Of a stretch of DNA of 43,523 nt, positions 1 to 43,523 are shown piece after piece (positions within the stretch are counted from its first letter, which is position 1; every line of letters begins with the position of its first letter). A program made the position numbers and the translations under genes. The stretch comes from Planotetraspora silvatica (GTDB lineage: Bacteria > Actinomycetota > Actinomycetes > Streptosporangiales > Streptosporangiaceae). A model generated the notes under the pieces. The model saw only the letters and a program-made list of their open reading frames with translations, was not told the DNA's origin and searched no databases. The DNA lies in contig NZ_BOOQ01000029.1 in NCBI RefSeq assembly GCF_016863315.1, forward strand, positions 1 through 43,523, written 5' to 3'.

Positions 1-374
1 GTGACCGAGCCGAACCTCACCGACGTGGCCCCGGTGAAACCGGTCCCCGTGATCACGACGACGGTGCCGCCCGCCACCGGTCCCTGATCGGGGGCGAGCG
101 CCGAGATCACCGGAGCCGGGACCGCGACGTAGGTGTACGGCACCGTCTGTGAACTGGTGCCGCTGAGCGCGCTGACCGTCACGTTGACCGTGCCCGTCCC
201 CGCCGGCGTGATGGCCGTCAACTGCGTGCTGGAGCCGACCACCACGCCGGAGGCGGCGTTCCCGCCGAACCGCACGGCGGTGACGCTGACGAACGCGCTC
301 CCCGTGATCGACACGGATGTGCCGCCTGCGGTGGACCCCTGGTTCGGGGTCACACCGTTGACTACCGGAGCCAT
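1..374 (-). CDS. IPT/TIG-domain protein (3' end beyond the window)
   Basis: Partial gene running off the left edge; 124 codons are visible. It starts at an ATG (MAPVVNGVTPNQG) very like that of the upstream neighbour (MAPVITSL). The visible part is one full IPT/TIG immunoglobulin-like fold, with the typical N-terminal 'TPNQGSTAGGTSVSITG' and closing 'VPYTYV', followed by the start of a second ('ISALAPDQGPVAGGTVVVITG'). There is no signal peptide or membrane segment, which is unusual because many TIG proteins are secreted. It lies 85 bp downstream of a second TIG gene on the same strand, so the two are probably paralogues in one transcript. TIG folds serve as adhesion, carbohydrate-binding or spacer modules; the real role cannot be read here. 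Confidence 0.85.
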   Translation of the reverse strand, partial: MAPVVNGVTPNQGSTAGGTSVSITGSAFVSVTAVRFGGNAASGVVVGSSTQLTAITPAGTGTVNVTVSALSGTSSQTVPYTYVAVPAPVISALAPDQGPVAGGTVVVITGTGFTGATSVRFGSV

Positions 375-459
375 GGGTCCTCCCAATGGGGGGCGTGCGC
401 CCCCGGCAGGTCAGGCGCCGGGGGCACACGTGATGGATGGGGTTGTCTCCCGCGCCTGA

Positions 460-1233
460 TCAGGCGTAGGTGAAGGGGACGGCGGCGCTGGCGCCGCCCG
501 GAGTGGTGACGACCACGTCGACCTCCCCGGTCGGGCCGGTCGGGGCGGTCGCGATTATCTGCGTGTCGGAGTTGGGGGTGAAGTCGGCGTCGACGCCGTC
601 GAAGGTGACGGTGACGGACGAGCCCACGAAGGCCGTGCCTGTGATCACCACCTCTGTGCCGGCCGGGCCGGTGTCGGGTGTCAGGTCGGTCACCTCGGGG
701 GTGTCGAAGAGCATGACGGCATTGGTGATCGTGAGGCTGCCTCCGGCCGTACGAACGGAGACGTCCCGCGTCTGGAACCAGGGGTTCGACCCGAGCGGGG
801 TGATGCTCAGGGGGGTCGCCGTGATCTCGACGTCGCTGGTGGGCGGCGTGAGAGTGCCCGTGACCCCGCCGAACTGGACCCGGTTGGTGGTCAGCAGGGT
901 CGCACCGGAGATCTCTACCGGGACGGGCGTGGCGGCCGACCCTTCCGTGGGCGCCAGACCCGACACGAACGGGGGGTCGATGTAGAAGAACGGCAGCGGG
1001 TTGCTCGTGCCGGTGGGGCTGACGACGTTGACGCTCGCCGCGCCGCAGCCGGAGGGGATGGTGCAGGTGACGACCGTTCCGCCGACGTTGGAACTGGCGG
1101 CGACGGTGCGCGACCCGATCTTCGCGCTGGTGGTTCCGGTCAGGCCCGTGCCGTTGATGGTGAGGGTCTGACCGTAACCTCCCTGGTTGGTGTTCTGGGG
1201 AGCTGCGCTGAGTGACGTGATGACAGGTGCCAT
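460..1233 (-). CDS. Cytoplasmic-type IPT/TIG triple-repeat protein
   Basis: 257-residue protein made of three consecutive IPT/TIG beta-sandwich domains (about residues 1-87, 88-180 and 181-257). The first and third carry the clear opening (ITSLSAAP..., VTDLTPDTGPAGTEVVITG), and the last ends in the family-typical 'VPFTYA'. The middle domain is more divergent. I chose the ATG at 1233 because AGAAAGG lies 8-9 bases upstream and the start matches that of the neighbouring paralogue; an upstream in-frame start at 1293 has a poor ribosome site. There is no signal peptide, transmembrane helix or anchor, so export would need a non-Sec route or a partner. TIG-domain proteins without signals sometimes sit near phage-tail-like genes, but none is visible in this window. 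Family call firm, function unknown. Confidence 0.85.
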   Translation of the reverse strand: MAPVITSLSAAPQNTNQGGYGQTLTINGTGLTGTTSAKIGSRTVAASSNVGGTVVTCTIPSGCGAASVNVVSPTGTSNPLPFFYIDPPFVSGLAPTEGSAATPVPVEISGATLLTTNRVQFGGVTGTLTPPTSDVEITATPLSITPLGSNPWFQTRDVSVRTAGGSLTITNAVMLFDTPEVTDLTPDTGPAGTEVVITGTAFVGSSVTVTFDGVDADFTPNSDTQIIATAPTGPTGEVDVVVTTPGGASAAVPFTYA

Positions 1234-2037
1234 CAGAGTGGCCTTTCTCTTGGAACGCTCCAAAAAATTGGGATCGATGCGGGCGGCCTTCATTTCCCCA
1301 TGGGGCTCGCCCGGCCATGCCGGATGTATTCACGGCATGACTCCGGCGATCGAAGAATTGTCCCGCGGGAATTCCGCACGGTGTTCACGACACGGAATTC
1401 ACTGGAATTCCGGCTCGCGATCGCGGCAGAACGCGATCATGCCGGATCATGAACGGCGGCCGGTGGAATCGAAATCGAGCCACCAGTTGAGAGCCGCGGA
1501 CGCGCGGTGCTCGAGGCCGCTACGGAGGGATGGATCGCACGATGCCTCCCGGATCTCGCAGGAACGTCAGGCCGGACTGATCGGCAGAAGCCTCGCCGAC
1601 CCTCTACCCCACGCGAAACGGCGGTCATCAACCCTTACGAGCCCCCACGATGACCCGAGACGCCGTGCCTGCGCGACCGAGGATCCTTACTGCTGATGCG
1701 ATTAGAATCCATGCGGCAATATCAAGTAAAGAGGAAATCCGCCAAATGGTATGCGTGAATTACGATGCCGCCGCCGCGGCGAAACGTCATCTGCGATGGA
1801 CGGGGGAAATCGCAGCTGGGACGGCGTCCGGGCAGAGGCCGAACATGACGGGAGGCCGCGACATGTCGTCACGGCCTCCCGAAGAATCTTTGCACATCCC
1901 CCTCAAATCGGGGGTTCCAAGTGACGGCCCAAAGTCATTTCCACCGCCATTTGGTGATATTCATATGAATCAGTGTTGATAACGAAATACGACAGCCCAG
2001 TGATGTGCACGTCCCGATCACCGGAACGATCGGATGT
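1234..2037. other. Long intergenic region with no convincing gene
   Basis: About 800 bp between the TIG gene and the beta-propeller gene. GC content falls relative to the flanking genes, and the short open frames here lack actinobacterial codon bias. It contains three GAATTC hexamers within 42 bp (1369, 1395, 1405) beside a perfect TCCCGCGGGA palindrome at 1361-1370, which could be operator sequence for the TIG genes. It also contains one strong hairpin at 1849-1881. Confidence 0.5.
1849..1881 (-). terminator. Hairpin downstream of the beta-propeller gene
   Basis: Perfect 10-bp inverted repeat (CGGGAGGCCG / CGGCCTCCCG) with a 13-base loop, about 157 bp past the stop of the YVTN gene. There is no T-run, which is common for actinobacterial terminators. 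It could act in either direction. Confidence 0.5.
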
Positions 2038-3108
2038 TCACCCTCCACCCTGGCTCTGGGACGCGTGAGCCTCGGCCTCCGCGACGGCGCGGGGCCGAGG
2101 CTGGGGAGCAGGATCCGGGGTGGACAGGCTGCTGGAGGCGACGCCCAGCGGCCCGGCTCCGACGTTGATGGTGCCAAGAAGTGTGTTGGTCAGCGTGTTG
2201 ATCACCGACACGTTGTTGGTGCCGCCGTTCGCGACGTACAACCGCGTGCCGCCGACGGAGACGGCCAGACCCACGGGCGACAACCCCCCGACGGGGATCG
2301 TCGTGATCAGGGGGTTGGGCAGCATGTCGACCGCGACGTTGAGCACCGACACGAGCCGGTTGAACGAGTCGGTCACGTACGCCCGGGTGCCGTTGCGGGA
2401 GACCGCCACCCGCTGGGCGTCCCCTCCGAGGACGATGGTCTCGCTGACGGTGTTGTCCGAAGTTCTGATCACCGACAACGTGCCGGCGCCGAGGTTGGTC
2501 ACGTAGGCCCGGGGGCGGGTGGGAGAGAAGGCCACCCCGACGGGGGCGCCCCCGACGGGGATCGGCGTCCCGATCACGGCATTGGTCAGAGTGTTGATCA
2601 CAGACACCGAGTTGCTGCTGAGGTTGGTCACGTAGGCGCGGGTGCCGTCAGGGCTGACGGCCACCCCGGAGGGAAAGGCACCGACGGGGATCGTGGTCAC
2701 GATGCTGTTGGTGCTGGTATTGATCACCGACACCGTGTTGGCGCCCTGGTTGGTCACGTAAGCCCGCGTGCCGTTGCGGCTGACCGCCACCGCGAAGGGG
2801 GAGTTCCCGACGGGAACGGTGGCGATGACGCGCCTGGCGACCGTGTCGATCACCGACACGGTGTTGTCACCCCCGTTGGCGACGTAGGCCCGGGTGCCTC
2901 CAGGCGAGACCGCCAGTTCTTCTGGACTCACGCCCACGGGGATGGTGGCCACGACGCTGTTGGTCGCGGTGTCGATCATCGAGACCGTATTCGCGGCCGA
3001 GTTCGTCACGTAGGTGTACCCACGTGTCTCGGCGACCGCCACCCCGGCCCCGACTCCGGACGCGACCATGGCCGCGACCAGGCCGGCGGAGGCCGCCGTC
3101 GACTTCAT
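2038..3108 (-). CDS. Secreted YVTN seven-bladed beta-propeller protein
   Basis: Seven tandem repeats of about 42 residues, each with the surface-layer/YVTN signature (RAYVTN or RAYVAN, then TVSVIDT or similar, then IPVG), enough for a complete seven-bladed propeller. A Sec-type signal is visible: MKSTAASAG, a hydrophobic Ala/Gly/Val stretch, and a likely cleavage after AVA before ETRGY. The tail after the last blade is Pro/Arg/Ala rich and ends in SQSQGGG. I chose the ATG at 3108 because it gives a normal-length signal peptide. An ATG at 3162 and a GTG at 3189 are in frame and would add a basic N-terminal extension; none of the three has a good ribosome site. The nearest same-strand downstream genes are the TIG proteins 0.8 kb away. 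Ligand unknown; such proteins are usually extracellular binding or cell-surface scaffolds. Confidence 0.85.
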   Translation of the reverse strand: MKSTAASAGLVAAMVASGVGAGVAVAETRGYTYVTNSAANTVSMIDTATNSVVATIPVGVSPEELAVSPGGTRAYVANGGDNTVSVIDTVARRVIATVPVGNSPFAVAVSRNGTRAYVTNQGANTVSVINTSTNSIVTTIPVGAFPSGVAVSPDGTRAYVTNLSSNSVSVINTLTNAVIGTPIPVGGAPVGVAFSPTRPRAYVTNLGAGTLSVIRTSDNTVSETIVLGGDAQRVAVSRNGTRAYVTDSFNRLVSVLNVAVDMLPNPLITTIPVGGLSPVGLAVSVGGTRLYVANGGTNNVSVINTLTNTLLGTINVGAGPLGVASSSLSTPDPAPQPRPRAVAEAEAHASQSQGGG

Positions 3109-3316
3109 GTACGACCCGAGGCCGCGGGACCTCGGGAATGGATTCTTGGTCGCGACTCTCATCCAACCAGCCAGCACCGGGACCTCCACATCGACGATGA
3201 TCGAGATCCCGTTCTACGGCCGGACAGCACCCCATCCCGGAACGTGGCACGCTGACTTGCGCTCTCATGACCTGTCGCTTGGCCAATTCAGCACTGCCTG
3301 CCCTGAACACGCCGAA

Positions 3317-3344
3317 GTCCCCGCGACCGTTCCGTCGCGGGGAC
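3317..3344 (-). terminator. Terminator after rbpA
   Basis: Perfect 11-bp inverted repeat (GTCCCCGCGAC / GTCGCGGGGAC) with a 6-base loop, starting 25 bp past the rbpA stop. No T-run follows. It separates the core block from the accessory beta-propeller gene. Confidence 0.75.
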
Positions 3345-3368
3345 CTCGTGGCTTTCGTGCCGTACGAC

Positions 3369-3716
3369 CTAGTAGATCGGGCGGGAGGACGAACGCAGAC
3401 GCTCCAGAGCCTCGGCGAGGATCTGTGCGCCGTCAGTGTCGCTACGACGCTCCTTCACATACGCGAGGTGCGTCTTGTACGGCTCGTTCCGCGGCGGGGC
3501 GGGCGGATTGGCCTCGTCCTGACCGGCCGGCAGCCCGCACCGGGGGCAGTCCCAGTGCTCAGGGACGGCCGCGTCACTGGCGAAGCTGGGGCGCGTCTCG
3601 TGCATGTTGGCGCACCAGAACGAGACCCGCACGCGGGGGGCTGCCTCGCCACGCTCGGCCTCCCCCATGGGGCCGGCTCCGACTCGGCTGCCACGGATCG
3701 CGTTGCCACTACCCAC
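3369..3716 (-). CDS. rbpA: RNA polymerase-binding protein RbpA
   Basis: 115 residues, the usual RbpA length. RbpA binds RNA polymerase and group 1/2 sigma factors and stabilises the open promoter complex in actinobacteria. The N-terminal tail begins GSGNAIRGSRVGAGPMGEAE as in known RbpA. The core domain carries a zinc-ligand set (C35, H39, C57, C60 in CANMHE and CPRCG). The C-terminal basic linker and sigma-interaction helix follow (about 75-115, KTHLAYVKERRSD). The GTG start is supported by AAGGAG 7 bases upstream. It lies 74 bp downstream of secG. In Streptomyces rbpA is under the disulfide-stress sigma factor SigR; I looked for a GGAAT-N18-GTT box in the short upstream gap and did not see one. 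Confidence 0.97.
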   Translation of the reverse strand: MGSGNAIRGSRVGAGPMGEAERGEAAPRVRVSFWCANMHETRPSFASDAAVPEHWDCPRCGLPAGQDEANPPAPPRNEPYKTHLAYVKERRSDTDGAQILAEALERLRSSSRPIY

Positions 3717-3784
3717 GGATGAACTCCTTGCTCGATCGCCCCGGGGACACGGGGAGGTGAATCCAGGTCACGCGTTGCCAGAGG

Positions 3785-3799
3785 AAGCCGCTACGGCTT
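3785..3799 (-). terminator. Short hairpin at the secG stop codon
   Basis: AAGCCG / CGGCTT arms flank a 3-base loop that is the secG TAG stop itself. It is small and could be a weak terminator or RNA 3'-end structure between secG and rbpA. Confidence 0.35.
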
Positions 3800-4021
3800 G
3801 AGCAGCAGACCCAGCGCGATGATGCAGACGAACCAGACCACACCCGTGATGACGGTCAGTCGGTCCAGGTTACGCTCCACCACGGACGATCCGCCGAAGG
3901 ACGAGGTGAAACCGCCGCCGAACAGGTCTGAGAGACCGCCGCCCTTGCCCTTGTGGAGCAGGACGAGCAGCACCATCAGAGCGCTCGACAGGATGAGGGC
4001 GATGGAGATTCCGATTGTCAC
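3791..4021 (-). CDS. secG: Preprotein translocase subunit SecG
   Basis: 76-residue membrane protein, the normal size for actinobacterial SecG. It has two transmembrane helices (about 3-22 and 54-74) joined by a Gly/Ser-rich cytoplasmic loop with the family motif LLHKGKGGGLSDLFGGG. It associates with SecYE and assists SecA-driven protein export. The GTG start at 4021 (VTIGISIALIL) is chosen over an in-frame upstream start at 4078 because the extension is hydrophilic and unlike the family. Its position after gap-pgk-tpiA is the standard bacterial arrangement. A TTGACA hexamer 84-89 bp upstream suggests its own promoter. Confidence 0.95.
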   Translation of the reverse strand: MTIGISIALILSSALMVLLVLLHKGKGGGLSDLFGGGFTSSFGGSSVVERNLDRLTVITGVVWFVCIIALGLLLKP

Positions 4022-4082
4022 CGTAGACCTGTTCCTATTTACGGGCGTGCACACGACGCCATCGGCGTGACGATTCAATCTT

Positions 4083-4110
4083 GCACTATGAGGGTACGAC
4101 TTGTTGTCAA
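4083..4110 (-). promoter_or_regulatory. Candidate secG promoter
   Basis: Perfect -35 TTGACA (4105-4110), 16-base spacer, weak -10 TAGTGC (4083-4088) on the minus strand. The -35 lies in the loop of the hairpin at 4092-4119. Confidence 0.4.
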
Positions 4111-4119
4111 CTCGTACCC
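4092..4119 (-). terminator. Hairpin between tpiA and secG
   Basis: Perfect 8-bp inverted repeat GGGTACGA / TCGTACCC with a 12-base loop, 14 bp past the tpiA stop. It probably ends the gap-pgk-tpiA message; no T-run follows. Confidence 0.5.
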
Positions 4120-4133
4120 CCTAAACGGCCCAG

Positions 4134-4912
4134 CTAGCCAGGCATCTCCCCAAAGCGGCAAATCCTGACGAATTCTCCCTGGTCGAGGCTGGCCCCTCCG
4201 ACGAGGGCGCCATCGATGTCGGGCTCCGCCATGATGCCGGCGATGTTGTCCGCCTTTACCGAGCCTCCGTAAAGGATACGGACCGACGCGGCCACCTCGT
4301 CCCCATACAGCCCGGCGAGTCGCATCCGGATGGCCCCGCAGACCTCCTGGGCGTCCTCACGGGTCGCCACCTCGCCGGTGCCGATCGCCCATACCGGTTC
4401 GTACGCCACCACGAGCGACTTGGCCTGCTCCGCCGTGATGCCGTCGAGCGCCCCGTCAAGCTGCGCGAGCGTGTGCTCGACGTGGCGGTCCTCCCTGCGG
4501 ATCTCGAGCTTCTCGCCGACGCACAGGATCGGCGTGATCGAGTGCCGGTAGGCCGCCTTCACCTTGGCGTTGCAGAGGCCGTCGTCCTCGTGGTGGTACT
4601 GCCGGCGCTCGGAATGCCCGACCAGCACGAAGGTCGCGCCGAGCTTCGCGAGCATCGCCCCGGAGATGTCCCCGGTGTAGGCGCCCGAGTCGTGATGGGA
4701 CAGGTCCTGCCCGCCGTACACGATCCGGAGCTTGTCACCGTCGATCAGCGTCTGGACGCTGCGCAGATCGGTGAACGGCGGCAGCACCGCGACCTCGACG
4801 GCGTCGAAGTCCTTGTCGGTCAGCGAGAACGCCAGCTTCTGCACCAGGTTGATGGCCTCGAGGTGGTTGAGGTTCATCTTCCAGTTGCCGGCCATGAGAG
4901 GCTTGCGCGCCA

Positions 4913-4913
<1 letters not shown>
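4134..4913 (-). CDS. tpiA: Triosephosphate isomerase
   Basis: 259 residues, full length. It interconverts dihydroxyacetone phosphate and glyceraldehyde 3-phosphate in the cytoplasm. Catalytic residues are in place: N10 and K12 (GNWKMN), H100 (VGHSERR) and E172 ([11 protein letters not shown]). The C-terminal phosphate-binding GGS (YGGSVK) and GGASL motifs are also present. The GTG start overlaps the pgk TAG stop by one base (TAGTG), so translation is very likely coupled to pgk. It is the last gene of the gap-pgk-tpiA operon; secG follows on the same strand after a hairpin. Confidence 0.98.
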
Positions 4914-7164
<2,251 letters not shown>

Positions 7165-7174
7165 TCAATGACAG

Positions 7175-7203
7175 ACCTTATCGGACGCAAATTGGACTAG
7201 ACC
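7175..7203 (-). promoter_or_regulatory. Candidate gap operon promoter
   Basis: A TAAGGT -10 hexamer (7175-7180) lies 71 bp upstream of the gap start on the minus strand. The -35 position (about 7198-7203) reads GGTCTA, a poor match, so this is tentative. Confidence 0.3.
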
Positions 7204-7288
7204 ACGCGCGGGTGGGTCATGCCACAGTCAGGCAAAGCGCACACCAAGAGTCAGTGTCTGGGGTAAGGTGCCCGGCTTGTCGTAGTAA

Positions 7289-7763
7289 ACATCCTTCGCC
7301 GGAGCCGCCCTCGGCATCGTCGTAGAGGACGTCGTCCAGGTCGTCCGGGCCGCAGAAGCCCTGGGCACCCCGATCGGCTACGTCGACGCCTTCACGATCG
7401 TCACCGATCACTTCAGCGAGATCATCGACATCAAGAGCCTGTTCATTTGGGCTATCGGCGCGACGTTCGGCTTCTCGTTCGTGAACCGGCGGGGTCGTGG
7501 CCGCTCAGCAGAGCCGGACGGCGGCCGCCGGTGCTCCGGTGACCACGCCCGCGGCCGACGGGCCGCAGGACGCGCCCCAGGCGACCGACACGACGGACGC
7601 CGCCCAGGGCGAAGCGAAGGAGGCCGGGGTCACCGAGCCCGGGACCGCCAAGGCAGAGACCATCGCGGCCGACACCGCCAAGGCTGAGACCGCTGAAGGC
7701 GACACCCCGGAAAGCGAGCCGACGCCTGAGCCGGCCACCGAGCCGGAGAAGGTCAAGAGCTGA
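7289..7763 (+). pseudogene. Frameshifted, start-less membrane-protein relic
   Basis: Two abutting reading frames look like one former protein. The first (7289 to about 7490) has no ATG, GTG or TTG before 7481 and is preceded by a TAA at 7286. It encodes a protein-like stretch with an amphipathic/hydrophobic end (ALGIVVEDVVQVV, GTPIGYVDAF, SLFIWAIGATFGFSFVNRRG). Near a run of four G at about 7490, sense passes to the next frame (GTG at 7497), which reads VAAQQSRTAAAGAPV and then an Ala/Thr/Glu/Pro-rich tail ending PATEPEKVKS at a TGA at 7763. At least two lesions (lost start, one-base shift) are needed. It is convergent with whiA, three bases from its stop. I do not recognise the family; a small actinobacterial membrane protein with a charged cytoplasmic tail is the best description. 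Confidence 0.55.
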
Positions 7764-7766
7764 CGC

Positions 7767-8747
7767 TCAGGGAGCGAGCATGTCGGGCGTGAGGTTGGCC
7801 TCGGTGTTGGCGATGCCGATGTCCTGAGCCCGCTTGTCCGCCATGGCCAGCAGCCGCCGGATCCGCCCCGCGATCGCATCCTTGGTCAGGGGCGGGTCCG
7901 CGATCTGGCCGAGTTCCTCCAGCGACGCCTGCTTGTGGTCGACCCGCAGCCGGCCCGCCACCACAAGGTGCTCGGGAGCGTCTTCGCCCAGGATCTCCAG
8001 GGCGCGCTGGACCCGGGCGCCCGCGGCGACGGCCGCCCGGGCCGACCTGCGGAGGTTGGCGTCGTCGAAGTTGGCCAGCCGGTTGGCCGTCGCCCGGACC
8101 TCGCGGCGCATCCGCCGTTCCTCCCAGGCGAGGACGCTGTCGTGCGCCCCCAACCGGGTCAGCAGGGCGCTGATCGCATCTCCGTCGCGGACCACGACCC
8201 GGTCGACGCCGCGCACCTCACGCGCCTTGGCGTGGATCTTGAGCCGCCGCGCGGATCCGACCAGGGCCAGCGCCGCCTCCGGCCCCGGGCAGGTCACCTC
8301 CAGCGACATCGAGCGCCCGGGCTCGGTGAGCGAGCCGTGCGCCAGGAACGCCCCCCGCCACGCGGCCTCGGCATCGCACGTGGCTCCGGACACCACCTGA
8401 CGGGGCAGCCCGCGGACCGGCCTGCCGTGGTTGTCGATCAGTCCCGTCTGCCGGGCGAGGGCCTCGCCGTCCTTGTAGACCCGCACGACGTACCGCGAGC
8501 CCTTGCGTAGACCGGCCGGCGCCAGCACCAGCACCTCGGCCCTGTGGCCGAACACCTCGCCGATGTCCTTGATCAGCCGGCGGGCCGTCACGTTCGTGTC
8601 CAGCTCGGCCTCGATCACGATCCGACCGCCGACGAGGTGCAGTCCGCTCGCGAACCGCAGCAGCGTCGATACCTCGGCCTTACGACAGCAAGGCTTGAGC
8701 ACCGATAGGCGGCTCAGCTCGTCCTTCACCACACCCGTCATGGCCAT
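7767..8747 (-). CDS. whiA: Sporulation regulator WhiA
   Basis: 326 residues, full length. WhiA has an N-terminal LAGLIDADG homing-endonuclease-like domain (inactive as a nuclease) and a C-terminal helix-turn-helix DNA-binding domain; in Streptomyces it acts with WhiB to switch aerial hyphae to sporulation septation. The sequence begins [14 protein letters not shown] with the conserved [20 protein letters not shown]. The C-terminal HTH lies in [20 protein letters not shown] and RIRRLLAMA. The ATG at 8747 has GGGGAGG about 10 bases upstream. It is last in the uvrC-rapZ-yvcK-whiA cluster, a gene order kept across actinobacteria and Firmicutes. Confidence 0.97.
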
Positions 8748-8811
8748 CTGCGCGTGTCCTCCCCGAACCAGACTTACGGGAGCCAGTCTCTCGCACCTTG
8801 ACAGACGGGGA

Positions 8812-9804
8812 TCACCGCTTCTCGTGGAAAATCTCGTCCAGGACCGTGGCAAGACGTGGTCCATCGTGCCTCGGAGATCCGTCAGAAGCGGCCACATCGG
8901 CCAAAACCAAACGGCCGCCGAGGGACACGGCGGCCTTCTCCAGGGCCCGCGGATCGTCGACGACGCTCTGGTCGGCCAGCACCGCGTCGACGAGCAGGGA
9001 CGGCGCGTGCTCCCTGAGCACCTCCAGATGTTTCTCCGGGGAGAAGCCGTCGGTCTCTCCCGGCTGCGGCGCCAGGTTGAGGACGACCAGGCGCCTGGCA
9101 CTGGTCGCGTGCAGCGCACGGGCCAGCTCAGGCACCTTGAGGTGCGGCAGCACACTGGTGAACCAGGATCCGGGGCCGAACACCACCCAGTCGGCCTCCT
9201 CGATCGCCTCGACCGCCTGCGGGCAGGCGGGCGGGTCCGGCGGCACCAGCGAGATCGCCTGCACCCGCCCCGGGGTCAGCGCGCAGGCCACCTGACCGCG
9301 GACGACGGAGATCACACCGTCCAGCTCGACCTCGGCCTCGATGTCCAGGGGAACCGACGCCATGGGCAGGACCCGGCCGTGGGCGCCGAGCAGCCGGCCC
9401 ACCCACTCCAGCCCCTTCACGGGGTCGTCGAGCAGCTCCCACAGGGCCACGATCAGAAGGTTGCCGATGGCATGCCCGTGCAGCTCGCCCTCGCTGCGGA
9501 AGCGATGCTGGACGACCTCGCTCCAGGTCTTGCCCCACTCGTCGTCGCCGCACAGCGCCGCGAGGGCCATCCGCAGGTCCCCGGGCGGCAGGACGCCGAG
9601 TTCGCGCCTCAGACGGCCGCTGGAGCCCCCGTCGTCGGCGACCGTGGCGATGGCCGTGAGATCGCCCGTGACCCTTCTCAGGGCCGACAGGGACGCGTAC
9701 AGGCCGTGGCCACCGCCGAGGGCGACCACCTTGGGCCCACGCGGGGGACTCGCGAACTCCCCGGGGACGGCGGACTCAGCGAGTCCAAAGGCGAGCTCGT
9801 TCAT
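8812..9804 (-). CDS. YvcK/CofD-like gluconeogenesis factor
   Basis: 330 residues, family UPF0052/YvcK (CuvA in mycobacteria). Members bind UDP-GlcNAc-type sugars and are needed for peptidoglycan synthesis and cell shape on gluconeogenic carbon sources. Signatures visible are the N-terminal [14 protein letters not shown] and [16 protein letters not shown], then [20 protein letters not shown] and [29 protein letters not shown] sits directly before the ATG. It lies 64 bp upstream of whiA and 152 bp downstream of rapZ. A weak promoter-like pair (TTGTGG at 9888-9893, TAGAGT at 9863-9868, spacer 19) lies in that gap, so yvcK-whiA may have an internal start. Confidence 0.94.
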
Positions 9805-9956
9805 GCTCCTCCTCGCCGCACGGCTCGCCTAACCCTAACGAAGCCCTTTTCCAGAAAGCCCTACTCTACGAAAAAGCTCCGGAAGATCCACAATTGCGCG
9901 ATACGGCCTTGCCCGGCGAGGACGATGTGGAACCGTGCCGCGAGATGCGAGGAGGT

Positions 9957-10826
9957 TTACTCGCGGCCCATGTCGCGATGGCTGACCTGCACGTCCATGC
10001 CGTCTTCCCGGAGCCGGGACCCGATCTCCTCGGCCATGGCGACGCTGCGGTGCTTGCCTCCCGTGCATCCCACGGCGAGGGTGACGTAGCTCTTGCCCTC
10101 GCGGGTGTACCCCGCGGCCACGACACCGAAGACGTCCTCGTACCCGTCGAGGAACTCCTTCGCGCCCGGCTGGTTGAGCACGTATTCCCTGACGGGCGTG
10201 TCCAGGCCGTTCATGGGACGCAACTCGGGCACCCAATGGGGGTTCGGCAGGAACCGGCAGTCGACCACCAGATCGGCGTCCACGGGCATGCCGTACTTGT
10301 AGCCGAAGGAGACGACGTTGACCTTGAGGCCGGGCCGGTCCTCCCCGCCGAAGAAGGAGACCACCTTGTTGCGCAGCTCGTGGACGTTCAGCGACGAGGT
10401 GTCGATGACCAGGTCGGCATTGGCCCTGACCTCACGGAGGATGCCGCGCTCCCGGCCGATGCCGTCGACCAGCCGGCCGTCCCCCTGAAGGGGATGGGGC
10501 CGCCGGACGTTCTCGAACCTGCGGACCAGCTCGTCGTCACTCGCTTCCAGGAACATCACCCGTACGCCGACGCCGCGGCCGTCGAGCTCCTCGATCGCCG
10601 CGTTGAGGTCCGTCGTGAAAGCGAGGCTGCGCACGTCGACGACGGCCGCCACCTTGTCGGCGGCCAGGTTGACCTTGCCCGCCTCCTCCGCCAGGGAGAA
10701 CAGCAGACCAGGCGGCAGGTTGTCGATGACGAACCAGCCCACATCCTCCAACGCCTTGGCCGCTGTGCTCCGGCCCGCACCTGACATGCCTGTGACCACA
10801 ACGAACGCCGGCTCAGTCGTGCTCAT
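9957..10826 (-). CDS. rapZ: RNase adapter protein RapZ
   Basis: 289-residue P-loop protein (YvcJ/RapZ family). In E. coli RapZ senses glucosamine-6-phosphate and delivers the sRNA GlmZ to RNase E; the actinobacterial role is not established but the genomic link to yvcK is constant. A Walker A motif lies near the N terminus (VVTGMSGAGRST), followed by FVIDNLPPGLL, the FLEASD nucleotide-site motif, and the C-terminal sugar-phosphate domain with VNVVSFGYKYGMP and the hallmark IGCTGG-like VGCTGGKHRSV. The ATG at 10826 is preferred to an in-frame upstream start at 10946, whose extension is Arg-rich and unlike the family; the local ribosome site is weak. Confidence 0.95.
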   Translation of the reverse strand: MSTTEPAFVVVTGMSGAGRSTAAKALEDVGWFVIDNLPPGLLFSLAEEAGKVNLAADKVAAVVDVRSLAFTTDLNAAIEELDGRGVGVRVMFLEASDDELVRRFENVRRPHPLQGDGRLVDGIGRERGILREVRANADLVIDTSSLNVHELRNKVVSFFGGEDRPGLKVNVVSFGYKYGMPVDADLVVDCRFLPNPHWVPELRPMNGLDTPVREYVLNQPGAKEFLDGYEDVFGVVAAGYTREGKSYVTLAVGCTGGKHRSVAMAEEIGSRLREDGMDVQVSHRDMGRE

Positions 10827-11030
10827 CGCCCGCTCACCGTCCTGCCTGATTAATGGCCTCGATACGGCCTCGTCCCATCGGCGCCCCCGCCTGGAGACGA
10901 CATGCCCCTGCCCGGAGCATGACACCGCCGCACCACGGCGCGCCACCGGCTCGCCGCAACACGCGACCGTCCCGCCACCGCACGTGACCGTTCGAAGCCG
11001 GCCACGTGCCGGGCGAACGTCCCCCGACGT

Positions 11031-12986
11031 TCACGCGCTCTCTTCCTTGAAGGCCGCGACGATCGCGTCAGCGGTCGCCGGGCCGATGCCGGGAACCTCG
11101 AGGATCTCGGTGGCCGTGGCGTCGCGCAGTCGCTTGACCGAGCCGAAGTGGCGCAGAAGCGCCTGCCTGCGAGACGGCCCGAGCCCCGGAACCTGGTCCA
11201 GCGCGCTTTCCTTCAGCGTTTTGGAGCGCTTTGACCGATGGTAGGTGATGGCGAAGCGATGGGCCTCATCGCGGACGCGCTGCAGCAGGTAGAGACTCTC
11301 GCTGGTCCGCGGAAGGATCACCGGCAGGTCCTCCCCCGGCAGCCAGACCTCCTCCAGCCGCTTGGCCAGCCCACAGACCGCGACGTCGTCGATCCCCAGC
11401 TCGTCCAGCGCGCGCTGAGCTGCGGCCGCCTGGGCCGGGCCGCCGTCCACGACGACGAGGTTGGGCGGGTAGGCGAACTTGCGCGGGCGGCCGGTCTCCG
11501 GGTCGATGGGCATCCCGGCCGCCGAATCGCCGCGTCCCCGGTCCGCGTGCTCGTCCACTGACCCGTCCCCCGCGGACTCGTCGTCGAGCTCGCCGGTGGC
11601 GACGCGCTCTTCCAGATAGCGCTTGAACCTCCGGCAGATGACCTCGTATATGGAGGCGACGTCGCCCTCGGCACTCTTGATCGAGAACCTGCGGTATTCA
11701 CTCTTGCGGGCCAGCCCGTCCTCGAACACCACCATCGAGGCCACCACGTCGGATCCCTGGATGTGGGACACGTCGTAGCACTCGATCCGCAGGGGGGCCT
11801 GGTCCAGGTCGAGGGCGTCGGCGATCTCCTGCAACGCGCGGCTGCGCGTCGTCAGATCGCTCGCGCGCCTGAGCTTGTGCTGGGCCAGGGACTCCTTGGC
11901 GTTGCGCTCGACGGTCTCCATCAGGCTCTTCTTGTCCCCCCGCTGGGGGACACGCAGATCCACCCGCGAGCCCCGCTGCTCGCTGAGCAGCTCGATGACG
12001 GCCTCCATGTCGGGCGGCGCGGCCGGGACGAGGATCTCCCGGGGAATCGTGGCCTCGCCGTACATCTGGAGGAGGAACTGCTCCACGAGATCGCCGGACG
12101 TCGTCTCCTCGACCTTGTCGACCACCCAGCCGCGCTGACCGCGGATCCGCCCGCCGCGCACGTAGAAGACCTGCGCGGCCGCCTCCAGCGCGTCCTCGGC
12201 CAGGGCGATCACGTCGCAGTCGGTGCCGTCGCCGAGGACGACGGTCTGCTTCTCCAGCGCCCGCTGCAGCGCCTGGACGTCGTCGCGGAGCCGGGCGGCC
12301 TTCTCGTACTCCTCGACGGCGGCCGCGGCGCGCATCTCACGCTCGAGCCGCTTGATGAAGCGGGTGGTGTTGCCCGCCATGAAGTCGCAGAAGTCCTCCG
12401 CCAGGTCGCGGTGCTCCTCGGGGGTGACCCGGCCGACGCAGGGGGCCGAGCATTTGTCGATGTATCCCAGCAGACAGGGCCGCCCGATCTGGCCGGCCCG
12501 CTTGAAGACGCCGGCCGAGCAGGTGCGCACGGGGAACACGCGCAGCAGCAGGTCGACCGTCTCCCTGATCGCCCAGGCGTGCGAGTAGGGCCCGAAGTAG
12601 CGCGTCCCCTTGCGCTTGGCCCCGCGCAGCACCTGCACCCGGGGGAAGTCCTCCCCCATGGTCACCGCGAGGTACGGGTAGGACTTGTCGTCGCGGTACT
12701 TCACGTTGAACCGCGGGTCGAACTCCTTGATCCAGGAATACTCCAGCTGGAGCGCCTCGACCTCGGTCCCGACCACGGTCCAGTCGACCGACGCCGCGCT
12801 GGTGAGCATCGTCTGGGTCCGCGGATGCAGCCCCGCGAAGTCCGCGAAGTACGAGTTCAGTCGTTGACGAAGGCTCTTCGCCTTGCCAACGTAGATCACC
12901 CGGCCGCCGGGGTCGCGAAAGCGATAGACGCCTGGCGACTCGGGGATCGATCCGGGCGCCGGTCGGTAGGTTGCCGGATCCGCCAC
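11031..12986 (-). CDS. uvrC: Excinuclease ABC subunit C
   Basis: 651 residues. UvrC makes both incisions in nucleotide excision repair. An N-terminal GIY-YIG nuclease ([23 protein letters not shown]; about 15-95) makes the 3' cut. A UvrB-binding UVR motif follows at about 205-240. The RNase H-like 5'-incision domain includes [21 protein letters not shown]. Two helix-hairpin-helix motifs close the protein ([20 protein letters not shown] and [12 protein letters not shown]). A hydrophilic insert, rich in Asp and Gly, precedes the [18 protein letters not shown] segment, as in other actinobacteria. I chose the GTG at 12986 ([12 protein letters not shown]) over a TTG at 13016, as it matches the usual start. 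The region just upstream holds a 25-bp tandem repeat. Confidence 0.97.
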
Positions 12987-13028
12987 AACCCAAAGCCTAC
13001 TTGGATCCGCCGACAATTCCGGCTTCTG

Positions 13029-13125
13029 GAGATCGCGACGACCGCCGCTTCATGAGATCGTGACGACCTTCATTTCGTGAGACCGCGACGACCGCCATGC
13101 GCGAGATCGCGATGGCCGCCGCCGG
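13029..13125. repeat. 25-bp tandem repeat upstream of uvrC
   Basis: Four head-to-tail copies of 23-25 bp starting GAGATCGCGACGACC (13029, 13054, 13079, 13103). The 5' 15 bases are well kept and the last 8-10 drift. It lies 43-139 bp upstream of the uvrC start, within the gap to the Rieske gene, so it occupies promoter or leader sequence of the uvrC cluster. Confidence 0.8.
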
Positions 13126-13213
13126 GGTTCGCCCGGAGATGGAGAAGCCCGGCGGGATCGTGGCCGGCCGCCCTCGTGCGGGCCGGCCTCCGTGATCGCG
13201 CCGGGCGCGGGAC

Positions 13214-13669
13214 TCACGCCAGGGTGATGTCACTCCCGCTCACGTTGATCTTCATCTCCGGGAGCGGCGCCGACGCCGGGCCGTTCACCACGGAGCCGTC
13301 CTTCACACTGAACCTGCTCCCGTGACACGGGCAGTCGATCGTGCCGTCAGCGATCTTGTCCACCATGCAGCCCTGATGGGTGCACACCGCACTGAACGCC
13401 TTGTACTCACCGGCGGAAGGCTGGGTCACGACGAGCTGCGCACCCAAGATGACCTTGCCGCCCCCTTCGGGAATGTCCGTGGTCTTGGCGATCGCGGCGC
13501 CGGCCTTGACCTTCGAGGCGGCCCCGTCAGCGGCCCCGTCCGCGGGTGGAGCGGGCGGGGCGGCCGCGTCCGTGCTTCCGGTGCTGTATCCGGCGCAGGC
13601 GGTCAGCGCGACCGCGAGACCGGCCCCTCCCGTGCCGAAGATCACCGCACGACGTGTCGTCTCCGTCAT
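13214..13669 (-). CDS. Rieske [2Fe-2S] lipoprotein, Tat-type signal
   Basis: 151 residues. The N terminus reads [15 protein letters not shown]: a twin-arginine motif, a hydrophobic stretch, then the lipobox LTAC with Cys25 as the lipidation site. A Pro/Ala linker follows. The Rieske domain has both ligand boxes, CTHQGC and CPCHGSRF, so two Cys and two His for a [2Fe-2S] cluster are present. The protein should fold with its cluster in the cytoplasm, pass through Tat, and sit on the outer face of the membrane. GGAAG lies 7 bases before the ATG. Stand-alone Rieske lipoproteins of this kind are common in actinobacteria; the redox partner is unknown. No cytochrome or oxidase gene is adjacent; uvrA lies upstream (164 bp), uvrC downstream. 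Confidence 0.92.
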
Positions 13670-13833
13670 TTTCTTCCTTCCGTTCTGCGAACAGGCCCGG
13701 GTCTTCGTCCGCCCCATGAGTGACGTGTAACCCTACGTCGACTACTACGGATCGGATCCCTGACCTGGTTCAGCATGACGGACGACTGATCTGCGGAAAG
13801 TAGGCGGGGCCCCGGTCGGCCTGCCCGAATCCG

Positions 13834-16674
<2,841 letters not shown>

Positions 16675-16959
16675 GGTGGTCCCGATAGGTCGATGGAGTC
16701 AACAGGAGGTGCACGGGCAAGCTATCCGGAGCCACCGACAATTTCCGGGGCGTCCTCCGGCGGCCGGCGCGGGCGGCCGCTGAACGCCTCCGAAACGGTC
16801 ACGCCCCCACTCATCCAGGGTATGAGTTCCGTCAAACCCACGTCCCGGACTCCGGCCGGAAACTCTTCCAGTAGAACCGTCCAGGTCTGCGCGCTCTTCC
16901 CTGGCACCCCACGACCGGCCGTCCGGGGCACGGTCCACGGGGTGGTCCATGATGGCCCT

Positions 16960-17772
16960 ATGTCTGCTCTCGAGGAGTTCCAGACCGAACTGGCCGAATC
17001 CACGAGCCGGCTGCTGGCGACCGCCGCCCGGCTCACCGACGACGACGTCCGCGCGCCCTCTGTCCTGCCCGGATGGACCCGGGGGCACGTCCTGACCCAC
17101 CTGGCACGCAACGCCGACGGCCACGTCAACCTGCTGACCTGGGCCAGAACCGGAGTCAGGACGCCCCAATACTCCGCTCCGGGGGTGCGGGAGTCCGAGA
17201 TCGAGGCGGGAGCCGTACGGCCCGCGAAGGAGCAACTCGCCGACCTCGAGGAGAGCGCCGGACGGTTCAGGGAGGCGATGGAGAGCCTGCCCGCCGAGGC
17301 CTGGTCGGCGATGGTGATCGGCATGCGCCCGCCCGAGCACCCGGCCTGGTACATCCCGGCCCGCCGGCTTCGCGAGGTCGAGGTCCACCACGTCGATCTC
17401 GGCATGGAGTACGGCTGGGCCGACTGGCCGGAGACCTACGTCAGGCGGGAGCTGTACGACACGATGTCGTCCTGGCCCCGCGCCGATGGCCCGCTCAGCG
17501 AGATCGTCTCCCGGGACCGGCGCGACGACGGCGAGCACGTCCAGGTCTGGCGGGGTCTCGGCCACGGCCCCGCCGTGCACGGCTCTCCCCGTGAGCTTCT
17601 CGCCTGGCTCATCGGGCGGGGCGACGGGCGGGGCCTGAGCGTGAAGCCGTCGGAAGCCGCGGGCGCGCCGGCGCCGGGGAGCCTGCCGGCGCCGCCTCCG
17701 TGGCTGGTGCTGCCCGCTCCCCCGGAGCTGCCGGCGGAGCCGCCGCGCACATGGCCGCCCGGCCGTGACTAG
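16960..17772 (+). CDS. Mycothiol-dependent maleylpyruvate isomerase-like protein
   Basis: 270 residues with the DinB-like four-helix MDMPI N-terminal domain and a C-terminal MDMPI_C-like region. The family's metal-binding His/Glu/His pattern can be placed at GHVLTHLARNADGH and in LREVEVHHVDLG. Proline-rich sequence closes the protein. Characterised members use mycothiol, the actinobacterial thiol, in isomerase or transferase reactions, but most homologues have no known substrate and no gentisate-pathway gene lies nearby. It is followed after 30 bp by a metallo-beta-lactamase hydrolase on the same strand, so the pair may detoxify electrophiles via mycothiol conjugates (inference). The ATG at 16960 has only a weak ribosome site. 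Confidence 0.88.
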   Translation: MSALEEFQTELAESTSRLLATAARLTDDDVRAPSVLPGWTRGHVLTHLARNADGHVNLLTWARTGVRTPQYSAPGVRESEIEAGAVRPAKEQLADLEESAGRFREAMESLPAEAWSAMVIGMRPPEHPAWYIPARRLREVEVHHVDLGMEYGWADWPETYVRRELYDTMSSWPRADGPLSEIVSRDRRDDGEHVQVWRGLGHGPAVHGSPRELLAWLIGRGDGRGLSVKPSEAAGAPAPGSLPAPPPWLVLPAPPELPAEPPRTWPPGRD

Positions 17773-17802
17773 CGTGAGCCGTGAAGGATCTTTAGGAGGA
17801 TC

Positions 17803-18447
17803 ATGAGCTACACCGGAGACGTCACCCAGGGTGGCCCCGCCGACGTGCGTGAGCTGCCCGGACTGACCATTTCCAAGATCGAGGTCGGCGGTTTCGGCAA
17901 CAACGCCTACCTTCTGCGGTGCACGGAGACCGGCGACGGGCTGCTCGTCGACGCGGCCGCGGAGCCGGATCGCCTGCTCGCGCTGATCGGCGATCGGCCG
18001 ATCAGCTCGATCGTTACCACCCACCGCCACCAGGACCACTGGCTGGCCCTCGAGGACGTGGCCAGGGCCACGGGAGCGCAGGTGATCGCCCACCCGCTCG
18101 ACGCCCCCGAACTGCCGGTCGAGGTCACGCGGACGGTGGACCACGGCGACCAGGTGAACGTGGGCAACGCCACATTGGACGTCATCCACCTGCGTGGGCA
18201 CACACCGGGATCGATCGCGCTCCTGTACCGGGACTCCCACGTCTTCACGGGCGACTCGCTGTTCCCCGGCGGCGTCGGGAACACCCAGAAGGACCCGGAG
18301 CGGTTCACCCAGTTGTTCACCGACGTCGTCGAGCGGATCTTCGACCGGCTGCCCGACGAGACCTGGGTGTACCCGGGCCACGGCAAGGACACCACCCTCG
18401 GCGTCGAGCGCCCGTCCCTGCCGGAGTGGAAGGCGCGCGGCTGGTGA
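17803..18447 (+). CDS. Metallo-beta-lactamase-fold hydrolase, glyoxalase II-like
   Basis: 214 residues. The metal site THRHQDHW (HxHxDH), the second-shell GHTPGSI, the bridging Asp in FTGDSLFPGGVG and the last His in VYPGHGKDTTLG are all present, matching the glyoxalase II/hydroxyacylglutathione hydrolase branch of the superfamily. In mycothiol-using actinobacteria such enzymes probably hydrolyse S-acyl-mycothiol thioesters. A strong ribosome site (TTTAGGAGGATC) precedes the ATG. It lies 30 bp after the MDMPI-like gene and ends at a bidirectional terminator. Confidence 0.93.
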   Translation: MSYTGDVTQGGPADVRELPGLTISKIEVGGFGNNAYLLRCTETGDGLLVDAAAEPDRLLALIGDRPISSIVTTHRHQDHWLALEDVARATGAQVIAHPLDAPELPVEVTRTVDHGDQVNVGNATLDVIHLRGHTPGSIALLYRDSHVFTGDSLFPGGVGNTQKDPERFTQLFTDVVERIFDRLPDETWVYPGHGKDTTLGVERPSLPEWKARGW

Positions 18448-18485
18448 TCCGCGCCTGACGATTCCGACGACACGGCCGAACACGG

Positions 18486-18510
18486 CCGCGTGCCCGATCC
18501 GGGCACGCGG
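18486..18510. terminator. Bidirectional terminator between convergent genes
   Basis: Perfect 10-bp inverted repeat CCGCGTGCCC / GGGCACGCGG with a 5-base loop, placed between the hydrolase stop and the sigma-factor stop and directly abutting the latter. Confidence 0.8.
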
Positions 18511-19818
18511 TCACCCGGCCGGGGTCCCCTTGGCGTGGTCCGCGGCCCGGTCGAGGAAGAGCGCGCGCTCCCGTCCGTTCCGGGTCAGCGTCGCGGCACG
18601 TTCGAACTCCAGCCGTGCCTCCTCGAGCCTGCCCAGCCTGGCGAGGAGATCACCGCGTACGGCGGGCAGCTGGGGGTAGGCGGCCAGCGTCCGCTCGGAC
18701 ACGAGCCTGTCCACGATCTCCAGACCCTCGGCCGGGCCGGTGGCCATGCCGACGGCGACGGCCATGTTCAGCTCCACGACCGGAGACGGCGAGACATGGG
18801 CCAGCACCTGGTAGAGCGCCGCGATCCGCTCCCAGTCCGTGTCCTCCCTGGACGGCGCGCGGGCGTGGCAGGCGGCGATCGCGGCCTGCAGGGCGTACGG
18901 GCCGAACATCCCGCCGAGCGCCTCGGCCCGGTCGATCGCCTCCATGCCCCGGCGGATGAGCAGCCGATCCCACAGGCGCCGATCCTGGTCCATGAGCAGG
19001 ACGGGGTCGCCCGACGGGCCGGTCCTGGCGCGCAGACGTGACGCCTGGATCTCCATCAGTCCGACCAGCCCGTGCACCTCGGGCTCGCCGGGCGCGAGCC
19101 CGGCGAGGATCCGGCCCAGCCTGAGCGCCTCCTGGCAGAGCTCCGGGCGCGTCCAGTCGTCCCCGCCCGTGGCCGCGTAGCCCTCATTGAAGATCAGGTA
19201 GATGGCGCCGAGCACCGATGAGAGCCGGTCGGCCAGCTCGTGCGGCGCCGGCAGTTCGAACTCGACCTTCTTCGCGGCGAGTGTGCGTTTCGCGCGGACG
19301 ATCCGCTGGGCGACCGTGGGCTCCGCGATCAGGAACGCCCGGGCGATCTCCTCGGTGGTGAGCCCGCCGAGCAGGCGCAGTGTGAGCGCCACCCGGGACT
19401 CGGTCGGCAGGACGGGGTGGCAGGCGGTGAAGACCAGGCGCAGCAGGTCGTCGCCGATCTGGTCGTCGATCGCCGCGTCCAGGTCCGGTTCCGCCCACTG
19501 CCGGACGTCGAGATCACGGCCGACCTCCTCGAGCTTGTGCGCGTACCGCGTCTGGCGGCGCAGGAGGTCGATCGCGCGATGCTTCGCGGTCGCCATGAGC
19601 CACGCGCCCGGATTGTCCGGGACACCCGCCTCCGGCCACTGTTCGAGGGCGATGACCAGGGCGTCCTGCGCGAGTTCCTCGGCCAGGCCGACGTCGCGGA
19701 CGAGCCGGGCGAGTCCGGCGATCACCCGGGCCGACTCGATCCGCCAGACCGCCTCGATCGCGCGGTGGGTGGCCCGGTGGGGATCGGCGACCGTCATGGT
19801 TGCCGATCCAACCACCAC
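18511..19818 (-). CDS. ECF42-type RNA polymerase sigma factor
   Basis: 435 residues, much longer than a normal ECF sigma factor (about 180). Sigma region 2 lies near residues 18-85 (RIESARVIAGLARL, AEELAQDALVIALEQW, NPGAWLMATAKHRAIDLLRR) and region 4 near 120-180 (LTLRLLGGLTTEEIARAFLIAEPTVAQRIVRAKRTL). The remaining 250 residues are the helical, TPR-like extension (DUF6596) typical of ECF42, with LIFNEGYAA, LCQEALRLGRILA and ALYQVL. ECF42 factors lack an anti-sigma factor and are linked to DGPF-motif YCII proteins, as here. The start is uncertain: GGAGG lies 3-6 bases before tandem GTG codons at 19818/19815, while an ATG at 19797 is also possible. Confidence 0.93.
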   Translation of the reverse strand: MVVGSATMTVADPHRATHRAIEAVWRIESARVIAGLARLVRDVGLAEELAQDALVIALEQWPEAGVPDNPGAWLMATAKHRAIDLLRRQTRYAHKLEEVGRDLDVRQWAEPDLDAAIDDQIGDDLLRLVFTACHPVLPTESRVALTLRLLGGLTTEEIARAFLIAEPTVAQRIVRAKRTLAAKKVEFELPAPHELADRLSSVLGAIYLIFNEGYAATGGDDWTRPELCQEALRLGRILAGLAPGEPEVHGLVGLMEIQASRLRARTGPSGDPVLLMDQDRRLWDRLLIRRGMEAIDRAEALGGMFGPYALQAAIAACHARAPSREDTDWERIAALYQVLAHVSPSPVVELNMAVAVGMATGPAEGLEIVDRLVSERTLAAYPQLPAVRGDLLARLGRLEEARLEFERAATLTRNGRERALFLDRAADHAKGTPAG

Positions 19819-19888
19819 CGGCCTCCGTACGGGAGGCAGGGGACGAGATCCCGCCGCGACGCGGCAGGGAATCTCAACCCGCGTGGCC

Positions 19889-20263
19889 TCAGGTCGCCGG
19901 AGGCCCGAAGTCCTCGGGACCGAGCACCTTCAGGACCGTGGACTCACCCTCCCAGCCCTCCCACAGGTCCCGGTGCAGCTTCATGAAGCGCGAGGTCCAC
20001 TCGACGGCCTCCTCCTTCGACCGCACCTCGTAAAGCGCGTAGCTGATGAGCTCCTTCGCCTCGGCGAACGGCCCGTCGGTCACGCTCAGCCGTCCCCCGG
20101 CCAGCGCGACCAGGGCGCCCGCCCCGCTCGGGGCCAGCCCCGCGGTGTCGAGCAGGGCGCCGGCCGCCGCGGCCTCGCCGCCGAGCTTCATGATCGCTTC
20201 CATGAGCTCGGGGGGCGGCGGGGTCGCCGGCTGCTCCGCCTTCAGTATCACCAGGTAACGCAT
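19889..20263 (-). CDS. DGPF/YCII-related domain protein
   Basis: 124 residues. The YCII-like alpha/beta barrel fold is indicated by MRYLVILKAEQ at the start, the eponymous DGPF in SVTDGPFAEAKELI, and the following VRSKEEAVEWTSRF. DGPF proteins are the standard partner and target of ECF42 sigma factors; a catalytic or ligand-binding role has been suggested but not proven. GGAAGAGACC precedes the ATG. It sits between the DUF998 membrane protein (43 bp upstream) and the sigma factor (70 bp downstream), so the three genes probably form one message. Confidence 0.92.
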   Translation of the reverse strand: MRYLVILKAEQPATPPPPELMEAIMKLGGEAAAAGALLDTAGLAPSGAGALVALAGGRLSVTDGPFAEAKELISYALYEVRSKEEAVEWTSRFMKLHRDLWEGWEGESTVLKVLGPEDFGPPAT

Positions 20264-20306
20264 GGTCTCTTCCGCCTTCCTGCGACGCTCTCCGAATGGG
20301 GGGGGT

Positions 20307-21008
20307 TCAGCTGTGCGAGGCCCTGCGGTAGAGATGAACCGCCACCGCTGAGATCCAGGCGCAGACGAGCACGACGGCCGCGGTGAAGGCCAGATTGATC
20401 CACACGCTACCGCCGCCGGACGCGATGCCGGCGAAGCCCGCGAAGAACAGCACCCCGGTGATCCGGGAGAACACCGCCCAGCCCCGGCGACCCTCACGGC
20501 CGAACCGGGCTCCCGTCACGAAGCACGCCACGATCAGGCAGGTGAACCCGATGCCGCCCGAGACGAAGTGCAGCGTGCCGTGCCAGGAGACCTCGCCGGC
20601 GCCTGCCGGCGTCCCCACGGGGAAGCCCAGCGCCGGGTCCGCTCGGAACGCCCCGGCGGCCGCCATGCTCGTGCCGTACGCGCCGACCAGGCGAGGCGCC
20701 CAGGTGGCGCCCCGGCCGGGCCGCAGGGCCCGTCCCAGGCCGACCGCGAAGGCGACGGTCATCAGCCCGGTCACCACCAGATCGGCGATGTGGATCCAGC
20801 CGAAGTCGCCGTTGGCGAGCAGGCTCCACGCGTGGCGGGAGAAGTCGAAGCCCTCTCGGGTGAGGCCCTCGGTCACGGACACCAGGACGTAGATCGGCCC
20901 GGCGATGACACCGTAGGCCAGCAAGGTCCTGGTGACGCTCGTCGCCGGATCGCAGCCCCTTCCGGCCTCGGCGCCGTCCCCGGCCGAAGTCGCCTGCAGA
21001 GCCGTCAT
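20307..21008 (-). CDS. DUF998 membrane protein, first gene of the ECF42 operon
   Basis: 233 residues with about six transmembrane helices (around 29-49, 73-93, 106-122, 142-165, 177-195 and 203-224), typical of DUF998. The N-terminal 25 residues are polar. Function unknown; DUF998 proteins recur beside actinobacterial regulators and ECF sigma genes. AAGGGAA lies 6 bases before the ATG. It is placed first in the operon DUF998-DGPF-sigma, and the region just upstream contains a TGTCGA-N17-CGA promoter candidate. This suggests the membrane protein is a target, and perhaps the sensor or effector, of the sigma factor (inference). Confidence 0.88.
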   Translation of the reverse strand: MTALQATSAGDGAEAGRGCDPATSVTRTLLAYGVIAGPIYVLVSVTEGLTREGFDFSRHAWSLLANGDFGWIHIADLVVTGLMTVAFAVGLGRALRPGRGATWAPRLVGAYGTSMAAAGAFRADPALGFPVGTPAGAGEVSWHGTLHFVSGGIGFTCLIVACFVTGARFGREGRRGWAVFSRITGVLFFAGFAGIASGGGSVWINLAFTAAVVLVCAWISAVAVHLYRRASHS

Positions 21009-21058
21009 GTCGATTCCCTTCGGTTCCGGGCCGCTCGTTTCGGCCCGCTACCTGGGCC

Positions 21059-21084
21059 TCGAACAGGCCGGCCGGGAATCGACA
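21059..21084 (-). promoter_or_regulatory. Candidate ECF42 promoter (TGTCGA-N17-CGA)
   Basis: On the minus strand TGTCGA (21079-21084), 17 bases, then CGA (21059-21061), 51 bp before the DUF998 ATG. ECF42 promoters are reported to have TGTCGA at -35 and CGA/TC at -10 (recalled, not looked up). An inverted 11-bp copy of TGTCGATTCCC covers the DUF998 start codon (21008-21018). Confidence 0.65.
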
Positions 21085-21126
21085 CATCGAAGGAAGTTTT
21101 TTCCGGGCAGGGTTCCGCGGTTCCGC

Positions 21127-21423
21127 TCAGGCGTCTTCGAGGCCCGGGTGCGGGCGAGGCTCACCGGTGGTGAAGACCTTGACGATGCGATCGGCCGCGG
21201 CGGCGGGCTGGTCGGCGCTCTCCACCACGTCGCCCCAGGACCAGCGGTAGAACCAGCCGTCGGACAGGGCGACGCAGTCGACGGTCTCGGAGAAGATCGC
21301 CGCGTCCGGATCACGGACCTTCAGCGAGGGGGGGTCGGGGCGCAGGAACGCCTCCAGGCCCCTGAGCTCCAACTCCCGCGCGAGTTTGCCGAGGAAGTAC
21401 GTCCGGGTGTGCTCACGAGGCAT
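21127..21423 (-). CDS. Small hypothetical protein
   Basis: 98 residues if started at the ATG at 21423 (MPREHTRTYFLGKLARELE); an in-frame extension to 21498 would give 123. The codon bias is strongly actinobacterial, and the composition is that of a soluble alpha/beta protein (FSETVDCVALSDGWFYRWSW, then ADRIVKVFTTGE). I do not recognise a domain. GGAG lies 11 bases upstream of the chosen start. It is followed by the ECF42 promoter region and is probably a separate transcript from the DUF998 operon. Confidence 0.65.
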   Translation of the reverse strand: MPREHTRTYFLGKLARELELRGLEAFLRPDPPSLKVRDPDAAIFSETVDCVALSDGWFYRWSWGDVVESADQPAAAADRIVKVFTTGEPRPHPGLEDA

Positions 21424-21574
21424 GGCGACCAGGGCTCCGTTTGGACTAGGCGATCTATCCACGTGAAGAAGAAGAGCCTGGGCCCGCCTGACGATCATGC
21501 CCTGCTGACATGCCCGACGCTGAAGGGGCCCGAGTGACCGTAGTTCCTGGTCAGACCCCTGTTCACCATCGGCG

Positions 21575-22414
21575 TCAGCCCACGCTCTCCTCGCGTCGTT
21601 CCCTGCGCCGCTGCTTTTTGAACATCAGAACGCGCAACGGAATCGCCGACACCATGGCGATCTGCATGACGGCGCCCACGGTGATCAGCTGGTCGCCTCC
21701 GGCCAGGCGGGCCGCCCAGATGATGAGGCACGCCACGTTGATCATCATCCAGGCGAGGACGACGGCGGCGAGGTTGCCCTTCGGCTTGGGGTACTCGATC
21801 CGGCTGACCATCAGCCACGCGACCGCGATGATCCCGGCGATCGTCACATATCCCGGCTGGAAGAGCAGCACGATCGACACCACGGTCATCGCGCCCATCG
21901 GGATCGGCAGACCCATGAAGTCGCCGCTCTTGGTCTTCACGCAGGCGAAGCGGGCCAGCCGTACGACACCGGCGAGCAGGACCGAGGCGGCGGCGAACAA
22001 CACGAGCCAGAGAGGCACCCTGCCGGAGAACCCGCCCCAGATCACCACCATGAAGGCGGGAGCGAAGCCGAAGCTGATCACATCGGCGAGGTTGTCCAGT
22101 TCGGCGCCCATCGCCGACGCGCGGAACCTCCTGGCCACGAGGCCGTCGAACAGGTCGCACGTCGCACCGACGAGCAGCAGGACCACCGCGGTGCCGAAGA
22201 ACCGGGGGTCGGGCTCGAACTTGACGCCGGACTGCAGATCGGTGATCGCCGACCACGCGAGCAGGCAGACGGCGAGGAAGCCGCTGAGGGCGTTTCCGAG
22301 CGAAAGCGAGTCTGCGGCCGACAGACGGAAGGCCTTGCCGACCGGGCCTTGGGGCTCGTCGGCCAGCCCTTCGACCGGCCAGCTCGCGTCCGCACCGAGA
22401 TCAGATGTGGTCAA
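21575..22414 (-). CDS. pssA: CDP-diacylglycerol-serine O-phosphatidyltransferase
   Basis: 279 residues, integral membrane CDP-alcohol phosphatidyltransferase that makes phosphatidylserine. The family motif D-G-x2-A-R-x8-G-x3-D-x3-D is perfect, from DGLVARR to ELDNLAD, about residues 89-110. Around six to eight hydrophobic segments surround it, and the C terminus is basic (KKQRRRERREE). The only possible start is a TTG at 22414, which overlaps the end of psd by 14 bases and is preceded by GGGGGTG, so the two genes are translationally coupled. psd then decarboxylates the product, giving phosphatidylethanolamine. Confidence 0.96.
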   Translation of the reverse strand: MTTSDLGADASWPVEGLADEPQGPVGKAFRLSAADSLSLGNALSGFLAVCLLAWSAITDLQSGVKFEPDPRFFGTAVVLLLVGATCDLFDGLVARRFRASAMGAELDNLADVISFGFAPAFMVVIWGGFSGRVPLWLVLFAAASVLLAGVVRLARFACVKTKSGDFMGLPIPMGAMTVVSIVLLFQPGYVTIAGIIAVAWLMVSRIEYPKPKGNLAAVVLAWMMINVACLIIWAARLAGGDQLITVGAVMQIAMVSAIPLRVLMFKKQRRRERREESVG

Positions 22415-23072
22415 GGCGCGTCACCCCCGCCACGGTCTTGTCGCCCACGGTGACCGCGGGAGCGACGCCCTCGGGCAGGTAGACGTCGACCCGGGAGCCC
22501 AGCCGGATCAGTCCGACCCGCTCGCCCTGGGTCACCTTGGCTCCCGCCTCCAGGTACGGCACGATCCGGCGGGCCACGGCGCCGGCGATCTGCACCATCT
22601 CGATGTCTCCGAGGTCGGAGTCGAAATGCCAGACCACGCGCTCGTTCTTGTCGCTGTCCTTGTTGAACGCGGGGACGAACCCGCCGGCCACGTGCTCGAC
22701 CGACGTGATCGTGCCCTCCACCGGCGCCCGGTTGACGTGCACGTTCAGGGGGCTCATGAAGATCGCCACCCGTGTACGGCCGTCGGCCCACGGATCGATG
22801 CTCTGGACGACTCCGTCGGCCGGCGAGATCACCCTGCCCCGTCCCGGCACCCGCTCGGGATCGCGGAAGAACCAGAGCATTCCACCCGTCAGGGCCGCCA
22901 AAGGTGCGGCGGCCAGTGCCCACTTGGGGGACCTGCGGATGAGAAGGGTGGTGACAGCCGCCGCCGTGGCGGTCGGCGCCAGCCATGGCGACACCCCACG
23001 CGCGAGCCGGATCCGACCGGGACCTCCCGCGGCCTGGACGAGGTCGCGGGAAAATTCAGAATCGTTGGACAC
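22401..23072 (-). CDS. psd: Phosphatidylserine decarboxylase, archaeal/actinobacterial short type
   Basis: 223 residues. It converts phosphatidylserine to phosphatidylethanolamine using a pyruvoyl group made by self-cleavage. The cleavage motif LGSR is present (LIRLGSRVDVYLPEG), with Gly-Ser the scissile pair. N-terminal hydrophobic segments (about 29-70) anchor it to the membrane, followed by WFFRDPER and ISPADGVV, FMSPLNVHVNR. The GTG start has AAAGG 7 bases upstream. It is first in the psd-pssA operon. The leader contains a 14-bp perfect palindrome of TetR-operator type. Confidence 0.96.
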   Translation of the reverse strand: MSNDSEFSRDLVQAAGGPGRIRLARGVSPWLAPTATAAAVTTLLIRRSPKWALAAAPLAALTGGMLWFFRDPERVPGRGRVISPADGVVQSIDPWADGRTRVAIFMSPLNVHVNRAPVEGTITSVEHVAGGFVPAFNKDSDKNERVVWHFDSDLGDIEMVQIAGAVARRIVPYLEAGAKVTQGERVGLIRLGSRVDVYLPEGVAPAVTVGDKTVAGVTRLDHI

Positions 23073-23131
23073 AGGGAACCTTTGTACTCTGTAGCGACTA
23101 TGGACCGGTTTGCGCCTTAACGGACGATATT

Positions 23132-23145
23132 ACCGACCGGTCGGT
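23132..23145. promoter_or_regulatory. TetR-type operator in the psd leader
   Basis: Perfect palindrome ACCGACCGGTCGGT, centred 66 bp upstream of the psd start, adjoining a TAATAT hexamer (23127-23132, minus strand) that could be a -10 element. Palindromes of this composition are typical TetR-family sites. No TetR gene lies in the window. Confidence 0.55.
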
Positions 23146-23193
23146 CATTGCACGGCACAACGAGACAAGCAAACAGTTTCGTTGCCCGTTTCG

Positions 23194-23229
23194 CTACCCC
23201 TGTGAGGCTTCCTACCCTTGTGAGGCTTC
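23194..23229. repeat. 18-bp tandem duplication over the terC stop
   Basis: Two copies of CTACCC(C/T)TGTGAGGCTTC head to tail (one mismatch). Read on the minus strand the second copy encodes the last TerC residues EASQG plus TAG, and the first repeats the same codons and stop after the true stop. Confidence 0.85.
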
Positions 23230-24216
23230 TTGACCCTGCGGGGCATCCTGACCCTGCGCCGAAGCGGCCACCGTGTCCCGCCTGACCTTGATCAGGCTGG
23301 CGACGGTCGTGATCGCCATCGTGACGCCGATGACGGACAGGGAGAGCCAGATAGGGATCTGAGGCGCCCAGGAGACGCCGGTCTCGTGCAGTGCCTCCAA
23401 AACGAGCTTAACCCCGATGAAACCCAGGATGAACGCAAGCCCGTAGCTGATGTAGACCAGGCGCTGCAGCAGACCACCCAGCAGGAAGTAGAGCTGACGC
23501 AGTCCCATCAGGGCGAACACGTTGGCGGTGAAGACGATGAAGGCGTCCTTGGTTAGCCCGAAGATCGCCGGAATCGAGTCGAGCGCGAAGAGCAGATCGG
23601 TGGTGCCGATCGCGATCATGACGATCAACATCGGAGTGACCATCCGCCGGCCGTTCACGCGGACGATCGCGCGCGAGCCGACGTAGTCGGGCGTGGTCGG
23701 GAACACCCGCCGCGCCCAGCGCAGGAGGAGGTTCTCGTTGAACTCCTCTTCCTGCTTGTTGTGGTCGCGGACCAGCGTGTAGGCCGTGTAGACGAGGAAG
23801 ACCCCGAAGACGTAGAAGAGCCAGCTGAACTGGTTGAGGACGGCCGCGCCGACCGCGATGAAGATGCCGCGCATGATCAGCGCGAGCACGATGCCCACCA
23901 GCAGCACCTTGTGCTGGTAGATCCTCGGCACGCCGAAACGCCCCATGATGATGTAGAAGACGAACAGGTTGTCCACGCTGAGGCTGTACTCGGTCAGGTA
24001 CCCGGCGAAGAACTCGCCTCCCGCCTGGGTCCCACGGAAGATCAATAAGATCGCGCCGAAGAGGACGGCCAGCGAGACGTAGAAGCCGACCCAGAACCCC
24101 GCCTGGCGGAGCGAGAACTCCCGGGGTTCACCGCGGTCGACGATCCACAGGTCGATCGCGAGGACGACGAGCAGGCCGACGATGACGGCGACCCATGCCC
24201 AAAGAGGAACACTCAA
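23212..24216 (-). CDS. TerC-family membrane protein, manganese riboswitch-controlled
   Basis: 334 residues, about nine transmembrane helices. TerC proteins export metal ions, notably Mn2+, during or after secretion. Conserved acidic sites in helices are seen in SLSVDNLFVFYII and LFALDSIPAIFG, and GVKLVLEALHE lies in a later helix. The C terminus is a Gln/Ala/Gly-rich tail. The start is a TTG at 24216 (LSVPLWAWVAV) with GGAAGG 8 bases upstream; an in-frame extension to 24342 would run through the riboswitch and is rejected. The leader carries a yybP-ykoY aptamer and a DtxR-like palindrome over the promoter, so manganese homeostasis is the best functional call. Confidence 0.94.
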   Translation of the reverse strand: MSVPLWAWVAVIVGLLVVLAIDLWIVDRGEPREFSLRQAGFWVGFYVSLAVLFGAILLIFRGTQAGGEFFAGYLTEYSLSVDNLFVFYIIMGRFGVPRIYQHKVLLVGIVLALIMRGIFIAVGAAVLNQFSWLFYVFGVFLVYTAYTLVRDHNKQEEEFNENLLLRWARRVFPTTPDYVGSRAIVRVNGRRMVTPMLIVMIAIGTTDLLFALDSIPAIFGLTKDAFIVFTANVFALMGLRQLYFLLGGLLQRLVYISYGLAFILGFIGVKLVLEALHETGVSWAPQIPIWLSLSVIGVTMAITTVASLIKVRRDTVAASAQGQDAPQGQEASQG

Positions 24217-24227
24217 GATGAAGACCT

Positions 24228-24254
24228 TCCGGCGCGCGCGAAGACACTGCCGGA
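24228..24254 (-). promoter_or_regulatory. terC expression platform: ribosome-site sequestering hairpin
   Basis: TCCGGC (24249-24254) pairs with GCCGGA (24228-24233) and masks the GGA of the terC ribosome site GGAAGG (24225-24230). The TCC of the first arm is also part of the aptamer P1 3' strand, so the two helices exclude each other. Confidence 0.7.
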
Positions 24255-24343
24255 GGTCTCTCCCGCCCACCGAGGTGGACCGACAGTCCCGGGCGCGGAC
24301 GCCGTGATGACGGGGCTGTCGCGAAGGGATACTCCCCCCCAAC
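24252..24343 (-). ncRNA. yybP-ykoY manganese riboswitch
   Basis: Minus-strand leader of terC. Diagnostic elements in order are: GGGGGAGTA opening, CGACAG helix strand, CCCCGTCATCA, CTGTCG closing strand, CCACC / GGTGG helix, and GGGAGAGACC. The P1 5' strand GGGGG (about 24336-24340) can pair with 3' CCTCC (24252-24256). Known members bind Mn2+ at a two-helix dock and turn on Mn exporters such as TerC-, MntP- and YybP-type proteins. Confidence 0.88.
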
Positions 24344-24349
24344 GCGTTC

Positions 24350-24379
24350 AGTATATGGATCAGGCTTAGGTTGACCTAA
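24350..24379 (-). promoter_or_regulatory. terC promoter with DtxR/MntR-like palindrome
   Basis: A -10 TATACT (24350-24355) sits 7 bases before the first riboswitch G. The 14-bp palindrome TTAGGT-TG-ACCTAA (24366-24379) covers the -35 position. The half-site TTAGGT is that of DtxR-family metalloregulator boxes. Confidence 0.6.
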
Positions 24380-24455
24380 TCAGGCGGACTAGCACTCCCA
24401 TCGGCGCAGGTGGAAGGAGGTGCCGGCCCACGTGCCGGGCGGGGCTACGCGGGGG

Positions 24456-25580
24456 TCACCCTCCGCCGTCCCGGGACACCGTCAGGTAGGCGTCCATCAC
24501 CGAGCGCACAGCGTCCGCCTCGCCGGGAAGCTCCTCCCCGCGACGCGCGGAGGCCGCCGCCAGCCGCCCGGCCAAGGCCGAGTCGCCGAGGACACGTGCG
24601 ATCTCCTCACCCAGCGCCACGGCGTCGCCGGGTGGGACGAGGAGGGCGGCGTCCCCCACCATGCCGGGAATGCCACCCACCCGGGTCGCGATGACGGGCC
24701 TGCCCGCCTTCAGCGTCTCGTGGAGGCTCAGGGGCTGGCCCTCCCACCTGCTCGGCACGACCACCGCCGCCGCCACCTGGAGCAGTTCGGCCGTGGCCGC
24801 CCAGCCGTACAGCAGGACCGGCAGGCTTTCGGCGTCGATCCGGGCCTGGAGCTCCGCCCGCAGGGGCCCGTCTCCCGCCACGACGAACAAGGGACGGACG
24901 TCGTACGGCCGGGCCGACGCGTCCAGCAGCGTCTCCAGACCCTTCTGCTGGGCGAGCCTGGCCACCGTCAGCAGCACGGGCCTGCCGCCCGGGGAGGTGT
25001 CCTCCACTGACCGGTCGCCGGCCAGGCCGGCGAGCTCCTGCCGTACCTCCTCCGGGGTCCGGGACGGCCTCCCGAGCGGCGGAGCGGGGACCACGGCCGC
25101 GCTCACGTGGCGGGCTCCCCTGGCGCGCATGCGCTCGCCGATGTCCGGCGAGACGACCAGCACCTGGTCCGCCCTGCGGGCGACGATCCGCTCCAGCGCC
25201 CCGTAGACGGCCCCGATCGCGCCCCCCGCCGTGACGGCGTTGTGCAGGGTGACCACGAGGCCCGGACGGCGGCGCCCCCCGCTCAGGGCCACCGCCGCGA
25301 GAGCGCCCGCGCGCAGGCCATGGGCGTGTACGGCATGCGCGCCCCGGGTGATCGCCCTGAGGCGGGCGATCGACCTGAGGTCGTTCACGGGATGCGGGCG
25401 ATCCGCGATCGGCACGGCGGCGAAACGGGCACCCACGCCGGTGAAGCCGAAGGACTCCTCCACGCTCGGCGGACCGGCCACGACCACCTCGTCGCCGTTG
25501 CCGACCAGTCCCTCCGCGAGCATCCGGACGTGCCTGCCCACGCCTCCCGCGCTGGTTCCCAGCACGAGCGCCACCTTCAT
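24456..25580 (-). CDS. Glycosyltransferase family 4 (GT-B) protein
   Basis: 374 residues, two-domain GT-B fold. The N-terminal domain has VALVLGTSAGGVGRHVRMLAEGL; the C-terminal nucleotide-sugar domain has LLTVARLAQQKGLETLLDA, LFVVAGDGPLR and the E-x7-E-like VVPSRWEGQPLSLHETLKAGRPVIA. A cytoplasmic retaining glycosyltransferase is expected. ATG at 25580 with GGGAG upstream is preferred to GTG at 25586. It lies 33 bp after murJ and on the same strand as the MraY-like gene and steAB, so a lipid-linked envelope glycan is a reasonable guess. Donor and acceptor cannot be read. Confidence 0.88.
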   Translation of the reverse strand: MKVALVLGTSAGGVGRHVRMLAEGLVGNGDEVVVAGPPSVEESFGFTGVGARFAAVPIADRPHPVNDLRSIARLRAITRGAHAVHAHGLRAGALAAVALSGGRRRPGLVVTLHNAVTAGGAIGAVYGALERIVARRADQVLVVSPDIGERMRARGARHVSAAVVPAPPLGRPSRTPEEVRQELAGLAGDRSVEDTSPGGRPVLLTVARLAQQKGLETLLDASARPYDVRPLFVVAGDGPLRAELQARIDAESLPVLLYGWAATAELLQVAAAVVVPSRWEGQPLSLHETLKAGRPVIATRVGGIPGMVGDAALLVPPGDAVALGEEIARVLGDSALAGRLAAASARRGEELPGEADAVRSVMDAYLTVSRDGGG

Positions 25581-25613
25581 GCCCACTCCCTTCCCACCGC
25601 TGACGAAGCCAGG

Positions 25614-27254
25614 TCAGGCGATCTCCGCGGGGTCCTGCGCGTCCTGGCGTCCGCGAAGCCGTGCGACGACGGCAAGCAGGTCTCTCCTGTCGACGGCGGC
25701 CGCGGCGAGCGTCCCCACGCACACCGCGCAAACGCCCGCCAGGGCCGCGACCGCGACACCCGCCCAGAGGCCGGAGCCGCCCAGCACGTGCACGACGCCG
25801 AGGCCGGCGAGCAGACCTCCTCCGCCTCCCACGACGGCGGCCAGCGCCGCCCGGGGAACCCCGTTCAGCGCCTCCGCGCCACGGTCCCTGAAAACCGACA
25901 CCAGGAGGATCACGCCCCCCACCGTCATGCCGGCGGCCTGGCCGAGGGCGAGCCCGCCCAGTTTCCAGTCAGCGGGGAAGGTCCGCGCGAACGCCACCTG
26001 GGCCGCGATGACGACCAGCCACCCGATGACCATGCCGCGGGCGGCGGCGCGCCCACGGCCGCTCGCGTACAGGACTCTGCTCAGGTGCGCCATGAGGCCG
26101 TAGCCGATCAGACCGGGAGCGAACAACGCGATGGCCGAGGCGAACTGCGCCGGCGCGATCTTCGTGTCGGCCTGCCCGAGGAACACCTGCGCCACAGGCT
26201 CGGCGACCGCGGCGAGCGCGCCGGCGGCCAGACCGGAGACGATCAGGACGGCTCGCGTGGTCTGCGCCGACAGAGCCGCGAAGGGCGCACGGTCCGCGTC
26301 CTGCGCCCGGGCGGAGAGCACCGGGAAGGCACTGGTCGCGATGGGGACGGCCAGCACGGCGTAGGGGACCTGATAGATGGCCCAGGCGTAGTTGTAGGCC
26401 GCCAGCGCTCCTCCGCCGACGTCCTGGTTGGCCAGCGGGATCACGATGGCCATCGCGGCCTGCTGCGCGACCAGCGCGCTGAGCCCGGCGAGGGCCAGCC
26501 GCCGCACCTGTACGGCGACGCCGTCGGGAAAGCGCAGAGTCGGCCGCCATCTCACCCCCAGCCGGGAGGCCGGCCCGATGACGGTCACGACCAGCGCGAG
26601 CACCCCGAGCGTCGTCCCGACCGACAGGGCGATCTCCGCGGGGCCGGGCACGGACGCCGGATCGCTGTCCCCGGCGCTGAGCGGGACGAACGCCAGATAG
26701 GCGATGATCACCACCACGCTCGACACGAGCGGGGCCACCGCCGGCCCGGTGAACCGCCGGTGCGCCTGGAGCACGCCGTAGAGGACGACGGCCAGGCCGT
26801 ACAGCGGGATCTGGGGGGCGAAGGCCACCAGCATGCGCGCGGCGACCGCAGCCACAGCCGCGGGATCGCAGTCCCTGACGCCGCTGGTCAGCAGCCGCAT
26901 CGCCGGACCGGCGAGGAGCGCCGTCAGGAGGCCGAGCGGGACCAGCAGCACGAGCACCCAGGTGAGCAGCGCCGACGAGATCCGGCCGACCTCCGCACGC
27001 GCGTCGGCCGTCTGCCGGGCGGCGGCGCCGGCGAGCACCGGCACGACCATCCCCGCCAGCGCCCCGCCCACCACGAGCTCGAAGATGATGTTGGGCACCT
27101 GGTTGGCCGTGTAGTACGCCGTGGCCAGGCAGTTGGTCCCCACCGCTCTGGCGAAGACCAGTTGCTTGGCGAAGCCGGTGACGCGCGCCAGGATCGTGAT
27201 GACCCCGATCAGCACCGCGGCCCCGGCGACCCCGGCGCCGAACCGTCTAGACAT
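25614..27254 (-). CDS. MurJ/MviN-family lipid flippase
   Basis: 546 residues with about fourteen transmembrane helices, MATE-like MurJ/MviN fold. The start (VLIGVITILARVTGFAKQLV) and ATAYYTANQVPNIIFELVVGGAL are family signatures. MurJ flips lipid II across the membrane. This copy lacks the long cytoplasmic pseudokinase tail of mycobacterial MviN and, being next to a GT4 and a MraY-like gene rather than trxB/parA near oriC, is probably a second, specialised copy that flips another polyprenyl-linked glycan (inference). The ribosome site is weak. Confidence 0.85.
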   Translation of the reverse strand: MSRRFGAGVAGAAVLIGVITILARVTGFAKQLVFARAVGTNCLATAYYTANQVPNIIFELVVGGALAGMVVPVLAGAAARQTADARAEVGRISSALLTWVLVLLVPLGLLTALLAGPAMRLLTSGVRDCDPAAVAAVAARMLVAFAPQIPLYGLAVVLYGVLQAHRRFTGPAVAPLVSSVVVIIAYLAFVPLSAGDSDPASVPGPAEIALSVGTTLGVLALVVTVIGPASRLGVRWRPTLRFPDGVAVQVRRLALAGLSALVAQQAAMAIVIPLANQDVGGGALAAYNYAWAIYQVPYAVLAVPIATSAFPVLSARAQDADRAPFAALSAQTTRAVLIVSGLAAGALAAVAEPVAQVFLGQADTKIAPAQFASAIALFAPGLIGYGLMAHLSRVLYASGRGRAAARGMVIGWLVVIAAQVAFARTFPADWKLGGLALGQAAGMTVGGVILLVSVFRDRGAEALNGVPRAALAAVVGGGGGLLAGLGVVHVLGGSGLWAGVAVAALAGVCAVCVGTLAAAAVDRRDLLAVVARLRGRQDAQDPAEIA

Positions 27255-27314
27255 GCGGTCGCGGCCTGCCGCGGACGCCGGTCGGGCGTCCGCGTCGCGG
27301 GAGGTGATGCCGTG

Positions 27315-28253
27315 TCACTCGGTGGGCCGTGCGGTCCCCGCCGGAGCCTGCGGAGGGCGGCGGCCGAGCATGTCGAGGCGGTTCAGGACGGGGTTGCCGG
27401 CGATGACCTTGGTGAAGCTGATCTTCTCGGAGGCCGCCGTGAGCGCGGCCACCGTGCCGAGCAGCACAAGCCGGCCGGGCCTGCCCAACTGCACCGTCGC
27501 GGCGAGGCCGAGCAGAGCGCCCAGGGCGTTGGCCCCGGAGTCGCCGAGCATCGCCCGCTCGCCGAGGTCCTCGGGCAGGAGGGCGACGGCCGCCCCCAGG
27601 GGGATCGCGGCCAGCGCGGCGGCACGGGAGTTCGCCCGTGCGGAGGCGGCCACCAGCGGGATTCCGGCGAGCAGGCCCACCTTGATCGCACGACCGGGCC
27701 GGAGATCGAAGAGGTTGGCCAGGTTTGCGCTTCCGGCGATCAGCGCGCCGTCGACCAGCGTACCGAACGTGCGCGACACCACGCCCGGCTTCCGCGCGCC
27801 GTTGTCCGGCGTCGCCGGGGACATCACGGCCGCCGCGAGCCCGGTGGCGCCGATGCCCAGGATCTTCACGGCCCCGCTCGTGACCTCGCCGCGGCTGAGA
27901 GCGGCCAGGTGGCCCTTGAATCCCTTGGACGAGGTCGTACCGAAAACGTCGTCGTACGCGCCGAGCACTCCGCTGCCGACGCCGGCGAGCACGCCCGCCG
28001 CCTTGAGTCGCGCGGGCACCCCGGGCGCGAGGGCGATGGCCGCGCCGGCGCCCGCGACAAACGCCGGGCCCTCCAGCAGCGTGACGGGTTCTCCCCGGTG
28101 GTTGGTCCTGGTCCAGTACTCCTCGGCGGTCTTCTCGTCGCCGAGGGGAGGACGCCTCTTGAAGGCGGCGTAGGCGGCCCGTGCGGCGACGGCGCCGAGG
28201 ACGGCCCCGAACACGGCACCGGCCACAGAGCCGAGCGGGGAGCGATGGGCCAC
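27315..28253 (-). CDS. MraY/WecA-like polyprenyl-phosphate glycosylphosphotransferase homologue
   Basis: 312 residues, about nine to ten membrane segments. Three motifs of the MraY/WecA (glycosyl transferase family 4 of membrane type) superfamily can be placed: the Asp pair in LGAYDDVFG followed by SSKGFKGHLAAL, the loop NLFDLRPGRAIK (N-x-D-G-type, altered), and AMLGDSGANALGALLG. The His-rich C-terminal loop of true MraY (HHH) is absent, so peptidoglycan lipid I synthesis is unlikely. GTG start with AAGGA 7 bases upstream. It lies between steB and murJ, both envelope genes. It may prime a lipid-linked sugar that the GT4 extends and the flippase moves. Confidence 0.78.
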   Translation of the reverse strand: MAHRSPLGSVAGAVFGAVLGAVAARAAYAAFKRRPPLGDEKTAEEYWTRTNHRGEPVTLLEGPAFVAGAGAAIALAPGVPARLKAAGVLAGVGSGVLGAYDDVFGTTSSKGFKGHLAALSRGEVTSGAVKILGIGATGLAAAVMSPATPDNGARKPGVVSRTFGTLVDGALIAGSANLANLFDLRPGRAIKVGLLAGIPLVAASARANSRAAALAAIPLGAAVALLPEDLGERAMLGDSGANALGALLGLAATVQLGRPGRLVLLGTVAALTAASEKISFTKVIAGNPVLNRLDMLGRRPPQAPAGTARPTE

Positions 28254-28299
28254 AGCTGGTTCCTTCTTCGTCAGGCGCTCGTCGTCGTCATCCGGACGC

Positions 28300-28346
28300 T
28301 TCGCGGAGGCTTGTCAGGCGTTACGTTTCGCGGAGGCTTGTCAGGC
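28300..28346. repeat. 20-bp direct repeat upstream of the MraY-like gene
   Basis: Perfect copies of TTCGCGGAGGCTTGTCAGGC at 28300-28319 and 28327-28346, period 27 bp. It lies in the 117-bp gap between steB and the MraY-like gene and may be a paired regulator site. Confidence 0.8.
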
Positions 28347-28370
28347 ATTGTGACCGGCGTCCACGCACGT

Positions 28371-29336
28371 TCAGCCGTGTGCCGCCGGGCTGGGGCTGAT
28401 CGCGACCTCGGGCTCGAACGACGTCGACCCGCCGCCGACGCCGTACGCCCCGGCACGACCGATCAGTTGCTCCCGCAGAGCGTAGACCACCACGGCACGG
28501 CCCGCGGCCATATCCACGGTGTCGACGGTGGACACGTTCGAGGCGGCCTCTCCCGTGTCGTGGAGCGCCGCGATGGCCCCGCCCGCGCCGGAGGCGACGG
28601 TCGTACCGGCGAGGACGGTGCCGAGGTCGAGCGCGTCCAGGCCCGCGGCCACCGAGACCACGGCGGCGGTCGCCTTGGCCGCGTTGTCGTCCTCGTAGGC
28701 CTGTGCGGGAGCCAGCACGATGGCCATGGTGGAGAGCTGTCCGGGGGTGCCGTTCATGTTGAGCAGCCCGGCGGCCTGGAAGGCGTCGAGCACTCCCATC
28801 GTGGCCGGATTCTCGCGGCCCGCCTTCGTCCGGTCGTTCGTCACGATCGCGCCCCCCAGGACGGTCGCCGCCTTGTCGTACGGCGTGGCCTCGTCCGGGA
28901 ACTTGGTCCCCACAGGGGTGAGCGAGTTGGCGAGCCCGTCCACGATCGCTTCCTGGTCGGCCGCGACGAACTTGTCGGTCAGGCTGATCCGGCCCGCGAA
29001 GACCGCGCCGGCGTCGGTCACCAGATTCTCGATCGGGTCACGCAGGCCCGCGGGAGCCCCCGGAGACTCGACGAGGACGACCCGCTCCCCCGGCAGGGCG
29101 CCCCGGACGAGATCCGACAGATGCGCCGTGACGAGGGAGTCGTTGCCGTTCTCGCGAGTCTGGAGCTCGGAGATCTCCGACAGACGCTTCTCGTTGCTCT
29201 GCTGCAACGACGACGTCGTCTCCTCCGCCGACTTGTAGAACGCGGGCTCCAGGACCGTGCTGCCGAGCACGATGCCGACCGTGAGCGCCAGGAAGATCGC
29301 CACGATCGAGACGAGGTGGTACCGGAAATCGATCAC
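28371..29336 (-). CDS. steB: SteB (MctB-like) membrane-anchored septal protein
   Basis: 321 residues. One N-terminal transmembrane helix follows the family start MIDFRYHLVSIVAIFLALTVG, then a coiled-coil stretch (EETTSSLQQSNEKRLSEISE) and a large extracytoplasmic domain. The family is annotated as copper transporter MctB (Rv1698) in mycobacteria, but in corynebacteria SteB works with SteA at the division site. The GTG start overlaps the steA TGA by four bases (GTGA), so the two are coupled. There is no copper gene nearby, which favours the septation role. Confidence 0.9.
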   Translation of the reverse strand: MIDFRYHLVSIVAIFLALTVGIVLGSTVLEPAFYKSAEETTSSLQQSNEKRLSEISELQTRENGNDSLVTAHLSDLVRGALPGERVVLVESPGAPAGLRDPIENLVTDAGAVFAGRISLTDKFVAADQEAIVDGLANSLTPVGTKFPDEATPYDKAATVLGGAIVTNDRTKAGRENPATMGVLDAFQAAGLLNMNGTPGQLSTMAIVLAPAQAYEDDNAAKATAAVVSVAAGLDALDLGTVLAGTTVASGAGGAIAALHDTGEAASNVSTVDTVDMAAGRAVVVYALREQLIGRAGAYGVGGGSTSFEPEVAISPSPAAHG

Positions 29337-30529
29337 GAGAAGAGTCCGACCAGCCAGAAGATGAAGCTGTTCCAGGCGTCGAGCAGGCCGTTCAGCCAGA
29401 CCTGGCCGATCGGCGACACCGACAGGACCACGCCGATGGTGATCAGTGTCGTCGCCACGAGCAGGAGCAGGGATGAAGTGGATATTCGACTGCGGTAGAG
29501 CCGGCTGACGCCCTTGGCGTCCACGAGCTTGCTCCCGATCCTCAGCCGGGTGAGGAACGTGCTCGCCATGCCGGATCTGCCCTTGTCGAGGAACTCGTCC
29601 AGTGTCCAGTGGGTGCCGACGGCGACGATCAGGGTCGCGCCCTTGTCGTCGGCCAGCAACATCGCGATGTCCTCGCTCGTCCCGGTCGCCGGGAACACGA
29701 TGGCCTGCTGCCCCAGCCGTTGGACGCGCTCGAGGCCGGGGGCCCGGCCGTCCCGGTAGGCGTGCACGACCAGCTCGGCGCCGCAGCACAGCGCCTTCTC
29801 CGAGACCGAGTCGAAGTCGCCGACGATGATGTGCGGCGTGTAGCCCGCCTCGATCAACGCGTCCGAACCGCCGTCGACACCGATCAGCACCGGCCGGTAC
29901 TCCCGGATGTAGGGCCGGAGCGTCGCGATGTCCTCCTTGTAGTGGTAGCCGCGGACCACGATCAGGACGTGCCGTCCCTCGATCACCGTGCGGATGTCCG
30001 GGACGCCCACGCCGTCGATGAGCAGGTCGCGCTCGCGCTTGACGTACTCCATGGTGTTGGCGGCGAACGCCTCGATCTGGACGGCCAGCCCGGCCCGGGC
30101 CTCGGTCATCGCGGCGGAGATCGTCTCGGCGGTCTGGGCCTCACCCTTGCCGACGATCTCGTCGTCGAGGTAGACCATCCCCTCGTGGACGCGGATCACG
30201 TCGCCGTCCGCGACGCGCTCGAACAGCTCGGGGGTCGCGTTGTCGATCACCGGGATGCCCGCGTCCAGCAGGATCTGCGGGCCCAGGTTGGGATAGCGCC
30301 CGCTGATGCCCGTGGCCACGTTGACCACGGCCGCGGCACCGCACGCGACCAGAGCCTCCCCGCTGACCCGGTCAACGTCGACATGGTCGATGATCGCTAT
30401 TTCACCGGCGTTGAGACGCTTGGTCAGCCTCTTCGTACGCCTGTCGATTCTCGCCACAGCCGTTACCCCGGGAAGGTCGTCGACCTTCCTGCGGCGGAGG
30501 CCCGGAACATTCAAGCTCAGGACCTTCAT
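29333..30529 (-). CDS. steA: SteA, putative cytokinetic ring protein
   Basis: 398 residues. Cytoplasmic N-terminal part has GEIAIIDHVDVDRVSGEALV and GISGRYPNLGP; the central part resembles a thiamin pyrophosphokinase fold (VLIGVDGGSDALIEAGYTP, IIVGDFDSVSEKAL). Two C-terminal hydrophobic segments (about 345-365 and 373-397) anchor it. SteA is conserved in actinobacteria, and with SteB is tied to septum formation and cell separation. ATG at 30529 is chosen over the TTG just before it. It lies 93 bp after recN. Confidence 0.92.
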   Translation of the reverse strand: MKVLSLNVPGLRRRKVDDLPGVTAVARIDRRTKRLTKRLNAGEIAIIDHVDVDRVSGEALVACGAAAVVNVATGISGRYPNLGPQILLDAGIPVIDNATPELFERVADGDVIRVHEGMVYLDDEIVGKGEAQTAETISAAMTEARAGLAVQIEAFAANTMEYVKRERDLLIDGVGVPDIRTVIEGRHVLIVVRGYHYKEDIATLRPYIREYRPVLIGVDGGSDALIEAGYTPHIIVGDFDSVSEKALCCGAELVVHAYRDGRAPGLERVQRLGQQAIVFPATGTSEDIAMLLADDKGATLIVAVGTHWTLDEFLDKGRSGMASTFLTRLRIGSKLVDAKGVSRLYRSRISTSSLLLLVATTLITIGVVLSVSPIGQVWLNGLLDAWNSFIFWLVGLFS

Positions 30530-30622
30530 CAAGAACCATCCTGCCAGAGGCGGCGGCCGGAATGGTCACGCACCCCGCAGTGTGTTGTTTTTGTCACACG
30601 GTGTTATGCCGACGATCAAGTG

Positions 30623-32341
30623 TCAATCGGCGGCCTTGTCCGCCGCGGCGATGGACAGCAACTCCGTGGCGTGTGCCCGGCCGAGCTCGGAATCCTCCAG
30701 GCCCGCGAGCATCCTCGACAGCTCCCTGGCGCGGCCCTCCTGGTCGAGGGCGACCACACCGCTGCGGACCACGCTGCCGTCGCGGGCCTTCTCCACGACG
30801 AGGTGCTGATCGGCGAAGGCCGCCACCTGGGGCAGGTGGGTGACCACGATGACCTGGGCGGTACGCGCCAGCTTGGCCAGGCGCCTGCCGATCTCGACGG
30901 CCGCCTTGCCGCCCACGCCCGCGTCGACCTCGTCGAAGACGAACGTCGGCACGGGATCGGCGCCGGCGAAGACCACTTCGATGGCCAGCATGACGCGGCT
31001 CAGCTCGCCGCCGGACGCGCCCTTCGTCAGCGGCAGCGCCGGAGCCCCCGGGTGGGAGGCCAGGCGCAACTCCACCTCGTCGACTCCGTGCGGGCCGAAA
31101 TCGACGCTCTGCGTCATCGCGACGCTGACCCTGGCGTACGGCATCGCCAGAGCGGCCAGCTCCGCCGTCACCGCGTCGCCGAAGCGGTCCGCCGCCGCCG
31201 TCCGGATACCCGTCAGCTCGCCGGCCAGCTCCTTGAGCCGGTCGGTCAGCTCGGTGTGCTCGCGGGTCAGCTCGTCGATCCGCTCGTCGTCGCCGTCGAG
31301 GTCGGTGAGCCGATCCGCGGCCCGCTGGGCCCAGGACAGCACCGCCGTCACGTCCTCGCCGTACTTGCGGACGAGGCCGGTCAGGACCGACCTGCGCTCC
31401 TGTACGGCCGCCAGCCGCGCCGGATCGGCGTCGACGGACTCGGCGTAGGCCGCCAGCTCCGTCGCCACGTCGGAGATGAGGTAACCGGCCTCGGCCAGCC
31501 GGTCGGCCAGACCGGCCAGGGCGGGGTCGAACTGCCGCACGGCCTCGACGGCCGACTTGGCCTGGCCCACCAGCGAGACCGCGTCGTGCACCGCCTCGGT
31601 GCTCGACATGGGATCGCCCAGGAGAGCGGTGTGCGCGGTGGTGGCCGCCGTCCGCAACGCGTCGGCGTGGGAGAGCCGCTCGGCCTCCTCCTTCAGCTCC
31701 GCGTCCTCGCCCGCCCTCGGCTCCGCCTTCTCGATCTCCTCCAGGCCGAAGCGGAGGACGTCGGCCTCCTGCGCCCGCTCCCTGGCCTTGACCGTCAGCT
31801 CGTTGAGCAGGTCGGCCACCTGCTTGTGACGCTTGTAGGCCTGCTCGTAGGCCCGGAGCGGCTTGATGAGCTCGTCGCCGGCATAGCGGTCGAGCGCCGC
31901 CCGCTGGCGGCCCGGCTGAAGCAGCCGCTGCTGGTCCATCTGCCCGTGGACGGCGACCAGATCATCGGCGAGGAACGTCAGAGTCCCGACCGGGACGGTG
32001 CGGCCGCCGAGCCAGGCCCGCGAACGGCCCTCGGCGGACACCGTGCGGGAGATGATCAGCTCGCCTTCCTCGATCTCGCCGCCGACGTCGACCACCTGCT
32101 GGGCCACCCGGCCGTCCGGATCGACGATCAGCGTGCCCTCGACCGTGGCCTTGTCCGCGCCGGGGCGGACTCTCGCGGGATCCGCGCGGCCGCCGAACAG
32201 CAGCCCCAGTCCCGTGACGACCATCGTCTTACCCGCACCTGTCTCACCCGTGACGACGGTGAAACCGGGTGACAGCTCCAGGACGGCTTCGTCGATCACG
32301 CCGAGTCCCTGGATGCGGACCTCCTCGACCCTTGGTCGCAC
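30623..32341 (-). CDS. recN: DNA repair protein RecN
   Basis: 572 residues, SMC-like ATPase for double-strand-break repair. Walker A is GETGAGKT near residue 34; the ABC signature is KGASGGELSRVMLAIE, and Walker B is FVFDEVDAGVGG with the downstream VVTHLPQVAAFAD. A long helical coiled-coil arm occupies about 150-370. I chose the GTG at 32341 because GGAGGG lies 5-6 bases upstream; an ATG at 32353 has its GGCGGA directly abutting. It sits between nadK and steA in the conserved actinobacterial order. Confidence 0.96.
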   Translation of the reverse strand: MRPRVEEVRIQGLGVIDEAVLELSPGFTVVTGETGAGKTMVVTGLGLLFGGRADPARVRPGADKATVEGTLIVDPDGRVAQQVVDVGGEIEEGELIISRTVSAEGRSRAWLGGRTVPVGTLTFLADDLVAVHGQMDQQRLLQPGRQRAALDRYAGDELIKPLRAYEQAYKRHKQVADLLNELTVKARERAQEADVLRFGLEEIEKAEPRAGEDAELKEEAERLSHADALRTAATTAHTALLGDPMSSTEAVHDAVSLVGQAKSAVEAVRQFDPALAGLADRLAEAGYLISDVATELAAYAESVDADPARLAAVQERRSVLTGLVRKYGEDVTAVLSWAQRAADRLTDLDGDDERIDELTREHTELTDRLKELAGELTGIRTAAADRFGDAVTAELAALAMPYARVSVAMTQSVDFGPHGVDEVELRLASHPGAPALPLTKGASGGELSRVMLAIEVVFAGADPVPTFVFDEVDAGVGGKAAVEIGRRLAKLARTAQVIVVTHLPQVAAFADQHLVVEKARDGSVVRSGVVALDQEGRARELSRMLAGLEDSELGRAHATELLSIAAADKAAD

Positions 32342-32452
32342 TGGTCCCTCCATTCCGCCGACCGATTCCGCCAGAGATCCTACGCGCAACTCGCCAAGAT
32401 TTTCGAGGACTGGGGTGCCCTGTGGGGATCGGCGGACGACCGCGCCGGGGGG

Positions 32453-33373
32453 TCACTGGGACCGGACCCGGCCGCGCCACCCCTCCACAGGCAGGCCGAA
32501 CTTCGCGACGAGCCGGTCGGTGAACGGGGCTCCCGTGGTCTCGGCCGCCAGGAGGCGGGCCAGCCGTACCGAGGTGTCGGCCCGGCGGACCTCGACCCTG
32601 GCGCCCGGCGGGATGTCGAAGCGGCGGCGGCCGTCGCACCAGAGCACGCCCGCCCCGGTCTCCGGGACGATCTCCACCGCGAGCGTGGACCGGGGGGAGA
32701 CCACCATCGGCCGCGCGAACAGCGCATGGGCGCTGTTGGGCACCAGGAGCAGCGCCTCCACCTCGGGCCAGACCACGGGGCCGCCGGCCGAGAACGCGTA
32801 CGCCGTCGACCCGGTCGGCGTCGCGCAGATCACCCCGTCGCAGCCCCAGCGGGACAGGGGACGCCCGTCGATCTCGGCGACGACCTCGAGCATGCGGTCG
32901 ACCTTCTCGACCGAGGCCTCGTTGAGCGCCCAGGTCGTGGCGAGCGTCTCCCCGTTGAGGCGGATCGTCACCTCGATCGTCATCCGCTCCTCGACGTCGT
33001 AGCGGTTCTCGACGACCCGGTCCACGGCCGCGGCGAGATCCTCCACCTCGGCCTCCGCCAGGAACCCGACATGGCCGAGGTTGACTCCCAGCAGGGGGAC
33101 CCCTGCCGGACGGGCCAGTTCGGCGGCGCGCAGCAGCGTCCCGTCGCCACCGAGGACGATGATCAGTTCGGCGTCGCCGATCGCCTCCGGTGTCTCGGGG
33201 ACCATCCCCGCGCCCGCGCAGCCGATCTCCTCCGCCTCGCCGTCCAGCACGCGGACGCTCAGCCCGGCGCCGATCAGGCGGTCCATCACCAGGCGGGCGC
33301 TGCGTACCGCCGGCTCCCTGCCCGTGTGGGCCGTGACCACGATCGTGCGCTTGGTGTTCACGGGGTCGCTCAC
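32453..33373 (-). CDS. nadK: NAD kinase
   Basis: 306 residues, cytoplasmic enzyme that phosphorylates NAD to NADP. The catalytic/ATP motif is LGGDGTLLRAAE (GGDGT), then LGVNLGHVGFLAE, the NE-A/S motif WALNEASVEK and the ribose site ICATPTGSTAYAFSAGGPVV. The GTG start is followed by SDPVNTKRTIVV, and GGTGGG lies 6 bases upstream. It lies between tlyA (89 bp upstream) and recN, the order also found in mycobacteria. Confidence 0.96.
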   Translation of the reverse strand: MSDPVNTKRTIVVTAHTGREPAVRSARLVMDRLIGAGLSVRVLDGEAEEIGCAGAGMVPETPEAIGDAELIIVLGGDGTLLRAAELARPAGVPLLGVNLGHVGFLAEAEVEDLAAAVDRVVENRYDVEERMTIEVTIRLNGETLATTWALNEASVEKVDRMLEVVAEIDGRPLSRWGCDGVICATPTGSTAYAFSAGGPVVWPEVEALLLVPNSAHALFARPMVVSPRSTLAVEIVPETGAGVLWCDGRRRFDIPPGARVEVRRADTSVRLARLLAAETTGAPFTDRLVAKFGLPVEGWRGRVRSQ

Positions 33374-33462
33374 CGGGGTCCCACCCTCATCGCATCCGTC
33401 GCCGTCATGCCGTCACCGCCGTCCGCGTGTGCCTGCTCACCGTTGTGGCCGCCGCGCCGATG

Positions 33463-34263
33463 TCACTGGGGTCCCTCCGCCACCGCCCGTTCGATGGCCG
33501 GGTCGAGGGCCGGCACCGGATCGTGTCCCGGGCCCTTCCCGAGCCACAGAAGGTATTCCACGTTTCCCGACGGGCCGGGCAGCGGGCTCGCCGTCACGCC
33601 CTTGACCGTCAACCCGAGTGCCTGGGCCGCCAGGGCCGCGTCCCGTACGGCCTGCGCCCGCAGAACCGGGTCACGGACGACGCCTCCTGCGCCGACCCGG
33701 TCCTTGCCCACCTCGAACTGGGGCTTCACGAGCATGGCGAACTCGGCGACGTCCGCCGCGCAGTTCACCAGTGCGGGAAGGACCAGGCGGAGGGAGATGA
33801 AGGACAGGTCGCCGACGATCAGCGTCGGCGGCTCCCCCACCATTTCAGGCGTCAGGTCACGGACGTTCACGCGTTCCATCACGGTGACCCGGTCGTCCGT
33901 CCGCAGGGACCAGGCGAGTTGGCCGTAGCCCACGTCCACGGCGAGCACGTGCCCCGCGCCGCGCCTGAGCAGCACGTCGGTGAAACCACCGGTGGAGGCG
34001 CCCGCGTCCAGGCAGCGCCGGCCCTCGACCGTCAGCCCCTCGAACGCGTCGAGCGCCCCGAGGAGCTTGTGCGCGCCTCTGGAGACGTAGTCGGGGCCCT
34101 CCGGCGCCTCGGCCACCACGATGGCGGCGGCGATGTCCACCTGGGTCGCGGCCTTGGCCGCCGCCCTGCCCGACACCGACACCCTGCCCGCCTCGATGAG
34201 CTGCGCCGCCTGCTCACGCGAGCGTGCGAGCCCCCGGCGGACGAGTTCGCTGTCCAGCCGCAT
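33463..34263 (-). CDS. tlyA: 16S/23S rRNA 2'-O-methyltransferase TlyA
   Basis: 266 residues. An N-terminal S4 RNA-binding domain (RLDSELVRRGLARSREQAAQ, about 1-60) precedes an FtsJ-like Rossmann methyltransferase with the SAM motif DAGASTGGFTDVLL, then DVGYGQLAWSL, VGDLSFISL and VKPQFEVG. TlyA methylates cytidines in 16S and 23S rRNA; loss gives capreomycin and viomycin resistance in mycobacteria. The ATG at 34263 has AGGTGA upstream; a GTG at 34272 is also in frame. Confidence 0.95.
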   Translation of the reverse strand: MRLDSELVRRGLARSREQAAQLIEAGRVSVSGRAAAKAATQVDIAAAIVVAEAPEGPDYVSRGAHKLLGALDAFEGLTVEGRRCLDAGASTGGFTDVLLRRGAGHVLAVDVGYGQLAWSLRTDDRVTVMERVNVRDLTPEMVGEPPTLIVGDLSFISLRLVLPALVNCAADVAEFAMLVKPQFEVGKDRVGAGGVVRDPVLRAQAVRDAALAAQALGLTVKGVTASPLPGPSGNVEYLLWLGKGPGHDPVPALDPAIERAVAEGPQ

Positions 34264-34312
34264 CCGCTTCACCTGGCATGCCGCCCGTCGCCGGAGGCCG
34301 AACTCGGCATGG

Positions 34313-34669
34313 TCACCGCTCGCTGTCGGGGAGGGGCTCGTCCACGGAGGTCAGGACCGCCTCCAGCCCCGTCAGGACGTCTTCGAAGATCCCGACGTGC
34401 TCGGAAACGGGTGCCTCGGCCAGCCGCCCCAAGGGGGACAGGGCCGTCTCGACGCCGCCCGCGGCATCCTGGGCATCCTGGTGCCCAGCCGGGTGGGCGC
34501 CCGCGCCTGGAGCCCCCGCTGGCCCCGCTGGAGCCCCGCCGGGGACCGCGCCCGGAACCGTGGCCGGGACCCCCGCTGGGACCGTGCCCGGGACCGTGGC
34601 CGGGGTCTCTCCCGTCCGAGCGTTCGGGACCGCGAGCCAGGCGGGCGCTTCGCTTCCGATGTCCGTCAT
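34313..34669 (-). CDS. Small Pro/Ala/Gly-rich hypothetical protein
   Basis: 118 residues. The start MTDIGSEAPAWLAVPNA has an excellent ribosome site (AGGAGGGAACC). Residues about 20-60 are a low-complexity stretch of T-V-P-G, A-T-V-P and A-G-A-P units. The C-terminal 45 residues are well ordered (SPLGRLAEAPVSEHVGIFED, then VLTGLEAVLTSVDE). It occupies the place of the short gene between tlyA and the HAD phosphatase in mycobacteria (Rv1693 position, recalled). Function unknown; it is probably co-transcribed with tlyA, 49 bp downstream. Confidence 0.8.
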   Translation of the reverse strand: MTDIGSEAPAWLAVPNARTGETPATVPGTVPAGVPATVPGAVPGGAPAGPAGAPGAGAHPAGHQDAQDAAGGVETALSPLGRLAEAPVSEHVGIFEDVLTGLEAVLTSVDEPLPDSER

Positions 34670-35180
34670 GGTTCCCTCCTGGGGCCCGGCCCTGCCCGGG
34701 TGCGGCCTCGCCGCCTCTCCGCCGGCTGTACCGCCCGCGTCCGGTGACGGCGATCGCGCGCCGGGATGGTCCTGGGTCCTGCTCGTGCTCGTCGTCTGCT
34801 CGTGCTCGTCGTCTCGGGAGCCGGGCATGCTGCGCATTCACCGGCCACCCCGACGGTATCGGAAGCCGCCCGATGCCGCGCCCTCACGCCCGTACACGCC
34901 GCGGCGGACCTGGTCGCCAGTCCGGACCCGCTGTGTAAGCTGTGCGCGGCCCGCCCCGCCATGCGAGGGGGCCCGCGTGCCTCGCGGCCGTGCCGGGAGA
35001 GGCGGTTTCCCACCGGCCCCCGGACGGCGGCCGTCCACCTCCCGAGTCGCGTGACACCCCCGCTCGAGAACGTTTTTCGCCGCGCCTCACGTGCCGGATC
35101 TCGCGCGCGGTTCGTCTGGAACGCTACCGTCCCTGGTAGCCGGTATCTGATGTTGGTCCGTGGGAAGGGAGAGGGCGCAC
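34670..35180. other. Divergent intergenic region
   Basis: About 510 bp between the small Pro-rich gene (minus) and the SCP2 gene (plus). It must hold both promoters; I could not fix them. A 17-bp perfect tandem duplication CTGCTCGTGCTCGTCGT lies at 34779-34795 and 34796-34812. No RNA gene recognised. Confidence 0.5.
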
Positions 35181-35528
35181 ATGGCGACCGTCGAGGAGTG
35201 CCGGGCGGCGCTGGAGAAGCTCGTCGAGCAGTTCGACGAGGTCAGCGCGGAAGATCGCGCCAAGCACGTGGTCGAGCGCAGGCTGGCATGCCGCATCTCC
35301 GACCTCGGCGTGACCTTCTACGGCCGGATCCACCGCAACGGGCTCGACCCGTTCAAGGAGGTCGCCCCCGAGGACGGCCGCCCGGCGGAGGTCAAGCTCA
35401 CCATCTCCAGCGAGGACCTGATCTCCCTGGTCAACGGCGAGCTCGACATGGGACGCGCTCTGCTCGGCGGCCGCGTCAAGATCGACGCCAGCCTCGGCGA
35501 CCTCCTGCGCCTGCGTAAGCTTCTCTGA
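35181..35528 (+). CDS. SCP-2 sterol/lipid-carrier-domain protein
   Basis: 115 residues, a single SCP2 lipid-carrier fold from MATVEECRAALEKLVEQFDE to LRKLL. The closing pattern SEDLISLVNGELDMGRALLGGRVKIDASL is the family's characteristic C-terminal half. It should be a small cytoplasmic carrier of lipid or acyl ligands. ATG at 35181 has GGGAAGGGAGAGGG upstream; an in-frame GTG-like start at 35160 would add seven charged residues. It is convergent with the HAD gene, 19 bp away, without a visible terminator. Confidence 0.9.
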   Translation: MATVEECRAALEKLVEQFDEVSAEDRAKHVVERRLACRISDLGVTFYGRIHRNGLDPFKEVAPEDGRPAEVKLTISSEDLISLVNGELDMGRALLGGRVKIDASLGDLLRLRKLL

Positions 35529-35547
35529 TCACCCGTTCTCCTGGGGG

Positions 35548-36570
35548 TCAGAATCCCAGGGTCGCGGGCACGGCCTTGACCGCGTCCTCGTCCGCGCGTC
35601 CGTCGCCCGCCGCCTCCCAGGCCGCGGCGCAGGCGGCACGCAGGCCGTCCACGGGGTCTCCTCCTCCGTCGATGTCGAGGTGCCCGTCCTTCCAGGTCGC
35701 GGTCCAGCCGCCGCACGTCCAGCCCGAGTCCTGCCTGTGTACGTCCGCCGCCGGTGCGTGCAGACCCGACAGGTCGGGGGCGATGTGTGAGGGGCGGTGT
35801 TCGGGCCCGGCAGTGAGCAGTTCGAGGGGACCGGTCACCCCGGTGAGGACGAGGAGGCTGTCCACGCCCGCGCGAGTGGCTCCCTCGATGTCGGTGTCCA
35901 GGCGGTCGCCGACGATCAGAGGCCGCTTCGCGCCCGTCCGGATCACGGACTCGCGGTGCAACGGGGGCTCGGGCTTGCCCGCCACCACCGGTTCGACTCC
36001 GGCGGCCGCGGCGATGACCCGGCTCATCGCCCCGTTCCCCGGCAGTTCGCCCTTCTTCGTGGGCATGGTCGTGTCGCCGTTGGCGGCCACGAACCACGCG
36101 CCCTGCCGTACCGCGAGGGCGCCTTCCGCGAGCAAGCCATAGGACAGGCCCTGCCAGATGCCCTGGATCACCGCCGCGGGGGCGTCCAGAGCCGTGGTCA
36201 CCGGACGGAGGCCGTGTGACCGCACGGCGACGCGCAATCCCGTTCCCCCCACGACGAGGACGGCCGAGCCCGGCGGCACGTGTTCCGCCACCAGACGGGC
36301 GGCCGCCTGCGCGGAGGTCACCACGTCCTCCGAGGCGGCCGTCACGCCCAGACGACGCAGATGCTCGGCGATCGCTCCGGGGGTGCGCGAGGCGTTGTTG
36401 GTCACGAAGGCCAGCCGCACACCCTCCTTCCTGGCCAGCTCCAGCGCCTCGGGAGCGCCGTCGACGGCGTGGTCGCCCAGATAGACCACGCCGTCCAGAT
36501 CAAGGAGGAGCGTGTCGTACCCGCCGAGCAGCGCCCCGGCGCCTGCCGCCTCATCCCGCCCGTTCGTCAT
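35548..36570 (-). CDS. HAD-IIA hydrolase (NagD-like phosphatase)
   Basis: 340 residues. HAD motif I is DLDGVVYLGD, motif II FVTNNASR, the cap and Lys follow in VVAGKPEP, and motif IV is IVGDRLDTDI. The family includes p-nitrophenyl phosphatase-type and glycerol-3-phosphate phosphatase (Rv1692) enzymes; Rv1692 is the positional match and recycles glycerophospholipid polar heads. A C-terminal extension of about 80 residues (TCGGWTATWKDGHLDIDGGG) is not part of the HAD core. ATG overlaps the TPR gene's TGA (ATGA), so the two are coupled. Confidence 0.93.
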   Translation of the reverse strand: MTNGRDEAAGAGALLGGYDTLLLDLDGVVYLGDHAVDGAPEALELARKEGVRLAFVTNNASRTPGAIAEHLRRLGVTAASEDVVTSAQAAARLVAEHVPPGSAVLVVGGTGLRVAVRSHGLRPVTTALDAPAAVIQGIWQGLSYGLLAEGALAVRQGAWFVAANGDTTMPTKKGELPGNGAMSRVIAAAAGVEPVVAGKPEPPLHRESVIRTGAKRPLIVGDRLDTDIEGATRAGVDSLLVLTGVTGPLELLTAGPEHRPSHIAPDLSGLHAPAADVHRQDSGWTCGGWTATWKDGHLDIDGGGDPVDGLRAACAAAWEAAGDGRADEDAVKAVPATLGF

Positions 36571-36995
36571 GCCTGCCTCGCCCGCAGCGTGGCGCGGACC
36601 TGGCTGAGCGCCGAAACATAGTGACGCAGGGGACGCATGGCGACGGCCACGGCGAGCGGCTCCTGGGCGGCCTCGATGTCCCCGGCGCGCCACAGGGCCA
36701 TTCCGAGCCCGTAGTAGGCGTAGTCCTCTGTCGGGTTGGCCTCGACGATCAACCGGAAACTCCCTGCTGCCTCGGTGTACTGACGAGAGTTGAACTGGGC
36801 ACGAGCCAGGGCCTCTCGGATGCTGGGTGATTCGGGCTCGGCCTGCGCCGCCCGCTCGAGTATGGCGGCGGCCGCGGCCGGGCTTCCGTCCGTGAGAAGC
36901 TTCACGCCACGCTGGAACCACTCATAGACATCGCCGGACGGGCCGCCGGGTGGATAGCCGGCAGCGTCAGACGCTCCGTTTCGTCCCTGGATCAT
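36567..36995 (-). CDS. Small tetratricopeptide-repeat protein
   Basis: 142 residues. Three TPR-like helix pairs run from VYEWFQRGVKLLTDGSPAAA through ESPSIREALARAQFNSRQYT to TEDYAYYGLGMALWRAGDIE. ATG at 36995 has AGGAGG 9 bases upstream. It is translationally coupled to the HAD phosphatase and divergent from the DUF1015 gene. It is probably a protein-binding adaptor; in mycobacteria a TPR gene (Rv1691) holds the same place. Confidence 0.88.
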   Translation of the reverse strand: MIQGRNGASDAAGYPPGGPSGDVYEWFQRGVKLLTDGSPAAAAAILERAAQAEPESPSIREALARAQFNSRQYTEAAGSFRLIVEANPTEDYAYYGLGMALWRAGDIEAAQEPLAVAVAMRPLRHYVSALSQVRATLRARQA

Positions 36996-37079
36996 GGGGA
37001 AAGGCCTCCTGCAACCGATTTCCTGAAGAACCGGGCACCGCAGCATCGGGGAGCCGGGCCTTATGGCAACATGCCCGGT

Positions 37080-38306
37080 ATGGAGAGTTCTGAACGGGCG
37101 GGACTGGTGCTACGTCCGTTCCACGGCGTGCGATTCGCGGTGGACGATCTGCCCGCGGTCACCTCCCCGCCCTACGACCTCATCTCCCCGGACGACATGC
37201 GGGATTTGCTCGCTCGTCATGCGAACAACGTGGTGCGCCTGATCCTTCCCGGAACGGGACATTACGGCGAGGCCAGGGCCCTGTTGAGCGAATGGCTGAC
37301 CTCCGGCGTGCTCACGACCGACGACCAGCCGGGACTGTACGTCTATGAGCAGAGTGGACCGCGGTTGTTGCAGCGCGGCCTGATCGGCGCGCTCGGGGTC
37401 GGCTCTTCCTCCGTGCTGCCGCACGAGAACGTCATGCCCGGGCCCGTCGCCGACCGCCTGGCGCTCATGCGGGCGACTGAGGCCAACCTCGAGCCGATCT
37501 TCCTGCTCTACGAAGGCGGCGGAGCGACGTCGCGGCTGGTCGACGACGTGGCCGCCCAGCGGCCGCCGCTCGCCGACCTCCAGACGGCCGACGGGATCCG
37601 CCATCGGCTCTGGGCGGTGACCGATCCGGATGAGATCGTCGCGGTAGAGGGAGATCTGCGTGACCGTCAGGCGCTGATCGCCGACGGGCACCACCGCTAC
37701 GCGACCTACGAGGCGTTGCGCGGCGACCACGCCGAGGCCGGCCCGTGGGATTACGGGCTCGCCTTCCTGGTCGACTCCCTGGCCTACCCTCCGGAGCTGC
37801 GGGCGATCCACCGGGTGATCCCGGGGTTGCCGCTGGAAGAGGCGGCGGCCCGCGCCAAGGGCGCCTGGCAGGTCCACGAGTTCGCCTCTCTGGACGAGGC
37901 GCTGTCCGAGCTCGCGGCCGCAACGGGCCCCGCGTTCGTGCTGGCCGGAGAGGGCGCGGCCCACCTCCTCACCGATCCGGACCCGATGCAACTCGACCAT
38001 GCCCTGCCGGCCGATCATTCGACGCGATGGCGGTCGCTCGACACCGCGATCCTCACCACGTTCCTGTTCCCCAAGGTCTGGGGCATCGAGGACAGCGAGG
38101 AGGCCGTGCTGGTCGTCCATCATGATCCCCTCGCCGCCGTACGGCTGGCGCGGCAGCACTCGGGAACGGCCGTGATCCTCAACCCGCTCTCCACCGTCGA
38201 CGTCCTCGCGGTGGCGGCTCAGGGCGAACGGGTGCCGCGCAAGTCCACCTCGTTCGGCCCCAAGCCGCGCACCGGGCTCGTTCTGCGCGTCTTCGCCGCG
38301 AACTGA
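37080..38306 (+). CDS. DUF1015 family protein
   Basis: 408 residues, full-length DUF1015, conserved in bacteria and archaea without known function. Hallmarks are LVLRPFHGVRF, SPPYDLISPDDM, the invariant ADGHHRYATYEAL near residue 197, and the C-terminal GERVPRKSTSFGPKPRTGLVLR. The His-His-Arg-Tyr motif suggests nucleotide or phosphate handling. The start is uncertain between 37071 and 37080; neither has a strong ribosome site, so a leaderless message is possible. It is divergent from the TPR-HAD pair. Confidence 0.88.
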   Translation: MESSERAGLVLRPFHGVRFAVDDLPAVTSPPYDLISPDDMRDLLARHANNVVRLILPGTGHYGEARALLSEWLTSGVLTTDDQPGLYVYEQSGPRLLQRGLIGALGVGSSSVLPHENVMPGPVADRLALMRATEANLEPIFLLYEGGGATSRLVDDVAAQRPPLADLQTADGIRHRLWAVTDPDEIVAVEGDLRDRQALIADGHHRYATYEALRGDHAEAGPWDYGLAFLVDSLAYPPELRAIHRVIPGLPLEEAAARAKGAWQVHEFASLDEALSELAAATGPAFVLAGEGAAHLLTDPDPMQLDHALPADHSTRWRSLDTAILTTFLFPKVWGIEDSEEAVLVVHHDPLAAVRLARQHSGTAVILNPLSTVDVLAVAAQGERVPRKSTSFGPKPRTGLVLRVFAAN

Positions 38307-38307
38307 T

Positions 38308-38341
38308 CGCCGGGCACACGCGTCCTCGCGCGAACCCGGCG
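38308..38341. terminator. Possible bidirectional terminator
   Basis: CGCCGGG / CCCGGCG, 7-bp perfect arms, 20-base loop, between the convergent DUF1015 and SSB genes. Confidence 0.4.
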
Positions 38342-38373
38342 GTCGGGATCGGCGTAGAGCGAGCCGTCGAGCC

Positions 38374-38985
38374 TTATCCGGCCACGTCATCGGCGCTCGT
38401 CCCGTGTCCGTTCTCGGAGGCTGCCGCAGCGCCCGCGCCCCGGACGTCCGGCTGCGCGTCCGGGGCCGGTCGTGATCGGCGCAGGCTTATCACCGGCCTA
38501 CGGCGGGATCCCTTCCTGGACCTCTCCGGCGCCTTGGCCTCCTCGCTTTCGGCTCGCCTGTTCTGATCGGCCCGCTCGTTCTGGTCCGCGTGATCGGCGT
38601 GATCGGATTGGTCCGCGTGGTCGGCGTGATCCGCGTGATCGGCGTGATCCGCGTGATCCGCGTGATCGGCGGGGCCGTCCGGCGCACGGGCGACACGCCG
38701 GGCGGTCCGGACCTCGACCTCGTAACGGCTGCCGCCCCGCCACCAGCGGCGGCGGAGGGCGCCCTGGACCTCGATGACGTCGTCGACCAGCCAGCCGGTG
38801 ACCATGTCGCGCACCTCGTCGTCGAACGTCGCGCACTCGATCGCGTCGGACCGTTGGCGGCCGGGATGGTCATCCGGGCGGCGGACGGCGAGCCGCCACT
38901 GCGTGAGCAGGCTGCCGCTGGGCAGTTCCCTGCCGACCGGCTCCATGGACAGCCGGCCCACCAGCATCACCTCGTTGCGGTGCAT
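38374..38985 (-). CDS. Single-stranded DNA-binding protein with His-Ala-Asp repeat tail
   Basis: 203 residues. An OB-fold SSB domain fills about 1-95 (MHRNEVMLVGRLSMEP, LLTQWRLAVRR, ECATFDDEVRDM, DDVIEVQGALRRRWWRGG). This is the shorter, Streptomyces SsbB-like class rather than the main SsbA. A linker then carries a run of (H-A-D)n units, residues 106-135, with small changes (HADQSDHADHADQ). The last 60 residues are Arg-rich and disordered, ending GTSADDVAG, without the acidic DDDIPF tip used by SsbA to recruit partners. GGAGAGGGG sits before the ATG. It is not next to rpsF/rpsR, so it is an accessory SSB. Confidence 0.88.
   Translation of the reverse strand: MHRNEVMLVGRLSMEPVGRELPSGSLLTQWRLAVRRPDDHPGRQRSDAIECATFDDEVRDMVTGWLVDDVIEVQGALRRRWWRGGSRYEVEVRTARRVARAPDGPADHADHADHADHADHADHADQSDHADHADQNERADQNRRAESEEAKAPERSRKGSRRRPVISLRRSRPAPDAQPDVRGAGAAAASENGHGTSADDVAG
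38578..38670. repeat. 9-bp tandem repeat coding for His-Ala-Asp
   Basis: Near-perfect GTGATC(C/G)GC units in tandem, about ten copies with interruptions, inside the accessory SSB gene. Confidence 0.85.
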
Positions 38986-39089
38986 CTGATCCCCTCTCCT
39001 TCGTGGAGATCACTGTGGATGAATAGGCTGGGGCGTCGATGAGCTGAATGCGATTCTGTGTGAACCGGTTCTGATTACTGGGGTGGCCT

Positions 39090-40016
39090 GTGGACAACGT
39101 GACGCCGCTCGGCGGGGACGTATACGAGATCGACACCAGGATGGCCGGGTATTCGGGCATCACCGCCGGCTACCTCATCCTCGGGGACCGCCCCTGCCTG
39201 GTGGAGACGGGAACCTCCACCTCGGCACCGGTCGTACGGGATGCTCTCGCCTCTCTCGGCGTGGGTCCGGACGATCTGGCCACCGTGGTGGTGACCCACA
39301 TCCATCTCGACCACGCGGGGGGCGTCGGGGACATCGCCGGCTTCTACCCGTCCGCCGAGATCGTCGTGCACGAGAAGGGCGCGCGGCATCTCGCCGACCC
39401 GGCGCGGCTGATGGCCAGCGCGAAAATGGTCTGGGGCGACAAGCTCGACACCTTGTTCGGCACACTCGCGCCCACTGACGCGGCCAGGATCCGGGCGCTC
39501 GGTGACGTGGGCACCGTCGATCTGGGCAACGGCCGCGCCTTGTCGAGCCACTACTCCCCCGGACATGCCAAACACCACGTAGGACTGCTCGACTCGCTCA
39601 CCGGCGACCTCTATGTGGGAGACGCCGCCGGGGTCTATTTGCCGGAGACGGGCGACCTTCGCCCGGCGAGCCCGCCCCCGGACTTCGATCTGGAAGTGGC
39701 ACTCAGATCGATCGAGCTCTTCGGAGCGCTCGGCCCGCAGCGACTGCTCTTCAGCCATTACGGCCCGGTCGACGACGTGCCCGCGACGCTCGAACGGTCG
39801 GCGGAAGAGCTCCGCGTGTGGGTGGACCTCACCAAGCAGGCCCGCGCGGAAGGTCTCGACCTCGATCACGCGGTGGCCATGGTCCGTGACCGGACACGGG
39901 AGCGCTACGCCGCGCTCCAGACCGATACGGCCACCGCCGAACGGTTCGAGCTCCTCAGCGGCGCCCAGTCGAACGTGGGCGGGATCATGCACTGGCTCGA
40001 CCGCTCCGGCACCTGA
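39090..40016 (+). CDS. Metallo-beta-lactamase-fold hydrolase
   Basis: 308 residues. Metal ligands HIHLDHAGG (HxHxDH), SPGHAKHH, VGDAAGVYL and FSHYGP are complete. C-terminal helices (about 235-308) end in the QSNVGGIMHWLDRSG pattern shared by a group of uncharacterised actinobacterial and thermophile MBL proteins. Cytoplasmic, no signal. GTG start with GGGGTGG upstream. Divergent from the SSB gene. Substrate unknown; lactone, thioester or phosphodiester all possible. Confidence 0.92.
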   Translation: MDNVTPLGGDVYEIDTRMAGYSGITAGYLILGDRPCLVETGTSTSAPVVRDALASLGVGPDDLATVVVTHIHLDHAGGVGDIAGFYPSAEIVVHEKGARHLADPARLMASAKMVWGDKLDTLFGTLAPTDAARIRALGDVGTVDLGNGRALSSHYSPGHAKHHVGLLDSLTGDLYVGDAAGVYLPETGDLRPASPPPDFDLEVALRSIELFGALGPQRLLFSHYGPVDDVPATLERSAEELRVWVDLTKQARAEGLDLDHAVAMVRDRTRERYAALQTDTATAERFELLSGAQSNVGGIMHWLDRSGT

Positions 40017-40075
40017 GTTCGCCCGCCCGATCGACCCCAGCGGCGCCCTACCAAACCTGCCTGCGCCCGATCGAC

Positions 40076-40135
40076 CCCGCCGACGTCTGGACGAACCCGC
40101 CGACGTCTGGAGGAACCCGCCGGTATCTGGACGCA
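40076..40135. repeat. 20-bp tandem repeat after the MBL gene
   Basis: Three units CCCGCCGACGTCTGGACGAA (40076, 40096, 40116), the third with changes. A 14-bp direct repeat GCCCGATCGACCCC also occurs just before. Noncoding. Confidence 0.8.
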
Positions 40136-40231
40136 AACCGCGGGCGTCAGGGCACGAATCGCGCGACCGGGGCCGATGCCGCATCATCTCCGACGCTGTC
40201 CGACCTCGACGCAGACGTTCTGACACCGAAA

Positions 40232-40271
40232 AGCGCCGCCACCGAATGATCATTCACTCGGCGGCGGCGCT
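40232..40271 (-). terminator. Strong intrinsic terminator of the RGG/TPR gene
   Basis: 14-bp stem on the minus strand (AGCGCCGCCGCCGA / TCGGTGGCGGCGCT, one G-T pair), 12-base loop, followed by TTTT. It starts 13 bp past the stop. Confidence 0.9.
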
Positions 40272-40283
40272 CTCAGGTTGATA

Positions 40284-43148
40284 TCAGGGCTGGCGCTTCA
40301 CGCCGCCGTCGGCGTCCTCAGCGTCCTCGTCATCTTCGGCGTCCTCGATCACGTCACCGAAGTCGGGCTCGATGAAGGCCGGACCGAACGCGCTGACCTC
40401 GTTCTTCGGCTCCGAGACGATACCTGCCGGCTCTGTCGCCACCTTGTCGGCGTCAACCGCTGTGGCCTTCTCGGCTTCCACTGATACGGGCTTGCCGGCT
40501 TCTGCCGGCAGATCCGCAACCCCATCCTCAGCTTGGGCCGAGGCGGGCTCGGCCTCATCAGCCTTGGTCTCCGGGGCCTGCGGGGCGGTCGCGATCGGCG
40601 TCTCCTCAGCGGCGCGGGAAGCTGCTGATCCACGCTCCTGAGGGAGGTCGTCGAGGATGTCACCGACCATCCTCACGTCGCCGGACTCGTCGCCGGGCTC
40701 GGCGTCGGGGGCGTCGTCCTCATCGTCCTCATCATCGAGGTCGTCATCGAGGTCGTCGGCGCCGGCGTCCGCACTGTCGGCTTCGACGTCACGCGGGTTC
40801 GTGGCAAGGTCGCCGACAGCATCAGCCGCCGCCTCGTCACCGAGGTCGCCTGCGAGGTCGTCGTCGCCTTCACCTTCGATTGCGTCATCGTCTTCGTCGA
40901 AGTCCTCTTCGAGGTCTTCGATCACAGCCCCGGTGAGTTCCGCGTACCGTTCGGCAGCGTCGGTCTCACCGTCCTCGTCGAAGGTCATCGCCCGCTCGAA
41001 CCAGTCGGTGGCCGCGGTCTCGTGGCCTGCCGCCGCCAGGGCGTCCGCATAGGCGTACGCCAGACGCACCGACCATGCCCTGCGCTGCGGATCCCGCAGC
41101 TCCGTCAGGCGCTGCAAGGTGACCACGGCCGCGTCGAACTGGCCCATGTCACGCCGTGCGCCTGATTCGACGATCGCGAGCTCGATCTTGCCCTCACGGT
41201 CCAGGCGCTCGGCCTCCTTGGAACGAACGAGGTCAAGAGCCCTCTCCGGACGTCCCAGACCACGCTCGCAGTCCGCCATGACGGGCAGGTAGGCGTCAGA
41301 TCCCGTCATCCGCCTCGCCGCGCGCAGGTCGGCGAGCGCCTCGGCGTACTGCCCCGCGCGATAGGCCGCGATACCGGTGGCCTCCCTGATGATGCCGATC
41401 CTGCCGGCGAAGCGGCGGGCGACCTTCGCGTGCTCGTACGCTCGCTCGGGCTCGTCCTCGCTCATCGCCCGAGCGGCCGCGACGAGATGAGACGCCACCA
41501 GGTCGGCGAGGTCGGTGGGCAGGGAGCGCAGCTCCGCACGCGTCTCCTTGTCCAGCTCGTCGGGAGTGATGTCCGCCTCGAGCTCTGGCAGCGTCTCACG
41601 CTCTCGGGGCGGCTCTTCGTTCCTCCCGTACCTGGCGCGGCTTCCACCGCCATCCTCCTGGCGGAAGGGCCGAGATCCGCCCCGATCGTCGCGGTCGCCG
41701 TACGGACGTGGTGCACGGTCACGTGAATCGGAACGCTCGCGATCACGGAACGGACGCGCGTCGTGGTCGTGATCACGCTGAGGACGGCCCTGCTCCCGGC
41801 TTTCTCCACTGCGGCGATCGTCCCGGAAGCCGCCGCCTCCGCGCTGGTCGCTGTCGCGGGAGCCGTAGCGGCCGCCGAAGCCGCCACCCTCACGTGGCGG
41901 CCGGTCGGCACCACCGTCGCGGTCGCGAGAGCCATAGCTGCCGCGTGGCGCATCGCGATCCTCGAACGAGCGACGCGGACGGTCGCCGTAGCTGCCGCGG
42001 TCTCCACCGGCGCGCTGTGGGCGGTCGCCTCCGCGGAATCCGTCCCGGTCCCCATAGGACCGCTGAGGACGATCGGAACGCCCCTCGCCACGCGGCCCGC
42101 GGTCGCCGGCAGAGTTGCCGCGGTCGTCGCGGCTCTGGAACGGCCTGCCACCACGATCGTCACGGGGCTGGAACGGCCGACCACCACGATCATCGCGGGG
42201 CTGGAACGGCCGACCACCACGATCGTCACGGGGCTGGAACGGCCGACCACCACGATCATCGCGAGGTTGGAACGGCCGACCACCACGATCATCGCGAGGT
42301 TGGAACGGCCGACCACCACGATCATCGCGGGGCTGGAACGGCCGACCACCACGATCATCGCGGGGCTGGAACGGCCGACCACCACGATCGTCACGGGCCT
42401 GAGGCGGCCTGCCGCCCCGGTCGTCACGATCACGGGAACCGTACCGTCCGCCGAAGCCGCCGCCGCCCTCACGTGGCGGACGCGCGCTGTACCCTTCCCT
42501 GCTGCCTTCGCGGTCGTTCCCGAAACGCCGCCCACCCTCGCGGTCGTCGCGTGGCGGTCGCGTACCCCGCTCGTCGGACCGGAACGAACGGCCTCCGCGG
42601 TCGTCACGGTCTCTGAAGCCGCCACCGGCCTGGGACGGGCCGCGGTCACCGGAAGGGCGCTGCGGGCGGTCTCCTCCGCGATATCCGCCGCGGTTGTCGT
42701 CAGAACGGCCCGGACGGTCTCCGTAGCGCCCTCCCTCACGCGGGGGACGGCCGCCGTCACGAGCACCGGCGCCGCGGTCGTCGCGGTTGCCGTAGCCACC
42801 ACGTGATGCGTCACGATCGCCGTAGGAGGGCCGCGGCCGATCGCCGGCGCGGAAGTTGTCACGGTCACCGTAGGAACGGCCACCTCGTTCGCCACCGGAG
42901 CGGGCCCCGGGCCGGCCGGCCGTCCCACCTTCGCGGTCGCGGAAGCCGCCGGATCGGTCAGAACGGAAGGGGCGGTCGCCGCGATCGCGTTCTCCCGAGG
43001 CGCCTTCACGCCGCCCCGCATCACGGCTACTCGAGCCGTCTCTGCCCCCGTCGCCGCGGTAGCCCCCGGAGCGGCCGCTCACGTCCCTGCCCTCGTCACG
43101 GCTGTCTCCGCCACGGCTCACGCCGTCACGCCCGTCTTCTCTGTTCAC
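40284..43148 (-). CDS. RGG-rich / TPR / acidic-tail protein
   Basis: 954 residues in three parts. Residues 1 to about 515 are disordered and almost only Arg, Gly, Asp, Ser, Pro and Tyr, with RGG, RGGR, GGYR and SYGDRD units and nine 11-residue copies of RDDRGGRPFQP. Residues about 515-735 are an ordered helical TPR region (TPDELDKETRAELRSLPTDL, ERAYEHAKVARRFAGR, GQYAEALADLRAARR, WSVRLAYAYADALAAAG). The end is a strongly acidic stretch (EEDFDEDDDAIEGEG), then low-complexity Ala/Glu/Val. I chose GTG at 43148 for its AGAGGA 5 bases upstream; GTG at 43172 has none. Basic-RNA-binding-like N half plus TPR plus acidic tail suggests an RNA or ribosome-linked scaffold; not proven. TPR proteins with disordered basic heads occur beside tyrS in other actinobacteria. 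Confidence 0.85.
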   Translation of the reverse strand: MNREDGRDGVSRGGDSRDEGRDVSGRSGGYRGDGGRDGSSSRDAGRREGASGERDRGDRPFRSDRSGGFRDREGGTAGRPGARSGGERGGRSYGDRDNFRAGDRPRPSYGDRDASRGGYGNRDDRGAGARDGGRPPREGGRYGDRPGRSDDNRGGYRGGDRPQRPSGDRGPSQAGGGFRDRDDRGGRSFRSDERGTRPPRDDREGGRRFGNDREGSREGYSARPPREGGGGFGGRYGSRDRDDRGGRPPQARDDRGGRPFQPRDDRGGRPFQPRDDRGGRPFQPRDDRGGRPFQPRDDRGGRPFQPRDDRGGRPFQPRDDRGGRPFQPRDDRGGRPFQSRDDRGNSAGDRGPRGEGRSDRPQRSYGDRDGFRGGDRPQRAGGDRGSYGDRPRRSFEDRDAPRGSYGSRDRDGGADRPPREGGGFGGRYGSRDSDQRGGGGFRDDRRSGESREQGRPQRDHDHDARPFRDRERSDSRDRAPRPYGDRDDRGGSRPFRQEDGGGSRARYGRNEEPPRERETLPELEADITPDELDKETRAELRSLPTDLADLVASHLVAAARAMSEDEPERAYEHAKVARRFAGRIGIIREATGIAAYRAGQYAEALADLRAARRMTGSDAYLPVMADCERGLGRPERALDLVRSKEAERLDREGKIELAIVESGARRDMGQFDAAVVTLQRLTELRDPQRRAWSVRLAYAYADALAAAGHETAATDWFERAMTFDEDGETDAAERYAELTGAVIEDLEEDFDEDDDAIEGEGDDDLAGDLGDEAAADAVGDLATNPRDVEADSADAGADDLDDDLDDEDDEDDAPDAEPGDESGDVRMVGDILDDLPQERGSAASRAAEETPIATAPQAPETKADEAEPASAQAEDGVADLPAEAGKPVSVEAEKATAVDADKVATEPAGIVSEPKNEVSAFGPAFIEPDFGDVIEDAEDDEDAEDADGGVKRQP
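42130..42426. repeat. 33-bp coding minisatellite, nine units
   Basis: Nine in-register 33-bp units, the middle ones differing at one to three bases, coding RDDRGGRPFQP in the RGG/TPR gene. The first and last are more diverged. Confidence 0.95.
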
Positions 43149-43344
43149 TTCTGTCCTCTGTTGCTCGCTCACCGCGTACGGCTATGCGCTCGGTTCGCTG
43201 GCCGCGCTACTAGTTCCCGGATACGCCGAGCGGTGGAGATGCCCGATATCGCCTCAGTGTCAGGGGAGACCAGCCTGATTTGCCGTAGGTCCGCTGAGAC
43301 CTCGTTGTGTGCCGTAGCCTCCGCTACTCGCTCTACGCAACGAA

Positions 43345-43366
43345 GGCCACCCGTGGTGGGGTGGCC
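43345..43366. terminator. Hairpin upstream of the RGG/TPR gene
   Basis: GGCCACCC / GGGTGGCC, 8-bp perfect arms, 6-base loop, no T-run. Confidence 0.45.
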
Positions 43367-43483
43367 CGGCAGGTTCCAGCCTAGCGCGCCGCCGGCGGTT
43401 CCCGAACCCAAAGGAGGAGGTCAAAGCTCCTGGTAGGTGCCTGCCGTGATTCCAACGGGCCGCAAGAGTCGGTTGTGAAATGA

Positions 43484-43520
43484 AAATGGGGCCACCCCCA
43501 ACCGGGATGGCCCCACTTTT
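43484..43520. terminator. Bidirectional intrinsic terminator at the right edge
   Basis: TGGGGCCA / TGGCCCCA, 8-bp perfect arms, 13-base loop, with AAAA before and CTTTT after, so it can end transcripts from both sides. It probably closes a gene lying to the right on the minus strand. Confidence 0.8.
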
Positions 43521-43523
43521 AAA

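Follow-up and report, generated by a model that had tools for sequence, protein, structure and literature searches.

In Escherichia coli the leaders of alx and mntP are both described as Mn-responsive yybP-ykoY riboswitches (PMC9603457), and altered metal specificity among variants of this class has been suggested and, in a passage of the same paper, called likely (PMC7266159). Among actinobacteria, terC of C. glutamicum (cg2157) is reported with an RF00080 leader and a 5' UTR from RNA-seq (PMC3890552). For IdeR, a 14-bp sequence, TTAGGNNNNCCTAA, has been proposed as the consensus bound by one dimer (PMC8464063), and a 2023 review names the role of IdeR at half-sites, together with its targets in free-living actinomycetes, as open questions (PMC10317159). 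Here we describe a terC leader in which a candidate aptamer of the alx type follows a promoter carrying a sequence of this second kind.

The window, that is the whole 43,523-nucleotide stretch analysed, is the entire contig C29; the actinobacterial genome to which it belongs measures 8.66 Mb. The nearest named TerC among the matches listed is that of Planotetraspora mira, with 96% identity. Two frames 3' of terC (window 21575-23072, minus strand) look by eye like a phosphatidylserine decarboxylase and a CDP-alcohol phosphotransferase. The gene and the elements of its leader are listed below.

23212..24216, minus strand: terC, TTG start at 24216, 334 aa, matching TIGR03718 R_switched_Alx (1.8e-113) and Pfam TerC
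24366..24379, minus strand: palindrome TTAGGTCAACCTAA, fully matching the 14-bp half-site published for one IdeR dimer (consensus from PMC8464063)
24374..24379, minus strand: -35 hexamer TTAGGT, forming the first palindrome arm; 60/75 leaders have an exact TTAGG
24350..24355, minus strand: -10 hexamer TATACT, in 75/78 core-bearing leaders, the window counted
24251..24345, minus strand: yybP-ykoY-type aptamer, 96.6 bits with covariance model R1, of which this sequence is also a part
24336..24340, minus strand: P1 5' strand GGGGG
24330..24337, minus strand: L1 5' strand GGGGAGTA, without variation across the 51 aligned rows
24326..24329, minus strand: P1.2 5' strand TCCC, partner GGGA at 24264-24261
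24302..24312, minus strand: L3 CGTCATCACGG, of the type of E. coli alx CGTCATTACGA
24255..24260, minus strand: L1 3' strand GAGACC
24252..24256, minus strand: CCTCC, P1 3' strand and anti-Shine-Dalgarno strand (switching element)
24228..24254, minus strand: masking hairpin TCCGGC (24254-24249) / GCCGGA (24233-24228)
24225..24230, minus strand: ribosome site GGAAGG; GGAGG in 92/109 leaders counted

A preliminary description of this DNA had placed a palindrome over the -35 region, and it lies there on the minus strand at 24366-24379, with TTAGGT 18 bp from TATACT. That description also set the -10 seven bases before the aptamer; the hexamer is present, and the gap to the G run at 24340 is 9 bases. 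The leader runs in the order GGGGAGTA-TCCC...CGTCATCACGG...GGGA-GAGACC. In the best 80 of 334 TerC loci, GGGGAGTA followed by the L3 motif occurred in 77, and a stricter pattern that also required GAGACC was passed by 72. A scan of 200 genomes of the order with the motif pattern gave matches in 28, and the reversed control gave none. In the Rhizohabitans leader (L128 1347-1466) the P3 hairpin was enlarged and held an extra GTGAGACC.

For comparison between leaders we built a covariance model, R1, from 51 actinobacterial leaders only, hand-picked for diversity among the loci then available. In this alignment changes on both sides were found in 18 of 29 pairs, and paired cells made up 95.1%; the observed values were not reached by any of 500 shuffles, and sliding the partners reduced pairing to 44-55%. 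Covariation supports the helices P1, P3 and P4. The L1 strands between P1.1 and P1.2, GGGGAGUA and GAGACC, were invariant or nearly so in the 51 leaders and identical in alx, and L3, CGTCATCACG, was invariant apart from T or C at one position and is of the alx type. One of the L3 adenosines would correspond to the Mn-contacting A48 described for the X. oryzae structure (PMC6754395), although the L3 of the terC leader departs from the crystallised CAUACU type. No helix was found between P1.2 and P3 of the terC leader where a P2 arm would stand, and the four-way junction seen in the crystallised RNAs is therefore absent. A P2 arm is common in the family but does not define it; by eye alx likewise has no P2, with only CATT between P1.2 and P3. 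Based on this comparison, the assignment of the terC leader to the yybP-ykoY Mn2+ riboswitch aptamers, E. coli alx type, is well supported, and the leader would be expected to bind Mn2+.

The Rfam search proposed in the preliminary description gave no such match. The window was without a match at the Rfam gathering threshold, and RF00080 found nothing at E<=10 over a stretch of 301 bases and gave no match across the whole genome of the window or in 17 tested loci (14 around TerC, 3 found via the leader pattern), of which 15 have the leader by pattern or R1, the exceptions being L138 and L050. Among 14 control genomes, the same search gave matches in five, one of them E. coli. Taken formally, this outcome speaks against a yybP-ykoY aptamer, but the same model also misses alx: the alx leader of E. 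coli K-12 (L150 872-999) was absent from the RF00080 (Rfam 15) results at E<=0.01, and the mntP leader (L149 462-572) scored 41.6 bits against a cut-off of 45. RF00080 is thus an unfair judge of the alx-like subtype, and a gathering cut-off is a rule for detection, no trait of the RNA. By eye, its printed consensus shows a GUCAACAUACUU-type L3 and lacks the GAGACC strand.

R1, in contrast to RF00080, recovered alx at 40.8 bits (E 1.7e-8) in a 72-kb search, in which mntP was a weak match (22.7 bits, E 9.4e-4). With the covarying helices, this bears out the aptamer family named in the preliminary description. Across the class R1 matched 233 of 394 genomes and 83 of 138 genera, counts that include the genomes used in R1, and RF00080 matched 7 of 296 genomes in a smaller, different draw, none above its cut-off. 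TerC lay directly downstream in 30 of the 30 best-scoring class-wide R1 loci that were fetched, the window's own counted. Weaker matches had a second L3 type, CGACAyrCTGG, and in the six loci examined stood ahead of cation exporters, GDT1 in three and Na_Ca_ex in three. Many Mn-type riboswitches of the Actinomycetes thus appear to be missed by the current Rfam model.

Some individual leaders deserve a separate mention. The genome of the window gave three R1 matches: the terC leader described here, the leader of a second terC (L195 597-693, contig C19) and that of an Na_Ca_ex exchanger gene (L201 1501-1597, contig C64). In the last, L3 is of the other type and P1 continues differently. Locus L160 (minus strand, about 1400-1487) has a leader with the second L3 type ahead of GDT1. 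After this leader come a GC hairpin and a T-rich stretch, by eye resembling an intrinsic terminator, which suggests transcriptional control at this GDT1 leader. The L160 leader adjoins an RNase P RNA gene.

We then considered how the aptamer is connected to translation. TCC is common to CCTCC and TCCGGC, and the GCCGGA arm includes the GGA of GGAAGG, so the coordinates agree with the earlier proposal that the P1 3' strand shares its TCC with a hairpin masking the ribosome site. The six bases that follow GAGACC were perfectly complemented further downstream in 100 of 115 distinct leaders; shuffles gave a mean of 2.8 and a maximum of 9. A nine-base complement search was dropped as too loose, its shuffled control being high too, and the exact hexamer test was used instead. 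The masking pair was TCCGGC/GCCGGA in 86 of the 100, TCCGGT/ACCGGA in 13 and another pair in one; the change from TCCGGC to TCCGGT is matched by the partner (C-G to T-A) and is therefore compensatory.

Two-state folding was examined in 69 leaders that could be parsed out of 76 given. The five-base P1 was canonical in 69/69, and since the parse pattern requires GAGACCTCCGG, the P1 3' strand is fixed by the selection of leaders. When P1 was forced closed, the ribosome site became more open in 69/69, its openness rising from a median of 0.0 to 0.61 (window: 0.20 to 0.57). In the energy model closure of P1 cost a median of 12.2 kcal/mol (range 4.4-18.9; window 12.0), and with a cost of about 12 kcal/mol kinetics or tertiary contacts must pay. 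For E. coli alx the cost was 15.3 kcal/mol and the model gave no opening of the ribosome site, so alx informs on the size of the energy gap only. From these pairings a translational switch, in which the P1 3' strand competes for the ribosome site as the preliminary description had it, is well supported; that Mn2+ turns translation on would follow from the pairing logic.

According to this scheme, transcription would start just 5' of the aptamer, from the promoter TTAGGT-18-TATACT. Mn2+ would dock L1 and L3 and keep P1 shut (GGGGG with CCTCC), which would hold CCTCC out of reach of the downstream GGAAGG and allow terC to be translated. When Mn2+ is absent, GACCTCCGGC would pair with GCCGGAAGGTC and the ribosome site would be hidden.

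The promoter was then compared with the published operator. With 18 bp separating it from TATACT, TTAGGT is itself the -35 hexamer. A search of the window that allowed up to 2 mismatches found TTAGGTCAACCTAA alone, with 0.07 expected by chance. The full 19-bp IdeR box, TTAGGTTAGSCTAACCTAA, was not found at terC, which differs from it by 6 mismatches counted by eye. Elsewhere in the genome seven places lay within 3 mismatches of the 19-bp box, terC excluded, and the reversed control gave 0; the neighbouring proteins scanned formed a mixed set, with FecCD and an ABC protein on the one hand and NUDIX, ATP-grasp and other proteins on the other.

The strongest competitor to a regulator at this promoter, to which we give even odds, is that the palindrome serves as a -35 element only, the second arm being ancestral spacer, so that the riboswitch layer acts alone. 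Divergence within ten genera agrees with it. Expressed as the share of differing sequence pairs per column, averaged over these genera, the first arm is near-invariant (0.039), and the second arm (0.366) drifts at the pace of upstream DNA (0.382), ahead of the remaining spacer (0.235). Column information in the second arm was no higher than in the spacer (hand-calculated means 0.50 and 0.57). The second arm was lost in one Planotetraspora (L067), and the half-site was not seen at that spacing in Herbidospora, Sinosporangium or Rhizohabitans. Conservation as proof of an operator accordingly fails, because the second arm drifts within genera as upstream DNA does.

The position of the second arm argues the other way. 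Of 75 leaders, 15 carried an exact SCTAA at the spacing of the palindrome, and the arm was exact 2 times over the 89 other offsets taken together. With up to 1 mismatch allowed it occurred in 34 of 75, and two other offsets reached 18 and 30 of 75, the latter overlapping the -10. After other TTAGG in the same loci an exact second arm was found in 0/42: among 47 such TTAGG there were 5 exact arms, which are the Planotetraspora palindromes read from the opposite strand, leaving 0/42. The fit to the published IdeR half-site is also exact. A palindrome by pure chance was considered and set aside as unlikely in sequence terms, given the 0.07 expected in the window, yet the half-site is no commoner in the genome than its control. 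Overall a conserved operator is unsupported, and a lineage-specific operator is possible.

The regulators and half-sites of the genome were then examined. PF02742 matched one protein, which has both DtxR-family domains, and one protein was likewise matched in each of the 5 genus genomes searched (5/5, own included). PF01325 alone gave a second, partial match on contig C13 (27.1 against a cut-off of 26 bits) and four more below the cut-off. The protein with both domains fitted the iron-repressor model NF053665 at 422 bits (5e-127) and the best MntR model at 117 bits against a cut-off of 350. By eye it has Met and Cys at the apparent iron-sensor positions, as these are given in PMC10317159. The palindrome probably suits IdeR more than a manganese regulator, since one protein was found to combine the two DtxR-family domains and it is of the IdeR iron-repressor type.

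In the 8.66 Mb the half-site TTAGGNNNNSCTAA is present four times, at terC and at the following three places.

At the 5' end of an FTR1 iron-permease frame
L223 1501-1514 (contig C67): 229 bp upstream of a ferritin-like gene
L222 1501-1514 (contig C55): 45 bp ahead of a CopD-domain gene

That the other three half-sites adjoin FTR1, ferritin-like and CopD genes weighs against a -35 element only, and the ferritin-like and CopD genes are possible IdeR targets by this predicted site. The count itself weighs for it, since the reversed control pattern occurred at six places against four, so that the half-site is not enriched. Under the same neighbour rule four frames qualified at three of the six control places (two without a Pfam family, one peptidase and one APH phosphotransferase), and the remaining three had no qualifying frame. 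Taking both sides together, control of terC by IdeR in this species is a prediction that we hold with somewhat less than even confidence.

A second alternative keeps the fold and changes the ligand, to another divalent ion or to pH. Reporters of alx respond to alkaline pH besides Mn2+ (PMC9603457), and the altered specificity suggested among yybP variants (PMC7266159) would allow for it. However, the L3 is of the alx type, alx being Mn2+-responsive, the gene downstream is of the TerC/Alx kind, and the weaker matches with the other L3 stand ahead of GDT1 and Na_Ca_ex exporters. We regard a different ligand as improbable.

Still less probable is that the palindrome is an MntR box, which would give a two-layer manganese switch as at E. 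coli mntP, where MntR and a yybP-ykoY riboswitch are joined (PMC11647493). The metal sites of IdeR are described as not exclusively Fe2+-selective (PMC10317159), a point on the side of this reading. The host's protein with both DtxR-family domains, however, fits the iron-repressor model far above any MntR model, its apparent iron-sensor residues are Met and Cys, and sister half-sites lie near iron genes. MntR as the user of the palindrome was rejected: among the DtxR-family proteins covered by PF02742/PF01325 and NCBIfam, no MntR-type protein was found. The phrase "complete two-layer manganese switch" in the preliminary description cannot therefore be kept, as the palindrome suits an IdeR-type iron repressor and its second arm is unconserved within genera. 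A leader that is simply a conserved GC-rich hairpin under the control of a protein or an RNA thermometer would accord with the lack of a fitting Rfam family match and with the unremarkable folding energy of the window leader alone (z -1.07), but it is hardly credible beside the invariant unpaired L1 and L3 shared with alx, the covariation and the recovery of both E. coli Mn riboswitches by R1.

The best explanation, for which we estimate a probability of roughly 0.8, is an alx-subtype Mn2+ riboswitch acting on translation, with possible additional control of the promoter by Fe2+-IdeR. For the locus as a whole, the manganese riboswitch is well supported and a second layer is plausible, but with iron as its metal. 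In this species the -35 would double as an arm of an IdeR half-site, and with iron plentiful Fe2+-IdeR may bind there and repress terC. Taken one step further, terC would be an AND gate for the Mn/Fe ratio, with one Fe2+-IdeR dimer on a half-site over the -35 stopping transcription under iron sufficiency and translation permitted only at high Mn2+, a gate that would have arisen in some lineages of the order through use of the -35 hexamer as an operator arm; we consider this extension tentative and rather doubtful. If it is true, TerC would be made when Mn exceeds Fe, that is, when mismetallation is likeliest. The terC promoter also offers a compact case for the question of IdeR half-sites.

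Compared with described systems, the terC leader is close in its elements to E. coli alx, with which it shares L1 GGGGAGTA / GAGACC, a P1.2, the L3 CGTCAT(T/C)ACG, a P2 not visible by eye and a TerC/Alx protein downstream; the order in alx is GGGGAGTA-ACTT...TCGTCATTACGATG...AAGT-GAGACC. It differs from alx in its short GC-rich P4 and the direct competition of CCTCC with GGAGG, the alx leader being longer and having several more hairpins. C. glutamicum cg2157 is likewise an actinobacterial terC, but its leader was found by the Rfam model of its day, and the passage that describes it mentions no operator (PMC3890552). With that leader in print the aptamer is already known, and the breadth missed by Rfam is the newer part.

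The candidate operator is like the half-sites of S. erythraea at the nuo promoter, where the same 14 bp are bound by one IdeR dimer (PMC8464063). In S. erythraea the half-site precedes respiratory complex I; the predicted one described here sits on the terC -35, ahead of a riboswitch-type leader. No report of IdeR on a yybP-ykoY leader or terC was seen by title or start of abstract among the matches listed, a search with most of the subscription literature outside its scope, and the putative combination of IdeR at a half-site doubling as the -35 with a Mn riboswitch was likewise not found among the matches listed. E. coli mntP is similar in joining a riboswitch with transcriptional metal control, there by MntR and Fur (PMC11647493). 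It is unlike the present locus in that its gene encodes the Mn exporter MntP, its regulators are MntR and Fur rather than IdeR, and its L3 is of the GTCAACATACT type. With MntR, Fur and a riboswitch at one gene, mntP nevertheless provides a precedent for mixed iron and manganese control of a gene with a Mn riboswitch.
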